Below are positions 1-64,000 of a DNA stretch of 64,000 bases, piece by piece. Positions within the stretch are counted from its first letter, which is position 1; the number at the start of each line of letters is the position of its first letter. The stretch is from Oscillatoria sp. SIO1A7 (lineage in GTDB: Bacteria; Cyanobacteriota; Cyanobacteriia; Cyanobacteriales; Laspinemataceae). The stretch lies in NCBI GenBank assembly GCA_010672965.1, contig JAAHFN010000022.1, forward strand, positions 203,095 to 267,094, given 5' to 3'. A model generated the notes under the pieces. It did no database searches, had not been told where the DNA came from, and was given only the letters and a program-made list of their open reading frames with translations. The position numbers and the translations under genes are program-made.

Positions 1-337
1 CTCGCTCTTCACACCAAATTTAAATGCGCGACAGCTTAGCTGACTGCTGATAGCTTTACTCGCGGGCTTATCCGCCAGAAAGAGCGCTCGCTCTTCACAC
101 CAAATTTAAATGCGCGACAGCTTAGCTGACTGCTGATAGCTTTACTCGCGGGCTTATCCGCCAGAAAGAGCGCTCGCTCTTCACACCAAATTTAAATGCG
201 CGACAGCTTAGCTGACTGCTGACTGCTGATAGCTTTACTCGCGGGCTTATCCGCCAGAAAGAGCGCTCGCTCTTCACACCAAATTTAAATGCGCGACAGC
301 TTAGCTGACTGCTGACTGCTGATAGCTGACTGCTATA
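1..337. repeat. Tandem array of about 86-bp units
   Basis: Two units of 86 bp (1-86, 87-172) and one of 93 bp (173-265, with an extra GACTGCT) are followed by a partial fourth unit from 266. Each unit carries GCTGACTGCTGATAGCT, a motif also scattered near 9280, 20240, 29100 and 51200. The array begins at the window edge, so its full length is unknown. It lies just downstream of the CPP1-like gene, which reads towards it. Confidence 0.9.
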
Positions 338-339
338 AA

Positions 340-939
340 TCAGCGCAGGAAACTAGCGGCTAACCAAAACAAGAAGAAGGTGAAGAAGGCTGCTATGGAT
401 ACCTGCATTTCCGGAACTGCGATCGCGTTCCCTAGTGGCGTTCCCAATGCCAATCCCACAACCAGTACGATAGTTGATATCAGAAAAGCCCGACCAAATC
501 GCCGCTCCTTGCTATGAAGAAAATAAAGACTAAATCCCACCCCCAAAGCCAAGGACAAAGAAGTAGCGGTGGGCACCACCAGAGCCAAAATGCTCAAGGC
601 CGAGAAAGCTGCAGCGGGCCAAAGAATATCTGGAGTCGAGGGAGTATCGAGGAGTCCCTCTAGCCAACCGGGAGTCTCTTGGCTGGCAATGGGAGGTGCG
701 CTTGGGGCAGATTCCGCCGCTTTTTCCGGATAGCGAATTCGTTCGGGAACCTTGATTTTGTTTTCCTGCCTCATCCGCAACCGCTCCATCAGGATGGCAT
801 CGTAAGCCACTTCAATGCTTTGCTTGCGCTGTTTGTCCCCGCTATACTGGGCCATCAGTCGATTGCGACTTTCTTGGATTTCTTCAAAGGTCGCATTTTC
901 GGCAACCTCAAGCTGTTCGTAGGGATTTAGATCGCTCAT
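340..939 (-). CDS. CPP1-like J-domain membrane protein
   Basis: This 199-residue protein has an N-terminal J-like region (about residues 1-60, NPYEQLEVAENATFEEIQ) without a clear HPD motif. A proline-rich linker follows, and then three or four hydrophobic segments from about residue 105 to the end. This layout matches the CPP1-like family (chaperone-like protein of protochlorophyllide oxidoreductase), found in cyanobacteria and plastids and thought to stabilise POR at membranes. The ATG at 939 starts at the expected MSDLNPYEQL and has an AGAGG-like sequence about 11 nt upstream. The 86-bp tandem array begins right after its stop. The family assignment is good; its function in this organism is inferred. 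Confidence 0.8.
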   Translation of the reverse strand: MSDLNPYEQLEVAENATFEEIQESRNRLMAQYSGDKQRKQSIEVAYDAILMERLRMRQENKIKVPERIRYPEKAAESAPSAPPIASQETPGWLEGLLDTPSTPDILWPAAAFSALSILALVVPTATSLSLALGVGFSLYFLHSKERRFGRAFLISTIVLVVGLALGTPLGNAIAVPEMQVSIAAFFTFFLFWLAASFLR

Positions 940-971
940 ATAGTAATTCTACCTCTTATTTTAATTTAGGT

Positions 972-1058
972 TATAGCATTTCTCAAATAAATACTTATTC
1001 TAAAACCCCCCTAACCACAGCGGTGGAGCGGGATTTTAGATATTTGAGAAATGCTACA
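972..1058. repeat. MITE-like palindrome, TATAGCRTTTCTCAAAT family
   Basis: Terminal inverted repeats TAGCATTTCTCAAATA (974-989) and TATTTGAGAAATGCTA (1041-1056) match perfectly over 16 bp. It is a short, diverged member of the family also seen at 33214, 50642, 57382, 59149 and 63739. A reading frame crossing it on the + strand is not considered a gene. Confidence 0.75.
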
Positions 1059-1165
1059 GACCGATACTTTCCCGACCAGATTCGCGCTTTGCGTGCTTTT
1101 ATACTTTTATACCTTTTGGAAAATTGCTATAGCACTACTGATTCTTCTCAGACTCACCCCAGCTT

Positions 1166-1197
1166 AAACAAAAAACCCCATGCAGGCAACCGTGGGG
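1166..1197 (-). terminator. Candidate Rho-independent terminator
   Basis: On the minus strand a CCCCACG/CATGGGG stem is followed directly by a run of six T. It lies just downstream of the minus-strand transposase relic and may be its original terminator. Confidence 0.5.
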
Positions 1198-1235
1198 GCC
1201 ATACCAAGTTATAAGTCAGACGGAAATTAAAGTTC

Positions 1236-1566
1236 TCAGCGGCAAAACACTTCCCGCAATTCGCGGTACAGCAGATTGACTACCTTGGACATCAGGCGCA
1301 TCCGGTCAGCGTGGCCTTGATGCGTCCCTTCTCGATTTTGCCGACAGGTTGTGGTTCAGTCAGTGCTTTCCATGCCAATTAGCCATGTTGGCGAACTATA
1401 AAATATGCTTGCCGCTCGGCTAGGCTTTTTAAAAAACCAGCGGTACATTGCGATCGCCTATCCAAATGTCTCGTTCTTCAATTGTTTTTATAACCTCCTC
1501 TAATAATGCTCTTTCTTGGGTGTAAGAATATTCACAAGGAAACAGGTCAATCACCAGTTGCTTCAT
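1236..1566 (-). pseudogene. Transposase relic, IS4-like
   Basis: Two minus-strand pieces remain. From ATG 1566 to a stop at 1429 a 45-codon frame reads MKQLVIDLFPCEYSYTQE and later ERDIWIGDRN, resembling the DLWIADRN catalytic-Asp segment of IS4-type transposases. After an interruption, a second open stretch ends at the stop at 1236-1238 with RMRLMSKVVNLLYRELREVF. Nothing resembling a full DDE domain remains. The IS family is a guess from one motif; that this is a broken coding sequence is more secure. Confidence 0.4.
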
Positions 1567-1822
1567 AGGATATAAAACTACTAAAGCAAAACCCAGGTAA
1601 TGGTTTAGGCTCCGCCTACGCCCCGGAGGGCATATGGCATATATGGCATTCGCCCCTACAACACCATTGTTAAAACCTTACAGCTTTATAGCTAAATGCA
1701 ACTATCGGTGCTGGTGCTATAAACTAAAAGCTGAGTGCCAACAGCTCGGTGCCGAGCGTCAAAGCTGTTGGGCAACCCGAAGGAAGTGACCGCCGATCGC
1801 TTGAAAAGAAGGAGGCTTATCT
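1567..1822. other. Intergenic leader of the 46-residue protein gene
   Basis: It holds fragments of common dispersed repeats (GGCTCCGCCTACGCCCCGG near 1608) and an ACAGCT/AGCTGT-rich stretch at 1740-1775 that could fold. I see no gene here. Confidence 0.4.
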
Positions 1823-1963
1823 ATGTCTGACTTGAATCGCGGAATTATGAAATTCGACGGAGCCGATCGCCCAGCAGCGATCGCTATCTCGTCTATCCTC
1901 GTTTTGGGCGCTATTGCCATCTTGCTCGTCTGGGCTCTTAAGACTGCCTATTGTTTTAGTTAG
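1823..1963 (+). CDS. Small single-pass membrane protein (46 aa)
   Basis: ATG at 1823 is preceded by GGAGG at 1811-1815, an ideal Shine-Dalgarno at 7 nt. The 46-residue product has a short polar N-terminus (MSDLNRGIMKFDGADRP) and one hydrophobic helix (about residues 18-40) ending in WALKTAYCFS. It is too short for normal gene finders, but start, spacing and composition all look genuine. Its size and topology resemble small thylakoid-complex subunits (for example the single-helix NDH-1 or photosystem subunits), but I cannot match it to a named one. It is followed directly by a low-complexity repeat tract and has no obvious operon partner. Confidence 0.65.
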   Translation: MSDLNRGIMKFDGADRPAAIAISSILVLGAIAILLVWALKTAYCFS

Positions 1964-2212
1964 GAGAGAGGAGTGCGGGGTGTGGGAAGAGAAGGGGGAG
2001 GGTGGGAAGGGTGGGAGGTGGGAAGAACCCACTCCCCACAGTCCCCACACCCCACACCCTACAGTACCCTCTCCCCACAGTCCCCTCTCCCCACAGTCCC
2101 CACGCTCCTCCATCTCTTCCCACAGTCCCCACAGTCCCCACGCTCCCCCATCTCTTCCCACAGTCCCCACAGTCCCCACACCTCCCACACTCCCTCGCAG
2201 CAAATGCTATTA
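1964..2212. repeat. Strand-asymmetric CCCCACAGT tandem tract
   Basis: The left part (1964-2028) is G-rich (GTGGGAAG and GGGTGGGAGG types). The right part (2029-2200) is C-rich (repeats of CTCCCCACAGTCCCCAC). The two halves are roughly inverted and could fold back. Several overlapping open frames here are low-complexity artefacts. Related tracts occur at 15930, 16400 and 17630. Confidence 0.85.
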
Positions 2213-2397
2213 ACTAAAGGTCGTTCCAAGGGGGCGATCGCTAGCTGAATAACCAATACAATAACAGGGCCACATTTGCGCCATTTGTTGTCAGTCGGTC
2301 AAACCTATTTATAAATAAAAACTGCAATATGCAAATATCAAATAGTTTAAACGTAATACAGATGTAATCGGAAGCTGATTTTAAAAATGTTGGATAT

Positions 2398-2514
2398 GCA
2401 GGTCTTGATATGCCTGCTTCGTCACTGCCGATCGCTTATTTTGGCAAATCTCACTCTTTTCGAGTGAAAGGTTTAATTAAGTTAAGTTATATTAAATAAG
2501 AGCAACAATTGCTC
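2398..2514 (+). promoter_or_regulatory. Three small hairpins in the rimO leader
   Basis: Stem-loops are visible at 2398-2417 (GCAGG/CCTGC), 2452-2466 (CACTC/GAGTG) and 2500-2514 (GAGCAA/TTGCTC), the last 30 nt before the rimO start. The DNA from 2230 to 2544 otherwise holds no gene. Whether they act in RNA control is inference; the rimO-crhR transcript of Synechocystis is known to be regulated post-transcriptionally. Confidence 0.35.
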
Positions 2515-2544
2515 GTAAGGGACCTTTAAAGAAAAAGGCACTAC

Positions 2545-3870
2545 ATGGTCAATAAGCCGACAATCGCCATATCTCACTTAGGATGCGAGAAAAATCGCAT
2601 CGACACAGAACATATGCTGGGCCTGCTGGCGCAAGCAGGCTACCAGGTGGATTCCAATGAAGAATTAGCCGACTACGTTATAGTCAACACTTGCAGCTTT
2701 ATTCAAGAAGCGCGAGAAGAATCGGCACGAACTTTGGTAGAACTAGCCGAGGCCAATAAAAAAATTATCGTCTCCGGCTGTATGGCTCAGCACTTCCAAG
2801 AGCAACTTTTGGATGAAATACCCGAGGCGGTGGCGATCGTCGGCACGGGAGATTATAACAAAATTGTCGATGTAGTTTCCAGAGTCGAAAAAGGCGAGCG
2901 GGTTCAAGAAGTTTCAGCCGTTCCCAGCTATATTGCGGACGAAACTACTCCGCGCTACCGCACGACTCCGGAGGCAGTAGCTTACCTGCGGGTGGCCGAG
3001 GGATGCGACTACCAATGCGCGTTCTGTATTATTCCCCATCTGCGAGGTAAGGCTAGATCTCGCTCTATAGAATCCATTGTCGCCGAAGCGAATCAAATGG
3101 CTGCTGAGGGGGTAAAAGAAATTGTTTTAATTTCCCAGATTACCACCAACTACGGTCTGGATCTATATGGAAAGCAAAAACTAGCAGAACTGCTTTACGC
3201 TTTGGGAAATGTAGATGTGCCCTGGATTCGCATCCACTACGCCTATCCCACGGGTATGACGCCCGAGGTAATCGCGGCGATGAAGGATGTGCCCAATGTA
3301 CTGCCCTATCTGGATTTCCCTCTACAGCATTCACATCCAGAAATTCTGCGGGCCATGAACCGCCCCTGGCAGGCGGAATTGAACGAGCGGATTATTGACC
3401 GTATCAAAACAGCACTGCCGGAGGCGGTGTTGCGCACCACCTTTATCGTCGGTTTCCCCGGGGAGACAGACGAACATTTTCAACATCTGCTCCAGTTCGT
3501 TCGCCGCCACGAATTCGACCATGTAGGGGTATTTGGGTTTTCTCCAGAAGAGGAAACCCCCGCCTATGGGCTGCCCGATTGGGTGCCCGAAGATGTGAAA
3601 GAAAATCGCGTTGATGCTCTGATGCGATCGCAACAGCCTATTTCTTGGCAAAAGAACCAGGCTGAAGTAGGCAAAATTGTAGAAGTCCTGATAGAGCAAG
3701 AAAACCCAGAAACCGGAGAATTAATTGGCCGCTCGGCTCGCTTTGCCCCAGAAGTAGATGGTTTAGCATACATCCGGGGAGAAGCAGAACTGGGTTCTAT
3801 GGTGCCGGTGGAAATTACCAGTGCCGATACCTATGACTTGTACGGTCAGGTAGCCGTAGCTGCCAATTGA
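2545..3870 (+). CDS. rimO: Ribosomal protein uS12 methylthiotransferase RimO
   Basis: RimO is a radical-SAM enzyme that methylthiolates an aspartate of ribosomal protein S12. The 441-residue product has the N-terminal MTTase domain with cluster cysteines C14, C50 and C79. The radical-SAM CxxxCxxC is C154, C158 and C161 (GCDYQCAFC), and a TRAM domain is at the C-terminus. Length and domain order are normal. It is followed at 6 nt by a small basic ORF and then by crhR. The same rimO-crhR gene pair forms an operon in Synechocystis 6803 (slr0082-slr0083), so co-transcription is likely. ATG 2545 starts exactly at the conserved strand [14 protein letters not shown]. Confidence 0.95.
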
Positions 3871-3875
3871 TAGCA

Positions 3876-4037
3876 ATGGCTGGCAAGGGTTCCACGCCCC
3901 AGCTCTTTAAACGGAGTTTAGACAAAAAACCAGCCTTGAAGCGCAAAAAAAAAAATAAGCGCAAAAAAACAAGCCCAAAAAAACAAGTAAAAAAACGCGA
4001 GCTGCTAATTGCAGCCTTTGTGTTGTTAAGCGATTAG
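3876..4037 (+). CDS. Small lysine-rich protein between rimO and crhR
   Basis: A 53-codon frame opens 6 nt after rimO stops and ends 8 nt before crhR starts, leaving almost no spacer on either side. The product is strongly basic (MAGKGSTPQLFKRSLDKK, then Lys/Arg clusters) with a short hydrophobic tail (ELLIAAFVLLSD). The tight packing suggests a translationally coupled operon member, and the charge suggests RNA or ribosome contact. No known family is recognised. A poly-A run makes the composition low-complexity, so a non-coding spacer remains possible. Confidence 0.5.
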   Translation: MAGKGSTPQLFKRSLDKKPALKRKKKNKRKKTSPKKQVKKRELLIAAFVLLSD

Positions 4038-4045
4038 GAGATTAA

Positions 4046-5464
4046 ATGACAGTTACGTTTGAAAGTCTCGGAATTTCGGAAAAGCGAGTCAAGACTTTAG
4101 AAGAAATAGGCTTTGTAACGCCAACAGAGATTCAAGCCCAAGCAATTCCCTATCTACTAGCCGGTCAAGATGTGGCAGGGCAAGCTCAGACGGGTACTGG
4201 GAAAACGGCGGCCTTTTCTCTGCCCATACTCGATAAGCTAGAAATGGGTAAGGAAGGAGTGCAAGCTCTTATCCTAGCTCCAACTCGGGAGCTGGCCTTA
4301 CAAGTTACTAATGCTATTCGCGAGATGAGCGGCGATCGCCGAGTGCGAACCTTATCGGTTTATGGCGGTCAATCCATCGAGCGGCAAATCCAGCGTCTGG
4401 AACGAGGAGTCCAGATTGTTGTGGGAACTCCGGGACGAATCCTGGATCTGCTCGACCGAGGAAAGCTGAAGTTAGACACCCTATCTTGGCTCGTACTCGA
4501 TGAAGCCGATGAAATGTTGAGCATGGGCTTTCTCGAAGATGTGGAACGAATCCTCAGCTACGCGCCGGAAGAACGCAATACGGCATTTTTCTCGGCTACG
4601 ATGGATGGCGACATCCGCAAGCTGATGCAAAAATTCCTAAGCGACCCGGCGATCGTGCGGATAAAGCAGCCAAAAGCAACCCCCAAGCGAATCAATCAGG
4701 AAGTATATACAGTGCCTCGGGGTTGGTCGAAAGTGCGTGCTTTGCAACCAATCCTAGAACTAGAAGATCCCGAAGCCGCCTTGATTTTCGTGCGGACGCG
4801 ACGAGCGGCCGCAGAACTTACCAGTTACTTGCAGTCTGCGGGTCATAGCGTAGATGAATACCACGGCGATTTGAACCAATCCCAACGGGAACGCTTGTTA
4901 AATCGGTTCCGGCAACAGCAGGTTCGTTGGATTGTGGCTACCGATATCGCCGCTCGCGGTTTGGATATCGACCATCTGACTCACGTTATTAACTACGATT
5001 TGCCCGACAGCATAGATAGCTATATCCACCGAATCGGTCGCACGGGACGAGCCGGTCGGGAAGGAACGGCGATTTCTCTAATCGAACCCTACGACCGGCG
5101 CAAGCTCTATCAAATTGAGCGCCGAGTAGGCCAAAAGTTGAAGATTCGCTCTATTCCTACTCGCTCTCAGATTCAAGCGCGACAGTTGGAAAAACTGCAA
5201 ACGGAAGTTCTCGACGCTCTCAAGGGAGAGCGGTTGGCTTCTTTCTTGCCGATTGTTTCTCAATTAGGAGAGGAATACGAGGCACATGCGATCGCCGCTG
5301 CTGCTTTGCAAATGGCCTACGATCGCACTTGTCCCGCTTGGGCGCGCAATGGCGGCTCCGGCGCTCCCGATGGAATGGAGACGGGCTATATCAAAGGCTC
5401 GACAACGCCGAAACCCAAGCTGCGATCGAAAACTCCAGCTCCTTCCGGCTCCCGCAATAGCTGA
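4046..5464 (+). CDS. crhR: DEAD-box RNA helicase CrhR
   Basis: This 472-residue ATP-dependent RNA helicase has a complete motif set: Q motif (residues 5-35), Walker A AQTGTGKT (47-54), PTREL, GG, TPGR, DEAD (152-155), SAT (183-185), and HRIGRTGRAG in the second RecA lobe. A C-terminal extension follows. It belongs to the DeaD/CsdA-like group. CrhR in Synechocystis is redox- and cold-induced and is encoded downstream of rimO, as here, which supports the symbol. A likely role is unwinding of RNA structure at low temperature or over-reduction. The last 60 residues are Gly/Pro/Ser-rich and probably disordered. AGGAG sits 6 nt before ATG 4046. Confidence 0.92.
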   Translation: MTVTFESLGISEKRVKTLEEIGFVTPTEIQAQAIPYLLAGQDVAGQAQTGTGKTAAFSLPILDKLEMGKEGVQALILAPTRELALQVTNAIREMSGDRRVRTLSVYGGQSIERQIQRLERGVQIVVGTPGRILDLLDRGKLKLDTLSWLVLDEADEMLSMGFLEDVERILSYAPEERNTAFFSATMDGDIRKLMQKFLSDPAIVRIKQPKATPKRINQEVYTVPRGWSKVRALQPILELEDPEAALIFVRTRRAAAELTSYLQSAGHSVDEYHGDLNQSQRERLLNRFRQQQVRWIVATDIAARGLDIDHLTHVINYDLPDSIDSYIHRIGRTGRAGREGTAISLIEPYDRRKLYQIERRVGQKLKIRSIPTRSQIQARQLEKLQTEVLDALKGERLASFLPIVSQLGEEYEAHAIAAAALQMAYDRTCPAWARNGGSGAPDGMETGYIKGSTTPKPKLRSKTPAPSGSRNS

Positions 5465-5917
5465 TTTTTAGGGTGTAGAGTCTAGGATGTAGGGTGTAGG
5501 GTGTGGGGAAGTTCCCCTCTGACAGATTCAACGCCCTACCCTACAGACCCTGAAAATTGTTACTTTAAGGCATTGCGCATAAATAACTTTTACACTTTTT
5601 CCAGCCAAGCCTAGATTTTTTAAAAATTACAAAGAGCTGAATGTTAAACTTATTTCTGCTCGATGCCTAAACTAATTTGTCTTAGTTAAAATTTTTATAG
5701 TATTACGAATTAAAGTTAAGAGCCTGTAGGGGCTTTCTGGTATTCGCCCGGCCGTTGGTAGCCGGTGGGAAAACGCCTATTCGTAGGGCTTTCTGGCATT
5801 CGCCCGGCCGTTTCATGTTGGCGAACGTCGGCCGAACGAGGGGGCGATAGCTTCGTCATTCCGAGGGCGATCGCGCCCTGCGATACTCGATCGCGACAGC
5901 CGGGAATTTCAATAACA

Positions 5918-6005
5918 GGACTTACGCAGATTTGGAAATATAACCCCAAATGTAGGGGCGATTCGCGAATCGCCCCTACACATATGGAGGGAATGCGTAA
6001 GTCCT
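5918..6005. repeat. MITE-like palindrome, GGACTTACGCA family
   Basis: Inverted ends AGGACTTACGCA (5918) and TGCGTAAGTCCT (to 6005) match over 12 bp. They enclose a perfect 30-bp palindrome at 5951-5980 built from GTAGGGGCGATTCG. Other members are at 7771, 19003, 22163 and 51561. Confidence 0.8.
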
Positions 6006-6427
6006 GAATAATAAACATCGTTCCAACGCCGACCGCAGAAACGCAACGCAAACGTCCGGCCTGTTTTTACGATTTATGAATTATCTGAATTATCCTATCT
6101 CTGTGCGGCATTGTACCAACAAAAGTAAGCACAAAAAAGCTCCGTAGCCCCCGGCTCTCCTGAGCGATGTCGTTGCGGCTCCGCCTTTCATGTCGCTCTC
6201 GCACCCCGCATGCCCGGAGGGCGAGAGCGCGAAACGCCCCTAAAGGCGATCGCGCCTTCGCGGCGCATACTGCGCGATCGCGCCTTTGTCAAAGGGCACT
6301 TGGTCACCTCTTAGCCTCTTCTATTGACATTCCGCCTCGATTGTGTTATAACTAGCTCTTGTCTAACTTATTCTTCGATCTTGTCTGAATTTAGATCCTC
6401 AAAAGCGACCTAAATAGTAAGGTTTAG

Positions 6428-6516
6428 GGTGTAAAGCTTAAAGTGTAAAGCTTAAAGTGTAAGGCTTAAAGTGTAAGGCTTAAAGTGTAAGGCTTAAGGT
6501 GTAAGGCTTAAGGTGT
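6428..6516. repeat. 14-bp tandem repeat (GTGTAAGGCTTAAA)
   Basis: About six units of GTGTAA(A/G)GCTTAA(A/G) stand head to tail. They lie about 300 bp upstream of the PEP-CTERM gene, and no function is evident. Confidence 0.85.
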
Positions 6517-6818
6517 CTCTCCTGAAAGTCTTTTTAAGCTTGGCAACCGCGCTTGTTCGGCGGCGATCGTAGCGCAAAAAAGGTGGCTTTATGTTTATAG
6601 TTTTTCTTGAGATAATCCCTATTCCCTACAAAGAGCGATCGAAGACCATCAGGACTTACGCAGAGAATCTATTTGTATTGTGGGCATTGCGCACCAAAAC
6701 GTACATTCGTTAGAAGCGACAATTTGCGTAATTCCTGACCATAAGCCATGCAATGGGGAAATCGGGTGCCTTGCTTACTCTTTTTGATAATTCGTAAAAT
6801 CGTTCGGAGGTGTCGAGC

Positions 6819-7748
6819 GTGTTACTCAAATCGCCAGTTGCCAAAGTTAGCGCTGCTCTTCTAACTGCAGCGATGGTATCCTCGGCCTCGGAGGCCAATG
6901 CATTTATGCTGATTGGCTCCTCTGGTACTTGGCAAAGTACCGTTGGCGGAGAACATATTCAGTACGGGAATGTAGGGGACGAAAGTCAGGTACGTTGGGG
7001 TCTGCCTGTGAACTTCAATCGTTTTGACTTTAACAGTAAAAGCGGATTGGGTTTTACTGGAGTTAGCAATATCGAGTTTGCAGCGGGCGAAACTTTCCAA
7101 CTCGGGCGGCTGCGCCATTTCAACAATCCCATTTGGGGGGGAACTGCAGCATCAGCCGCTAATATCGTTATCGATTTGCTATTTGAAGGGATTGGGTTAC
7201 AACAGTTTAATTTTACCCTCGAAGTTGAGGAAACTCCCAACAGAGCGGGAAATTGTGCTTATTTTAGTAACTCCCCCTGCGCTGACAAGATTTCCTGGGA
7301 TAATGCTTTTGCTTCAAGCAGCTTTTCTGTAGACGATCGCGATTATACCCTAGCCTTGCGCGGGTTTAGCAATACTCCCGGCGGTACAATTGTCAATGAT
7401 TTTATCTCTCAGGAAGGCGGCACTTCCGAAGCGTATCTTTTCGCTCAAATTCTCGATATTACGCCCCCGCCACCCCCGCCGCCCCCGGTAACGCCGCCTG
7501 AGCCCGAGCCCGAGCCGGAGGCAACGGTTGAAATCGAAAGCGTTATTGAGCCGCCTGCGCCCGAGCCACCCCCGGTAACCCCTGGAGGCGAAAGCGTTAT
7601 TCAGCCGCCTCCACCTCCGCCCGGGCCGGAGGCAACGGTTGAAATCGAAAGCGTTCCCGAACCTACTACTATCTCAGGAGCCCTCTTGGGTCTCTATTTA
7701 GTTTACCGTCGCCGTCGCTCTAAAGCATCTAAAGCATCTAAAGCATAG
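6819..7748 (+). CDS. Exported PEP-CTERM protein, choice-of-anchor K type
   Basis: The 309-residue product has a signal peptide (hydrophobic stretch ending ASEANA, about residue 28). A beta-rich domain follows (GTWQSTVGGEHIQYGN to about residue 205) that resembles the choice-of-anchor K domain. Then comes a Pro/Glu repeat linker carrying two copies of EATVEIESV. A C-terminal PEP-CTERM signal (VPEPTTISGALLGLYL, then YRRRR) ends the protein. Such proteins are processed by an exosortase and released or anchored at the surface. I chose GTG 6819 because GGAGG at 6806-6810 is correctly spaced; an upstream GTG at 6810 overlaps that site. A KASKASKA tail encoded by a 9-bp repeat follows the basic cluster. 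Confidence 0.85.
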   Translation: MLLKSPVAKVSAALLTAAMVSSASEANAFMLIGSSGTWQSTVGGEHIQYGNVGDESQVRWGLPVNFNRFDFNSKSGLGFTGVSNIEFAAGETFQLGRLRHFNNPIWGGTAASAANIVIDLLFEGIGLQQFNFTLEVEETPNRAGNCAYFSNSPCADKISWDNAFASSSFSVDDRDYTLALRGFSNTPGGTIVNDFISQEGGTSEAYLFAQILDITPPPPPPPPVTPPEPEPEPEATVEIESVIEPPAPEPPPVTPGGESVIQPPPPPPGPEATVEIESVPEPTTISGALLGLYLVYRRRRSKASKASKA

Positions 7749-7770
7749 ACAGACAGTAAAATCTCGATTC

Positions 7771-7843
7771 GGGACTTACGCAGGTGAGCTTTGTGTAACT
7801 TTGTGCAGGAGTAGCCTTGGATACGATAGGAAAGCGTAAGTCT
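7771..7843. repeat. MITE-like palindrome, GGACTTACGCA family
   Basis: The ends GGGACTTACGCA and GCGTAAGTCTT enclose about 50 bp. It begins 22 bp after the PEP-CTERM gene. Confidence 0.7.
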
Positions 7844-7982
7844 TATTTATTTTTGCAAGCTTTATGGGGAGCATTTGAATTTTTTTAGCTCGCTATAGCC
7901 TCATCGCTTTATGAATCGAAGGAATCGAAGCCATAAATGCCAAAAGCATAAGCTAAAAACTACATCTGCTCTAGACAAACCC

Positions 7983-8015
7983 AAATTAGCTAGGCTTTTT
8001 GAGCCTAGCTAATTT
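7983..8015. terminator. Bidirectional terminator-like hairpin
   Basis: A perfect 14-bp stem (AAATTAGCTAGGCT / AGCCTAGCTAATTT) with a 5-nt loop lies between the convergent PEP-CTERM gene and rpaA. There is no strong T-tract, so simple intrinsic termination is not assured. Confidence 0.5.
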
Positions 8016-8255
8016 CAGATTGATTTCCGGATATATATCAAAAACGCACGCTTCGTAACCACGCTTTTTAAAGAATCTGGTTATTTTTTCTTTTTCCCAG
8101 GGTTCCCAGGGTTTATGCGAGCAAAGAAGCCATGCGAACACCTCTGACTTAATATATCGTGGCAGGCGATTCCCCGAAACATTGAAGCCCGCCTTTGGGC
8201 ATCGATCGCAGGCTATATATAGACTTGCTTTGTCGGCTTTGTCTCTGACTCGTTG
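7986..8255 (-). pseudogene. Start-less open frame downstream of rpaA
   Basis: A minus-strand frame of 89 codons runs from just after rpaA to a stop inside the hairpin at 7986. It reads as plausible protein (YIACDRCPKAGFNVSGN, then KITRFFKKRGYEACVFDI) but contains no ATG, GTG or TTG near its beginning. A stop at 8256-8258 closes it upstream. It may be the C-terminal remnant of a gene whose front was lost, or chance. No family is recognised. Confidence 0.3.
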
Positions 8256-8260
8256 CTACT

Positions 8261-8998
8261 CTAGCTGGCTTGAGCGCTTTCTGTTGTAACTGGGGTCGTA
8301 CTGGGAAGCTCCAAGCAATAACCCGCACCATAGACAGTTTTGATATAGCGAGGATGACGAGGATCCGGCTCCAGTTTGGTTCTTAGATGCCTAACATGGA
8401 CCCTGATAGTTTCGATATCATCATCGGGATCGTAACCCCAAACTTCCTTAAGAATTTCGCTCGGGGATACGGTTTGCCCGTGTCGCTGAAGCAAGCAGTG
8501 GAGAAGTTCAAACTCCAAGTGGGTTAATTTCACTACCCGAGTGAACCAAATCGCCTCAAATCGCTCGGGAATTAGGGTAAGCGGCCCATAGCTGAGGATT
8601 TCTGTATGTTTTGCAGCTTGGGGAATGCGGTCCGTGCGTCGCAACAGAGCCCGTACCCTTGCCAGCATTTCTTCTACTTCAAAAGGCTTAGTTAGATAAT
8701 CATCGGCGCCAGAGTTAAAGCCTTCTACTTTATCCTGGGTTTGCCCCAATGCTGTAAGCATCAGCACTGGTATATCTGCGGTGCGATCGTCTCGGCGCAG
8801 GCGTTGGCATACGGTGAATCCATCCACTCTAGGCAGCATCAAATCCAGCAGAATCAAATCGGGAATCAACTGGACGGCCAGGGCTTGACCTTTAATGCCA
8901 TCTTCGGCCTGGTGGACCTCATAACCGGCCATTTCCAGGTTTACGGCTACAAGTTCTGAAATTGCAGGGTCGTCATCAATGACGAGTATCCGAGGCAT
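8261..8998 (-). CDS. rpaA: Response regulator RpaA
   Basis: This OmpR-family regulator of 245 residues has a receiver domain (1-120) with acidic pocket D8-D10, phospho-acceptor D52 (LILLDLMLP) and K100-region FTKP-like [11 protein letters not shown] winged-helix output domain follows ([16 protein letters not shown] region to [10 protein letters not shown]). The sequence [20 protein letters not shown] and the helix [20 protein letters not shown] are diagnostic of RpaA. RpaA is the circadian-clock output regulator, phosphorylated by SasA, and also influences phycobilisome-photosystem coupling. The cognate kinase is not in the window. It is transcribed alone, convergent with the PEP-CTERM gene. 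Confidence 0.93.
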
Positions 8999-9120
8999 AA
9001 TAAAAAGCGTTTGCTATAGGTTTGTTTAAGGTTCTTTGCGAACCTTGAGGAGAATCTAAAGATTCCTGTACAGATTATAAGCAACAATTCTAAATTTTTC
9101 CCAAAGGATGTCGTAACTGC

Positions 9121-9264
9121 ATAGGGAATTGGGAATTGGGAATTGGGCATCGGGCATTGGGCATTGGGAATTGGGAATTGGGCATTGGGAAATTTGCTAC
9201 CCTGCTCCGAAAGCTCCCTGCTCCGAAAGCTCCCTGCTCCGAAAGCTCCCTGCTCCGAAAGCTT
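9121..9264. repeat. GGGAATT heptamers and a 16-bp tandem repeat
   Basis: 9121-9190 is a run of 7-bp units (GGGAATT / GGGCATT). 9200-9263 holds four copies of CCCTGCTCCGAAAGCT. Both lie between rpaA and mobA, and no gene is seen from 8999 to 9304. Confidence 0.9.
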
Positions 9265-9304
9265 TGTTAGGTCAAGCTGAATGCTGACCGCTGACTGCTT
9301 ATTG

Positions 9305-9889
9305 CTATAACAAGTCTTCATAACTATTACAGTTTCGTAACATTAGAGCTTCTTGGGAACGAACGGTTAGGGGCTTGACGGGAATTTCGGACAGCCAAGC
9401 TTGGAACGATCGCCCTCCAGCTTGGATGAAGCTTTCTAAGCGCGATCGCCCAGAGCGCCGATAGAAGCCGCACAAAGGCTCCCATCGGGTCCCCTGTCTG
9501 GGCACCAAAGCAATAATATTAGGTGGTAAATCCGGTAGCTGCCTCGCCCATTGCCCCAGAATCTCTGGCTGTAATGCTGGCAAATCGCAGGCCAAAAGCA
9601 AAACCCAATCTTCTTCAAGAATTGCGAGTCCTTCCGTTAATGCTATAAGCGGTCCTTGGCCTGGATGTGATTCCACAAGCCATTGATAGTCTCCGGTAAC
9701 AATTTCCCGATAGCGTTCTGGCCAAGGACTGAGGATAGATACTGACTGGCAACAATAAGCGGCGGCTAGACAAACTCGTTGCAACATGGGTTTGCCATCC
9801 CAAAGGATAAGAGCTTTATCTCGACCCATGCGAGAACTTTGGCCGCCAGCCAGAACTAAGGCAGCAATGGGGAATGGGGAATTGGGCAT
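9305..9889 (-). CDS. mobA: Molybdenum cofactor guanylyltransferase MobA
   Basis: MobA transfers GMP from GTP to molybdopterin to give the MGD cofactor. The product shows the nucleotide-binding signature LVLAGGQSSRMGRDKAL near its N-terminus and the metal-binding region LLACDLPALQPE, and is of normal length. An open frame extends upstream to 10048, but that extension is made of GGGCATT and CTTTTCACTT repeats. I therefore place the start near ATG 9889 (MPNSPFPIAALVLAGG, 194 residues), even though that Met also lies in the repeat and no clear ribosome site is present. moaE, another cofactor gene, is 18 kb away. Confidence 0.82.
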   Translation of the reverse strand: MPNSPFPIAALVLAGGQSSRMGRDKALILWDGKPMLQRVCLAAAYCCQSVSILSPWPERYREIVTGDYQWLVESHPGQGPLIALTEGLAILEEDWVLLLACDLPALQPEILGQWARQLPDLPPNIIALVPRQGTRWEPLCGFYRRSGRSRLESFIQAGGRSFQAWLSEIPVKPLTVRSQEALMLRNCNSYEDLL

Positions 9890-9908
9890 TGGGCATTGGG
9901 CATTGGAA
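9868..9908. repeat. GGGCATT/GGGAATT heptamer run at mobA 5' end
   Basis: Seven-bp units overlap the likely mobA start, so repeat-number change could alter its N-terminus or its upstream region. Confidence 0.7.
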
Positions 9909-10028
9909 CCGGGCGATCGGGGCAGAGGGGCAGGGGAGACAAGGGTACAAGAGGACCTTCGGAGCAAGGTTACAAGGGGACCTTCGTAAGAAGGAAAGCT
10001 AAATAGTGAATAGTGAATAATTGGGTTT

Positions 10029-10110
10029 CTTAACTTTTCACTTTTCACTTTTCACTTTTCACTTTCCCAATTCCCCATTCCCAATTCCCCATTCCCATTC
10101 CCCATTCCTA
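10029..10110. repeat. CTTTTCACTT and CCCCATT tandem runs
   Basis: CTTTTCACTT repeated about four times is followed by CCCAATT/CCCCATT heptamers ending at the stop of the TrpD-like gene. The 60-bp gap to the mobA upstream region consists only of this. Confidence 0.85.
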
Positions 10111-11148
10111 TACAGAACCTATGGCTTGGTTTAATTCCTGGAGTTTCAGAGCGACTTTTCCGCTAGCGAGCAAAGTTTCTGCGGTGGCGAAACCCTCTTC
10201 TAGACTGGAGGCGAGGCCAAAACGCCAAAGGTAAAAGCCACCATTCCACAGAGCAGACTGCATCAGTTGTGAGGGTTGGCCTTGGAGGAGGGCTTGCAGA
10301 TTTTCTAGCAGTTCGGCGGTAGAACTCAGAGGCGGGTTGTGGCCGCCAAAGCCGTAGTCGCGGGGGTTGAGGTGCAGGCGATCGAACTTATTATTGTTTA
10401 TCAAACCAACGATCGCAGTACGCTCCCGGGGCAAATCGCAACTGCCTTCTAATCCTTTGACGGTGGTAAAATTCTCAACTCCATGTAGGGCTAAGGCGTC
10501 TCGGAGCATATTTTCCGTTGGAGGATGAACAAAACCGGCCGCGATATGGTGTGGAGCAGCAACCGGCGCCCAAATTAATTCCATTGTCGCTAGAGGCGGA
10601 CGCTTGCCAATTTGGTCTCGGTAGGGTACGAGGCTGGCGGCTGGGCTAAAATGCTTGGGAAGATAAACAAAAGCCAGACCCGTTTTTGCCAAAACATTTT
10701 GGACTTCTGGAAGGGATAGGGTCGTCCAGTCTGCTCCCAAGCCTTGCCAGATCTCGATCGCCGGAATGCCGTATTTGGTGGGCATACGATCGCCCCCATG
10801 CATTACCACTGGTTGTCCCGCCGCCGCCAGAAGTAGGGCCACAATTGCAGTGACGGGAGCCGTGCGCGATCGTCCGTCGTAGGGACAGCCCAAAACAACA
10901 ACCGGACTGGAATCCACCGGCTGCAATTGCGGACCGAGTTCGTAATAAGCATCGAGCATTCCCGCCAGTTCTTCCCCTGTGGGGCGCTTGATCCTGTGGG
11001 CAATCAAAAATGCACCTATCTGTGCTGGCGTTGCAAGTGAGAGCAGCATCATCCGCATTGCTTCGGCTGCTTCTTGACGATTCAAGCTTTCGCCGGTGTG
11101 GACGCCACTGCCTATTTTTTTGAGAAGTTCTCGGAAAGCGTTGCTCAT
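10108..11148 (-). CDS. TrpD-like (anthranilate phosphoribosyltransferase family) protein
   Basis: The 346-residue product has the nucleoside phosphorylase/phosphoribosyltransferase fold. It has a helical N-domain (LLKKIGSGVHTGESLNRQEA, typical of TrpD), an alpha/beta core and VKGLEGSCDLP. The PRPP loop, GTGGD in true TrpD, reads GCPYDGRSRTAPV here, so tryptophan synthesis is unlikely to be its role. Cyanobacteria commonly carry such a TrpD2-type paralogue of unclear substrate; E. coli YbiB of this group binds nucleic acid. It stands alone between mobA and a LysR gene with no tryptophan genes nearby. No clear ribosome site precedes ATG 11148. Confidence 0.8.
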   Translation of the reverse strand: MSNAFRELLKKIGSGVHTGESLNRQEAAEAMRMMLLSLATPAQIGAFLIAHRIKRPTGEELAGMLDAYYELGPQLQPVDSSPVVVLGCPYDGRSRTAPVTAIVALLLAAAGQPVVMHGGDRMPTKYGIPAIEIWQGLGADWTTLSLPEVQNVLAKTGLAFVYLPKHFSPAASLVPYRDQIGKRPPLATMELIWAPVAAPHHIAAGFVHPPTENMLRDALALHGVENFTTVKGLEGSCDLPRERTAIVGLINNNKFDRLHLNPRDYGFGGHNPPLSSTAELLENLQALLQGQPSQLMQSALWNGGFYLWRFGLASSLEEGFATAETLLASGKVALKLQELNQAIGSV

Positions 11149-11309
11149 GGAAATGCTGGAAATGCGGAAAAAGGCCGATTAAGAGCAGGTAATGGGGTTG
11201 CGTTAGGATAACACGCCCTTTTCGAGACTACAGTCTCCTTGGCTTCTCTATAAAATATTCAATGTATTAGCTCGAATTTTAAATTGCAATTAGCGAATAG
11301 AACTATATC

Positions 11310-11460
11310 GGGGTGTGGGGGGACCGGGAGATAAGGGGACAAGGAGACCGGGAGACCGGGAGACTGGGGGACCTTCGGGACAAGGGGACTTGGGAGATGG
11401 AGACAGGGGGACTTGGGGACTTGGGGACTTGGGGGAGATGGAGACCGGGGGACCGAAATA
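11310..11460. repeat. GGGGACTTGGGGAC / GGAGACCGG tandem tract
   Basis: A purine-rich tract of about 10-bp units lies between the LysR gene's end and the TrpD-like gene's start. The rest of 11149-11587 holds only dispersed repeats, including TTGAATTTTGAATT runs near 11530. No gene is seen. Confidence 0.85.
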
Positions 11461-11587
11461 AAAAAAGGAGCCCTTTGCGAACCTATGCCCTCCGGGCAGG
11501 CGAAGCCAAAGGCAGGCTCAGGGCTCAAAAGCATTTTGAATTTTGAATTTTGAATTTTGAATTTTGAATTTTAAATTCCGCGCAGCA

Positions 11588-12547
11588 CTAGCTAGCCGCT
11601 AATGGCTGTTGGCCGTTGGAGTATTGATATTGGCCGAAATCGGTTGGTTTCAACTTGCGGACAAGCTGCCAGAAATGTTCTATGGGGGGAATTTGCAATC
11701 GATCGCGAGTTGTCACCATTGCGACTTGGCGATAAGAGCGAGGATTTCCCGTCGAACTGCTAGCGAGCGATCGCACTGCTAGAGTTGAATCGGCGATCGC
11801 TTCTACTAATGCTGACTCCGGTAGTAGCGCCACCATTTCTCCCAGGCGAACCACTCCTCGAAAGGCATCTGGGGTATTTAACTCCATTGCGGCATCCAGA
11901 GTCATGCCCTGTTTCGTAAATAAGTCTTGTACCAAGCGCTGCATCCCATAGCCATCCTTGAATACCACTTGCGGATAATGGGCTAATTCCGACCAAGGTA
12001 CTTGTTTATACCTAGCTAGAGGATGGTTGGCTGCCATCAACACTTTGATATCTTCTTCATATAATATTTCCACTACCATCTCTGGGCCTGTGGTTAAAAA
12101 CCGATTGTTCATTACAATCGCTACATCCACCAGACCGTCTTTGAGAACTTTCAAGGCGCGATCGCTTCCCAAAGCCGTTACCCGTAACTGGACTTCAGAA
12201 TAGTTCTGACAAAATTCCTGTAGCACTGGGGGCAAGTAATAAGCACAAACAGAGTGAATAGCTGCCACGCAGAGTTCTGGCTGCTTGCCCGCCAACAAGT
12301 CTGCTAATTCTTCCTGTGCCTTATCCCACTCCTGACAGATTTTGCGCGCCCGAGGCAAAAACCGCTCTCCTCCCAGGGTCATCTTGGCCCCTGCTGTCCG
12401 ATGAAACAGGGGCAATCCCACTTGCGATTCTAATCCTTGGATTTGCCGACTGATAGTCGATTGGGTGAATCCACACCGGCGGGCAGCTTGCTGAAAGCTA
12501 CCGGTTTCCGCAACAGCGAGAAAGGCTTGCAATTGCTCTAGGCGCAT
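11588..12547 (-). CDS. LysR-family transcriptional regulator (PacR-like)
   Basis: This 319-residue protein has an N-terminal winged HTH (LQAFLAVAETGSFQQAARRCG, with TQSTISRQIQGLE as recognition region). A LysR substrate-binding domain runs from about residue 90 to 300. The N-terminus MRLEQLQAFLAVAETGSFQQ and the stretch LRVTALGSDRALKVLKDGL resemble the Anabaena PacR (All3953) group, which regulates carbon assimilation. I cannot exclude another cyanobacterial LysR such as NdhR/CmpR or RbcR relatives, so no symbol is given. It has no divergent partner close by, which is unusual for LysR genes. No strong ribosome site is seen before ATG 12547. Confidence 0.85.
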   Translation of the reverse strand: MRLEQLQAFLAVAETGSFQQAARRCGFTQSTISRQIQGLESQVGLPLFHRTAGAKMTLGGERFLPRARKICQEWDKAQEELADLLAGKQPELCVAAIHSVCAYYLPPVLQEFCQNYSEVQLRVTALGSDRALKVLKDGLVDVAIVMNNRFLTTGPEMVVEILYEEDIKVLMAANHPLARYKQVPWSELAHYPQVVFKDGYGMQRLVQDLFTKQGMTLDAAMELNTPDAFRGVVRLGEMVALLPESALVEAIADSTLAVRSLASSSTGNPRSYRQVAMVTTRDRLQIPPIEHFWQLVRKLKPTDFGQYQYSNGQQPLAAS

Positions 12548-12941
12548 GGTGGTGTTGTCTCGATCGCATTTATATCTGTCACCTTAACCAATTTGCATAT
12601 AGCATTTCGTACCCTTTGATACAGTTCCCCGATTCGCACTATATATATTCGTCTCTTTTTATTTTTATATAATCTGTTAACAATCTGTTTAAATAAAATA
12701 CGAGGTATTTATCCTGTGTCTTTTCTTGTTCCCAGCCGTCGCTGAAGATAGCTGAAGATTCGATAGCATTGCACCTACTTAAGATAGTTGAGGACAAAGG
12801 GTTTGTAGGGGCGTAGGCTCCGCCCTATGCCCTCCGGGCGGCTAGACTCATAGGGAATTGGTCTTATAAGGTTGTCTATAGATAGGGTAGAGCAGGGCAA
12901 GCTTGTCGCAAGCTTGTCTTATCAATCAGGTTCTAAAAAAA
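12548..12941. other. Intergenic region, no gene seen
   Basis: AT-rich promoter-like DNA upstream of the LysR gene (12560-12720), then dispersed repeats (GTAGGGGCGTAGGCTCCGCC near 12806, and GCAAGCTTGTCGCAAGCTTG at about 12898). Confidence 0.4.
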
Positions 12942-12983
12942 CAAGATAGGGACAAATCTTCTCAACGACTTGTCCCTATCTTG
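12942..12983 (-). terminator. Rho-independent terminator of the porin gene
   Basis: A perfect 14-bp stem (CAAGATAGGGACAA / TTGTCCCTATCTTG) with a 14-nt loop is followed on the minus strand by seven T residues. It lies 70 bp after the porin stop. Confidence 0.8.
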
Positions 12984-13053
12984 GGAATGCTTAATACAAT
13001 AGATAGCTTAGGAAAAGTCGGGACAGGCGAGACGCCTGCCCTACGGGAGAACT

Positions 13054-14799
13054 TTAGAACTTAAACGTCGTTCTCAAAGTACCGATAACAACATCATTAT
13101 TATTGTTGTCTTGATTGGGAGCAGTCAGCCAGATAAAACCGGGAGTAATGGCGATATTCTTGGTCATCTGATACTTGTAGAAACCTTCTATATGCAAAGG
13201 AGTATCGTCGGGAAAAGTAGGATCGCCAGGAATGTCGAGGTCGGTTAGATGGGGTTCGGCTCCAACAACCAGACCGCCTACGCTACCTTTCTTGCCCAAA
13301 TCCGGCATAGCGAGAGTGACGGCGTAGTTCCAAATATCTGCATCTCCCAAGCCAATTAAACGAGCGCTGGTTTTGCCAACCCAGCCGCCCAGTATCAAAT
13401 TGGGGGTGAGTTTCAGAGAAGTTTGCACGCCATAGGAATTGCTAGAAACTGGGGTAGAGGGAACGTTGAGGGAACTCAAATTGAGATTGCCTAGATTGGT
13501 GCCCGTACCGCCGAAGCCAAAGCGCCGATCGCTGCCATCATAGCCGTTGATGTAAGTCAAACCCAACTTGACGCGATCGCCTGCATTAATAACCAACTGA
13601 GCCAAGGCCGAATAGTTGCCATTAAAGAGGCCATCTCCCTGCCTGGAAAACTGAGCTTCATTGGCCAAGTAACCGACATCAAACTCTACCGCTTCGTTGA
13701 ACTTGTACTTAAAGCCAATACCTTTACCGCCGAGATTGAAGCGAAAAATAGGATTGCGCTCCCCAAAGCGAGAGAGAGCGCCGCCGCCGCCGCCACCAGC
13801 TTCAAGGAAAGGATTCAGAGTAGGTGCATAAAAATGGTGACCGCCCACATTGGCAAAAATTCTGGCAGTTAAATTTTCCGAAACCGGCATTATATAATGC
13901 AGCACGTTTAAATTAACCACATTATTGTTTGCTCCGTCAAAAGCGAAGCGCCCTTCATTCGTACCTATTTCCCCTCGGAAAGAAGGCCCAAAGTTGCCAA
14001 ATTCTAGACGGGTAATCAGCTTGTCTTTGCCGGTGAAACTGCTGACAAAGTTGAGACGAACTTTTTGAGAGAAGACAGTTTGGGCATCGCTATCCTCTCC
14101 AAAAGCATTGGCTAGAGCCCAAGTGGCTTCCCCAACGAGTTTGGTCGTGGTCGAAAATTGATTGGCTTCTAATTCTGCAGTCCGCACTTCTAGGCCGTCA
14201 ACCCGAGCCCGCATGGTAGCCAGTTCGGCGGCAAATTCTTCTTGTAGGCGGGCTATGACATCTAGGTCCCCGGAGCCTATTTCGGAGGTCGCTTCTTCTA
14301 TAAAACGCTGCATTACGTTCATGCAAGCATCTAAAGAAGCGGCAAATTCGTAGCGGGTCATGGCTCGATTGCCTCGATAGGTGCCATCCCGATAGGCCAG
14401 AAGACAGCCGTAGCGTTCTGCCAGACCTCTCAGGGCACTATAGGCCCAGTCAGTGGGCCGCACGTCGCTGAGTTCGTTGACAGAATTAACCTCAAATAGG
14501 GGATCTTCTCCTTGCAGGGAGAGATTGACTGGGTTGTATTCCTCTATTTGTTCCAGCAAATCAAGAGGTTGCTCCTGTGCTGCTCCCTCTGGCAGGAAAG
14601 ATTCGCTCTTCGAGGGCTCTAGGCCAGCGGTTTCTATTTCTGAAAGCTGCACTGGGGTGCCGGCCTGTGAGGCTATTGTGCTTGTAGGTTGGGGTTCCTC
14701 GCTGGCAAGGGCAGAGGTTCCCAGAAATAGGGTTGCTCCTAGGGTTGCTCCTAGGGTTGCTGGCTTGGTTAGCCAATAAATCTGAGATCTTTTGGACAT
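13054..14799 (-). CDS. SLH-OprB iron-uptake porin
   Basis: This 581-residue outer-membrane protein has a signal peptide (to LASEE, about residue 34). One SLH domain follows (VRPTDWAYSALRGLAERYGC through MTRYEFAASL) that binds the pyruvylated cell-wall polymer. Next is a short coiled coil (IARLQEEFAAELATMRARVD), and then an OprB-type beta-barrel ending in the terminal aromatic FKF. This is the usual cyanobacterial Som/iron-uptake porin, which admits ions and small solutes. I start at ATG 14799 because GAGG lies 7 nt upstream; an ATG 21 nt earlier has no such site. The signal peptide carries LGATLGATLF, encoded by a short tandem repeat. A strong terminator follows. Confidence 0.9.
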   Translation of the reverse strand: MSKRSQIYWLTKPATLGATLGATLFLGTSALASEEPQPTSTIASQAGTPVQLSEIETAGLEPSKSESFLPEGAAQEQPLDLLEQIEEYNPVNLSLQGEDPLFEVNSVNELSDVRPTDWAYSALRGLAERYGCLLAYRDGTYRGNRAMTRYEFAASLDACMNVMQRFIEEATSEIGSGDLDVIARLQEEFAAELATMRARVDGLEVRTAELEANQFSTTTKLVGEATWALANAFGEDSDAQTVFSQKVRLNFVSSFTGKDKLITRLEFGNFGPSFRGEIGTNEGRFAFDGANNNVVNLNVLHYIMPVSENLTARIFANVGGHHFYAPTLNPFLEAGGGGGGALSRFGERNPIFRFNLGGKGIGFKYKFNEAVEFDVGYLANEAQFSRQGDGLFNGNYSALAQLVINAGDRVKLGLTYINGYDGSDRRFGFGGTGTNLGNLNLSSLNVPSTPVSSNSYGVQTSLKLTPNLILGGWVGKTSARLIGLGDADIWNYAVTLAMPDLGKKGSVGGLVVGAEPHLTDLDIPGDPTFPDDTPLHIEGFYKYQMTKNIAITPGFIWLTAPNQDNNNNDVVIGTLRTTFKF

Positions 14800-15267
14800 A
14801 GGTTTCCTCACTCGTCTCACACCGATGAAAAAGAATCCATACCAGCATTGCCAGTACGGAAAGGATTGGCAAAACTCTTTGGAGCCTGAGTTTTAACCAG
14901 ATATTAACCTCTTTTATACCAAATCGACCGCGATCGCTCCCTAGATCCCTTAAATAGGCGACTAATTCAGAGGGGTCCTAGAGCTTAGGGATTGGGCAGA
15001 TGCAATATTAGATATTAGATGCGCTTTATTAGCTACTTTTTTTGTATCAATGGCTGCTATCTCTCTAGCGCCAATGCAAAAAGCGAATTTATTTTTAACG
15101 GAATCGGGATATGCTGTTGTTTTTTATGTTTGCCCGAAGCGATCGCACAAACCCGGTTTTTTGAAAAAAACCGGGTTTCTCAGGGCAGCGCGATCGTGCA
15201 AACCCGGTAACTTCTGCGCGCACTGGGTTCCTCAGATAGATATTTCCCTAAACCCCACACCCTTGCC
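14800..15267. other. Porin upstream region and dispersed repeats
   Basis: It holds the porin leader and, at about 15148-15235, two copies of AAACCCGG inverted repeats (stem AAACCCGGTTTTTT / AAAAAACCGGGTTT) typical of dispersed cyanobacterial palindromes. No gene is seen. Confidence 0.5.
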
Positions 15268-15825
15268 CTACAAATTGGTAAATACATTTATAGCTCTGAC
15301 AAGAGCTTCTGGATTGCCAGAGCCGATTAAAATTTTTTCGCCGTTAGCTAGTTCTAATTGAACCCCGCGATCGCCGCTGACATTGTAAGCCTTTCCTTGA
15401 GATCCATATCTAATTCCCCAACCGCCGTATTCTCGTAGAGGATGATATTGTCTTACTTGACAGCGAACGATATTATTGAAAGGTATTAAAATCGGAGCAA
15501 ACAGTAAGGGATAAAAACTTATATATAATCCATCGGTGCGGACTTCGGCAATAAGTGCAGCGATATAGAACAGAATCGGAAACAGAATGCCAAAAATTAT
15601 GCCAAATAAAATTAAAATCAGATTTAGAATCCAATTCTGTGCCCAGCTCGACCCGACAAAAAAAGGTGTTGCGGCAGCAGTTAGGGCAGCTAGAGAACTA
15701 AAAAGCAGCACTACCCAAATCCAAGGTTGACGGAACTGCTGCACCTCCCGGTATAGTAGAGTTGTGTTAATCCGATCGTTCATGCTGACTTGGGCTGCCC
15801 TTCGTACCCATCCCAGTTTCTGCAT
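15268..15825 (-). CDS. Two-helix membrane protein, DUF6141-like
   Basis: The 185-residue product has two hydrophobic segments (WIWVVLLFSSLAALTAAA, about residues 35-55, and ILNLILILFGIIFGILF with its continuation, about 65-95). A soluble C-terminal domain follows, with REYGGWGIRYG and AYNVSGDRGVQLEL. That domain resembles DUF6141, a PH-like fold next to membrane helices, of unknown function. ATG 15825 is chosen because AAGGAG lies 6 nt before it; the ATG 6 nt upstream sits on the ribosome site. No operon partner. The name is a family resemblance only. Confidence 0.7.
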   Translation of the reverse strand: MQKLGWVRRAAQVSMNDRINTTLLYREVQQFRQPWIWVVLLFSSLAALTAAATPFFVGSSWAQNWILNLILILFGIIFGILFPILFYIAALIAEVRTDGLYISFYPLLFAPILIPFNNIVRCQVRQYHPLREYGGWGIRYGSQGKAYNVSGDRGVQLELANGEKILIGSGNPEALVRAINVFTNL

Positions 15826-15927
15826 CGCCATCTCCTTTCTTTTGTTGGCCGGGACTTACAGTTTTTGTCCTGAAAACGGGCGATCGCATATATTGTTCAA
15901 ATATTAGCCGTAGCCCTAGAGTAGGGT

Positions 15928-16105
15928 GTGTGTGGGGTGTGGGGTTTAGGCAAAGAGAGATGGGGGAGGGTGGGGAATGCGGGGAGTGTGGAGAGGATGG
16001 GGGAATGACTGAAGAAAATTCTCCCCAAGTCCCCAAGTCCCCAAGTCCCCAAGTCCCAAGTACCCAAGTACCCAAGTACCCAAGTACCCAAGTCCCACAC
16101 CAATG
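15928..16105. repeat. GTGGGGAATG tract and CAAGTCCC tandem run
   Basis: A G-rich tract (15928-16008) is followed by CCAAGTCCC/CAAGTACC 8-9 bp units (16020-16100). The region 15826-16614 otherwise contains dispersed repeats and the C-rich tract at 16490-16550. No gene is seen before trpS. Confidence 0.85.
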
Positions 16106-16399
16106 GCAGTCCCAAAACCTACCGTAGCCCTAACTTCCCGAAGGTTTAGCTTGGACCGCTAGCAACGGCTTACCGAAATAAAAGATATATAGAAATGAAT
16201 TCTTAAGCACCATCATCCAAGACCTGCTGCACCATTAAAGTCCCAGAAATTATGGGAGGCGATCGCGGGAAATTAAGCGATCGCCCTCGATCTACGACCC
16301 CAGTAATTAATATTATTCCCAAATCCCGAAGAAATCTTGCAACTTCAAAAGCATTTTCATGCCAAGCCAAATGCCAATACTTGCTACCATATAGCCGGA

Positions 16400-16555
16400 G
16401 CAGGGACTGTGGGAGGTGTGGGGGGTATGGGGGGTGTGGGAGGCCGCCTACGAGGCCGCCTACGAGGTGTGGGAAGAATTAAACAAAATTGTCCTCTCCC
16501 CACAGTCCCCCCTCTCCCCACAGTCCTCCCTCTCCCCACACTCCCCACAGCCTTT
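16400..16555. repeat. GGTGTGGGGGG / CCCCACAGTCC low-complexity pair
   Basis: G-rich units at 16403-16475, including GGCCGCCTACGA twice, and C-rich CCCACAGTCC(C/T) units at 16494-16550 are inverted relative to each other. An open frame across it would add a spurious proline/serine extension to TrpS. Confidence 0.8.
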
Positions 16556-16614
16556 TTAAGCAAGGGGGGTGTTTGGCGAAATCTCCCGTTGAAGCAATCT
16601 TGGTAAGAGAAAGT

Positions 16615-17625
16615 ATGGGTAAAAAGCGCGTTCTTTCAGGGGTTCAGCCCACTGGCAATCTACATCTGGGTAACTATTTAGGGGCCATTAGAAACTGGGT
16701 GGAAGGGCAGGACGAATATGAAAACTTTTTTTGCGTGGTGGATTTGCATGCGATTACGGTGCCCCACAACCCAGCAACTCTGGCACAAGACACCTACACA
16801 ATTGCGGCGCTATATCTGGCCTGCGGTATCGATTTAGAGAATTCTACTATTTTCGTGCAGTCCCACATCCCGGCTCATAGCGAACTTATGTGGCTGCTCA
16901 ATTGCATTACTCCCCTGAACTGGCTGGAGTCGATGATCCAATATAAGGAGAAGGCAGTCAAGCAGGGGGAAAATGTTAGCGTTGGCTTGCTGGATTATCC
17001 GGTGCTGATGGCTGCAGATATATTGCTGTACCAAGCGGACAAAGTGCCAGTGGGGGAAGACCAAAAGCAACATATAGAACTGACTCGGGATATTGCCGTT
17101 AGGATTAACCATCAATTTGGCAAGAAAAAAAAGCCGGTGCTGAAACTGCCAGAGCCGCTGATTCGCCAAGATGGGGCGCGGGTGATGAGCTTGACCGATG
17201 GCACGCGCAAAATGTCTAAGTCCGATCCTTCGGATATGAGTCGGATTAATTTGCTCGATTCCCCAGAGGCGATCGCCAAAAAAATTAAGCGCTGCAAAAC
17301 CGATCTGGTTCGCGGCTTGGCTTTCGACGATCCAGAACGACCGGAATGCCATAACCTCCTGAGTATCTATATGCTCCTGAGTGGCAAAACTAAGGAAGAG
17401 GTGACTGCAGAATGCCAAGATCTAGGCTGGGGGCAATTTAAACCCTTGCTGACGGAAGCAACTATTGCCGCTCTCAAGCCAATTCAGGAAAAATATCAGG
17501 CGGTGATGGACGATCGCTCTTATTTAGAGTCGGTGCTACGCTCCGGCCGGGAAAGAGCTGAGGCGATCGCTAACGAAACCCTCCATAATGTGAAAACCGC
17601 CCTCGGTTACTCGATACCCCTTTGA
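16615..17625 (+). CDS. trpS: Tryptophanyl-tRNA synthetase
   Basis: This class I aminoacyl-tRNA synthetase charges tRNA-Trp. The 336-residue product has the HIGH-equivalent TGNLHLGN (residues 13-20), the tryptophan pocket region and KMSKS in GTRKMSKSDPSD, with the normal length of bacterial TrpS. The frame is open upstream to 16489, but that part is translated from CCCCACAGTCC repeats. ATG 16615 opens directly at the conserved KKRVLSGVQPTGNLHLG. No strong ribosome site is visible (AGAGAAAGT). It is followed by a GTGGGGAG tract. Confidence 0.96.
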   Translation: MGKKRVLSGVQPTGNLHLGNYLGAIRNWVEGQDEYENFFCVVDLHAITVPHNPATLAQDTYTIAALYLACGIDLENSTIFVQSHIPAHSELMWLLNCITPLNWLESMIQYKEKAVKQGENVSVGLLDYPVLMAADILLYQADKVPVGEDQKQHIELTRDIAVRINHQFGKKKKPVLKLPEPLIRQDGARVMSLTDGTRKMSKSDPSDMSRINLLDSPEAIAKKIKRCKTDLVRGLAFDDPERPECHNLLSIYMLLSGKTKEEVTAECQDLGWGQFKPLLTEATIAALKPIQEKYQAVMDDRSYLESVLRSGRERAEAIANETLHNVKTALGYSIPL

Positions 17626-17629
17626 CTGG

Positions 17630-17900
17630 GGAGTGTGGGGGGAGTGGGGAGTGGGGAGTGGGGAGTGTGGGGAGTGTGGGGAGTGTGGGGAGTGTGGGGA
17701 GTGGGAAGAATTTTCAACAGAGTCCTTCCCAACACCTCCCACCTCCTGAGCCTGCCGTAGGGGTAGCCTGCGCGTAGCGCATAGGACCCATACTTCCCAC
17801 CTCCTGAGCCCTATGCGCGAAAGGACATGCTTGCCGAAAAGCCAACACCTCCCACCCTTCCCACACCTCCCACACCTCCCACACTCCCCCATCCCGTCCA
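17630..17900. repeat. GTGGGGAG tract with inverted CCTCCCAC part
   Basis: 17630-17705 is GTGGGGAG(T) repeated about nine times. 17730-17890 carries CACCTCCCAC units and a CTGCGCGTAGCGCATAGG palindrome. The two could pair in the trpS-metF spacer. No gene is seen. Confidence 0.85.
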
Positions 17901-17923
17901 CTGCCCAATAACAGATTTGCCCA

Positions 17924-18871
17924 ATGACACAACAGTCCCCTGCAACAGATACTGCCCAGACCGTTTCCCCCCAGCCCGAGTCGCAATTTCGCGCCGCAGT
18001 AAAAGCTGGTGAATTTTTAATTACTGCTGAGGTTATGCCTCCCAAGGGAGGGAATCCAAGCCATACCCTCGAAATGGCCAGTTGCCTGAAAGGCCGAGTT
18101 CATGCGGTTAATGTTACTGATGGGTCTCGGGCAGTTTTGAGAATGTCGCCGGTTGCCGTGTCGGCGATTTTATTGCAGCACGGGATAGAGCCGATTTGTC
18201 AGCTTGCCTGTCGCGATCGCAACCGCATCGGCCTCCAAGCGGACCTCATGGGGGCTCATGCCCTCGGCATCCACAATATCCTCGCCCTCACCGGAGATCC
18301 GATGAAAGCGGGAGACCATCCTGACGGTAAAGCAGTTTTCGACCTAGAATCAATCCGACTTTTAAAGGCGATCGATCAACTAAATCGCGGCCTCGACTGG
18401 AATGACAAACGCCTAAGCGATGGTTCCTTGGACTTATTTGCCGGTGCTGCAGTAGATCCGCAGCTCAAGAGTTGGTCTGGGTTGCAGCGCCGATTCGAGC
18501 AGAAACTAGAAGCAGGAGCCCAGTTTTTCCAAAGCCAGTTGATTTGCGACTTTGACCGGCTCGACAAGTTTATGACTGAAATCGCCGCTGGCACGGACAA
18601 GCCTATTTTGGCAGGTATTTTTCTGATCAAATCTGCCAAAAACGCTCGATTTATTAATCGGGCAGTGCCTGGAGTCAATATTCCCGATTCCATTATCGAG
18701 CGTTTGGCTAAAGCTTCTAGTCCCTTGCGCGAGGGAATGTTAATTGCAGCAGAACAAGTGAAAATCGCGAGCCAAATCTGTCAAGGAGTTCACATGATGG
18801 CAGTACGCCGGGAAGATTTGATTCCCGAAATTTTGGATTTGGCCGGGATTTCACCATTAATCTCAAAGTAA
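17924..18871 (+). CDS. metF: Methylenetetrahydrofolate reductase
   Basis: This TIM-barrel flavoprotein of 315 residues reduces 5,10-methylene-THF to 5-methyl-THF for methionine synthesis. Visible signatures are the catalytic-Glu strand FLITAEVMPPKGGNP, VHAVNVTDGSRAVLRM, the folate/FAD region NILALTGDPMKAGDHP, and ICDFDRLDKFM for the late barrel. The short bacterial form without the eukaryotic regulatory domain is normal. ATG 17924 gives an N-terminal disordered stretch of about 20 residues and has no clear ribosome site, so a start a few codons downstream is possible. A very strong palindrome follows the stop. Confidence 0.93.
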   Translation: MTQQSPATDTAQTVSPQPESQFRAAVKAGEFLITAEVMPPKGGNPSHTLEMASCLKGRVHAVNVTDGSRAVLRMSPVAVSAILLQHGIEPICQLACRDRNRIGLQADLMGAHALGIHNILALTGDPMKAGDHPDGKAVFDLESIRLLKAIDQLNRGLDWNDKRLSDGSLDLFAGAAVDPQLKSWSGLQRRFEQKLEAGAQFFQSQLICDFDRLDKFMTEIAAGTDKPILAGIFLIKSAKNARFINRAVPGVNIPDSIIERLAKASSPLREGMLIAAEQVKIASQICQGVHMMAVRREDLIPEILDLAGISPLISK

Positions 18872-18876
18872 TATCA

Positions 18877-18997
18877 AATCCGGTTAAACAGTCACAGTTT
18901 GTAGGGGTTCCCCGTGCCCGCCCCGGGAGCGTATCGGGCGGCCGGGGCGGGCACGGGGAACCCCTACGGGATTTATTTATGGGTAATTAACCGGATT
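18877..18997. repeat. Palindromic element with 25-bp perfect arms
   Basis: The core arms at 18901-18925 and 18943-18967 are exact inverted repeats of 25 bp with a 17-nt loop. Outer ends AATCCGGTTAA (18877) and TTAACCGGATT (to 18997) match over 11 bp. It lies 6 bp after metF and could act as its terminator. Confidence 0.85.
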
Positions 18998-19002
18998 CGA
19001 TC

Positions 19003-19093
19003 GGGACTTACGCAAAACATCCAGATATAGTGTTTTGTAGGGGCAATACCCCCGTGGTTGCCCCGTTAGTAGTAGAGTCAATGCGTAAGTCCT
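19003..19093. repeat. MITE-like palindrome, GGACTTACGCA family
   Basis: The ends GGGACTTACGCA and TGCGTAAGTCC enclose a 68-bp interior. It sits 5 bp from the preceding palindromic element, so two unrelated elements are stacked. Confidence 0.8.
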
Positions 19094-19181
19094 ATTGATA
19101 TAAAGACAAAATATTAGTGTTTAGTATAGGGGCAATAAAATGCCCCTGTGGTCATGTGGTTCGCTCAATCTTAAAAAACCT

Positions 19182-19964
19182 TTAAAATGGACTCTGTGCT
19201 GCTGAAAATGTCACGCGACCAAAATCTTGAGGGGCATGAAACTGAGGTTTCGGAGTTTGGCTGGGAGACCATTGACTGAACTGTCGATTTGTCTTACCAC
19301 CTAAGCGGTTAAGGTTGAGATGCCAAATTTCTCCTGGCTTGGGTGGTGTGTTCTGGGCGATGTTAGCAAAATTGCTAAAGGGAATAGCCGCTTCTAAAAT
19401 CCAATATTTATCTGTATCGCTGTCGTCATTTAGCGTGCCGACAATTGAGGTAGCAATTTGGATGCCCCGACCATTCCATTCTGAGGTGGATGACTGTGGA
19501 CCTTGGGGATGAAATTGATCCAGAAATGCCTCCCGCACATTCATTTCAATATTAAAGTAGCTCAGAGGTTTTTCGGGATTTGGGGCGACAAATACTTCGA
19601 CACAATCATCCTTGAAAACCGCACTATCCCGCTCGGTTTGCTCTGCCCAAATATGTGCGTCTTCAACGATAAAAAATACATATAGACGATCGTCATCCCA
19701 CAGCATTTTAGCGACTGTTTGTTCTTTCTTACCCTCCTCCCACCAGGGAAATTTAAAAGCACCGACATCTGGGGCGGCTGTCCAGGCTGGCTCATCTAAT
19801 TTGCCATCAATAACCATCGGTGAATTTGTGCGCAATATGCTATAAGATGGGTAGCTAAACGCAACTCGATCGCGAGATAAACCCAGGATAATTATTACTG
19901 TTGCGATCGCAGTAATAATTATTGTTGTAACCGGATTTATTTTAATCTTTTTTCGATGTTTCAT
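19182..19964 (-). CDS. Exported CBM9-like protein
   Basis: The 260-residue product has an N-terminal hydrophobic helix (TTIIITAIATVIIILGL, about residues 11-30) after a basic stretch. A beta-sandwich domain follows beginning at NSPMVIDGKLDEPAWTAAP, which is typical of the carbohydrate-binding family 9-like/DOMON-related domain. DDCVEVFVAPNPEKP and YWILEAAIPFSNF are its usual later strands. Such proteins bind sugars or haem outside the cytoplasm; no enzyme domain is attached. I start at ATG 19964 (MKHRKKIKINP), because the 24 extra upstream residues would precede the signal anchor. No ribosome site is evident at either start. Confidence 0.75.
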   Translation of the reverse strand: MKHRKKIKINPVTTIIITAIATVIIILGLSRDRVAFSYPSYSILRTNSPMVIDGKLDEPAWTAAPDVGAFKFPWWEEGKKEQTVAKMLWDDDRLYVFFIVEDAHIWAEQTERDSAVFKDDCVEVFVAPNPEKPLSYFNIEMNVREAFLDQFHPQGPQSSTSEWNGRGIQIATSIVGTLNDDSDTDKYWILEAAIPFSNFANIAQNTPPKPGEIWHLNLNRLGGKTNRQFSQWSPSQTPKPQFHAPQDFGRVTFSAAQSPF

Positions 19965-20036
19965 GTTAATTGGATGGCTAAAATTGTCTTTCGTGAAATG
20001 TAAATGACTCAAGTTAATCTGACTATCCGCAAGCAT

Positions 20037-20865
20037 TCAGGCACTAGCGATCGGCCATCAGACCAAATTAGCGATTCAATTCAACTTTAACCATGAAAAA
20101 GCCCCCAAAATCAACACCCTACCCCAACCCCTCCCAGTAGGGCCTACCGGGAGGGTAATATAGCATTACCGACGCTCGGGCGCGGACAGGAATCAAAGTG
20201 CTCTTTTGCTTGAATTGGCAAGGCTTTGGCGCTCAAGCTGACTGCTGATAGCTGACCCCTTACTGCTATAAAAGAGGAATTGGGGTTGAGTTCCCCTCCT
20301 GGGAGCCTCCTGGGAGGGGTTGGGGTGGGTCTCTTACAGATAATTTTTCAATAACGAGGTAAGCCGGGGGCTGGAGTTACTTAGATAGCCCGTTTAGCCT
20401 TAGCGGAGCAAGTCTAGCTCTATCAACTCCTTAACTTAAAACTCAAAACTTAAAACTCAAAACTCCCTCCCGGCAGGGGGAGGTTGCCTAATGGCCGTCG
20501 AAAGCGCCAGACGAAAAGTATTGGTTGGTTCGCGATCGCAAAAATAAAAAGCCCCCAAGCTCTTGCCGGGGGTTTTACAACACTCAGGGTGTGGAAGACA
20601 TTCAGGGTGATCGCTTCTTTATTATTGTCCGACCGGTCTTCCGGAAACATCCGCCAAATGGCTTAATTCTATCTACGCCAAATGGCGTAGGTCATAGTAG
20701 GGACTGGGATAGACATGGATTATATAGTGTCATTAATTACAAAAAGCTCTATATATAGAGCAAGTCCTCAGACAAGGGGGTGAGACGGGGGGAGAGTTTT
20801 GTTTAATCCTTCCCCTTTCTTCCTACTCCTTCCCCTCCTTCCCATCCCATCCTCGGCCCAGTCCT
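20037..20865. other. Repeat-rich intergenic region
   Basis: It holds CCCTCCCGG/GGGAGGG inverted segments around 20120-20325, the GCTGACTGCTGATAGCT repeat (about 20236), a run of AAAACTTAAAACTC units (20437-20465) and a CCCCCAAGCTCTTGCCGGGGG hairpin (20551-20572). The short open frames are not supported. Confidence 0.45.
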
Positions 20866-21315
20866 CTAGACCCTACTCATGGGCAAGCGCACCTTATGCT
20901 TGCGCAAAATGCGGATCACTTGGGTTCCGCTCATTTCTATGCCTGTTTTGTCAGCCATATGGGTGGCCAAGCGCGAGCTAGTCCAGAGGTCAAAGTCATA
21001 CCCGAATTCTTTGGGCTTTTGTTCGACAACTGATAGCAATAAGTGAATATAGCCATCATTAGCTTTGCGATAATTGCCATTTTCGCGCCTGTCTTTCATG
21101 CTATCTAGATTGTCTGGATCTCCATGCACGCACCAATAAGCAACTGTCCTATAGGAACATCCAAGAAACTCAGCAATCTGTTCGTAAGTTTTGCCGTCAT
21201 TCTTCAATAGCAGAATCAAGGCATGTTCGCGAAATCTAGGGCAATCGCTTTCTCGCACGGCGTTTTGCAAGCGTTGTTTTTGGTTGATGTTCAGAAACTT
21301 TTTTCTTCTTCTCAC
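20866..21315 (-). CDS. IS630-type helix-turn-helix protein, no DDE domain
   Basis: This 149-residue protein has an HTH (GKTYEQIAEFLGCSYRTVAYW, residues 40-60) and a second winged-helix-like part (YDFDLWTSSRLATHMADKTG, then SGTQVIRILRKHKV). Both match the N-terminal DNA-binding region of IS630-family transposases. It ends in a natural stop (PMSRV) and no DDE catalytic domain follows on the same strand. It is either a free-standing DNA-binding ORFA-like protein, which is common in filamentous cyanobacteria, or the front end of a truncated element. No inverted repeats were found around it. The frame is intact. Confidence 0.7.
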   Translation of the reverse strand: MRRRKKFLNINQKQRLQNAVRESDCPRFREHALILLLKNDGKTYEQIAEFLGCSYRTVAYWCVHGDPDNLDSMKDRRENGNYRKANDGYIHLLLSVVEQKPKEFGYDFDLWTSSRLATHMADKTGIEMSGTQVIRILRKHKVRLPMSRV

Positions 21316-21916
21316 GATCGCTCTTATTTCTAACTACTTTAGTCTTGAAATTATGCAATTTAGATGTTGTGACTATGAGATAGACACCCTGGCAATAATT
21401 ACTCGCAGCTATCAGATATTTTGATATCTCCGCCTCAGTCTTAGATCGAAGCTAAAAGCTCTGGTTAAGCGAAGATTTATATCTTTTGCTTTTAGCTTTT
21501 AGGCGCAGCTATACCCTTTGTTTAAGCTAAGAAATAAAAGCTTTTTACAGCTCTGCTCGGGCAAATTCTGCCTTTGCGCTAATCCTTAGCGAAGGAAGTT
21601 ATAAAACCTAAAAACTGAAAGCTTAAAGCTAAAAAGCTGAAAGCTCTTAAAGATGCTCCTGTGGCGTTGATTGATGCACCATTATCGGGAGAGCGATTCA
21701 GCTTTAGCTCTAGTTATCGCCTCCCCGGCTTATAGCTTATTGCCGAGCGCGATCGCGCCCTAAGCTAAAAGCCAAAATATCCCGAGTATCCCTGGTATCT
21801 TTTGCCAATTTTTACCTGCCTAAAACCATTGGTTAGCTGACCAATTAGTTAATTTTTCGCTCTTTGCTGGTTATCAATGAACCAGCCCAGTATCCTCAGA
21901 TTGAGCGATCGCCCTC
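21316..21916. other. Intergenic region with AAAGCT-rich repeats
   Basis: AT-rich DNA with many AAAAGCT/AGCTTTT words (21450-21660) that can pair. No gene is recognised. Confidence 0.4.
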
Positions 21917-22030
21917 ATTGGCATTTTCTAAATTAGCACCCCTAAAATTGGTATTAAACAGATTTGTGCCGGATTGGCATTTTCTAGATTGGCACCCCTA
22001 AAATTGGTATTTTTTCTTCGGCACCTTTGA
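21917..22030 (-). pseudogene. Pentapeptide-repeat protein fragment
   Basis: Two 39-bp direct repeats (21917-21955 and 21973-22011) each encode NTNFRGANLENAN on the minus strand, the A(D/N)LxX pattern of pentapeptide repeats. They are 17 bp apart, so they lie in different frames, and stops follow. This is a decayed fragment of a larger gene. Confidence 0.4.
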
Positions 22031-22162
22031 GCATTGGGCCATTGGGCAAATAAGCTAAAAGCTCCGGTTGCCCTGTTGGGCACCAGCCCAACAGCTCTTT
22101 TACTGACTGCTCAGAACAGATTTCAAAGCGCCAGCCCAAACAGCAGGGAGCCTCGCCTTTTT

Positions 22163-22252
22163 CAGGAGTTACGCACGGGCGCTATTCGTAGGGTGCTAGT
22201 CTAGCACCAGACTCTGCATATAGAGTTAGGCTCTATAGTTTGCGTAACTCTT
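22163..22252. repeat. Variant palindrome GGAGTTACGCA...TGCGTAACTC
   Basis: The ends differ from the GGACTTACGCA family by the same change in both arms, so pairing is kept. The interior has GGTGCTAGTCTAGCACC, a perfect hairpin. Confidence 0.65.
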
Positions 22253-22257
22253 GCTTT

Positions 22258-22467
22258 TTAAGCCCCTCGAGTGCTCCCTTGGTCTTGGCTTAACCTATAG
22301 GTATTGCCTTCCAAGGGGCACATCTGGCATTGTTTAGTTTGCAGCAACTGTTTTACCAGTTCCGGAACGTCCCAGAAGGTCCAGCAAAAAGCAACCTGGT
22401 GCCAGTGCTGAGAATTCTTGATTTCATATTCTTTTTCCCTTTTACTTGCAGCTAGCGGTGGGAGTTC
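22258..22467 (-). other. Start-less open stretch, possible gene remnant
   Basis: A 69-codon minus-strand frame reads KNSQHWHQVAFCWTFWDVPE and KQCQMCPLEGNTYRLSQ but has no start codon. It is bounded by a stop at 22468. It is protein-like but unassigned. The region up to 22692 holds nothing else I can name. Confidence 0.25.
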
Positions 22468-22692
22468 CTATCCGGTAAAACCCCTCTGCATATATTACTC
22501 GGTTCTGTCAAGGTGGTCAGAACCCCTCATGTATTCTACCCCATAATTGATGAAAATTGACAATGTTTGGCTCTCAATCTTCAAGTCAAAGCTTTCAGCT
22601 TTTAAGCTCAGAAGCTCCGCACAGGCTGCGCCAACAGCTTTTAGCTTGCAAGGAGGGGCAGGGGCTACGGTCCAGGATTGATTGATGGTTAG

Positions 22693-23418
22693 CTAAATCT
22701 CGAAGTTAAATCCTTTTTCTTTTAATTGCAGATATTTCTGCTCGTCGAACTGGTAAAGTCGTGCGGCCCGGTGAGATACGTCAGTTTGCATCTCGTCTAA
22801 CTGCATGAGCAGATTCATTTTCAGGATTTTTTTGCGGAAATTGCGCTTGTCGAGAGTTTGACCGAGAATAGTCTCGTAAAGCCGCTGCAGTTGGGTGAGG
22901 GTAAATTTTGTCGGCAATAGTTCAAATCCGATGGGCTCGTATCGGACTTTTCCCTTTAATCGTTTTAGGGCCACCTCTACTATTCGATCGTGATCGAATG
23001 CTAGGGGTGGGAGTTGGCTGACGGAAAACCAACGGGCCTCGCTTGCATCGGTTGCCGCTCGGATTGGATATTCCCAGAGATTGACGAGAACGTAGTAGGC
23101 AACGGTAACGACGCGATCGCTCGGATCTCTATCCACATCCCCAAAACTGTAGAGCTGTTCTAAAAAAACATTTCGGATGCCAGTTTCTTCAAGCAGTTCT
23201 CTCCTTGCCGCCTCTTCTAAGGATTCGTTGAGACGCACAAATCCCCCCGGCAGAGCCCATTGTTTCTCAAAGGGCGGTAGCTTCCGTTGAATCAGCATTA
23301 TTTTCAACTGTAGGGGCGGACCGTAAGATGGGCCTCTGCGAAAATTTTCCTCATCTAAGCCGAAAACCACACAATCTACAGTTAGGCTCGGTCGAGGAAA
23401 TTTATAGGTATAAGGCAT
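22693..23418 (-). CDS. Nudix hydrolase / NrtR-like regulator
   Basis: The 241-residue product has an N-terminal Nudix domain with an intact Nudix box at residues 59-81 ([20 protein letters not shown] then TGI). A C-terminal winged-helix follows ([29 protein letters not shown]). This is the architecture of NrtR, the repressor of NAD biosynthesis and salvage genes that senses ADP-ribose, and of its hydrolase relatives. Many NrtR proteins have a degenerate Nudix box. Here it is complete, so hydrolysis of ADP-ribose remains possible. It is divergent from a phosphatase-nicotinamidase-like operon across 184 bp. This supports an NAD-related regulatory role by inference. Confidence 0.85.
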
Positions 23419-23545
23419 ACACCGTAGCTTATATTAGATAGCGCCTATCAAAAATATCCCAATGCATAAAATATAACTTACGCTTTTTTGCCAGATTTAG
23501 TCCTATATATATAGTGCTTGAGTTGTCTAAAATAGCCTTCTCCCC

Positions 23546-23589
23546 TTGACAAGGGTGTTAGATTCACACTACTATAGGTGTAATACCTA
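23546..23589 (+). promoter_or_regulatory. Candidate promoter overlapping an operator palindrome
   Basis: TTGACA (23546-23551) and TACTAT (23570-23575) are 18 bp apart, a sigma70-like promoter. Overlapping the -10 is TAGGT-N5-ACCTA (23575-23589), in the position expected for a repressor site. Binding by the divergent NrtR-like protein is inference. Confidence 0.45.
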
Positions 23590-23602
23590 CACTATAACAG
23601 CG

Positions 23603-24484
23603 ATGAAAGAGCTGTTTGAAGTTGCTGCTGGCTCGATCGCGGGCAGAAACCACCGGCGAATAGGGCTAAACAACCAAGATGCTTATTACGGTTTCAGCTC
23701 CTCGGAGGCAACCCTAGCAGTGGTCTGCGATGGCTGCGGTTCTGGGGCTCACAGCGAAGTCGGGGCAAAAATAGGGGCGCGATTGGTGGTGGAAGCAATT
23801 CGGCGATCGCTTTCCCATCAGTCAGAAGAGTCTCCTCCCGATAGCGCCTTTTTAGAAGAAGTGCGGCAAGAAGTTCTGGTGCGCCTGCAAAGTCTGGCGA
23901 TCGCAATGGGTGGCGACGGATATTCAGTTTCCAAACAAATCATTCATAACTATTTTCTCTTTACCATTATCGGTGCCTTGCTGACTCCAAGGGGTGCAAT
24001 AGTTTTCTCCAAAGGAGACGGCGCGATCGTCGTCAATGGCAAACCCCTTTTCTTGGGACCTTTTCCCGATAACGCGCCACCCTATCTGGCTTACGAACTG
24101 CTTTCCCCTTCTCCAGACCGCTGGCAATTCCAAGTTCATCACCAACTGGCCATTGACGAAGTGGATTCGATTTTAATCGGCACCGATGGCATTATCGACC
24201 TGATGGCGATCTCGGAACAGAACTTTCCCGGCAAGCTAGACAGAATTGGTGCAATAGGACAATTCTGGGAACAAGACAGATATTTTAAAAATCCCGATCT
24301 GGTTCGCCGCCAGTTATATGCGATCGCCCGCGAAGTACCGAAAATGGATTTGGAAAACCGTCAGGTTCATAAGGAAGTAGGTTTTTTGCCCGATGACACT
24401 ACCTTGATGGTGATTCGCCGCCGCCAGCAGAACTACAAAACCCGAAGCATAAACATGGGAGCATCTCCAGACAATAAGCAATAA
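23603..24484 (+). CDS. PP2C-type protein phosphatase
   Basis: This metal-dependent Ser/Thr phosphatase of the PPM family has 293 residues. Motifs visible: NQDAYYGF, the metal-binding VVCDGCGSGAHSEVGA (canonical DGxGG), KGDGAIVV, IGTDGIID and the last metal site DDTTLMVI. No membrane segment or extra domain is present. It is the first gene of an operon with the nicotinamidase-like hydrolase (11-bp spacing) and is divergent from the NrtR-like gene. ATG 23603 is preferred because it starts at the conserved MKELFEVAAGSIAGR; the upstream extension from 23546 would overlap the candidate promoter. The substrate is unknown. Confidence 0.85.
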   Translation: MKELFEVAAGSIAGRNHRRIGLNNQDAYYGFSSSEATLAVVCDGCGSGAHSEVGAKIGARLVVEAIRRSLSHQSEESPPDSAFLEEVRQEVLVRLQSLAIAMGGDGYSVSKQIIHNYFLFTIIGALLTPRGAIVFSKGDGAIVVNGKPLFLGPFPDNAPPYLAYELLSPSPDRWQFQVHHQLAIDEVDSILIGTDGIIDLMAISEQNFPGKLDRIGAIGQFWEQDRYFKNPDLVRRQLYAIAREVPKMDLENRQVHKEVGFLPDDTTLMVIRRRQQNYKTRSINMGASPDNKQ

Positions 24485-24495
24485 GGAGTTAACCG

Positions 24496-25557
24496 ATGAC
24501 TGCGCAAACCTTATTACCAATTCCCCCTCATTTCGATGCCAAAAAAGTCGGAGAAGTCTGGCGCGTTCTTTATCAAGATAGGGCTGCAGAGGCTAAAGAC
24601 TGGGCGAAAAAGTATGGAATCGAACCGGCGGCTAAAGATAAAACCCGGATTTGTTTAATGGCGATAGACGTTCAGAATACCTTCTGCATTCCTCAATTTG
24701 AACTGTTTGTTGGCGGTCGCAGCGGCACTGGGGCGGTAGATGATAGTATGCGTTTGTGCCAGTTTATCTATCGCAACTTGGGAGCAATTACTGCTATTGT
24801 CCCGACTATGGATACCCACAGCGCCATGCAAATTTTTCATCCTATCTTCTGGATTAATGATGCTGGCGAACATCCCGCCCCGGCAGCAACGACGATTTCT
24901 CTCGATGATGTGGAGAAGGGCGTCTGGCAAGTCAATCCAGCAGTTGCTCACAGCATTGCAGATGCCAACAACTACTTGGCATTACAAAAATACGCCCATC
25001 ACTACGTTCGCCAGTTGAGCCAGGATGGCAAATATCCTCTAACAATTTGGCCATACCATTCTATGCTGGGCGGCATTGGTCATGCTCTAGTCTCGGCGGT
25101 GGAAGAAGCTATATTTTTTCACAATATTGCCCGCAACAGCCAGACTATGTTTGAAATAAAAGGTAGCAATCCTTTAACAGAGAATTATTCTGTTTTGCGC
25201 CCGGAAGTTTTGACAGATGCTGACGGTCAGCCTATGGCCGCTAAAAATAACCGCTTTATTGAAAAATTGCTGGATTTTGATGCGGTAATTATCGCCGGTC
25301 AAGCTAAGAGTCACTGTGTGGCCTGGACGATTGAGGATTTGCTCAGAGAGATTCTGGATCGAGACCCGAGTCTGGCTCAAAAAGTTTATCTGCTGGAAGA
25401 TTGCACCTCGCCGGTGGTAGTCCCGGATGTTGTTGACTTTACCGATCTAGCCGATGCTGCTTTCCAACAGTTTGCCGATGCGGGGATGCATTTAGTGAAA
25501 TCTAGCGATCGCATTGAGAGTTGGCCGGGAATTTGTAAAACTAGGTGTGGGGTGTAG
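24496..25557 (+). CDS. Cysteine hydrolase, nicotinamidase-like
   Basis: This isochorismatase-superfamily protein of 353 residues is longer than typical PncA (about 200). It shows the catalytic Asp strand CLMAIDVQNTFC and the metal-type motif MDTHSAMQIFHPIFW (Asp-x-His...His as in nicotinamidase). The nucleophile loop is IIAGQAKSHCVAWT. An internal insertion (about residues 145-260) accounts for the extra length. AAGGAG stands 7 nt before ATG 24496, 11 bp after the PP2C gene. Nicotinamide deamidation in NAD salvage fits the NrtR-like neighbour but is inferred; another amide or isochorismate-like substrate is possible. Confidence 0.82.
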   Translation: MTAQTLLPIPPHFDAKKVGEVWRVLYQDRAAEAKDWAKKYGIEPAAKDKTRICLMAIDVQNTFCIPQFELFVGGRSGTGAVDDSMRLCQFIYRNLGAITAIVPTMDTHSAMQIFHPIFWINDAGEHPAPAATTISLDDVEKGVWQVNPAVAHSIADANNYLALQKYAHHYVRQLSQDGKYPLTIWPYHSMLGGIGHALVSAVEEAIFFHNIARNSQTMFEIKGSNPLTENYSVLRPEVLTDADGQPMAAKNNRFIEKLLDFDAVIIAGQAKSHCVAWTIEDLLREILDRDPSLAQKVYLLEDCTSPVVVPDVVDFTDLADAAFQQFADAGMHLVKSSDRIESWPGICKTRCGV

Positions 25558-25603
25558 GGTGTGGGGTGTAGGGTGTGGGGTGTAGGGTGTAGGGGTGTAG
25601 GGT
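25545..25603. repeat. GGGTGTA(G) tandem tract
   Basis: About eight units of GGTGTGGGGTGTAG/GGGTGTAG begin within the last codons of the hydrolase gene and reach the 3' end of the convergent cyclotransferase gene. Confidence 0.9.
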
Positions 25604-26050
25604 TTAATTGTCGAGTTTAATTGTCGAGATGGATTTAAGAAAATCGATATAACTCGCAGGTAAGTTATTCTCTTGCGCGCCAGCAACGATTAAATCCATA
25701 TACCAGTCGTATGGGGGAATTTTACAATCTGCACCATGCCATTGATATAGAGTGGCAGCAAGAGAGCCATATTTGGGAGAAAAAACTTCACAGGTTTCGC
25801 GATCGTATCCGCCTTCAAAGGCATCGAGTTCAGGCCAAGATGCCGAAGGAATTTGATAAAGAACTCCCCAAACTTTGTCGGGGGGCGAATCTACAATATT
25901 CGCTTTTGCCGAGCGATCGATGCCCGGTTTATTGAAAACCAGGCATTTATGATGGAGAACAGCAACTCCTATCGAAACGGTATCTGCTATTCTGGCAGCC
26001 AATCGAGTCGAGAGCATATTCGAGCCGTAGGCAAAGTATAGTTGGGACAT
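25604..26050 (-). CDS. Gamma-glutamylcyclotransferase-like protein
   Basis: This 148-residue protein has the GGCT/AIG2-like fold. The substrate loop YFAYGSNM at the N-terminus and the catalytic-Glu region ELDAFEGGYDRE are both present, followed by YDWYMDLIVAGA. It would convert gamma-glutamyl amino acids or related peptides to 5-oxoproline. ATG 26050 is chosen since MSQLYFAYGSN is the family's natural start; the frame's extra 27 residues upstream lack homology-like features. AAGGAA is 14 nt upstream, so the ribosome site is weak. It lies 75 bp downstream of the diguanylate cyclase gene on the same strand. Confidence 0.8.
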   Translation of the reverse strand: MSQLYFAYGSNMLSTRLAARIADTVSIGVAVLHHKCLVFNKPGIDRSAKANIVDSPPDKVWGVLYQIPSASWPELDAFEGGYDRETCEVFSPKYGSLAATLYQWHGADCKIPPYDWYMDLIVAGAQENNLPASYIDFLKSISTIKLDN

Positions 26051-26124
26051 ATTGTCTGTAGTAAGTTCCTTGTGAAAATAATGAATCTGGCGCTTGGAAT
26101 AAGGCTGTCTTGCTAAGGTTTGGT

Positions 26125-27084
26125 CTAGCATGTCTCAGACGATGTTTTCCAGTCTGCTGCATTGGCCACTACCCGATCTCGACCGTTATTTTTGGCTTTG
26201 TAAAGCGCCTCGTCAGCCCTTTTTAAGACAGACTCTATAGTTTCGCCATCACACCAATAGGTTGCTACTCCAATGCTGACAGTTAGTTGCAAAACACTGC
26301 TCTTTGCTACTGGCACTGAAGCTTCGGCAATGGTGCGCCGGATGCATTCGGCTAAGTTGGCGGCTTCTTTAGTATTGGTTTCAGGTAAAAAAACCAAAAA
26401 CTCTTCGCCGCCAAAGCGTCCGAAACTATCCTCTTCTCGCAGAGCTTTTAGGGTTGCATCTACCATTACTTTTAGAGCTTCATCGCCTACAGCATGACCG
26501 TAGGTATCGTTAATACTTTTAAAGCGATCGATATCGATTGACAAAACAGAAACTGGCCTATCGCCTTGGCGAGCGAGGCTAAGTTCTTTTTGTCCCCTAT
26601 TTAAAAGATGGCGGCGATTGGGGATACCAGTAAGAGGATCGGTTGTCGCTAATTTCTCTAGGTCTGCTAGGGCTTTTCTTAACTCGTCTCTCGTATGCTT
26701 TAACTCTAAATGAGTTTTGACGCGAGCTAGAAGTTCTAGGTCATTAAAAGGTTTCGTTATATAATCTACAGCACCCCGCTCGAATGCCTGGATTAGATTA
26801 TCTTTATTGTTGCTAGCAGTTAAAAATATGACAGGAATTTCTCTATAGTTAGGATTTAATTGCAAATTATTGCATGTTTCCAAGCCATCCATTTCTGGCA
26901 TCATTAAATCTAACAGAATGAGATCTGGTCTGGTAACTTTGACCCGCTCTAGAGCTTCTTTGCCGCTGGTAGCAAAGGCTGTAATATAACCTACTGCATC
27001 CAGCATGGTTCCAACAACCCGGAGATTATTGGTCGAGTCATCTACCACAAGGACTAGAAATTGTCTGGGGTTAAACGGTTCCAC
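26125..27084 (-). CDS. Response regulator diguanylate cyclase
   Basis: The 319-residue product joins a receiver domain (residues 8-130, acidic DD at 15-16, phospho-site D59 in LILLDLMMPEMDG, TKPFND) to a GGDEF domain. The active site is GRFGGEEFLVF. An RxxD inhibitory site (REED) lies five residues before GGEEF, so product inhibition by c-di-GMP is expected. A short coiled linker (HTRDELRKALADLEKLATTD) joins the domains, as in PleD/WspR-type enzymes. It should make c-di-GMP on phosphorylation. No dedicated kinase is adjacent; the giant kinases 7 kb away are possible partners only by proximity. Confidence 0.92.
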   Translation of the reverse strand: MEPFNPRQFLVLVVDDSTNNLRVVGTMLDAVGYITAFATSGKEALERVKVTRPDLILLDLMMPEMDGLETCNNLQLNPNYREIPVIFLTASNNKDNLIQAFERGAVDYITKPFNDLELLARVKTHLELKHTRDELRKALADLEKLATTDPLTGIPNRRHLLNRGQKELSLARQGDRPVSVLSIDIDRFKSINDTYGHAVGDEALKVMVDATLKALREEDSFGRFGGEEFLVFLPETNTKEAANLAECIRRTIAEASVPVAKSSVLQLTVSIGVATYWCDGETIESVLKRADEALYKAKNNGRDRVVANAADWKTSSETC

Positions 27085-27325
27085 GGGCTGCTGAGCTGGG
27101 GATAATTTTTTAGTTCCAGTTTATCAAAAGAAAATTAAGCGGGAATTAGAAGCAATTCTTAGGGAGAAAGGCAGGGCGAACATAGCACGAAGCATTCCTG
27201 ACACCGATGGCAGCCCCACAAACCACACCCTCCTGCTGTAGGGTCATAGCACTAGACATTAAAGTTAAGACTATACAACTATCGTTCCGCAGCGCTCTAT
27301 CTGCCTTGCTCGTGCAGAAGAGTTA

Positions 27326-27505
27326 GGAGACTTCTGGGAAAGAAAGTACCGCTTCCCCTCCACCCACCCACACCGCCCGCAGGAGGGGACTTTGGTGTGG
27401 GTTTTTCCCGGGTCGCAGTACCCACCCCCAACCCCCTCCCGAGAGCTCCCGAGAGGGGGCCGAAGCGCTCCGATCCATAAGTTATTTTTATTACCAGAAG
27501 TCTCC
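27326..27505. mobile_element. 180-bp MITE-like element, 12-bp TIRs
   Basis: Perfect inverted ends GGAGACTTCTGG (27326-27337) and CCAGAAGTCTCC (27494-27505) are flanked on both sides by TTA (27323-27325, 27506-27508). Its left part, CTGGGAAAGAAAGTACCGC, and the CCCTCC/GGAGGG interior are shared with the element at 44959, which is inserted in the third giant kinase gene. Confidence 0.75.
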
Positions 27506-27527
27506 TTACCTCTGCGCTATCTGCGCA

Positions 27528-27555
27528 GTAGGGGCGAATGGCCATTCGCCCCTAC
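27528..27555. repeat. Perfect 28-bp palindrome
   Basis: GTAGGGGCGAATG is followed directly by its reverse complement. It is the same word as the cores of the elements at 5951 and 18901. Confidence 0.8.
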
Positions 27556-27845
27556 TATATTGTTGCGGAAGCGCCATATGCTGTTATTTTGAAACCATTG
27601 GGGTGGCGATCGCCACTATCCCCCGCGAGCCAGGGTCATCTATTCTGTCTCTGCTAAAAAATGCCATTATTATAGATAGCGCTCTCGGTAGGAATAAAGG
27701 CTCGGGGCTGGCAAAAGGGCATATTCGGGGATGCGATCGCCTCGGTTGGCATCCTAGTATTTGCGGGCCATGAAGTTCCCAAGCAATTTTTCGCCCAGAC
27801 GCACCCAAGGCGACAATACGCGACCATTTGACTGGAGGTCTTGCT

Positions 27846-28010
27846 ATGCTGTTACTCTTTTTAGTCTTCATTCTCCTGCTGGTTATCTCTGCTACTCCGC
27901 TTTTGGGCCTACTGGAAATCCGTTGGTCTTTACAGTTAATGCTCGCCTTATGTGCCCTTTTCCTCGTTGCGGGATGGGCGCTGTTCATTTGCTACCCGCT
28001 ATTTTCGTAA
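27846..28010 (+). CDS. Small two-helix membrane protein (54 aa)
   Basis: GGAGG at 27834-27838 is 7 nt before ATG 27846. The 54-residue product is almost wholly hydrophobic: one helix (MLLLFLVFILLLVISATP), a short polar turn (LLEIRW), then a second helix ending ICYPLFS. Start and spacing are convincing for such a short gene. No family is recognised and there is no operon partner. A longer minus-strand frame over the same DNA is basic and repeat-like and is rejected. Confidence 0.6.
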   Translation: MLLLFLVFILLLVISATPLLGLLEIRWSLQLMLALCALFLVAGWALFICYPLFS

Positions 28011-28407
28011 ATTAGACTTACACTTATCCGCATTGCGCTCTTTCGGCTTTATCTCTGATTTTTTCCCGAAGCGCTCTATTAGCCTTTATTTTAAGGCTAT
28101 ATTAGCAAGAGCTAGCACGCCCATTGTACCACCGCATTTTATGGGCTATTTTTATGGAGCCAAGTCATAGAGGCGTCTAAGAGGCTCAATTGACAAAAAG
28201 CGATCGCTTCGGTCGTAGGCGGCATTCTGTCTGGAAACCAATGGCTGGCATACAGTAGCTTGCGCGTAGCGCTATAAGCTGCGGCGGGTGCAGCTCTTTT
28301 AAAAAAAAGCGCGCCTTATAATTAATCATCCCTAACCGCAGGGCGATCGCACTCTTGCTTGGTTGCGTGCAAAATAGATCTTGTTCTCTATCGCAATTTA
28401 ATTCGCA
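28011..28407. other. Intergenic region, no gene seen
   Basis: Contains a dispersed GCTTGCGCGTAGCGCTATAAGC repeat near 28258 and the leader of moaE. Confidence 0.4.
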
Positions 28408-28923
28408 ATGAACGCATTCGCAACGAACGCCGTACTCCCGATTACCCTAAATTCTCCCATTGGAGACAATCCTGCAGATAGTTTTGCTATTACTTTTGCG
28501 CCCTTATCTATAGAAGAAGTTTACGGTCTAGCAGATGACCAGGCCAACGGGGCGGTGGTGGTTATGAGCGGTACGGTGCGCAATCAAACCGATGGCAAGA
28601 AGGTGGTGGCTCTGGAGTATCAAGCCTATGAACCAATGGCTATGCAAATATTTCGCAAAATTGCGGCTGAAATCCGCCGCTGTTGGCCCGAGGTAAATAG
28701 AGTGGCTATTCAGCATCGCACGGGCCGGTTAAAAATTGCTGAAATTAGCGTTCTAGTTGCTGTGGGGTGTCCCCATCGTTCCGAAGCTTTTGAAGCTTGC
28801 CGCTATGCGATCGATACTCTCAAGCACAATGCCCCAATTTGGAAGAAAGAACATTGGGCCGACGGTTCCAGTTCTTGGGTTAGCATAGGTGCTTGCGAAG
28901 CTGACTCGGATATATCTTGTTAA
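28408..28923 (+). CDS. moaE: Molybdopterin synthase catalytic subunit MoaE
   Basis: MoaE pairs with thiocarboxylated MoaD to insert sulfur into precursor Z, giving molybdopterin. The 171-residue product carries the family features ANGAVVVMSGTVRNQTDG, ALEYQAYEPMAMQ, the active-site segment HRTGRLKIAEISVLVAVGCP HRSEAFEACRYAIDTLK, and WKKEHWADGS with catalytic lysines. The N-terminal 30 residues are an extension of low conservation. An ATG inside it is possible but ATG 28408 is taken. No moaD or other mo genes are adjacent; mobA lies 18 kb upstream on the other strand. Confidence 0.92.
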   Translation: MNAFATNAVLPITLNSPIGDNPADSFAITFAPLSIEEVYGLADDQANGAVVVMSGTVRNQTDGKKVVALEYQAYEPMAMQIFRKIAAEIRRCWPEVNRVAIQHRTGRLKIAEISVLVAVGCPHRSEAFEACRYAIDTLKHNAPIWKKEHWADGSSSWVSIGACEADSDISC

Positions 28924-29735
28924 TTTATTTATTGTGGGACGACCCAAGGGGGGTTGTTTGTCCGTCCTTATTATTTTGGCGGCGATCGCTCGTTAGCTGT
29001 CAAAAACTAGAAATGGGTATCGCAAAAATATGCTTTTATAGCACTACCGCTTAAGGTTAGGACAGTTACAAACGCTCTATTGCAATGATTGCAGGACTTT
29101 TGCTGACTGCTGACTGCCGTTGCAAGAGCGTCTTTGCAGGAGAATCGCATGATAGCTTACTGCTATATACCATTTGCTTGTGTAGCGGGAGCATCCTTAT
29201 GTTAAGATCTGAATTTCTAGGGTCTTGAGGGGTATAAGCGCGCCCGCCTATTTGTGGCGCTTTCGGGCATTGGTGTCAAACAGCGGTCAAAAAGTGGATG
29301 TCCTGCGGGCAGACCAATAACTTTCCCCAAGCGCTTTTAGTAGGGAAATTCTTATGTTGCGATGCCCCGGGTCTTTGCCAAATTCTGCCTCGCCGCCAGC
29401 AAGGGGCGCATCTGCAGCATAAGAATTCCTAAAGAAAGTAAGCGGGAATTCCAATAGGCGATTTTGCTGCCTCATAAAGAAATTAATCTGGGTTGATGAC
29501 TCCCTTTATATAATAAAGAACAGTCTTTTTAGGGACTTGTACAAAATAAAATAAAGCGCGATCGCCTTCTCGCTTGCAACAGCCTGCGGAACTGGTATAT
29601 TATTAAGCCGCAAGTCCCAATACCCGACATTTTTGCCCCGACATTGAAGTGCAGGGACAAACCCCTCCTGTGTGGTAACTGCGTGGGGAAAGACCCCCTA
29701 ATAAGCCCCCTAGAAAATTGTCCCACCTGCAAGCT
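28924..29735. other. Long intergenic region before the WD40 gene
   Basis: Repeat fragments include TATAGCACTACCGCTTAAGG with AAACGCTCT (about 29037-29080, related to 59350-59395 and 27245) and GCTGACTGCTGACTG (29103). A possible promoter for the WD40 gene would lie after 29500. I see no gene. Confidence 0.4.
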
Positions 29736-32558
29736 ATGGAAACCGTCGCGCCCATGCATATAACTGAAGATAGGGAACTGGAAAAAATTGGAGCCAATTT
29801 GGAAGACTCCGATCTAGAAGAAGTCACTACAACTAGACTGAACGTTTCAGGGGATTTGCCCCCCAAGGAGCGCGACGTTGAGGAAGCCCCCACTAACATC
29901 GGCGTTCCTATCGGTCAACCCCGCAAAGCATTTATCGGTGGCAGGGAAGTTGCTACCTTTACAGGGCATACCTCCTCGGTTACTTCGGTCTGTCTTAGTC
30001 GAGACAGTCGAATTGCTATCTCCGGAGGTTTTGACGGCACTCTAAAACTCTGGGAAATACCTGTAGGGCGCAGTTTGGGGACTTTAAAAGGACATACATC
30101 TTGGGTAAACTCAGTCTATCTGAGTCTCAATAATCGATTTGCCCTCTCCGGGAGTTCTGACGATACTATCAAACTGTGGGAAATTTCTACAGAACAATGT
30201 TTGGGAACTTTTGAAGAAGATACATCGGAGGTGACCTCAGTTTGCCTTAGTGCCGACAATAGATTTGCTTTATGCGGAACCGACCATAACACCATGAGCC
30301 TTTGGGATTTATCATCCGGACGTCGTTTGCGCTCATTTGCCGGTCATACAGATGACATAACTTCGATCTGTCTGAGTGCAGACAATAAACTCGCCCTGTC
30401 TGGCAGCAAAGACAACGCGATTATGCTCTGGGAAGTCGCTACGGGACGCTGTCTGCGCGTGTTTGCCGGTCATACTTGGGTGGTTAATTCAGTCTGTATG
30501 AGCGCCGATGGAAAATTTGCCCTATCCGGCAGTTCTGACGGCACCCTTAATCTCTGGGAGGTGGAGACTGGCAAGCGATCGGAAAGCTTTAAAGGACATA
30601 CATCTTGGGTAACCTCTGTCGGTTTGAGCGCCGACGGGCGATTTGCTATCTCTGGCAGCGGCGATGGTACGATAAAACTGTGGGAAGTTGGCACCGGAAA
30701 CTGCGTGGGGACTCTAGAAGGACATACATCTTGGGTCAATTGCATCTATCTGAGCGCGGATAGCCGATATGCTATTTCTGGAGGCGATGACAATAAGCTG
30801 AAACTCTGGAGTTTGGATTGGGAATTCGAGAATCGCCAGCTAGCGGATTGGGATGAGGGAGCGCGTCCCTATTTGCAAAATTTCCTAACCCTACAGACAC
30901 CCTATGCCGCCGAATTACCAAAAGACCGCTTCCCGAGGGAGGAAGAAATAGATAGAGCGCTGGTTCGTAGCGGCAGTCCGAGCTGGGCGGAAAAAGATTT
31001 TCAAACCCTGCTGTATAATCTCGCCTGCGCTGGTTATGGTTGGCTGAGACCGGAAGGAGTGCGCCAAAAAGCGATAGAAATGGCAGGCGAAATGGCAGGC
31101 GAAATGGCAGGGGTTAGATTTTTGGAAAAAGAAACGCTGCCTCCAAATCCATCATCTGCACCTTTGTCCTCCCCCGTGCGATCGCCTGCTATCAGTCCCG
31201 CGACAGAAAAGGCGGCGAAAGTAATTTTGACCTTTATTGCCGGTAGTATAAAAGGACGGGAATTTGTATTTGAGAAACGCACGACTCGTATTATAGGGCG
31301 CGCTAAGGATTGCAACTTTATCCTGCCCGATGACAAAGAACACCGGACAATTTCGCGCTATCACTGTTTGCTGGATATCAACCCCCCTTATATTCGCGTG
31401 CGCGACTTCGGCAGTCTCAATGGCACCTTCGCGAACAACCAAAGAATCGGCTCGCGCAAAGAGCTGGCCAATGGCGCAGAAAATACTCTAGAAAATAAGC
31501 CAGAAAATAGGGAATGCGAGCTGTTGGATGGGGATATTCTGAAAATGGGGAATATCAGCTTGCAAGTTAGGGTTGAGGGAAAAAGCTCTACAGTGCCTTT
31601 GGATTTAGATTCTCTGGCTTTGGATCTGGGAAAACTATCTGGTGGCAGGGTGAAGCGATCGCTACAAAATAGCTCTGCCAATCTGCCTGCTATCGAAGGC
31701 TACGCGACTCTGGTAGAGCTGGCTAAGGGAAAAGGCAGTGAAGTCTATTTAGCAGATAATATTGAAAGCGGCGAAGAAGTGGCGCTTAAAGTTATGCGTT
31801 GCTCCGATGAGGCAGGCTCTCCCCAGGCTATAGATACTTTCCTGCGCCAGATAGAAAATACGAAAGCCTTGCAGCATCCCCATATTTCTCAAATCCTAGA
31901 TTATGGCTATGAAAATGGCACCTTCTTTTTGACCATAGACTATTGCGATAGCGGCAGCATAGCCGATTTAATGCGACGGCGCAAAAAAACTCTATCTATT
32001 AATGAAGCAAGAACGATAATTTTCCAAGTCTTAGATGGTTTGGAGTACGCTCACAATGCCGAGATTCCCTATGTCAAACAAAAAGACGGTCGTTTTAGTA
32101 AGGGAACAGGATTTATTCACGGTTGTCTGCAACCGGCAAATATTCTGCTCGTCCAAAAGAGCGATCGCTTCGTTGCTAAAGTCGGTAACTACGGATTAGC
32201 TAGAGCTTTTGACTGGGCGGGGTTAAACGGTCGTACCCGAACTGGAGCTAAGAGTATCCTGCCTGCTTTTATGCCTCGACATCAAGTAATAGATTTCTAT
32301 TATGCCAAGCCCGAAATAGATGTCTGGGCGGCAGCGGCTTGTCTTTATTATATGCTTACTGGCAGTTATCCTCGGGACTTTAAAGGTAAAGATCCTTGGC
32401 TGGCGACCTTGCAAACTAAGGCTATACCAATTCGCGATCGCAATCCCTCGATTCCCAAACCTCTTGCCGCTTTAATTGACTTGGCTCTAAGCGATCGACC
32501 CCATATCCATTTTAAAACTGCTATCGAATTTAAGAAAGCTTTGACTACTATTGTCTAA
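29736..32558 (+). CDS. WD40-FHA-pseudokinase protein
   Basis: The 940-residue protein has three parts. Seven WD40 repeats (about residues 70-365, each ending in xLWE) form a propeller. An FHA domain (about 495-615) has the phosphothreonine-binding residues GR 521-522, S540, H543 and NGT. A protein-kinase fold runs from about 655 to 940. The kinase keeps the ATP lysine (VALKVM, K685). The catalytic loop is HGCLQPAN (795-802) instead of HRDLKPxN, and DFG is replaced by NYG (818-820). Both catalytic aspartates are therefore gone. It should bind phosphoproteins and partners rather than phosphorylate. A MAGE triplet repeat lies in the linker. ATG 29736 is preferred over a TTG 18 nt upstream. Confidence 0.9.
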   Translation: METVAPMHITEDRELEKIGANLEDSDLEEVTTTRLNVSGDLPPKERDVEEAPTNIGVPIGQPRKAFIGGREVATFTGHTSSVTSVCLSRDSRIAISGGFDGTLKLWEIPVGRSLGTLKGHTSWVNSVYLSLNNRFALSGSSDDTIKLWEISTEQCLGTFEEDTSEVTSVCLSADNRFALCGTDHNTMSLWDLSSGRRLRSFAGHTDDITSICLSADNKLALSGSKDNAIMLWEVATGRCLRVFAGHTWVVNSVCMSADGKFALSGSSDGTLNLWEVETGKRSESFKGHTSWVTSVGLSADGRFAISGSGDGTIKLWEVGTGNCVGTLEGHTSWVNCIYLSADSRYAISGGDDNKLKLWSLDWEFENRQLADWDEGARPYLQNFLTLQTPYAAELPKDRFPREEEIDRALVRSGSPSWAEKDFQTLLYNLACAGYGWLRPEGVRQKAIEMAGEMAGEMAGVRFLEKETLPPNPSSAPLSSPVRSPAISPATEKAAKVILTFIAGSIKGREFVFEKRTTRIIGRAKDCNFILPDDKEHRTISRYHCLLDINPPYIRVRDFGSLNGTFANNQRIGSRKELANGAENTLENKPENRECELLDGDILKMGNISLQVRVEGKSSTVPLDLDSLALDLGKLSGGRVKRSLQNSSANLPAIEGYATLVELAKGKGSEVYLADNIESGEEVALKVMRCSDEAGSPQAIDTFLRQIENTKALQHPHISQILDYGYENGTFFLTIDYCDSGSIADLMRRRKKTLSINEARTIIFQVLDGLEYAHNAEIPYVKQKDGRFSKGTGFIHGCLQPANILLVQKSDRFVAKVGNYGLARAFDWAGLNGRTRTGAKSILPAFMPRHQVIDFYYAKPEIDVWAAAACLYYMLTGSYPRDFKGKDPWLATLQTKAIPIRDRNPSIPKPLAALIDLALSDRPHIHFKTAIEFKKALTTIV

Positions 32559-32863
32559 TCGCTAGCGGTCATTTGCTAGTAACATTGCTTGAAGCTTGCT
32601 ATAGTTAGTTATATTTTAAATTATCTCTAAATGAGAGAATTGATTTTCTCAAAATACTATAGAAAATCAATTAAGCTCGTCAGAATTGACATAGAGTTTG
32701 GCACGAGTTTGGACAATCTTTCTGCAAAAGATATTGCAGTCAAGCGGAATCACCCCTCCTGTAGCATAAGGATTATAGTCCTGCTGGCTGGCGATGACAA
32801 CCCGATATCCTTGGCTAATTCTAGACCAATCAGGAGCATTTCACTTTTGTAAATAGTAGTAAG

Positions 32864-33167
32864 ATCGTGTCGGTTTTAATGCCCCAAAAAAAGTCAAGTC
32901 CTGCGTAGGACGGGCTTCCGAAAAGTCCGTACCAGTCCAAACGGACTTTTCGGAAGCCCGTCCTACTGGCAAGGCGACGGTTAAAATTGTGTGTAAATGT
33001 AGGTTGGGTTGAACGGAGTGTTGGCGGAGCCAACTCGTGCGAGTAACCCAACTATACCAATCGTTGCGCCCTTGTTTCGTTCCTCAACCCTTCCCTACAA
33101 TTTTAACCGTCGCCTTGCCACTACGAGAGATTCCAATTTTTTTTGTGGGTATTTAACAGGACTTGAT
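32864..33167. mobile_element. MITE-like element containing a second element
   Basis: The outer copy has imperfect terminal inverted repeats (ATCGTGTCGGTTTTAATGCC at left, GGGTATTTAACAGGACTTGAT at right read inwards). It contains the long hairpin CTTCCGAAAAGTCCG / CGGACTTTTCGGAAG. It matches the element at 61319 almost throughout, but is interrupted by 154 bp of other DNA at 32967-33120. Confidence 0.8.
32967..33120. mobile_element. Nested 154-bp element with CTAC duplication
   Basis: Perfect inverted ends of about 24 bp start TGGCAAGGCGACGGTTAAAA and close with its reverse complement at 33120. CTAC flanks both sides (32963-32966, 33121-33124), while the homologous element at 61319 has a single CTAC and no insert. 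The interior has a GGTTGGGTT/AACCCAAC hairpin. Confidence 0.88.
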
Positions 33168-33213
33168 ATAAATAGTAGGGAGCGGCTCGGGAACGAAACC
33201 CAACAAAGCGCGT

Positions 33214-33363
33214 TATAGCGTTTCTCAAATTAGTGTAATGAACGAAAACGTAGGGGCGACAGCAACAAGAGCAACCGTCTCGGCTGTATAACGGGAATTT
33301 CCGTATTGGGATGCTTCGCCCGCTTCGCCCCAGAAACCTCACATCAATTTGAGAACCGCTATA
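33214..33363. repeat. MITE-like element, TATAGCGTTTCTCAAAT family
   Basis: Left end TATAGCGTTTCTCAAATTAG; right end ATTTGAGAACCGCTATA. The interior has GTAGGGGCGACAG and is shared with copies at 57382, 59149 (inverted) and 63739. Confidence 0.8.
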
Positions 33364-33534
33364 GTTTAGTTGGGTTTCGTTTCCGGGCCGCTCCCTACAT
33401 AGCTATATACCACCGTCCGCTAATTATACGCGAATAACGGCGAAGAGCGATCGCGCGCTCTCCTAGAATCATTATAGAGATTATATCTTGCCAAAATATC
33501 GCTCTTTTAGCAGAAAATTAAGCCATCTAAAAAA

Positions 33535-36500
33535 CTAGACGAGCTTATCTTCAATTGGTAGCGAGATCGCAAATTCCGTACCAACTCCAGGTTCGGAAAA
33601 ACATTGCAATTGCCCGCCATGTTGTTCCGTAACTATTTGGTAACTAATCGACATGCCCAATCCGGTTCCTTCACCGACCGGCTTGGTGGTGAAGAAGGGG
33701 TCAAAAACTTTCTTGCGAACGCTTTCGCCCATTGCCGACCCATTGTCGGCAATGCGAATCCTGACAGTTTGCGCGTCTAGCACCTCCGTGGCAATGCGAA
33801 TTTCGGGACTCTTGCCAGCATAGGATGTGCTTAAAACGTCAATAGCATTCGTGAGAATATGCAAAAACACTTGGTTTAGTTGACTTGCATAGCAATTTAC
33901 TAACGGCAGTTTACCGTAGTTTTTGACTATAGCAATTTCCGGGCGCTCTGCCACAGCTTTGAGGCGATGTTTTACGATTGTTAAGGTATTCTCCAATCCT
34001 TCGTGGATGTCCGCCTGCTTTCTATCCGCTTCGTCCAGGCGGGAGAAGTTTCGCAACCCCAAGACAATATTTCTAATGCGATCGCTCCCATTCTTCATGG
34101 AAGCGAACAGTTTTTCCAGATCCTCGCGCAAAAACTCCAGATTAATCTCCTCCATCTTCTCTTCTATAGCTTCGCTGGCATTGGGCGATTCCTCTTCGTA
34201 AACGGCGAGCAGGTCTAGTAAATCGCCGACATATTCCCGAGCGTGACCGACATTCCCCGCGATAAAAGTGATGGGGTTATTGATTTCATGGGCAATCCCC
34301 GCCACCATTTGTCCTAAAGAAGACATTTTTTCCGTTTGGATTAATTGCGCTTGAGTCTGCTGCAATTGCACCAGAGTTGCTTGCAGGTCAAGGTTTTTCT
34401 CTTGTAGCTCCTCGGTTCTTTGCTCCACTTGGGCTTCCAGGTTGTGGCTGTAGTCTGATAGGCGACTGTAAAGACGAGCATTTTCTATAGATATGGCAGC
34501 TTGGGCGGTCAGCAGGTTGAGAACTTCGATGCGATCGGGGGTGAAGGCATCTGCGATCGCCCGGTTTTCGAGATAGAGAATGCCAATTAATTTGCCGATA
34601 TGGAGGATGGGGGTGCAGCAGAGACTTAGGGGTTGCTCTTGGCTCAGATATGGATCGGAAGCAAAAGCAGTTTCTCGTTCTAAATTATTAATAATGAAAC
34701 TCTCCCCTGTCCGTTTGACGGTGTTGATAATGCTACTGGGTAGGTTTTCAGTTCCATTGAGGGGACTATTGGTTAGGTTGCTGTTGCCATTAATGCAGAT
34801 TGCGGCGACTTCCCAAGTATCGGAGCGGTTTAAAATTAAGGCTCCTTTATCGGCTCCGGCATTTTCGAGGACGACGCCCATCAATTTAGAGAGCAAGGCA
34901 TCTAGAGATATTTCAGAGGATATCGCTTGGGAAGCTTTGATGGCGGAGGCGAGGTCGAGGACGGAGGTAGTAGAGGTGACCGTACCCAGGGTTTGGGTGG
35001 TGATGCCGGGATTGCTGGGACTCGGGCGATATTTGGACTCTTGCAGAATGGGCAGCAGGAGTTGAGGATATTTTTCTTCTAGTTGCTCTATCTTAGCCTT
35101 GGCTCCCCAACGAGCGTAGCAATAGTAGGCTTCCTGCATATAGCCAGCGGCAAATTTTTCTTTACCCCAATCCAGGTAGAATTTGGCTGCCAGTTCGTTG
35201 GCTAATGCTTCTTCTTGTATGTACTCGTTGGCTTTGGCTCCGGCTATGGCGCAATCGTACAGTTCTATTGCCTCCAGTTTTTCACCTAAAGCCCGATGTC
35301 GCTCTGCCTCCACCAGATAGAATTTGTGCAAATAATTCATCGGCGCGTTATCTGCCCATTTCTGCATCTTTTTTTGGGTTGCAGTGACCTTTTGCATAGT
35401 TTTTTCCCTTTGCGCTTCGCAGGCATTTGGGTAGAGAGCGAGCCGCGCCAAAGAATTGTAAAAATAGTATATGGGAATACCGGCAAAGGCTGTAGCTTCG
35501 TTCAAATATGTGGCTACTATTTCGGCATTATCAACCGCTATAACAAATTCGCCAAACAAATAAGATATTAGCAACTTATTTAACGACATATGCGCAATTG
35601 CCAGAACATCATTTGAGGCTTGATGAAGTGGCAGCATAACCTTTTCCTTGTAAGCAAACCCGCTTAAAGTCCAGGGATTTTCATCGGCAAACCCGCGTAA
35701 GTTCAGAACGGCTTGGCGAAAAATTACCAGGTAATTCAGAGCGGTTTCTTGTTTTAGTTTGCGGAGTTGGAGCGTATAGTTGTCCATCTCTCGGGATACA
35801 TCGGACAGTTCTCGACCGTTCAAGTAGCAATGGGTGCAGTAATTCAGCGCTGAATAAGCACCATATTCTACATCTCCCGTTTCCAGACCGATGGTGAAAG
35901 ATTCTTGGAAGGGTTTTAAGGTTTTCGCCAGATGCTCCCGCCAATGGGTAATACAAAAATAAACGACCGTATAGGTTTTGGCGGCAAGCGATCGCGCATT
36001 TAACCGAGATAACACCTCTAAAGCCAGCCTGCCGAATTCATATGCTTTCTCCAACTCTCCGAGAACTCCGCACAGAATTTGCCCGTAATTGGCATAGGCA
36101 AAAGCCGAGTCGGCAGCATTACCATATTTTATGGATAAATTGACCTGTTGCAAGACAACCAGGGGCAACAGTTGCGGGCCTGCTACATAGACAGCCGGAA
36201 TTAGTTTGGAGATGATGCGCATGGCTGCCAGTTTGTCAGGAGCGGTCATTTCTGGCAGTTCGATTAGTTCCGAAGGTCGTTTCCCCCCTAACAGAGATGC
36301 TGTTTCTGCTAATCCCTGCTGAATATCTTCCGGTTGCGGTGACTCTGGCAGTTCCACTCCCAACTCCCGCAAAACTGGGAGAGCGATCGCAATTCCCACC
36401 AGAGGTTTATTTTGTGCCATAGAGGCTTGAATCTTGGCCTCATAAACCTTGACTTTATCCAGCAGAGCTTTTGCCTGTTGCAATACTGTTTCAACCAACT

Positions 36501-39021
36501 GTTCCATGTTCTCGAACTCGGTACTCAGGTAAGCTGCCTCTGCTGCCTCCTCATATATTGCCAGAGCTAGGTCGTACTGAGTCTGCCAGCAAGATGCTGC
36601 CAATAATTTCTGGGCTACAGTTAAATATGCCACAGCTGCACTATAAGCAGTGGCAGCTTTAGCTTTACGTCCGGCCATTAGATTCAACCGCGCCAACTGC
36701 TCTCTTTCTCCTGGAGCGGCGATTAAGTCAACTCCATAATTCAATTGAGCGACCAAATCGAAAATCTGCGCTTCCCGTTCGGCTTCAGTGGTATTGTGCC
36801 ACAACAATTGACCGATTCTCAAGTGAGTCGTCTTTTTCTCCGCTTCTGGAATCAGAGCATAGGCAGCTTGCTGGACGCGATCGTGCAGGAACTGATAGAG
36901 CGAGCTTGGGGTTTGAGCTGTCAGGCTAGAGTTATTAGAGTCGGTCGAGCCTAGGTAAAATTTATAGATGTCGCTCTGAGGCAAAATCAATCCTTCTGCC
37001 AGAGCCTTCCATAAATCCCCTGCCGCTTCTTCCGGGGATTGCTCCCTGACAATTGCCAGGGTTTCTAAATTAAATTCATTGCCAATGCAAGCCGCTATTT
37101 TGAGGATTTCTTGCGTTGCTGCTGACATTTTTTGCAATCGCCCCATCATAAACTCCACCACGTCATCGGTGAGAGCAAGCTGACGGACTTGCGCTAGATC
37201 GCATTGCCAATATCCCGCCTCCGCCTCAAACTCAATCCAGCCATCCTCATGCAAGCCTTTTAAAAATTGGGTACTAAAGAACGGATTGCCCCGAGTTTTT
37301 TGATAAACCAAATTCGCCAAAGGCGAGGCTATTTCCACAGAACATAGCAAGGTATCGGCCACCAGCCGGCCTATTTGATTTTCGCTTAAAGGAGCCAGAG
37401 TCAGGGTTTTGAGGGTTGCCCCCTGTTTCTCAATCTCATCCAAGCTCAACATCAGCGGATGGGCGGGAAATACTTCGTTATCGCGATATGCTCCCAAGAC
37501 CAGCAAATATCCCCCTTCCGACTCGTCCATCAACAGCTGTAGCAAATTTAACGATGCCGAATCCACCCACTGCAAGTCATCCAGAAAAATAACCAGGGGA
37601 TGCTCTTTGGTGGTAAAGACGCGCACGAACTTGCTGAAGAGCAGGTTAAAGCGATTCTGCGCTGCACTGCCAGAGAGTTCTGGCACTGGGGGCTGTTTGC
37701 CAACGATCGGCTCCAGTTCGGGAATTACGTCGATGATAACTTGCCCGCTTTCTCCCAATGCCGAGAGTATTTTCTGCTTCCAGGCAGCCAATTCTACATC
37801 GCATTCCCCGAGCAATTGTCCCACCAAGTCTCGGAAGGCTTGCACAAAAGCACTAAAAGGAATATTGCGGTTAAATTGGTCGAATTTTCCTTTGATGAAA
37901 TAGCCCCGTTGCTTGACTATGGGCTTGTGTACTTCCGACACTAGAGCAGTTTTGCCAATTCCCGAAAAACCCGCCACCAGCATCATTTCATTATTTCCGG
38001 CTGCTACTCGGTCAAATGCTGCCAGCAGTTCTTGCACTTCCTTTTCCCGTCCGTAGAGCTTTTCGGGAATTAGGAAGCGATCGCTTCTATCCTCCTGGCC
38101 AAGCTCAAATAACGCAATCTCTCCCTTAGCCTTCCATTCTTGCAGGCATCGCTCTAGGTCGTGCTTCAATCCCAAGGCACTCTGATAGCGCTCTTCTGCA
38201 TTCTTCGCCATCAACTTCAGAACAATATTTTCAATCGCTTGAGGAATTGCTCTGCCATTCCCAATCTTCCCCTCTCCCGGGAGGGGGGTTACGGGGGTGG
38301 GTTTGCTCCATTCCATTCCCCATTCCCCATTCCCCAATGCCGGAGGCATTTTCGCAATATGGCAATGCACCAACTCCATCGGGTCGCTGGTTGCAAAAGG
38401 AAGCTTCCCGGTTAGCAGTTCAAAAAAAGTTACCCCCAAGGAATAGAAATCCGTCCGATAGTCGATGCCTCTATTCATGCGTCCTGTTTGCTCGGGGGAA
38501 ATATAGGCGAGGGTTCCTTCCAGGACGTTGGGATTGATGAGTTGTTGTTGTTCTTTGGGCAGCAAGCTGGATATGCTGAAGTCGATTAGCTTGACTTGGC
38601 GGGTTTCCGGGCGGATGAGAATATTGGCGGGTTTGATATCTTTGTGGATTACGCGCTCCCCGCTCAGATACTGCAGGGCGTCCGCCAGTTGGATGGCAAT
38701 GGAAAGAAATTCGGCTAGGTTTGGCTCTCCTTGCTGCCAGTAATCAGAAAGAGCGATCGCCTCATCATCGGGCATCACCAGAGCATAACCATTGCCGTAG
38801 CGTTCTAGGGCAATGGGTCTAACGATATGGGGATGTTCCAGATGGCTCGCTATGATGTATTGATTGCGAAATTGGACTAGCTCTTTGAAATTGGGATGAG
38901 GATTGCGCAGGATTTTGATTATGACCGGCTGGCGATCGCCAATGCGCATACCGCGATAGACTTCTGTTCGCTTGCCTTGATAGAGGTTGTCCTTTAGATG
39001 ATACTTAGAGAGAACTAGCAT
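33535..39021 (-). CDS. HstK-type Ser/Thr kinase-ATPase-histidine kinase, copy 1
   Basis: This 1,828-residue multidomain sensor starts with a Ser/Thr kinase domain (about 7-290; K36, HKDIKPAN 126-133, DFS 147-149 in place of DFG). A predicted AAA-type ATPase follows (Walker A GFSGIGKT 351-358, Walker [11 protein letters not shown] about 476-485), then a long TPR-like helical region. Near the C-terminus are a GAF domain (about 1355-1515), a coiled coil, a HisKA domain with H1578 (GIAHEINNP) and a HATPase domain. The G1 box is DNGSAMGE (D1759) rather than the DNGPGM of both paralogues, so ATP binding may be weakened. No receiver domain or adjacent response regulator exists. It is the last of three tandem paralogues. 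Confidence 0.92.
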   Translation of the reverse strand: MLVLSKYHLKDNLYQGKRTEVYRGMRIGDRQPVIIKILRNPHPNFKELVQFRNQYIIASHLEHPHIVRPIALERYGNGYALVMPDDEAIALSDYWQQGEPNLAEFLSIAIQLADALQYLSGERVIHKDIKPANILIRPETRQVKLIDFSISSLLPKEQQQLINPNVLEGTLAYISPEQTGRMNRGIDYRTDFYSLGVTFFELLTGKLPFATSDPMELVHCHIAKMPPALGNGEWGMEWSKPTPVTPLPGEGKIGNGRAIPQAIENIVLKLMAKNAEERYQSALGLKHDLERCLQEWKAKGEIALFELGQEDRSDRFLIPEKLYGREKEVQELLAAFDRVAAGNNEMMLVAGFSGIGKTALVSEVHKPIVKQRGYFIKGKFDQFNRNIPFSAFVQAFRDLVGQLLGECDVELAAWKQKILSALGESGQVIIDVIPELEPIVGKQPPVPELSGSAAQNRFNLLFSKFVRVFTTKEHPLVIFLDDLQWVDSASLNLLQLLMDESEGGYLLVLGAYRDNEVFPAHPLMLSLDEIEKQGATLKTLTLAPLSENQIGRLVADTLLCSVEIASPLANLVYQKTRGNPFFSTQFLKGLHEDGWIEFEAEAGYWQCDLAQVRQLALTDDVVEFMMGRLQKMSAATQEILKIAACIGNEFNLETLAIVREQSPEEAAGDLWKALAEGLILPQSDIYKFYLGSTDSNNSSLTAQTPSSLYQFLHDRVQQAAYALIPEAEKKTTHLRIGQLLWHNTTEAEREAQIFDLVAQLNYGVDLIAAPGEREQLARLNLMAGRKAKAATAYSAAVAYLTVAQKLLAASCWQTQYDLALAIYEEAAEAAYLSTEFENMEQLVETVLQQAKALLDKVKVYEAKIQASMAQNKPLVGIAIALPVLRELGVELPESPQPEDIQQGLAETASLLGGKRPSELIELPEMTAPDKLAAMRIISKLIPAVYVAGPQLLPLVVLQQVNLSIKYGNAADSAFAYANYGQILCGVLGELEKAYEFGRLALEVLSRLNARSLAAKTYTVVYFCITHWREHLAKTLKPFQESFTIGLETGDVEYGAYSALNYCTHCYLNGRELSDVSREMDNYTLQLRKLKQETALNYLVIFRQAVLNLRGFADENPWTLSGFAYKEKVMLPLHQASNDVLAIAHMSLNKLLISYLFGEFVIAVDNAEIVATYLNEATAFAGIPIYYFYNSLARLALYPNACEAQREKTMQKVTATQKKMQKWADNAPMNYLHKFYLVEAERHRALGEKLEAIELYDCAIAGAKANEYIQEEALANELAAKFYLDWGKEKFAAGYMQEAYYCYARWGAKAKIEQLEEKYPQLLLPILQESKYRPSPSNPGITTQTLGTVTSTTSVLDLASAIKASQAISSEISLDALLSKLMGVVLENAGADKGALILNRSDTWEVAAICINGNSNLTNSPLNGTENLPSSIINTVKRTGESFIINNLERETAFASDPYLSQEQPLSLCCTPILHIGKLIGILYLENRAIADAFTPDRIEVLNLLTAQAAISIENARLYSRLSDYSHNLEAQVEQRTEELQEKNLDLQATLVQLQQTQAQLIQTEKMSSLGQMVAGIAHEINNPITFIAGNVGHAREYVGDLLDLLAVYEEESPNASEAIEEKMEEINLEFLREDLEKLFASMKNGSDRIRNIVLGLRNFSRLDEADRKQADIHEGLENTLTIVKHRLKAVAERPEIAIVKNYGKLPLVNCYASQLNQVFLHILTNAIDVLSTSYAGKSPEIRIATEVLDAQTVRIRIADNGSAMGESVRKKVFDPFFTTKPVGEGTGLGMSISYQIVTEQHGGQLQCFSEPGVGTEFAISLPIEDKLV
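33730..33754. other. Perfect palindrome at the G1 box of kinase copy 1
   Basis: CATTGCCGAC, 5-nt spacer, GTCGGCAATG. In copies 2 and 3 the left arm is imperfect (CATTCCCGGC). Both mismatching bases became perfect matches here and produced the DNGSAM variant. Confidence 0.8.
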
Positions 39022-39195
39022 TATCTTGTAATAATAGATTGTTTTGTTCTTGTTCTGTCTTGTTCTATTATAGCGGTTCTCAAATTATTCTATAGATCGC
39101 TTTTGAGCTGGAGGCTAACAATTGATTATCGTCACAGAACAGGAGCGATTGCAGTAGCCTTTCAGATTGTTATAGGACTTGAGGAATTCTCTAAT
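39022..39195. other. Spacer between kinase copies 1 and 2
   Basis: It contains TTCTGTCTTGTTCTATTATAGCGGTTCTCAAA, in two parts matching the DNA upstream of copy 3 (50627-50657). A solitary end of the TATAGCG element family is at 39069-39094. No gene. Confidence 0.6.
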
Positions 39196-42100
39196 CTATA
39201 CGGGAATTTCTAGCGTAAATTCCGTACCAACTCCCGGTTCGGAAATACAGTGCAATTGCCCGCCATGTTGCTCGGTGACTATTTGGTAACTAATCGACAA
39301 ACCCAGTCCGGTTCCTTGACCCACTGGCTTGGTAGTGAAGAAGGGATCGAATGCTTTCTGACAAACCCTCGCGCTCATTCCCGGCCCGTTGTCGGCAATG
39401 CGAATTCTGATGGTTTGCGCGTCCCCCATCTCCGTGGCGATGCGAATTTCGGGACTCTTGCCAGCATACGATGCGCTTAAAACATCGATCGCATTGCTGA
39501 GAATATGTAAAAATACTTGGTTGAGTTGACTTGCGTAGCAGTTTACTAGGGGTAGTTTCCCGTAGTTTTTGACTATAGCAATTTCCGGGCGATCTCCCAG
39601 CGCTTTAAGGCGATGTTGCACGATTGTTAAGGTATTCTCCAATCCTTCGTGGATGTCCGCCTGCTTTCTATCCGCTTCGTCTAGGCGGGAGAAGTTTCGC
39701 AACCCCAGCACAATATTTCTAATGCGATCGCTCCCATTTTTCATGGAATCGAACAGTTTTGCCAAGTCAGAGCGCAAAAACTCCAGATTAATCTCCTCCA
39801 TCTTCTCTTCTATAGCTTCGCTGGCATTGGGCCATTCCTCCTCGTAAAGCCTCAGCAGTTCCAGCACGTCTTGGAAATATTCGCGAGCGTGACCGACATT
39901 CCCCGAGATAAAGCTGATGGGGTTATTGATTTCATGGGCAATCCCCGCCACCATTTGTCCCAAAGAAGACATTTTTTCCGTTTGGATTAATTGCGCTTGA
40001 GTCCGCTGCAATTGCACCAGAGTTTCTTGCAAGTCAAGGTTTTTCTCCTGTAGCTCCTCGGTTCTTTGCTCCACTTGGGCTTCCAGGTTGTGGCTGTAGT
40101 CCGATAGGCGACTGTAAAGACGAGCATTTTCTATAGATATGGCAGCTTGGGCGGTCAGCAGGTTGAGAACTTCAATGCGATCGGGGGTGAAGGCATCTGC
40201 GATCGCGCGGTTTTCGAGATAGAGAATGCCAATTAATTTGCCGATATGGAGAATGGGGGTGCAGCAGAGACTTAGGGGTTGCTCTTGGCTCAGGTATGGG
40301 TCTCCCGCGAAAGTCGTCTCTTTTTCTAACTGATTAATAAGTACGGTCTTAAGAGTCCGTTTGACAGTATTGATTATGCTAGTGGGCAGACTTTTGGTTT
40401 GGTCGCTAGATAGCTGACAACTATCATTAGTGCAGATTGCGGCGATAACCCAATTGCCTTCGTTATTTAAAATTAAGGCTCCTTTATCGGCTCCGGCATT
40501 TTCGAGGACGACCCCCATCAATTTAGAGAGCAAGGCATCTAGAGATATTTCCGAGGATATCGCTTGGGAGGCTTTGATGGCGGAGGCGAGGTCGAGGACG
40601 GAGGTATTAGAGGTGACCGTACCCAGGGTTTGGGTGGTGATGCCGGGATTGCTGGGACTCGGGCGATATTGAGACTGTTGCAATATGGGCAGCAGAAGTC
40701 GGGGATATTTTTCTTCTAGTTGCTCTATCTTAGCCTTGGCTCCCCAACGAGCGTAGCAATAGTAGGCATCCTGCATATAGCTTGCAGCAAATTTTTCTTT
40801 GCCCCAATTGAGGTAAAATTTCGCTGCCAGTTCGTTGGCCAGGGCTTCTTCTTGGACATATTCGTTTTCTTTGGCTCCGGCTATAGCGCGATCGTAGATT
40901 TCCGCCGCCTCGAACCGCTTGCCCAAAACCCGATGCTTCTCTGCTTGCATCAGTTCCCATTTGTGCAAATAATTCATCGGCGCGTGACTCGCCCAATTTT
41001 GCATCTTTTCCAGGTTGGTTTCTACTCGCTGCAAAAACTCGTCTCGCTCTGTAGGAGAAAGGCGATCGCACAGAGCTAACATAGTCAGAGCATCGTAAAA
41101 ATAAAACGTTGGAATGTGAGCTAATCCCGTTAGCGCCCCCAAATATTTTTCTCCCTCTCTTGCATGGCTTAAAGCTTTTTCATAATTTTCTAGCAGACAT
41201 GCAACTATTAGACCACACATATGAAAATTGCAGGTCCCCGTTAAATCCCTGGTACGCTCGTGCAGGGGCAGCATCTCCTCCTCGTTGTAAGCACTTCCCA
41301 GAAATCTTGTCGGTTCTTCAGCATTTCCCAGCAAATTTAAAACAGCCTGCCAATAAGTTCTCAACCAAATTGTTACTGTCTGCTGGTTGATAGATTTTAG
41401 AGCCTCTATGGAATTAGCCATTTCTGCTTCCAAATCCCGGAGATTATCGCCCTTAAAAAAGGAATAATAAGGAACGTTGACTATTGAATAGCCTGCATAT
41501 TCTAAATCTCCGGTTGCTAGTCCCTTCGCCACAGCTTCCCGGAAAACTGGTAAGGTATTGCTCAAATGCTCTTGCCAAGGCTGGATAAAAGCGCCGAATA
41601 TATTCAAGACCTTGGCTTCAACCTCTCTAGCGTTTAACTTATCTAATAGCTTTAAAGCTAATTGCCCGAATTTATAACCGGCATCCAGGTCTCCAAACAC
41701 GCCACAAAGCATTAGGCCGTGAATAGAATAGCCCACTGCAGATATAGCAGAGTTTCCATATTTTAGGGACAAATTGACCATCTCCAAGATCATAGGTGGC
41801 ATCATTTCTGGAGAACCAATATAAGCCGCAGTCCATACGGTGGATAAAATTTTCATTGCCCCTAGGCGATAGCCATCTGTCATAACGGGAAGTTCGATTA
41901 ATTCCTCAATCGATTTTCCTTGTAAATTATTGGTAATCTCTGCCATTTTTGCGCCTATGTCCGATTCGGTCGGCTGTGAAGGCAATTCCGTTCCCAACTG
42001 TTTGAGAATATCCAGTCCGAGGGCGATCGCTTCGATTACTTGTGTTTGGACAATTTTAGCAACTATCTTAATTTCGTAGATTTTTACCTTGTTCAATACA

Positions 42101-44676
42101 TGCTTGGCTCGGTCTAAAACTATCGTCGCCAATCTCTCCATTGCCTCAAAGTCGCCGCTTAAATATGCTGCGTCCGTTGCTTCCGTGTAAATCTCTAGCA
42201 CCAATTGGTAATCTTTTTGCCAAATATCGCCAACCAGCATTTCTCGCGCTACATTTAAATACTGAACAGCCGCGCTGTAAGCCGTTGATTTTTTTGCTTT
42301 CCGTCCCGCTGCTAAGTTTAAAGTGGCTAATTCTTCTTTCGCTGCAATATCGGCAATTAATTCTCGACCGACATTCAACTGGTTCACAATATCAAAAATC
42401 TTTTCCTCCTGGTTCTCTGGAGGAATATTATTGAATAGTAGATAGCCTATTTTCAAGTGAGTTTTCTGTTTGGCCGCTTCTGGAATCAGAGAATAAGCCG
42501 CCTGCTGGACGCGATCGTGTAAGAAACGATAGGATACTGTTATTGTATTAGCTGCTGCCTCCTCTACATCCCCTTGGAAAAATTTATAAGCTTCGCTAAT
42601 GGGTATAATCAGTTCTTCTTTAAGCGCAATCCAAATATCGGCGGCAACCTCCTCGGAGGATGCTTCTGCAACCACTGCCAAAGTCTCCAGCTCGAACTGA
42701 TTGCCAATACAAGCCGCTAACTTCAACAGATTCTGGGTGGCTTCAGGCAACAAGGCCAAGCGCCCCGCCATGAACTCAACCACATCATCGGTCAGAGCCG
42801 CATCGCGCACCTTAACGAGTTCGCATTCCCAATAACCAAAATTAAAATTAAACTTAATTAGCTCGTCTTGATGCAACCCTTTTAAGAACTGAGTTGCAAA
42901 GAATGGGTTGCCTTGCGTTTTTCGAGCGGTTAACTCCGCCAGGGGTCGCGCAACTTCTTCGCTACAACTGAGGGTTTCTGCTACCAGTTGGTTAATGCAA
43001 TCTAGGACTAATGGCTCTAGGACTATTTTGGAAATAGTCGCTTCAGTTTTCTCCAGTTCGCTTAAGGTCAGCGTCAAAGGATGCCCTGGAAACACTTCAT
43101 TATCTCGGTACGCACCCAGCAACAATAAGTATCCCGTATCGCGATCGCCCATCAAGACTTTCATCAAGTTCAGCGAAGCCGAATCCGCCCACTGCAAATC
43201 GTCCAAAAATATCGTCAGGGGATTTTCTGGAGTCGCCAATACTGCAATAAACTTTTGAAACAGCAAATTAAAGCGATTTTGCGCTGCACTCCCAGATAGT
43301 TCTGGCACCGGCGGTTGTGAGCCGACGATTAGTTCCAGTTCGGGAATGACATCAACGATAACTTGCCCGCTTTCTCCGAGAGCCGAGAGTATTTTCGCTT
43401 TCCAGTTGGCTAGCTGTGCATCCGATTCCCCGAGCAACTGTCCCATCAAGTCTCGGAAGGCTTGTACGAAAGCACTCAAGGGAATATTGCGGTTAAATTG
43501 GTCGAATTTTCCTTTGATGAAATAGCCCCGCGCTTCGACGATGGGCTTGTGAACTTCTGACACTACGGCGGTTTTGCCAATTCCCGAAAAACCCGCCACC
43601 AGCATCATTTCGATCGCGCCCTTGGCAACCCCTTCAAAAGCGGCGAGCAGGCTTTGTACTTCTTTTTCCCGTCCGTAGAGTTTCTCGGGAATTAGGAAGC
43701 GAGAGCATAAGTCCCGCTCTCCCAGAACAAATGTAGTAATTTCTCCAGTTGTTTCCCATTCTTGCAGGCATCGCTCTAGGTCGTGCTTCAATCCCAAAGC
43801 ACTCTGATAGCGCTCTTCTGCATTCTTCGCCATCAACTTCAGAACAATATTTTCAATCGCTTGAGGAATTGCTATCCCATTCCCCATCTTCCCCCCTCCC
43901 GGGAGGGGGGTTACGGGGATGGGTTTGCCCAATTCCCAATTCCCAATTCCCAATTCCCAATTCCCAATTCCCAATTCCCCATTAGCCAATGCCGGAGGCA
44001 TTTTCGCAATATGGCAATGCACCAGCTCCATCGGGTCGCTGCTTGCAAAGGGCAGCTTCCCGGTCAGTAGTTCAAAAAAAGTCACTCCCAAGGAATAGAA
44101 ATCCGTGCGATAGTCGATTCCTCTATTCATGCGTCCGGTTTGTTCCGGGGAAATATAGGCGAGGGTTCCTTCCAGGACGTTGGGGTTGATGAGTTGTTGT
44201 TGCTCTCTGGGCAGCAAACTGGCGATGCTGAAGTCGATAAGTTGGACTTGGCGAGTTTCCGGATGAATTAGGATGTTGGTGGGTTTGATATCTTTATGAA
44301 TTATGCGCTGCTCGCTCAGATAATGTAGGGCAACTGAGATTTGTATGGCAATAGAAAGAAACTCGCCAAGGGAACGATCCGACTCTTGCCAATAGTCCCA
44401 AAGAGCGATCGCGCCATCATCGGGCATCACCAGAGCATAACCATTGCCGCAGCGTTCTAGGGCAATGGGTCTAACGATATGGGGATGTTCCAGATGGTCC
44501 GTTATTATGTATTGATTGCGGAATTGGACTAGCTCATTAAAACTTGGGTGAGGATTCCGTAGAACTTTAACGATCGCCGGCTCCCTATTTATTCCTCTAA
44601 TAGCTCGATATACTATCGTGCGAGTTCCTTCATAAATAATTCTTTCTTCTTTATACTTATCTATATTGAGCATCAT
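39196..44676 (-). CDS. HstK-type Ser/Thr kinase-ATPase-histidine kinase, copy 2
   Basis: Of 1,826 residues, it has the same domain order as its neighbours: kinase with K37 and HKDIKPTN, ATPase with GFSGIGKT and [10 protein letters not shown], helical TPR-like middle, GAF, then HisKA with H1581 and HATPase with intact DNGPGM and GTGLGLS. Its first 40 residues ([17 protein letters not shown]) differ from copies 1 and 3. Residues from about 85 match copy 3, while the GAF-proximal region ([16 protein letters not shown]) matches copy 1. This mosaic suggests recombination between copies. The kinase C-lobe carries an expanded 7-bp repeat giving LGIGNWE heptapeptides. It starts at ATG 44676 with no clear ribosome site. 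Confidence 0.92.
43922..43984. repeat. CCCAATT heptamer array inside kinase copy 2
   Basis: About eight 7-bp units lie in frame between the [10 protein letters not shown] and [10 protein letters not shown] motifs of the kinase domain. Three units (21 bp) encode one heptapeptide. Copies 1 (about 38308-38336) and 3 (about 49898-49916) have shorter CCCCATT versions at the same place. Confidence 0.9.
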
Positions 44677-44958
44677 CGTGGGTATTAAAATCAGCTTAAG
44701 CAGCAGCGTTGCACGACAATATTATAAAACATTGCAGTTGGGGATGAGGGTCAAAAATTAATTTAGGGGAACATTGCCTTCCTTGCTTGGGGTTTGCAAA
44801 AGCGCGATCGCTTGCCTTCCCACTTATGCCGCCTTCAATTCTACGCGAATAAAGGCAAAGAGCGATCGCGCTCTTCTAGAATTATTCTAGCGATATCTTG
44901 CCAAAATATCCTCCCTTCAAAGAAAAGTAAGCTTATCTAAAAAAACTAGACGAGCTTA
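44677..44958. other. Spacer between kinase copies 2 and 3
   Basis: From about 44840 it matches the DNA downstream of copy 1 (33425-33545: GAGCGATCGCGC, ATATCTTGCCAAAATATC, ACTAGACGAGCTTA). Copies 1 and 3 therefore share their 3' flank and were duplicated with it. No gene. Confidence 0.6.
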
Positions 44959-45140
44959 GGTGGCTGGGAAAGAAAGTACCGCTCGTCCGGCCTGTCAAAA
45001 GACGACTTCCCCTCCTGGGAGGGGCTAGGGGTGGGTTGCGGGCGGTGTGGGTAAGACTTGCGGAACCCCACCCCCTAACCCCTCCCAGGAGGGTATCGGA
45101 AGTAATGTTCGCATTAGGTATCTTCATTATCAGAAATTAC
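44959..45140. mobile_element. 182-bp element inserted in the 3' end of kinase copy 3
   Basis: CTTA flanks both ends (44955-44958, 45141-45144). The sequence left of it (ACTAGACGAGCTTA) and right of it (CTTACCTTCAATTGG) joins to give the uninterrupted end of copy 1. The interior has CCCTCCTGGGAGGGG inverted segments and CTGGGAAAGAAAGTACCGC, shared with the element at 27326. Its last 27 bp encode the end of the kinase. Confidence 0.8.
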
Positions 45141-48100
45141 CTTACCTTCAATTGGTAGCGCGATCGCAAATTCCGTACCAACTCCCGGTTGAGAAATACA
45201 GTGCAACTGCCCGCCATGTTGCTCGGTGACTATTTGGTAACTAATCGACAAACCCAGCCCGGTTCCTTGACCCACTGGCTTGGTAGTGAAGAAGGGATCG
45301 AATGCTTTCTGACAAACCCGAGGGCTCATTCCCGGCCCGTTATCGGCAATGCGAATTCTGACGGTTTGCGCGTCTAGCACCTCCGTGGCGATGCGAATTT
45401 CGGGACTCTTGCCAGCATCCGACGCGCTTAAAACGTCAATAGCATTGCTGATAATATGCAAAAACACTTGGTTTAGTTGACTTGCGTAGCAGTTTACTAG
45501 GGGTAGTTGAGCGTAGTTTTTGACGATAGTAATTTCCGGGCGCTCTCCCAGAGCTTTGAGGCGATGTTGCACGAGAGTTAAAGTATTCTCCAATCCTTCG
45601 TGGATGTCCGCCTGCTTCCTGCCCGCTTCGTCCAGGCGGGAGAAGTTTCGCAACCCCAAGACAATATTTCTAATGCGATCGCTCCCATTTTTCATAGAAT
45701 CCAACAGTTTTTCCAGATCCTCGCGCAAAAACTCCAGATTCATCTCCTCCACCTTCTCTTCTATAGCTTCGCTGGCATTGGGCCATTCCTCCTCGTAAAG
45801 CCTCAGCAGTTCCAGAAACTCTTGGAAATATTCGCGAGCGTGACCGATATTACCCGCGATAAAGTTAATAGGGTTATTGATTTCGTGGGCAATCCCCGCC
45901 ACCATTTGTCCTAAAGAAGACATTTTTTCCGTTTGGATTAATTGCGCTTGAGTCCGCTGCAATTGCACCAGAGTTGCTTGCAAGTCAAGGTTTTTCTCCT
46001 GTAGCTCCTCGGTTCTCTGCTCCACTTGGTCTTCCAGGTTGTGGCTGTAGTCCGATAGGCGACTGTAAAGACGAGCATTTTCTATGGATATGGCAGCTTG
46101 GGCGGTCAGCAGGTTGAGGACTTCTATGCGGTCTGGGGTGAAGGCATCTGTAGCGAGGTTATTTTCGAGATAGAGAATGCCGATTAATTTGCCGATGTAG
46201 AGGATGGGGTTGCAGCAGAGACTGAGGGGTTGCTCTTGGCTGAAGTATGGGTCGCTCGCGAGGTTTTTTTCTTGTTCGACATTGTTGACGAATAGGCTCT
46301 GCTGCGTCCGTTTGACGGTATTGATAATACTACTGGGGAGATCGGCTCGGTCTAGGTTAATGGTGGTGGTTAGCTGACAGTTATCGTTCGCGCATTGAGC
46401 AACGGTTTCCCAAGTACCCTCGTTGTTTAATATTAAAGCTGCTTTATCAGCTCCGGCATTTTCTCTGACGATGCGAATCAATTTATAGAGCAAGGCATCC
46501 AGTTCGATTTCCTCGGAGAGAGCTTGGGAGGCTTTGATAGTAGAGGTGAGATCGAGGTTGGAACCGGTGCTACTGAGTGTGAATAGGCTTGGATTGGAGG
46601 ATCGCGAGAAGCTGGCATTGGGGCTACTAGGTTCGGCTAGTTGGAGGATGGGAGTAAGGAGTTGGGGATATTTCGCTTCAAGTCTATCGGTCTTAGCCTT
46701 AGCTCCCCAGCGAGCGTAGCAATAGTAGGCTTCCTGCATATAGCCAGCGGCAACTTTGTCTTTGCCCCAGTCCAGGTAGAATTTGGCCGCCAGCTCGTTG
46801 GCTAATGCTTCTTCTTGGAGATATTCGTTTTCTTTGGCTCCGGCTATGGCGCGATCGTAGAAATCTCCGGCTTCATATTTTTTGCCTAAAACTCTATATT
46901 TTTCTGCTTCGACTAGCTGCCATTTATGCAAATAATTCATTGGGGCATATTCTGCCCATAATTTTAAATTAGCCTGATTGTTTTCTACTTGTCCCAGTTC
47001 AGCTTCGATATCTAGATCGTATTCGGTTATTGCAGCTAAAGCGATCGCGGAATCATAAAAATAAAACCCTGCTTCAACAACTGTTGCAAACCCTCCAGCT
47101 ATATACTTTCTTGCCTGGATAGCATCAGATTTAGCTCGTTCCACATCTGCAAACATAAATCTCAAAAACAACCTGTGAATATAAAAATAAAAAATACGAG
47201 TAGCATCGTGAGAATCTAATAGTTCTGAGATCCACATTTTTTCATTGTTTTTATCTACAATTTTTAAATTGCCACCATCTATGTTGCTTAATAAAAATAC
47301 TATTGTTTCCCAAATTATAGAACAATATTTTTCACTGATTAGCTTAAACTTCTTGACCAGTTCGAGTAAAGAAAAGACTGTAAATTCCAATTCTTTCAAG
47401 GGTTGACCAGACCAAAAAGAATTGAGGCAGAGTCCTTGACTGTGATGGCCGACGTACTCCAGCTTGCCTGTTTCTAATGCAGCTTGATAGCCTGCTTGTA
47501 AAATTGGCAGGGTCTCTCGCAGATGATGTTGGTGATGATACAAAAATAATCCAACGGGTACAAAGGTTATAGCCGGAATATTTTTGTCCTTGGCGCTAGA
47601 AGCTAAACGATAGGCTAATTGGCCAAATTGATTTCCGATCGCAAGATTTTTTTTAAACTGAAGTATAAACATTCCATAGTCCGCATAACCAGTCGATGAA
47701 ACAGGACTATTACCGTACTGAAGCGATAATTTGGTCTGGAGGCTAGCTAACAAAGGAAAGAGAGGAGAACTTGCTAGATAACAAGCCGGAATCATTCTGG
47801 AAGCGATTTTGACGATCGCCAGTTTTTCGGGATTTACCATTACTGGAAGCTGCAATAACTCCTCTATACTGCGATCGCCTATAGAGGCTTGGATTTCTTC
47901 TATTTCCCGTTCCAGCTCCACTGGAGTTATCGGCTCGGGAAACTCAACTCCAAATTCCTTCAAGACAGACTGACCGTAAGCTATAGCATCCAAAAACTTA
48001 TGTTGAGTAGTCAATGCTTGGATCTCTATCGTATAAACTTCTAGTTTATCCAAGGTTCTTTTGCCATTCTTCATTACTGCCTGTATCCATCTGTCCATAG

Positions 48101-50600
48101 CTTCAAAGTCGCCTAAAATAGCGTCTGCCTCTGCTGCTATTTCATGCAATTTTAAAGTAGTTGCATAGTCTTTATCCCAAGCATTACTACCCAGCAACTT
48201 GAGTCCAACTGTAGCATATTCCCTAGCAGCCTCGTAGGCAGTACCGCTTCTGGCTTTGCGACAAGCAATCAAATTGAGCTTGGCAAACTCATCTCGTTCG
48301 CCCTCTTCGTTAATTAAATTTAATCCATGATTGATTTGATTGACGATTTCAAAAATGCGATCGCCTCTTTCCTCGGGAGATGTACCTTCAAACAGTAGAT
48401 TGCCGATATGATAATGAACTGCCTGTTTGTGCTGCTTAGAAATTAGAGAATAAGCGGCTTGTTGAACGCGATCGTGTAAAAATCTGTAAAGACAGTTTCC
48501 AGATTCAATCGACTTATCATTATTTGTTATGCTAAGATCTGACTCGTATTGAAAAAACTTATAAAACTCATTCATCGGTAATATTAAGCCTTCCCTTAAA
48601 GCCGGCCATAAATCTCCTGTTGCCTCAGTCTGAGATTGTTCGCTGACAATTGCTAAAGTCTCTAAGTCAAACTGGTTGCCAATACAGGCGGCCAACTTCA
48701 ACAGGTTCTGGGTCGCTATAGGCAATAATGCCAAGCGTCCCGCCATGAATTCAACTACATCATCCGTAAGAGCAGCATTGACAACTTTTGCTAAATCGCA
48801 TTGCCAATAGCCTAAAGCTATATTAAATTCTATATGCTTTTCTTGATATAAACCTTGCAAAAATTGACTCGTAAAGAAAGGATTGCCTTGAGCCTTTTGA
48901 TAGGTCAACTCTGTCAGTGGCTGGGCCGGCTTTTCGCCACAACTGAGGGTCTCCGCCACCAGTTGGTTAATATGTTCCCAGGCTAATGGTTTTAAGACTA
49001 TTTTGGAAATAACGGCTTCATTTTTCTCTAGTTCGCTTAAGGTAAGCATCAAGGGATGCATTGGAAAAACTTCATTATCTCGGTAAGCACCCAGCAACAA
49101 TAAATAACCCGTATCGCGATCGCCCATTAATGTTTTGATAAGATTGAGCGATGCCGAATCAACCCACTGTAGATCGTCCACAAAGAGGACTAGGGGATGT
49201 TCTGATGTCGCGAATACCGCAATAAATTTTTGAAATAGCAAGTTAAAGCGGTTTTGAGCCGCACTGCCAGAGAGTTCCGGCACGGGAGGCTGTTTGCCAA
49301 CGATTAATTCCAGTTCTGGAACCACATCGATGATGACTTGGGCATTATCTCCCAACACCTCTAGTATTTTCGCCTTCCAGTTGGCTAGCTGTGCATCCGA
49401 TTCGCCAAGCAATTGCCCCATTAAATCCCGGAATGCTTGCACGAAAGCACTAAAGGGAATATTGCGATTGAATTGGTCGAATTTACCTTTAATGAAATAG
49501 CCGCGTTTCTTCACTATGGGCTTGTGAACTTCATTGATAACTGCAGTTTTGCCAATTCCCGAAAAGCCTGCCACCAGCATCATTTCGCTATTTCCGGCTG
49601 CCACTCGATTCTCCTGCCCAGACGCTACGCGAAGGAAGGCATCGAGTAGCGCTTGCACTTCTTTTTCCCGTCCGTAGAGCTTCTCGGGAATCAGGAAGCG
49701 AGAGCTAAAATCCCGCTGCCCAAGCTCAAAGGCCATAATTTCTCCAGTTGTTTCCAAGTCCTGCAGGCATCGCTCTAGGTCGTGCTTCAATCCCAAAGCA
49801 CTCTGATAGCGCTCTTCTGCATTCTTGGCCATCAACTTCATAACAATATTTTCGATAACTTGAGGAATTGCTCTGCCATTCCCAATCTTCCCCCCTCCCC
49901 ATTCCCCATTCCCTAACGCCGGAGGCATTTTCGCAATATGGCAATAGACCAACTCCATCGGGTCGCTGCTTGCAAAAGGTAATTCTCCGGTTAGGAGTTC
50001 AAAAAACGTCACCCCCAAGGAATAGAAATCCGTCCGATAGTCGATGCCTCTATTCATGCGTCCGGTTTGTTCCGGGGAAATATAGGCGAGAGTTCCTTCC
50101 AGAACGTTGGGGTTGATGAGTTGTTGTTGCTCTCTGGGCAGCAAACTGGCGATGCTGAAGTCGATGAGTTGGACTTGGCGAGTTTCCGGGTCAATGAGGA
50201 TGTTGGTGGGTTTTATATCTTTATGGATTATGCGCTGCTCGCTGAGATAATGCAAGGCAACTGACATTTGTATGGCAATGGAAAGAAACTCGGCGAGGGA
50301 ACGATCCGACTCTTGCCAATAGTCCCAAAGAGCGATCGCGCCATCATCGGGCATCACCAGAGCATAACCATTGCCGTAGCGTTCTAGGGCAATGGGTTTA
50401 ACGATATGGAGATGTTCTAGATGGTCCGTTATTATGTATTGATTGCGGAATTGGACTAGCTCTTTGAAATTGGGATGAGGATTGCGCAGGATTTTGATTA
50501 TGACCGGCTGGCGATCGCTAGCTCTTATGCCGCGATAGACTTCTGTTCGCTTGCCTTGATAGAGGTTTTCCTTTAGATGATAGTTGGAAAGGGCGAGCAT
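45114..50600 (-). CDS. HstK-type Ser/Thr kinase-ATPase-histidine kinase, copy 3
   Basis: The 1,828-residue product has a kinase domain (K36, [11 protein letters not shown]), an ATPase ([18 protein letters not shown]), a TPR-like middle that diverges strongly from the other copies, and a GAF domain. HisKA has H1572, and HATPase has DNGPGM and GTGLGLS. The kinase N-terminus and 5' flank are closest to copy 1, while residues 85-170 are closest to copy 2. The linker before GAF (FSRSSNPSLFTLSSTGSN) is unique. The natural end was replaced: after LPIEGK the last residues VISDNEDT and the stop come from the inserted element at 44959. It is first in transcription order of the three. Confidence 0.92.
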   Translation of the reverse strand: MLALSNYHLKENLYQGKRTEVYRGIRASDRQPVIIKILRNPHPNFKELVQFRNQYIITDHLEHLHIVKPIALERYGNGYALVMPDDGAIALWDYWQESDRSLAEFLSIAIQMSVALHYLSEQRIIHKDIKPTNILIDPETRQVQLIDFSIASLLPREQQQLINPNVLEGTLAYISPEQTGRMNRGIDYRTDFYSLGVTFFELLTGELPFASSDPMELVYCHIAKMPPALGNGEWGGGKIGNGRAIPQVIENIVMKLMAKNAEERYQSALGLKHDLERCLQDLETTGEIMAFELGQRDFSSRFLIPEKLYGREKEVQALLDAFLRVASGQENRVAAGNSEMMLVAGFSGIGKTAVINEVHKPIVKKRGYFIKGKFDQFNRNIPFSAFVQAFRDLMGQLLGESDAQLANWKAKILEVLGDNAQVIIDVVPELELIVGKQPPVPELSGSAAQNRFNLLFQKFIAVFATSEHPLVLFVDDLQWVDSASLNLIKTLMGDRDTGYLLLLGAYRDNEVFPMHPLMLTLSELEKNEAVISKIVLKPLAWEHINQLVAETLSCGEKPAQPLTELTYQKAQGNPFFTSQFLQGLYQEKHIEFNIALGYWQCDLAKVVNAALTDDVVEFMAGRLALLPIATQNLLKLAACIGNQFDLETLAIVSEQSQTEATGDLWPALREGLILPMNEFYKFFQYESDLSITNNDKSIESGNCLYRFLHDRVQQAAYSLISKQHKQAVHYHIGNLLFEGTSPEERGDRIFEIVNQINHGLNLINEEGERDEFAKLNLIACRKARSGTAYEAAREYATVGLKLLGSNAWDKDYATTLKLHEIAAEADAILGDFEAMDRWIQAVMKNGKRTLDKLEVYTIEIQALTTQHKFLDAIAYGQSVLKEFGVEFPEPITPVELEREIEEIQASIGDRSIEELLQLPVMVNPEKLAIVKIASRMIPACYLASSPLFPLLASLQTKLSLQYGNSPVSSTGYADYGMFILQFKKNLAIGNQFGQLAYRLASSAKDKNIPAITFVPVGLFLYHHQHHLRETLPILQAGYQAALETGKLEYVGHHSQGLCLNSFWSGQPLKELEFTVFSLLELVKKFKLISEKYCSIIWETIVFLLSNIDGGNLKIVDKNNEKMWISELLDSHDATRIFYFYIHRLFLRFMFADVERAKSDAIQARKYIAGGFATVVEAGFYFYDSAIALAAITEYDLDIEAELGQVENNQANLKLWAEYAPMNYLHKWQLVEAEKYRVLGKKYEAGDFYDRAIAGAKENEYLQEEALANELAAKFYLDWGKDKVAAGYMQEAYYCYARWGAKAKTDRLEAKYPQLLTPILQLAEPSSPNASFSRSSNPSLFTLSSTGSNLDLTSTIKASQALSEEIELDALLYKLIRIVRENAGADKAALILNNEGTWETVAQCANDNCQLTTTINLDRADLPSSIINTVKRTQQSLFVNNVEQEKNLASDPYFSQEQPLSLCCNPILYIGKLIGILYLENNLATDAFTPDRIEVLNLLTAQAAISIENARLYSRLSDYSHNLEDQVEQRTEELQEKNLDLQATLVQLQRTQAQLIQTEKMSSLGQMVAGIAHEINNPINFIAGNIGHAREYFQEFLELLRLYEEEWPNASEAIEEKVEEMNLEFLREDLEKLLDSMKNGSDRIRNIVLGLRNFSRLDEAGRKQADIHEGLENTLTLVQHRLKALGERPEITIVKNYAQLPLVNCYASQLNQVFLHIISNAIDVLSASDAGKSPEIRIATEVLDAQTVRIRIADNGPGMSPRVCQKAFDPFFTTKPVGQGTGLGLSISYQIVTEQHGGQLHCISQPGVGTEFAIALPIEGKVISDNEDT

Positions 50601-50641
50601 TCTCTTTTTATAATATACCTTCTTTTTCTGTCTTGTTCTAT

Positions 50642-50727
50642 TATAGCGATTCTCAAATACATCAATATGAAACGGCTGAAACCATTTTTTTTGACTCGAC
50701 TAGCGCATTTATTTGAGAACCGCTATA
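50642..50727. repeat. Short MITE, TATAGCGWTTCTCAAAT family
   Basis: The ends TATAGCGATTCTCAAAT and ATTTGAGAACCGCTATA lie 42 bp upstream of kinase copy 3. Confidence 0.75.
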
Positions 50728-50749
50728 TCCCTTTTCAGGGGCTAACAAT

Positions 50750-51154
50750 TGATTATAGTTACAGAACTCGAAGATCGCCTCGCCAACGCACCGCTCAATT
50801 AAATCAGGATTTTATTATGCATTTGCTGGTCAATGCGATCGAGGCGATCGATAAAAAATGCGCAAAGAAAAAAAAGCTTTTAATGCCGATATTCAAGCTC
50901 GACAGTTAAACTTTTATACTCTTATGCAAATGCGCTATAGAAAAAAAAAGCTTGCATTGAGATAGCGTATAATTTGGCATATCCCAGGCTATTCAAAGCC
51001 GAATGTCGAGCATTTTATTAAAGAAATAAAAAAACTGGGAAAAGGTCTGGTATTAGCGATCGTTCACCAAATTATAACCGAGAAACATGGCGGCACTACC
51101 TGCGATTCCCAACTCGGACTCGGCACGACCTTTACAATCGCGCTGCCGATTTAA
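50750..51154 (+). pseudogene. Sensor histidine kinase remnant (HATPase domain)
   Basis: The plus strand still encodes an N-box (LNQDFIMHLLVNAIEAIDKK, from 50798) and, after stops and a deletion, the G2 box and C-terminus (GKGLVLAIVHQIITEKHGG, then LGTTFTIALPI, ending at 51154). These are in order and correctly oriented, so a whole kinase gene once lay here. The G2 box reads GKGLVLA instead of GTGLGLA. The sequence resembles multi-sensor cyanobacterial histidine kinases more than the three giant genes next to it. No start or upstream domains remain. Confidence 0.7.
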
Positions 51155-51760
51155 TATTTGCGAAAGCTACATCCCTGCCACCCTCGTGCGGTCAAGCTGA
51201 CTGCTTACTGCTGACTGCTGACTGCTATACCGGGGCGATCGCTATTTGTATTGCCCCTAGCCATAGCGTATTATGCGTAAGTTCTATTTAAAATAGAGAT
51301 AGCGGCAAAGATAGCTCTACGAGCCGCCGGGTTATTTAATTTTGTAAAGTTGGCTAAAATTGCAGCCAGACTTTCTGGGATAAAATGCTTGTCTCGCAAG
51401 CGTTTAGGATTTCGTTACATCTCGTAACAAAGTTCTTGAGCTTCCCAGGGCGAAGCATTTGGGAGCCTTTGGGAGTATTCGCGAGCAAAAAAAAGCCTTT
51501 TACCCCTTGACATTTTTAAAAATACGATCTACATTAGGATTAATAAAACTTAAGGTAGTAAGGACTTACGCTTTGTCGTCTGTTCGATCGCTATATATAG
51601 CTTATGACGTGCAATGCACGTCCTACGAATAGCGCCCCTGCGTAAGTCCTAGTAGCCCGGAGGGTTTCCAAAACTTGGTTGAGTTTTCCAAGAATTATTC
51701 TCCATGCAGCCCTAAAAATACATCTCTGAAAGCCAGTCAGGGCATTTCAAGATAAAAGGG
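51155..51760. other. Repeat-filled intergenic region
   Basis: Contains CTGACTGCTGACTGCTGACT (about 51200), a lone GCGTAAGTTCT end (51273) and the palindrome at 51561. No gene. Confidence 0.45.
51561..51650. repeat. MITE-like palindrome, GGACTTACGCA family
   Basis: Ends AGGACTTACGC and GCGTAAGTCCT, with interior hairpin GACGTGCAATGCACGTC. Confidence 0.8.
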
Positions 51761-51960
51761 TTGTATGCCACCCCGCAAGGGGACGGAAACTTGCAAAAGA
51801 CCGGCTCTGGGACTACACTACCTTTAGTTCTCCATTTTGCAGAACACTAATTCCCCGCAAGGGGACGCAAACGCATTAGCCCCGAACTCCCAATAGATTT
51901 ACAGATCGCCAATTCCCCGCAAGGATATGGCGAATCTTGGCTATGACCCCCGAGCAAGGA
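51761..51960. CRISPR. Degenerate CRISPR-like fragment
   Basis: CCCCGCAAGGGGACGGAAAC (51771-51790) recurs as CCCCGCAAGGGGACGCAAAC (51853-51872). It is then decayed to CCCCGCAAGG (51915) and CCCCGAGCAAGG (about 51948). CCCCGCAAGGGG is the stem-loop core and GGAAAC the end typical of cyanobacterial CRISPR repeats. Spacing is 82 and 62 bp, irregular but compatible with repeat plus spacer units and later loss. No cas genes or leader are nearby, so at best this is a relic. Confidence 0.35.
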
Positions 51961-52355
51961 TATGCCGCCCGATCGCTTTTGCCGATCTCCGGTTGCCGAT
52001 TGCTCGAAGCGGTCTGGCAATCGGCTGCTATTTTATTTTCCGATCTCCTCGCGGTTAGCAGCGGCGCAATCGAATGCTATTATATTTTCAAATAGCCAAA
52101 CATTTACTGGGCCATCAATAAGCGCCTGCGGTATTTATTTGGCAATAGAGTCGCGGTAAGCGGCTCGGTAAGCGGCTGCTATCTTGTTTTCCAATAGGCG
52201 CTTTGCTCTATGGAACTGGTCTTTGCTTTTGATGGAGCGCTGTTAAACGAACAGTTCTCTTGAGAAAGAGAAGAAAAGGATCCGGTAAATATATTGCCCG
52301 ATTCTAGCAAACCGTATCAATGAAATAAAACCCAAAGGACTCAAAGGAGAGACAA

Positions 52356-52670
52356 ATGGAAAAATTCTGGAAAACGATCGCTCGAATCATGCTGGTAGCA
52401 TTGATTTTCCTCGGCACGATTGTAACGCCAGCCCTTGCAGACGATATGGGGCCATTGTCGCCTGGTGTAAAAATCCAAGGCCGACAGCTTGGTGTTACCG
52501 AATTTATCGATCCCTATGAATGTTCTGACAAATGTGCAAGCGATCCTCAGTGTTTAGCTGTGAATTGGTTTGAGCCTACCTCAACTTGCACGGAGTTAAT
52601 TGCTTACTTGGCAGCAATAGCAGATTACGACTATGTTTCTGCACTGAAGCCCCAAGGTTACAGTGACTAA
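52356..52670 (+). CDS. Small secreted PAN/Apple-like protein
   Basis: This 104-residue protein has a good signal peptide (basic MEKFWKTIAR, hydrophobic IMLVALIFLGTIV, cleavage after PALA). The mature part has four cysteines (C56, C60, C66, C78) in the arrangement CxxxC-x5-C-x11-C with CLAVNWFEPTSTC, resembling a minimal PAN/Apple domain, a disulfide-linked fold that binds proteins or carbohydrates. AAAGGAGAG stands 7 nt before ATG 52356. It is isolated among palindromic repeats. The family call is from cysteine spacing only. Confidence 0.75.
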   Translation: MEKFWKTIARIMLVALIFLGTIVTPALADDMGPLSPGVKIQGRQLGVTEFIDPYECSDKCASDPQCLAVNWFEPTSTCTELIAYLAAIADYDYVSALKPQGYSD

Positions 52671-52679
52671 TCGCAATCT

Positions 52680-52862
52680 GGATGTTAGCAGCGGATGAGT
52701 AGCGCATTAACGGATTAACGGATGACGCCCAGTTGCCTATTCTAATTTCAGACATCGGGCGATCGCTTTTCAGCGAGGGCAATCGACAGTTATTTGATTT
52801 GCAAATAGCGCTCTTTTGCGCGACTATCCGTTACATCCGCTACCAATCCGCTGCTAACATCC
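52680..52862. repeat. 183-bp MITE-like element, 25-bp TIRs
   Basis: The left end GGATGTTAGCAGCGGATGAG (continuing TAGCG) and the right end at 52838-52862 are inverted with about three mismatches in 25. It starts 10 bp after the PAN-like gene stop. The rest of 52671-53022 is CCCAATG heptamers (52985-53018). Confidence 0.8.
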
Positions 52863-53022
52863 GTTGCGATCGCTTTTAGACCCAATAATCGGCAACTATT
52901 TTATTTACAAATAGATAAGCAATCGCTCTTTGGCTCGGTAATCGGCTGCTATTTTTTTTGAAATAGGATATCTCACTTTTACCAATGCCCAATGCCCAAT
53001 GCCCAATGCCCAATGCCCCATA

Positions 53023-54933
53023 TTAAACATAACTCCGCTGAGCCAGCTTTACATTATCAAACTCCAGCTTATCTTGATGGAGCTGAGGAGCTTTGCCTTC
53101 GCCAGTATATTCCCAAGCAGCGGCATAAGAAAAATTATCATCATCGCGTTTGGCATCATTGGTTTCCGTCTGATGTTCTTCTCGGAAATGAGCGCCGCAG
53201 GATTCGTTGCGACCCCGAGCGTCAATGCACATTAACTCTGCTAATTCAAAATAATCGGCTACGCGACCGGCTCGCTCTAGGGTTTGGTTCAAGTCGTTGC
53301 CGGAACCGGGGAGGCTGAGGTCTTCCCAGAACTCCTGGCGCAATTGGGGAATTTCCTGCAAAGCTCGCTCCAACCCTGCTGCAGAGCGAGACATTCCGCA
53401 ATAGTCCCAGACGATGCGACCTAGAGCGCGGTGAAATTCATCTACCGAACGGCTGCCGTTTCTGCTGACTAATTTATCGATTTTTTCTTTAACTTGGGAT
53501 TCCGCTTCGTGGAAAGCATTGGTATCGCTGCTAATATTGGTGTCGAGCAATCTGGCTAGATAATTGCCGATAGTATAAGGAATGATAAAGTAGCCGTCCG
53601 CTAAGCCTTGCATGAGGGCGCTAGCACCCAAGCGATTGGCTCCGTGGTCGGAGAAGTTGGCTTCGCCGAGGACGAAAAGACCGGGAATCGTACTCATCAG
53701 ATTGTAATCGACCCAAAGCCCGCCCATCGTATAATGCACGGCGGGGTAGATTTTCATCGGCACTTCATAGGGATTGTCTCCAGAAATGCGCTGATACATA
53801 TTGAAGAGGTTGCCATAGCGGGCGGCGATCGCATCCTTCCCCATACTGGCTATTGCATCTCGAAAATCTAGATAAACTGCATTGCCGCTGCCCGCCCCAT
53901 GTCCGGCATCGCAGATTTTCTTCGTCGCCCGAGAAGCGACATCCCGAGGGACGAGATTCCCAAACGAGGGATAAATCCTTTCCAAATAGTAGTCGCGATC
54001 GCCTTCGGGAATTTCATTCGCCCCGCGCTTATCTCCTTTATTTTTCGACACCCACATTCGCCCGTCATTGCGCAGAGACTCGCTCATCAGAGTTAATTTA
54101 GATTGCATTTCTCCAGACTGGGGAATGCAAGTCGGGTGAATCTGAGTATAACAAGGATTGGCAAAACAAGCTCCTTTCTTATGCGCCCGCCAAATTGCCG
54201 TAGCATTAGAACCCCGACCATTGGTAGATAAAAAGAAAGTATTAGAATAGCCCCCCGTACAGAGAAGCACGGCATGGGCGGCATGAGAGCTAATTTCTCC
54301 AGTTAGCAGATTGCGGGTGACAATTCCTCGCGCCGTTCCATCTTCGATTACCAGATCCAGCATTTCGTGGCGGGGAAACATCTTTACTTTGCCCGCTGCT
54401 ATCTGGCGGCTCAGAGCGCTGTAAGCACCGAGTAGCAATTGCTGCCCCGTCTGTCCTTGGGCATAGAAAGTGCGAGAAACCTGAGCGCCGCCGAAGGAGC
54501 GATTGTCCAGCATTCCTCCATAATCCCGGGCGAAAGGAACGCCTTGAGCGACGCATTGATCTATTATATTGGCGCTAATCTGAGCGAGGCGATATACATT
54601 CGCTTCTCGGGAGCGAAAGTCGCCGCCTTTTATAGTGTCGTAGAATAGCCGCCAGACGCTATCGCCGTCATTTTGGTAGTTTTTCGCAGCATTAATTCCC
54701 CCCTGAGCGGCGATGCTGTGAGCGCGTCTGGGGCTGTCTTGGATGCAGAAACATTTGATATCGTAGCCGAGTTCCGCTAAAGAAGCGGCTGCAGAGGAGC
54801 CGGCCAAGCCAGTTCCCACTACTATTAGCTCGAATTTGCGCTTATTGGCGGGGCTAACTAGCTTGTATTCAAATTTTACTTTGTCCCATTTTTGTTCTAG
54901 GGAACCGCTGGGAATGTTGGCGTCGATTTTCAT
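53023..54933 (-). CDS. sdhA: Succinate dehydrogenase/fumarate reductase flavoprotein SdhA
   Basis: This 636-residue FAD subunit of complex II has the Rossmann motif [17 protein letters not shown] (residues 38-55). The covalent-FAD histidine is H72 in [10 protein letters not shown]. The substrate-binding parts are [10 protein letters not shown] and a C-terminal [10 protein letters not shown]. The sequence [20 protein letters not shown] is characteristic of type B enzymes (Bacillus/Bacteroides/Chloroflexi-like) rather than the shorter usual cyanobacterial SdhA. It begins 1 bp after sdhC stops, so the two are coupled. No iron-sulfur subunit SdhB follows; the next sequence is a CCCAATG repeat. 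Confidence 0.92.
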
Positions 54934-54934
54934 C

Positions 54935-55606
54935 TTATTGATTGGCGGATAAGAAAAAGTAAAGGGGAAAAGCGCTGTAACCGAGGACGAAGAATGCGGC
55001 TAGACCGTAGGAAGTCCAGCGCAATAGTTCTAGGGTGCGATCGTTGCTCAAACCGAGGGTGCGAAAGGCACTTTGGAAACCATGACTCAGGTGCAGACCC
55101 ATAACTGCGATGCAGGCAATGTAGGTGAAAACGTACCAGCTAATGTGGAATTTGGCAACAACTAGGGAATAGAGGTCGCGAATATCTGGATTCTCCGCTG
55201 AGGGAATGTATTCGCCGAATTTAAAAGAAACTAGGTGCAGAATGAGAAAGGCGAGGATAACTATGCCGCTAATCATTAGGGTTTTCGACATGAAAGTGCC
55301 TTTGCCCAGTCGCTTTTGGATCTGGTAGCCCTCGGAGCGGGCGGCGCGGTTGCGGCTCCAAACTAGGAAGCCAGAAATAATATGGTAGGCAAAGCTTAGC
55401 AATAGCCCCGCTTCTGCTAGATAAAATAGAGGGTTAGATGCTAGCTTGTGGGCGTATTGATTGTAAGCTTGCGGACCTGCGAAGAGGAGCAGGTTGCCGA
55501 TGAAATGAATCGCCAGAAAGCCGATGACGAGCAGACCTGTTATGGCCATTACTGCTTTTTTGGCGATCGAAGAACTTGGCAAAAGGGGTATTTCCACTGC
55601 GTGCAT
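54935..55606 (-). CDS. sdhC: Succinate dehydrogenase cytochrome b subunit, type B
   Basis: The 223-residue protein has five transmembrane helices (about residues 17-45, 62-84, 105-130, 153-178 and 195-220). Conserved histidines fall in helices ([44 protein letters not shown]) and fit the di-haem b558 anchor of type B complex II. It would attach SdhA/SdhB to the membrane and pass electrons to quinone. It lies directly upstream of sdhA in one operon. The common cyanobacterial anchor is different (SdhC of type E), so this locus looks acquired or specialised. Confidence 0.88.
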
Positions 55607-55659
55607 GGTTATGATGAATAGTTATTTTTGTGGTCAACAAGCGAGGGCATTGGGTAAAA

Positions 55660-55793
55660 ATTAGGGTGTAGGGTGTAGGGTATAGGGAGAAGAAGGGGAG
55701 GCTGGGGAGCCGCCAAGCCCCTACGGGGAGTGGGAGCGAAAAGATAAGATTTCCCCCTCTCTCTTTGCCTACACCCTACACCCTACACCCTAC
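55660..55793. repeat. GGGTGTA repeats as an inverted pair
   Basis: AGGGTGTAGGGTGTAGGG (55663) and CTACACCCTACACCCTAC (55770-55793) face each other over about 90 bp. The right copy is the insertion site of the next element. Confidence 0.8.
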
Positions 55794-55912
55794 TGGCGCG
55801 TCCAGCTTAAAATTGTGGCAAACTACCTCAATAGCCCCCCTTCTTAAGGGGGGTTTGGGGGGATAGGTGCGCTGTCGCGGATCGAACTCACAATTTTAAC
55901 CTAGCCAAGCCA
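55794..55912. mobile_element. 119-bp element related to the nested one, CTAC flanks
   Basis: It begins TGGCGCGTCCAGCTTAAAAT and ends with a segment whose reverse complement is TGGCTTGGCTAGGTTAAAAT, so the ends share TGGC and TTAAAATTGTG. CTAC flanks both sides (55790-55793, 55913-55916), as for the element at 32967. The interior holds CCCCCCTTCTTAAGGGGGG. Confidence 0.75.
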
Positions 55913-55938
55913 CTACACCCTACATTACCCCCGTTAAT

Positions 55939-57222
55939 TTAAGAACATCGTTGATACCGCATTCCCGGCAACTGGGACACCAGCCCCAATAGCTCCAATT
56001 CTAATAGCGCGCTAGATACAGACCAGGCCGGCAACCCTGCTTGTTCGGCGATCGCATCCAAAGGCATGGCATCTAAGCGAATCGATTCTAACACTTTTTT
56101 TAGCTCGGGTCTTAGATTTACCTCCAGATTTGCTTCCCGATCTGCTTCCCGATTTGGCAAAGCATCTGCTACCGTTTCCTCCACTCGTTCCAAAGGAATT
56201 GGGGGAGAATTAGCTTCTGTTGCCTTTCTGGGATTTTTATTCACCTTGGGGATTGGGTAACTAGATTGTTTATTGCGATCGCGGGAAGCTTGGGGAGGGT
56301 CGGAAAACAAAGACAACTGCTGGGGAGACTCTACAGGTGTAATCGCCCCAAGCATATGTAATAACTCCCCTTCGTTGAGAATCACCTCAGCGCCATTTTT
56401 CAAAAGTCGCAAAGAACCTTGAAAACTATAATCGTCAGCTCGCCCCGGCAAAACATATACGTCCCGCGCAAACTCATTCGCCACTCGGGCAGTAATCAAC
56501 GAACCGGATTTTTGCGGCGCTTCCATTACCAATACCGCACGGCTAAGACCGGCAATAATGCGATTGCGCTGGGGAAAATGGATCCTTTTAGTGATAGTCC
56601 CCGAGGGATACTCGCTGAACGCCGCTCCCTGTCGCGCAATTCTGTGATAGAGTTGGCGATTTTGCTCGGGATAGACTTTATCTAGATGAGTGCCGAAAAT
56701 AGCCAAAGTCCGACCCCCAGCTTCCAAACAACCCAAATGAGCTTCGGTGTCTATTCCTGCTGCCATACCGGAAACAATTGTAAAACCGCTTTTGGCCAAA
56801 GCACCGCTAATCCGGCGCGTCCAACGCTTGCCATATTCTGAAGGGCGGCGAGTGCCGACAATACCAATCATCGATCGCTCGCCAAGATTTTCGGCCAAGT
56901 CAATTTGACCGCGATAGTACAGCACTGGCGGAGGATTGGGAATTTCTAAAAGCAGGCGGGGATAGTCGGGATCTGCGGGCGTCCAAAAATTAGGGTTTTT
57001 TTGAATATGTTTCTGGTAGATTTCTTCTGGTTTTAGACTTTGGCGCTGTTCGATTACGGCAGCAATAGTTTTAGACCCAAATCCCTGTACTGTTCCTAGG
57101 GTAGTTGGCGATGCCGTCCAAGCCTCTGCCAAGCTGCCAAAATGTTCCTGCAACCGATGTAGGGCAACCGGGCCAACCCCAGAAATTTGCGACCAAGCGA
57201 GCCAGAATATACGTTCTTCCAC
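55939..57222 (-). CDS. dprA: DNA-processing protein DprA (Smf)
   Basis: DprA binds incoming single-stranded DNA and loads RecA during natural transformation. The 427-residue product has an N-terminal helix-hairpin-helix region (SQISGVGPVALHRLQEHFG). The Rossmann-like core carries GIVGTRRPSEYGKRW, IVSGMAAGIDTEAHLG and FPQRNRIIAGLS. A C-terminal winged helix (ESIRLDAMPLDAIAEQAGLP) follows an acidic/basic linker. All are standard for the family, and so is the length. It suggests competence, known in several cyanobacteria. A large inverted repeat starts 48 bp upstream. Confidence 0.94.
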   Translation of the reverse strand: MEERIFWLAWSQISGVGPVALHRLQEHFGSLAEAWTASPTTLGTVQGFGSKTIAAVIEQRQSLKPEEIYQKHIQKNPNFWTPADPDYPRLLLEIPNPPPVLYYRGQIDLAENLGERSMIGIVGTRRPSEYGKRWTRRISGALAKSGFTIVSGMAAGIDTEAHLGCLEAGGRTLAIFGTHLDKVYPEQNRQLYHRIARQGAAFSEYPSGTITKRIHFPQRNRIIAGLSRAVLVMEAPQKSGSLITARVANEFARDVYVLPGRADDYSFQGSLRLLKNGAEVILNEGELLHMLGAITPVESPQQLSLFSDPPQASRDRNKQSSYPIPKVNKNPRKATEANSPPIPLERVEETVADALPNREADREANLEVNLRPELKKVLESIRLDAMPLDAIAEQAGLPAWSVSSALLELELLGLVSQLPGMRYQRCS

Positions 57223-57269
57223 AGACCAACCCCCGTTCGCTCAAGAGATAAACCTTACAGGTAGCATGG

Positions 57270-57380
57270 TATAGCGCTACGCGCAAGTCAAAAGTCAAAA
57301 GTCTCAAGGTAATAAGTCTCAAGGTAATAAGTCAAAAGTATAATCTGACGAAGGCGCGAGCATTTATAAATGTCAAGCGC
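57270..57380. repeat. Left arm of a 2.2-kb inverted repeat
   Basis: TATAGCGCTACGCGCAAGTC, then AAAAGTCTCAAGGTAATAAG (twice) and GCGAGCATTTATAAATGTC all recur in inverse order at 59375-59457. The spacer between the arms contains the MITE at 57382, the second PEP-CTERM gene and the inverted MITE at 59149. Confidence 0.8.
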
Positions 57381-57381
57381 T

Positions 57382-57523
57382 TATAGCGTTTCTCAAATAA
57401 GTGTAATACGGGAACCGTAGGGGCGACAGCATTCCCGAGACTTTTCGAGGCCGTAGAACGGTAACCCCCGTACTGGAATGCGCGGGCCCCAGACAACCTC
57501 ACATCAATTTGAGAAACGCTATA
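57382..57523. repeat. MITE-like element, TATAGCGTTTCTCAAAT family
   Basis: Ends TATAGCGTTTCTCAAATAAG and ATTTGAGAAACGCTATA. It is orientated opposite to the copy at 59149. Confidence 0.85.
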
Positions 57524-58299
57524 TTTGCGTAGTGCTGTATTGGACAATTTGGGAAAGTCCCGAGCCAATTCGCTACTTCTGCCAGGGCTTGGCGGTACAA
57601 TTTCGCTATAAGTTTTTTGCTAAATTATACTTTTTAGCATTTAGTTTTTTTAAAAAAACTAAAAATTACTTAAATAACAGATCTTTAGATATAGCAAATT
57701 GAACTTTGCGAAAGCTACATCTCGGCAATGCTTTTGCTCAAAGCTGACTGCTCTGCAGCTGGCTGCTTCCTGCTATAAAGCGGATGGCTCTCTTGGATTT
57801 GTAGTAGAGACGTGGCCCATATTAAAGGAGCGATCGATGGTTTCGAGGCTCCTGTCACAATTATTTTGTATAATAGATAACCTTTTAATCCTAGAATCCA
57901 CAACAGTTAACTAAATTTAGTAAAAATGCTAAATTTTTTGGTTTATAGTGTATATATAATAAATGTAACAACAACGCGAAAAGCCCCAAGGGCATTTCGT
58001 GGCTAGGACCAGTACAGTTGCCGTCAGGATTTGCTATGGACCATCCCAATTCCGCAGGTTGATGCTGCTGTTTGCGATTCTTCTGAATTTAGTCTTTTCT
58101 GTTTGACCCTAAAAACATATTAGTCAGTATGTTTTGTAAACAAAAGACTATTTTCAGATGGTCATTCGAGTGCAAGCAATTCTATGCTAAATAGCGGTTT
58201 CAAATATAACAGAAACCGAGCAAAATACTTGCGGAATGTGGGATGTCATGGCCTGCATCATTAAGGATTACTGCCATTGCAAGTTCATCTTTGTTAGAA
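57524..58299. other. AT-rich region upstream of the PEP-CTERM gene
   Basis: Contains TTTAGTTTTTTTAAAAAAACTAAA (57639-57662, in two arms of 12) and ACTAAATTTAG/GCTAAATTTT near 57912. From 57960 to 58299 there is a leader with no recognised riboswitch. No gene is supported. Confidence 0.4.
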
Positions 58300-59031
58300 A
58301 TGAATAAATTGACTAAATTAAACCTAAATTCTGCGGTAATCAAACATACAATAGCTGGACTGTTGCTCGCACTTGGGCTGTTAACCACTGGAACGGGTCG
58401 AGCAAGTGCTTTTAGCATTAAAGCAACTCTTACAGCCGACAACAACTACGGCCTCTACTATGGTGAGGCTGACGGCAGCGGACTGACATTTGTTGGTAGA
58501 AATGAGAGGGGTGATTCTCACATTCCAGACACGACTTTACCTGTCCCCCCCTCCCCTTGTTCTGGCGCTGAGTGGTCTTGCCCTGAAGCTTGGGAATTCG
58601 ACATGGATGCCGATTACATATATGTCGTAGCTTGGGACGATGAAAGTATAGAATCGTGGATTGGTGAGTTTGAAACACCAGAGGGTTTGCTCCTATCGAA
58701 TGCTAGCGATTGGGAATACACAATTGGCGGCGCTAACCCCGGTGCTAACGGCGATCTTCCCTCGCTGACAGATGTTACGGCTGAAATAGCTAACGGCAGT
58801 TGGGCTACTCCACGATCCTTCGGTTCAAATGGTTCTAGTTTATGGGGTACGATTCCAGACATCTCTGGGTCAGCTGAATTTATATGGAGCAAGAACGCTA
58901 ACAATAGCAATTATGTAGTTTTCAGGACGGCCGTAAACACGCGGGTTCCCGAACCTAGTGTTGTTTTCGGCTTACTTGCTTTTGGCGCTTACGGTGCAGC
59001 TTCGCAGATTATCAAGCGGAAACGGCAATAG
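58300..59031 (+). CDS. Exported PEP-CTERM protein
   Basis: The 243-residue product has a signal peptide (basic MNKLTKLNLN, hydrophobic HTIAGLLLALGLLTTGTG, cleavage near ASAF). The mature part is acidic and aromatic-rich (FDMDADYIYVVAWDDESIES). A C-terminal PEP-CTERM signal (VPEPSVVFGLLAFGAYGA then KRKRQ) ends it. It should be exported and processed by an exosortase, like the protein at 6819. ATG 58300 starts at the basic n-region; an upstream in-frame ATG at 58243 would add 19 unrelated residues. There is no strong ribosome site. The gene lies inside a 2.2-kb inverted repeat. Confidence 0.82.
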   Translation: MNKLTKLNLNSAVIKHTIAGLLLALGLLTTGTGRASAFSIKATLTADNNYGLYYGEADGSGLTFVGRNERGDSHIPDTTLPVPPSPCSGAEWSCPEAWEFDMDADYIYVVAWDDESIESWIGEFETPEGLLLSNASDWEYTIGGANPGANGDLPSLTDVTAEIANGSWATPRSFGSNGSSLWGTIPDISGSAEFIWSKNANNSNYVVFRTAVNTRVPEPSVVFGLLAFGAYGAASQIIKRKRQ

Positions 59032-59148
59032 AAACGATCGCAGTCCTTGCCCAATTGAGATGGCCGATTGAGATCCAAAATAGTTATATTGGATGCTGAC
59101 TTTTAGCTCAGCATCCAATATATAGCAATGCCGAATAGCTTAGATTCC

Positions 59149-59277
59149 TATAGCGGTTCTCAAATTGATGTGAGGTTACGGGCCCGCGCATCCCAGTACG
59201 GGGATTACCGCTCTACAGCAGAGACGGTTGGAGGGATGCTATCGCCCCTACGTTTCACTTATTTGAGAAACGCTATA
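59149..59277. repeat. MITE-like element, TATAGCG family, inverted copy
   Basis: Ends TATAGCGGTTCTCAAATTGA and CACTTATTTGAGAAACGCTA. The interior GTAGGGGCGA is on the opposite strand to that of the 57382 copy. Confidence 0.85.
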
Positions 59278-59374
59278 ACTAGAGGCAGAAACCCAGGTTC
59301 TCGAAAAACCGGCTTTCTCTTATGTAACGAACGAATGAAAAAGGAATTGGTATAGCACTACGCAAATGAGTTAA

Positions 59375-59457
59375 GACATTTATAAACGCTCGCTCCTTAG
59401 TCAGTTCCTACTTTTGACTTATTACCTTGAGACTTTTGACTTGCGCGTAGCGCTATA
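59375..59457. repeat. Right arm of a 2.2-kb inverted repeat
   Basis: GACATTTATAAACGCTCGC, ACTTATTACCTTGAGACTTT and TTGCGCGTAGCGCTATA mirror 57270-57380. Confidence 0.8.
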
Positions 59458-59488
59458 TAGTATGCCCAGAGAGCCTTATCGGCATTAA

Positions 59489-61297
59489 TTACTTTAAGTT
59501 AAACTCATCAAACTTAACGACGGGAGAGTCGGGTTTGCCGGTGTCGAAGTAATAGCTGCTGACGGAACCCTTGCCAGTGTCTAAGATGCTGAAGGCGGTG
59601 ATATCGTTACTGGCAATGTAAGGGAGAGGTTGGCCATTTTTTGCTAGCAAAGGCGCGATCGCCGGTACGATTGGTTCCAAGCCATTCGGATCGCCGACGG
59701 CCGCATATTCCTCCTGATAGTTTTCTGGAACCGGGCGTTTGTTTTCCTCCGTATGAGCGCCGTAACTATTGCCCACATTAGAAGACTCCAAAAAATTTAT
59801 GCCACTTGGGCTCTTAAAACGATTCCATAAATGGGAGTGACCGAAAAAGACTAATTGCACTTTAGCTTTCTCTAGCAAAGGCTCGACATCTCTAATAATA
59901 TAGTCCCTATCTTTGGGATATTCATAACGGACAACCAGGCGACCGATATCGTCCTTATCGAAGCGCTGCACCGGGTCGGTATAAGCAGGAACTATGTTGC
60001 CTCCTAGAGTATGGGGGGGATGGTGAAACATGACTATTTTATACTTTGCTTCCCGAAACTCGGGACTAGCCAGTTCTTGCTCTAACCAGCGATATTGCTC
60101 GCTGCCTTTGGCAATAGGCTCGAAAATATGCTGGCCATAGCCCCAATTGACTGGCTTGTTAAAATCCATCGCCCGCTCTTGATATCTTCCTCTCATCTTC
60201 GCGCCAAGATTGGGGCTGCGCCAGATATTAGTAATATAGAGAACTACTAAGCGGGTGTCGCCAAAGGTGACGGCGTAGTATTTCTTGCCTCCCGGACTGC
60301 TACGGGGAACGGTAAAAAGTTCTTCGTATGTCTGGGTATTAAAAGAATTGTCCTGGAGCCAGGTATCCCGAACAACTGGAGATTTGTCCGGGTTTATGCT
60401 TTTAATATTTTCCTGGTAAAGTTGCTCGGCGACTCGGCGGGGAAAAGGATCGTTGAATTGGTCGTTTATGCCTTGTTCTGCCCTGAAGCGCCCCATGACT
60501 TCGTGGTTGCCGATGGTTGGGAACAGGGGGGCATATTGAATCAGAGCGCCGCCTTTGTAGGTTGTCTTCAGGCCGTTTCTTTCTAACTCGTAGTTAGCGC
60601 GACCTTGGAGACAGGGGAAAAAAGCACCTCCCCGGTTGTCGTCGAACCATTCTGAGGCGCGATCGGGATGATTGACTAAATCTCCAGCATGAAAAACTGC
60701 ATCTACTCTCCCTATAGTTTCAACTACTTTCTGTAGATTGGCAGAGGTCATCGGCATTAGTTGATGGTCGGAAGTGAGCAGAATTTTTAGAGGCGTTCCC
60801 GGTTTGGGGGAAGGTGCTAGGGTAAAAACATCGCTGCTAGCGCTTTGGCCGTCTTTTCTAATGCTGGTGACTCGATAGGAGACGCGAGTTCCGGGAAGCA
60901 AATTGATAATTTCTGCTTCGTGTCGCCAGATATCTCGGGCGATCGCCTTGTCGAAAACCGTTCCATCTTCGCTTTGCTCGCCGACTCTGGATTTGGAGTC
61001 TTCGCTACTGCGGCCGAGCTTGATGGTGGTAGCACCTGTCATTTGTTCGAGTTCCGAACCATAAGCTACGGTATGCTGGGAGCCAGGAAATTCCGTGAAC
61101 CAGACGACCCGTACCGAGGTTTCCGTTGGCATTTGCAAAAAAGGATCTGTCAGGAGTTGCGGAGGGTTTTTCATAGCAATGGCGGAATGGAGGACAATAG
61201 CAAGAAATGCGGTGCCGAGAAATAAGACGATAAGGAGCCAAGAGTTACGGGGGGAGCCTTTGGGTATTTCAAAGAGTTCCGGCGAGAGAATTAGCAT
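59489..61297 (-). CDS. Purple-acid-type metallophosphoesterase, exported
   Basis: This 602-residue protein has an N-terminal membrane/signal helix (SWLLIVLFLGTAFLAIVL). A fibronectin-like domain of purple acid phosphatases follows (TETSVRVVWFTEFPGSQ, through YRVTSI). The calcineurin-like catalytic domain carries the metal ligands LLTSDHQ, FHAGDLVNHPD, GNHEVMG, VMFHHPPH and FFGHSHLW. It is probably a periplasmic or surface phosphatase. An open frame extends to 61396, but those 33 codons are translated from the element at 61319. ATG 61297 (MLILSPELFEIPKG) is therefore taken as the start, without a good ribosome site. Confidence 0.88.
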   Translation of the reverse strand: MLILSPELFEIPKGSPRNSWLLIVLFLGTAFLAIVLHSAIAMKNPPQLLTDPFLQMPTETSVRVVWFTEFPGSQHTVAYGSELEQMTGATTIKLGRSSEDSKSRVGEQSEDGTVFDKAIARDIWRHEAEIINLLPGTRVSYRVTSIRKDGQSASSDVFTLAPSPKPGTPLKILLTSDHQLMPMTSANLQKVVETIGRVDAVFHAGDLVNHPDRASEWFDDNRGGAFFPCLQGRANYELERNGLKTTYKGGALIQYAPLFPTIGNHEVMGRFRAEQGINDQFNDPFPRRVAEQLYQENIKSINPDKSPVVRDTWLQDNSFNTQTYEELFTVPRSSPGGKKYYAVTFGDTRLVVLYITNIWRSPNLGAKMRGRYQERAMDFNKPVNWGYGQHIFEPIAKGSEQYRWLEQELASPEFREAKYKIVMFHHPPHTLGGNIVPAYTDPVQRFDKDDIGRLVVRYEYPKDRDYIIRDVEPLLEKAKVQLVFFGHSHLWNRFKSPSGINFLESSNVGNSYGAHTEENKRPVPENYQEEYAAVGDPNGLEPIVPAIAPLLAKNGQPLPYIASNDITAFSILDTGKGSVSSYYFDTGKPDSPVVKFDEFNLK

Positions 61298-61318
61298 AGC
61301 TACGATTGTAGGGGATAA

Positions 61319-61466
61319 TATCATGTCGGTTTGAATGCCCCAAAAAAAGTCAAGTCCTGCGTAGGACGGACTTCCCGCCTGTCCGTACCAGTCCAAGGGG
61401 ACTTTTCGGAAGCCCGTCCTACGGAAGATTCCAATTTTTTTGTGGGTATTTAACGGGACTTGATAT
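61319..61466. mobile_element. MITE-like element, uninterrupted copy
   Basis: It matches the outer element at 32864 at both ends and through the CCCAAAAAAAGTCAAGTCC and GGAAGCCCGTCCTAC blocks. It lacks the 154-bp insert. It lies 21 bp upstream of the phosphoesterase start. Confidence 0.85.
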
Positions 61467-61491
61467 AATGCCTAGGCAGGGGCATAGTCTG

Positions 61492-62919
61492 TTAATTTTT
61501 TAACTCACTCTTAAACCACCAAGGATCGGCAATAGAGTTAGTTTTGCTCAACAAAGCTTTTTGGCGCAGAAATCGCTTAATAGAAGCTGGCCCCATGCGA
61601 GAACCGCCTAGCCCGGAAAACTTGAAAGAGTTTTTCTCTCCTTCATTAATTAAAGCGGTCAAACCGGCATCATTAATATTAACAGCACCTGCTTCTATGC
61701 GGCGGGCAACTTCTAGGGCTTCTGGTTCCGAGCCAAAAACCGCAGCACTAAGTCCGTATATAGTATCGTTGGCCAGATTAACAGCTTCCGTGGTATTGGC
61801 AAAAGGCATTACCGGCATAATCGGGGCAAATGCTTCTTCTGACATCACTTTCATGGAATGGCCGACCTTAGTCAGCACCGTGGGATGGCACCAGAAACCA
61901 CCATCCAATTCTTCGACAATGCCGCCACAAGAAACTAAAGCGCCTTTTGCCAAAGCATCCAGCAAATGATCTTTGATAATCGCTGCCTGTTTCTCGGCAA
62001 TAATTGGGGCGACTTCTCCAGATTCCGGGGAGGGATAAGCCAGATTCAGGCGTTTGGTTTTAGCTGTCAGGGTTTCGATGAAAGGAGCGAAAATAGATTC
62101 CGCTACATAAATCCGCTCTATGGATAGACAAGATTGTCCGGCATTTATAGTGGAAGCCCATAAGAGCGCCGAAGTAGCTAATTCTATATCTGCCGATTCC
62201 AGAACGATCGCCGGGTCTTTGCCACCCAATTCCAGAAAAGCGGGAATGAACTGTCGCGCTGCAGACTGTGCAACTTTTTTGCCCGTGGCTACGCTGCCGG
62301 TAAAGCAAACTAAGTCTGCCAATTCAATTAGCGCTGCCCCAGTTTCCCCCGCTCCTTCAATATAAACTAAGGCATCTGCCAGTCCGGGCACGGAGGCAAT
62401 GGTTTCTCTCAGAGGTCGAACAAAGCGGGGCGCTATTTCGCTTGGCTTCACCACGACAGCAGAACCGGCCAGCAATGCCGGTATTGCATCAATCAGGGAA
62501 AGTAATAAAGGAAAATTCCAGGGGCTAATGATGCCGACTAGGGGATAAGGAACCGATTCGGTTGTCAATTTTATAAAGGGAATTGCCGTTGTTTTTTCTT
62601 CCGGAGCAGATAGTAATTCCGGTGCTAACCGACACCAGCGATCGAGGGTGGAGATAACTGCGTCAAACTCTAATACAGATTCCCACCATCTGCCGGTGTC
62701 TGCTACTAAAACTTCTAATAATTTGCTTTTTTGCGACAATAGCGCTTGCTTCCAAGTCTGCAATGCTTCTATTCGCCGCTCTAGCCCCGAGTCTCGCCAA
62801 TCGGTCTGGTTCTGGCGCAGGCGATCGCATATGGCTGCCAGCTCCTCCGGCGTTGGCGGAGCTAGCCAATAATCGATTTTTCCAGTTCTGGGATTGCGAA
62901 CGTCTATTTTTGCTGTCAT
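61492..62919 (-). CDS. Aldehyde dehydrogenase family protein
   Basis: This NAD(P)-dependent oxidoreductase has 475 residues. Signature residues are N135 in ISPWNFPLLLS, E230 in LELGGKDP, the catalytic cysteine C264 in NAGQSCLSIERIYV, and EEAFAPIMPV near the end. All catalytic residues are intact. The closest named types would be broad-specificity or apocarotenal/fatty aldehyde dehydrogenases of cyanobacteria, but the substrate cannot be read from the sequence. ATG 62919 is preceded by AAGGGA at 14 nt. It is monocistronic. Confidence 0.92.
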   Translation of the reverse strand: MTAKIDVRNPRTGKIDYWLAPPTPEELAAICDRLRQNQTDWRDSGLERRIEALQTWKQALLSQKSKLLEVLVADTGRWWESVLEFDAVISTLDRWCRLAPELLSAPEEKTTAIPFIKLTTESVPYPLVGIISPWNFPLLLSLIDAIPALLAGSAVVVKPSEIAPRFVRPLRETIASVPGLADALVYIEGAGETGAALIELADLVCFTGSVATGKKVAQSAARQFIPAFLELGGKDPAIVLESADIELATSALLWASTINAGQSCLSIERIYVAESIFAPFIETLTAKTKRLNLAYPSPESGEVAPIIAEKQAAIIKDHLLDALAKGALVSCGGIVEELDGGFWCHPTVLTKVGHSMKVMSEEAFAPIMPVMPFANTTEAVNLANDTIYGLSAAVFGSEPEALEVARRIEAGAVNINDAGLTALINEGEKNSFKFSGLGGSRMGPASIKRFLRQKALLSKTNSIADPWWFKSELKN

Positions 62920-63063
62920 AATTTAGATTATCCCTTCCTCTGCGAAACATGAGAGCGCTAGTTTTCAATTATTGTATTTTTCGGTAAAAATTACCATTCT
63001 GAAGGCTGCCTCGGGACCGCGCTTGCGCAGTTCCTTAGTTAAACCAAAGTTACACCAAGAATT

Positions 63064-63237
63064 ATGAATCAAATCAATAGTAGCCAAAATCAGCCGACCG
63101 TACAAGGTCTCTACGAAGTGGGTATCGGTACTCGCGACCCGATACCGATGGTTCAATATTGCTACTGGCCACAAAAAATAAAATTGCGATCGCTTCAAAG
63201 GATTGCTTCCACTTTATGCCATCTTCTGGTAGTGTAA
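63064..63237 (+). pseudogene. Truncated VOC/glyoxalase-like N-terminus
   Basis: A 57-codon frame from ATG 63064 begins MNQINSSQNQPTVQGLYEVG followed by IGTRDPIPMVQY. This resembles the first strand and helix of cyanobacterial VOC-family proteins (LYEIGIG-x-DP...QYWEQ). After QY the similarity stops (CYWPQKIKLR) and a terminator codon follows, so only the front remains. The rest of 62920-63261 shows no gene. Confidence 0.35.
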
Positions 63238-63261
63238 AAAAAAATAAAGGAGGCTCCTACT

Positions 63262-63648
63262 ATGCCAACTACTGAGACTATCGAAAAATCGATCCAGGCT
63301 TACTTCGACAACATGGCGGCCATGAATGCAAGCGGTCTTGTCGATATCCTTGCTGAGGATGTGAAAATCTACGACCCGGTGGGCAGTCCGGCTAAAGGGC
63401 GCGATGATTTAGGTAAGTTATTCGATATTTTATCTCAGTTTTATCAAAAAATGGAGGTAACGCCAAAGCAGAAATTTATTGCCGGTAACGGGGGCGCTGC
63501 ACAATGGTCGATGCTGGTAGTGGCCAAGAATGGCAAGACGGCTTCGGCTGAGGGGATAGGGGTTTTTGAAGTCAACGAGGCCGGTAAGATTCAAAAAGTT
63601 TCGTCTTACTGGGACGAAGCCGCGATGATAGCCCAACTGAAAGGTTAG
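63262..63648 (+). CDS. NTF2/SnoaL-like protein
   Basis: This 128-residue single-domain protein has the cone-shaped NTF2 fold: helix TIEKSIQAYFDNMAAMNASG, strand DILAEDVKIYDPVGSPAKGR, then strands WSMLVVAKNGKTASAEGIG and GKIQKVSSYWDE. The pattern matches SnoaL/ketosteroid-isomerase-like proteins, which bind small hydrophobic ligands or act as isomerases or hydrolases. No specific reaction can be assigned. GGAGG stands 8 nt before ATG 63262. A second gene starting with the same MPTT begins at 63977, suggesting a tandem pair. Confidence 0.85.
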   Translation: MPTTETIEKSIQAYFDNMAAMNASGLVDILAEDVKIYDPVGSPAKGRDDLGKLFDILSQFYQKMEVTPKQKFIAGNGGAAQWSMLVVAKNGKTASAEGIGVFEVNEAGKIQKVSSYWDEAAMIAQLKG

Positions 63649-63738
63649 GATAGTTGTATCTTAGGTTATTTCCTGAATAATGTAGAGGGTAAGGGGAAGC
63701 AAAGGTCTGCTAAACCCGAGCCCTCAATGCGATCGCAA

Positions 63739-63878
63739 TATAGCGTTTCTCAAATAAGTGTAATTTACATGCCGTAGGGGCGAGAGCATCCCTTCGACAA
63801 GATCGGCGCTCAAAACGGCAACCCCGTATTGGTATGCTTCGCCCCAGACTATCTCACATCAATTTGAGAACTGCAATA
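63739..63878. repeat. MITE-like element, TATAGCGTTTCTCAAAT family
   Basis: Ends TATAGCGTTTCTCAAATAAG and ATTTGAGAACTGCAATA, same orientation as the copy at 57382. It separates the two NTF2-like genes. Confidence 0.85.
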
Positions 63879-63976
63879 TCTCGGCCTCTCCGATCTTTTG
63901 TTCTTCAGTTCTGGTAAACTAAAACCAGTACGGGCAATATTGCAGTTCCTATGCAAATACAAAAGGAAAAAACGCT

Positions 63977-64000
63977 ATGCCGACGACAATGAAAAATACA
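63977..64000 (+). CDS. Start of a further gene, possibly a second NTF2-like
   Basis: AAAAGGAAAA precedes ATG 63977, which opens MPTTMKNT before the window ends. The first four residues equal those of the NTF2-like gene at 63262, so a tandem paralogue is a guess. Confidence 0.35.

Follow-up and report, generated by a model that had tools for sequence, protein, structure and literature searches.

Cyanobacterial FHA-kinases have been described before, as FHA + Kinase proteins in the available text of PMC1262709 and as FHA-bearing members of cbSTKII, such as Tery_0088 and alr0548, in that of PMC2176072. The latter, in the sections at hand, places Tery_0088 among nine proteins whose motif deviations were deemed tolerable, and counts five cyanobacterial kinases lacking the HRD Asp among 286, after the exclusion of 17 proteins without parts of the motifs. 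Of the seven bacterial families treated in the accessible part of a 2025 review (PMC12599244), five consist wholly of pseudokinases and two, CP1 and DYD, are mixed. Here we describe a protein of Oscillatoria sp. SIO1A7, encoded within a stretch of 64,000 nucleotides (hereafter the window), that joins a WD40 propeller, a linker, an FHA domain and a kinase fold predicted to be catalytically dead.

The open reading frame, the domains and the motifs quoted in an earlier note on this DNA were confirmed (Table 1). Pfam models matched seven WD40 stretches in the 940-aa protein, an FHA domain at residues ~519 to 581 (55.6 bits, cut-off 20.7) and Pkinase at residues 657 to 881 (88.2 bits, cut-off 31.7). 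An AlphaFold2 model built with 16 sequences placed 28 strands in residues 70 to 359, corresponding to seven blades of four, in agreement with the seven-bladed propeller proposed in that note. Structure prediction of the kinase region, which had been suggested as a check, gave the kinase-fold elements in the expected order. Modelled alone, the FHA-kinase part reached a pLDDT of 73.9 and a pTM of 0.76, and its best Foldseek matches were Staphylococcus aureus Stk1/PknB (TM-score by target 0.81) and Mycobacterium tuberculosis PknA, both at about 0.8; the full-chain model had a pTM of 0.46, with no confidence in the linker.

Table 1. Features of the WD40-FHA-pseudokinase gene and of neighbouring genes in the window
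Feature	Coordinates	Strand	Remarks
Whole gene, WD40(7)-linker-FHA-pseudokinase, 940 aa	29736..32558 (ATG to stop)	+	alternative in-frame start TTG at 29718
Seven-bladed WD40 propeller, residues 71-361	29946..30818	+	collinear with orthologue L060, 64% identity
Linker, residues 362-492	30819..31211	+	two segments common to other proteins: WDEGARPYLQNFL and SPSWAEKDFQTLLYNLACAGYGWLRPEGV
FHA domain region, residues 493-620	31212..31595	+	G521, R522, S540, R541, H543, N562 and G563 all present
Kinase-fold domain, residues 656-940, predicted catalytically dead	31701..32555	+	
Beta3 Lys685 (VALK), retained	31788..31790	+	
Gln705 instead of the alphaC Glu	31848..31850	+	
HGCLQPAN replacing HRDLKPxN, residues 795-802	32118..32141	+	
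NYG replacing DYG of the FHA-kinase family, residues 818-820	32187..32195	+	
Three tandem giant genes, 1826-1828 aa	33535-50600	-	kinase motifs HKDIKPAN or HKDIKPTN, DFS
PP2C-type protein phosphatase	23546-24484	+	PF13672, 76.9 bits; ~5 kb upstream of the WD40-FHA-pseudokinase gene

Alignment to the family placed VALK at residues 682 to 685, HGCLQPAN at 795 to 802 and NYG at 818 to 820. The HRD Asp is thus Cys797 and the DFG Asp is Asn818, with Lys685 kept, as the earlier note had read. Five further changes relative to the family had escaped that note: the glycine loop carries G663A and G668S, the alphaC Glu is altered by E705Q, and the catalytic loop has R796G and K799Q, making seven active-site changes in total. 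Lys685, Gly665, Asn802, Gly820 and Asp862 are retained. At what we read as the site corresponding to the APE motif, the window protein has PRHQ; since the family mostly has PRQQ or CRQQ there, this deviation is not special to it. The protein therefore has a kinase fold that has lost two of the three residues (beta3 Lys, HRD Asp and DFG Asp) of which the loss of at least one defines a pseudokinase, and with C797 and N818 it lacks both aspartates expected of an active Hanks-type kinase. The extra lesions strengthen the earlier reading of a dead kinase, and we infer from the sequence that the window protein does not phosphorylate.

Relatives were drawn from 17 loci of a related-locus search, 59 genomes near that of the window, 388 genomes of the class, of which 27 matched at E 1e-40 or better, and 36 genomes from one additional family, of which 11 matched. 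A subset of the matches was fetched; 64 rows were aligned and 50 used, and six added later brought the family to 56 members. With the GR, SxxH and NG residues of its FHA domain, located N-terminal to the kinase, the window protein belongs to this FHA-kinase family, and it was 41 to 54% identical to 15 members over the FHA-kinase part. In the 56-row tree, in which 32 of the 53 inner branches were starred, it grouped with the remaining fused members and three separate ones in a clade of 18 rows (95/92), on a long branch and with no firm position inside the clade. Most members read HRDLKPxN and DYG. Homologues with intact HRD and DFG, which the earlier note had named as evidence against a dead kinase, do exist in part: L056, a 462-aa FHA-kinase copy in the window's own genome (48% identical, HRD and DYG intact), homologues in genomes of the same family and the orthologue L060 keep both aspartates, which does not make the window protein active. 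A search for the two substitutions in homologues, also proposed there, led us to reject a conserved HGC/NYG pseudokinase signature: among counted members, HGC is private to the window gene and NYG occurs elsewhere only in L021.

The HRD Asp was missing from 15 of the 56 members, replaced by C, T, N, A, R, S, Q or H; the nine left-out rows covering this position (duplicates aside) all keep it, which would give 15/65. Parsimony on the 56-row tree required 10 changes, and a count without regain likewise gave 10 loss groups, suggesting that the HRD Asp was lost about ten independent times in the cyanobacterial FHA-kinase family. Loss affected 9/15 WD40-fused proteins against 6/41 others (Fisher p 0.0015) and was richer in the family (15/56) than among the other kinases of the window's genome (10/95; p 0.013), both tests serving as a guide only, given that shared ancestry is ignored and relatives were recruited by similarity to a degenerate query. 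The variety of replacements argues against one new conserved chemistry, and with seven active-site changes at once it makes it very improbable that the window protein remains active as a kinase or uses its fold, through other residues, for some different chemistry such as AMPylation. Such a reading would draw on the complete predicted fold, on the retained beta3 Lys and catalytic-loop Asn, and on SelO and SidJ, given in the available text of PMC12599244 as examples in which the kinase fold has changed motifs and has acquired a new chemistry. Losses were also seen between relatives. In Trichodesmium, three FHA-kinases of one clade (L018, L019 and L021) read HCH, HRH and HGR, without the HRD Asp, and the nearest Okeania copy, L017, is intact. 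Similarly, the FHA-kinase gene beside a fused giant (L058:3872-5296 and L057:9561-11090) is intact in G008 (HRDLKPGN/DYG), and its counterpart in G004, a genome with the same genus code, is dead (HGNLKPSE/VFG).

We then scored the 15 losers at the 89 columns whose conservation reaches 95% or more among 30 strictly intact members. Retention averaged 0.725 over 8 catalytic columns against 0.903 over 52 other conserved kinase columns (Mann-Whitney p 0.002), and the difference recurred with nine representatives (p 0.003). The alphaC Glu was kept in 40% of the losers, Gly663 in 60%, Lys799 in 67%, Gly665 and the DFG Asp in 73% each, and Asn802 in 80%; some non-catalytic columns, e.g., 740, 794 and 823, decay equally. 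Kept in 15/15 losers were G521, R522, S540, R541, H543 and G563 of the FHA domain and Lys685, H795, P800, R848, D862, W864, R880 and D915 of the kinase, and FHA Asn562 was replaced by His in 6/15 losers compared with 2/29 intact members having that region. Because the catalytic columns decay and the FHA-site residues stay, catalysis appears to have been released while the fold and most of the phosphothreonine site were held.

A single further short form, L060 (G001, of the same family as the window's genome), was identified; it has 905 aa and the same domain order. Identity to the window protein was 64% in the propeller, 48% in the linker, 51% in the FHA domain, 39% in the N-lobe and 51% in the C-lobe; orthologous blades were 0.67 alike, against 0.54 for other blade pairs, and were the best in their row for 5/7 blades. 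The two proteins were sisters in an early small tree (96/88), not in a larger one, and sisters again once the linker was added (90/89). L060 shares the E-to-Q, R-to-G and K-to-Q changes, keeps both the HRD Asp and the DFG Asp, and has no glycine-loop region. It is itself predicted to be inactive, and the two proteins look disabled by different routes; because L060 keeps both aspartates, deadness is not conserved at the HRD/DFG residues. The divergent N-lobe, below the FHA domain, C-lobe and propeller, could also indicate a former kinase fusion on its way to becoming a pseudogene, as could the different Asp replacements of different lineages and the longer tips of HRD-Asp-lost members (median 0.48 against 0.16, p 0.0096, a difference that also fits decay and is not significant within fused proteins alone, p 0.14). 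We consider such decay unlikely, since 940 codons are open, the FHA-site and C-lobe signature residues are invariant in the losers, and the propeller has stayed collinear with that of L060 at the identity given above.

How the fused form arose can be approached through the linker. Of 388 genomes of the order searched for it, 23 were positive; 20 stretches were fetched, and L063 was added. At eight loci an unfused WD40 ORF carries the whole linker, and at five of these (L063, L277, L278, L280 and L291) it is followed on the same strand, after a gap of 4 to about 2000 bases, by an ORF of the FHA-kinase family in which HRD and D(Y/F)G are intact; the L291 kinase is without FHA, and the WD40 ORFs of L277 and L278 are short or broken into overlapping pieces. 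No such kinase was found within the stretch examined at the other three loci (L276, L279 and L290). At L289, not counted among the five, a WD40 ORF is followed by a kinase ORF that is broken and has just the second linker segment, and then by an intact FHA-kinase. The kinases of L277, L278 and L289 fell inside the clade of fused proteins in the 56-row tree, and those of L063, L280 and L291 outside it. Since a split WD40-linker gene precedes an intact kinase in 5/8 loci, the window gene appears to have arisen by fusion, with its kinase part turning into a pseudokinase. The occurrence of the same parts joined in one genome and adjacent in another suggests a joint action of propeller and FHA-kinase. 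The linker also occurs in pieces in family f28, where the giants L282, L284, L292 and L293 have its first half or WD40, with ankyrin repeats at the end by eye. In the same family, the second segment ends ORFs of ~480 to 520 aa (L281:4162-5688, which has a kinase domain, and also L283, L285, L286 and L288).

In other relatives the same linker is part of much larger proteins. ORFs of 1635 to 1881 aa with an N-terminal kinase, WD40, the linker, FHA and a C-terminal kinase were found in G004, G006 and G008, all of the same family as the window's genome (G006 scores the same as G004 and was not counted apart), and in nine f56 genomes; L274 and L275, of family f14, are two further giants with both heads intact. 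Pfam, run on the front parts of L057, L098 and L104 and the back part of L098 only, found a kinase in all three front parts and TPR above the cut-off in two. By a three-residue test on 13 giants, both heads were dead in 7, one in 3 and none in 3. Nine f56 giants (L097 to L105) carry Thr-Phe-Ala rich stretches (AFATAFATEF-like) directly preceding FHA. These stretches, which were not seen in the window protein, are a possible phosphothreonine tail for same-chain binding. An FHA domain binds such a tail within its own chain in GarA and OdhI.

The beta3 Lys was present in 59/59 covered rows (of 64 rows, with fragments and two duplicates included), even where the alphaC Glu is lost, and it was kept in 11/11 C-terminal heads compared with 5/11 N-terminal heads of the same giants (Fisher p 0.012). 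This invariance could mean that some nucleotide chemistry survives at Lys685. It is possible, if doubtful, that Lys685 and Asn802 still hold ATP or another nucleotide and that this, with no transfer of phosphate, switches the binding of partners by FHA or WD40. However, the window protein has Asn for the DFG Asp and has lost two loop glycines, L060 has no glycine loop, and the Lys may be kept for folding. More speculatively still, cyanobacteria may possess a two-headed kinase system whose heads are switched off independently, with the window protein as an end-point short form (propeller, phosphothreonine reader and nucleotide-holding dead C-terminal head) that regulates active FHA-kinases. Eukaryotic JAKs, with their paired kinase and pseudokinase domains, would offer a parallel to such an arrangement. 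The short form may derive from a giant by loss of its front half, but successive trees disagree on the placement of the window protein and L060. Elsewhere in the window's genome, a search for a giant orthologue with the N-terminal part of L057 gave only partial kinase matches (23 to 38% identity), and the linker was found once, in the window gene.

The 9.08-Mb genome of the window yielded 98 Pkinase matches, fetched as 96 stretches, whose residues were read by automatic alignment with weak and fragmentary matches included. The HRD Asp was missing in 11/96 stretches and the DFG Asp in 6/94 covered ones; both were missing in 4 and either in 13, the window gene being among them in each count. Loss of these aspartates is uncommon in this genome, not unique, with about a dozen cases. 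Three other kinase-like stretches, L240, L243 and L245, are also without both.

The earlier note had further proposed a link to the three giant kinases next to the gene, and this part did not hold up: they run convergent to it, no such neighbour was recognised around L060, and position is the sole tie. That the window protein reads phosphorylation made by these giants is hence extremely unlikely, even though their kinase domains keep both aspartates and a PP2C phosphatase lies in the same window. They are ~1 kb away, kinases are frequent in this genome (96 stretches in 9.08 Mb which, clustering ignored, would place ~0.2 within 10 kb of a given gene on either side), and at the L060 locus neither a giant nor any kinase-like ORF was recognised by eye among ORFs of at least 150 aa over 9 kb, so that synteny with giant neighbours found no support there. 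The first of the tandem giants also matches histidine-kinase models. Genes of the writer, reader and eraser types co-occur in this window by position alone.

Taken together, we favor, as a reasonably probable account, a pseudokinase member of the FHA-kinase family that is fused to a WD40-linker protein, encoded by a separate neighbour gene in some genera, and that would act as a phospho-dependent scaffold without transferring phosphate. The scaffold role put forward in the earlier note is plausible and is the best inference from sequence, since the FHA phosphothreonine site has all its residues here and almost all of them in the other losers. The FHA domain would dock on a partner whose threonine an active kinase has phosphorylated; the intact L056 of the same genome is one candidate writer along with dozens of other kinases. 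The propeller would hold a second partner. The pseudokinase lobe may offer a protein-binding or allosteric surface, possibly with nucleotide contact via Lys685 and Asn802.

No WD40-FHA-pseudokinase was described in the literature searched (titles and abstract openings). The protein is in one sense of an ordinary kind, a bacterial pseudokinase of the FHA-kinase family, but its architecture is one not met in those papers. The described FHA-kinases share the FHA domain N-terminal to the kinase with conserved GR, SxxH and NG, but in the available descriptions consist of FHA and kinase only, whereas the window protein adds WD40 and a linker in front and its kinase is predicted to be dead. By sequence, the nearest solved relatives of the FHA domain are those of GarA, OdhI, Rv1747 and TB39.8 (PDB; best E 3.7e-5); unlike the window protein, the matched chains are short (100 to 186 aa), without WD40 or kinase. 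The Hanks-type SpkE (Slr1443) of Synechocystis, one of the five kinases counted in PMC2176072 as lacking the HRD Asp, likewise has no such residue and is reported to be without kinase activity in the accessible parts of PMC2176072 and PMC3102658, and its inactivity counts as a precedent for a dead kinase here. The pseudokinase MviN of the ActPs3 family, which works with FhaA, resembles the window protein as a bacterial pseudokinase acting with an FHA domain. In MviN, according to the available text of PMC12599244, a phosphorylated pseudokinase tail recruits a separate FHA protein and the beta3 ATP Lys is lost (VALT in its table), whereas the FHA domain is in the same chain here and Lys685 is present. 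CP1, described in the same part of that review as found mainly in cyanobacteria and proteobacteria with ~40% pseudokinases, is a mixed family like the FHA-kinases. Its pseudokinases are tied there to a COG3899 domain; the window protein gave no ATPase-family match to NCBIfam models (whole chain) or Pfam models (linker-FHA and kinase pieces). Bacterial pseudokinases have been little studied, and the FHA-kinases are another mixed family beside CP1 and DYD, with about ten apparent losses, intact sisters and a split state beside the fused one. This makes them a good case with clear tests. The series that nature provides here allows one to ask which functions are left to a kinase fold that no longer catalyses, and whether the joining to a scaffold precedes that loss.
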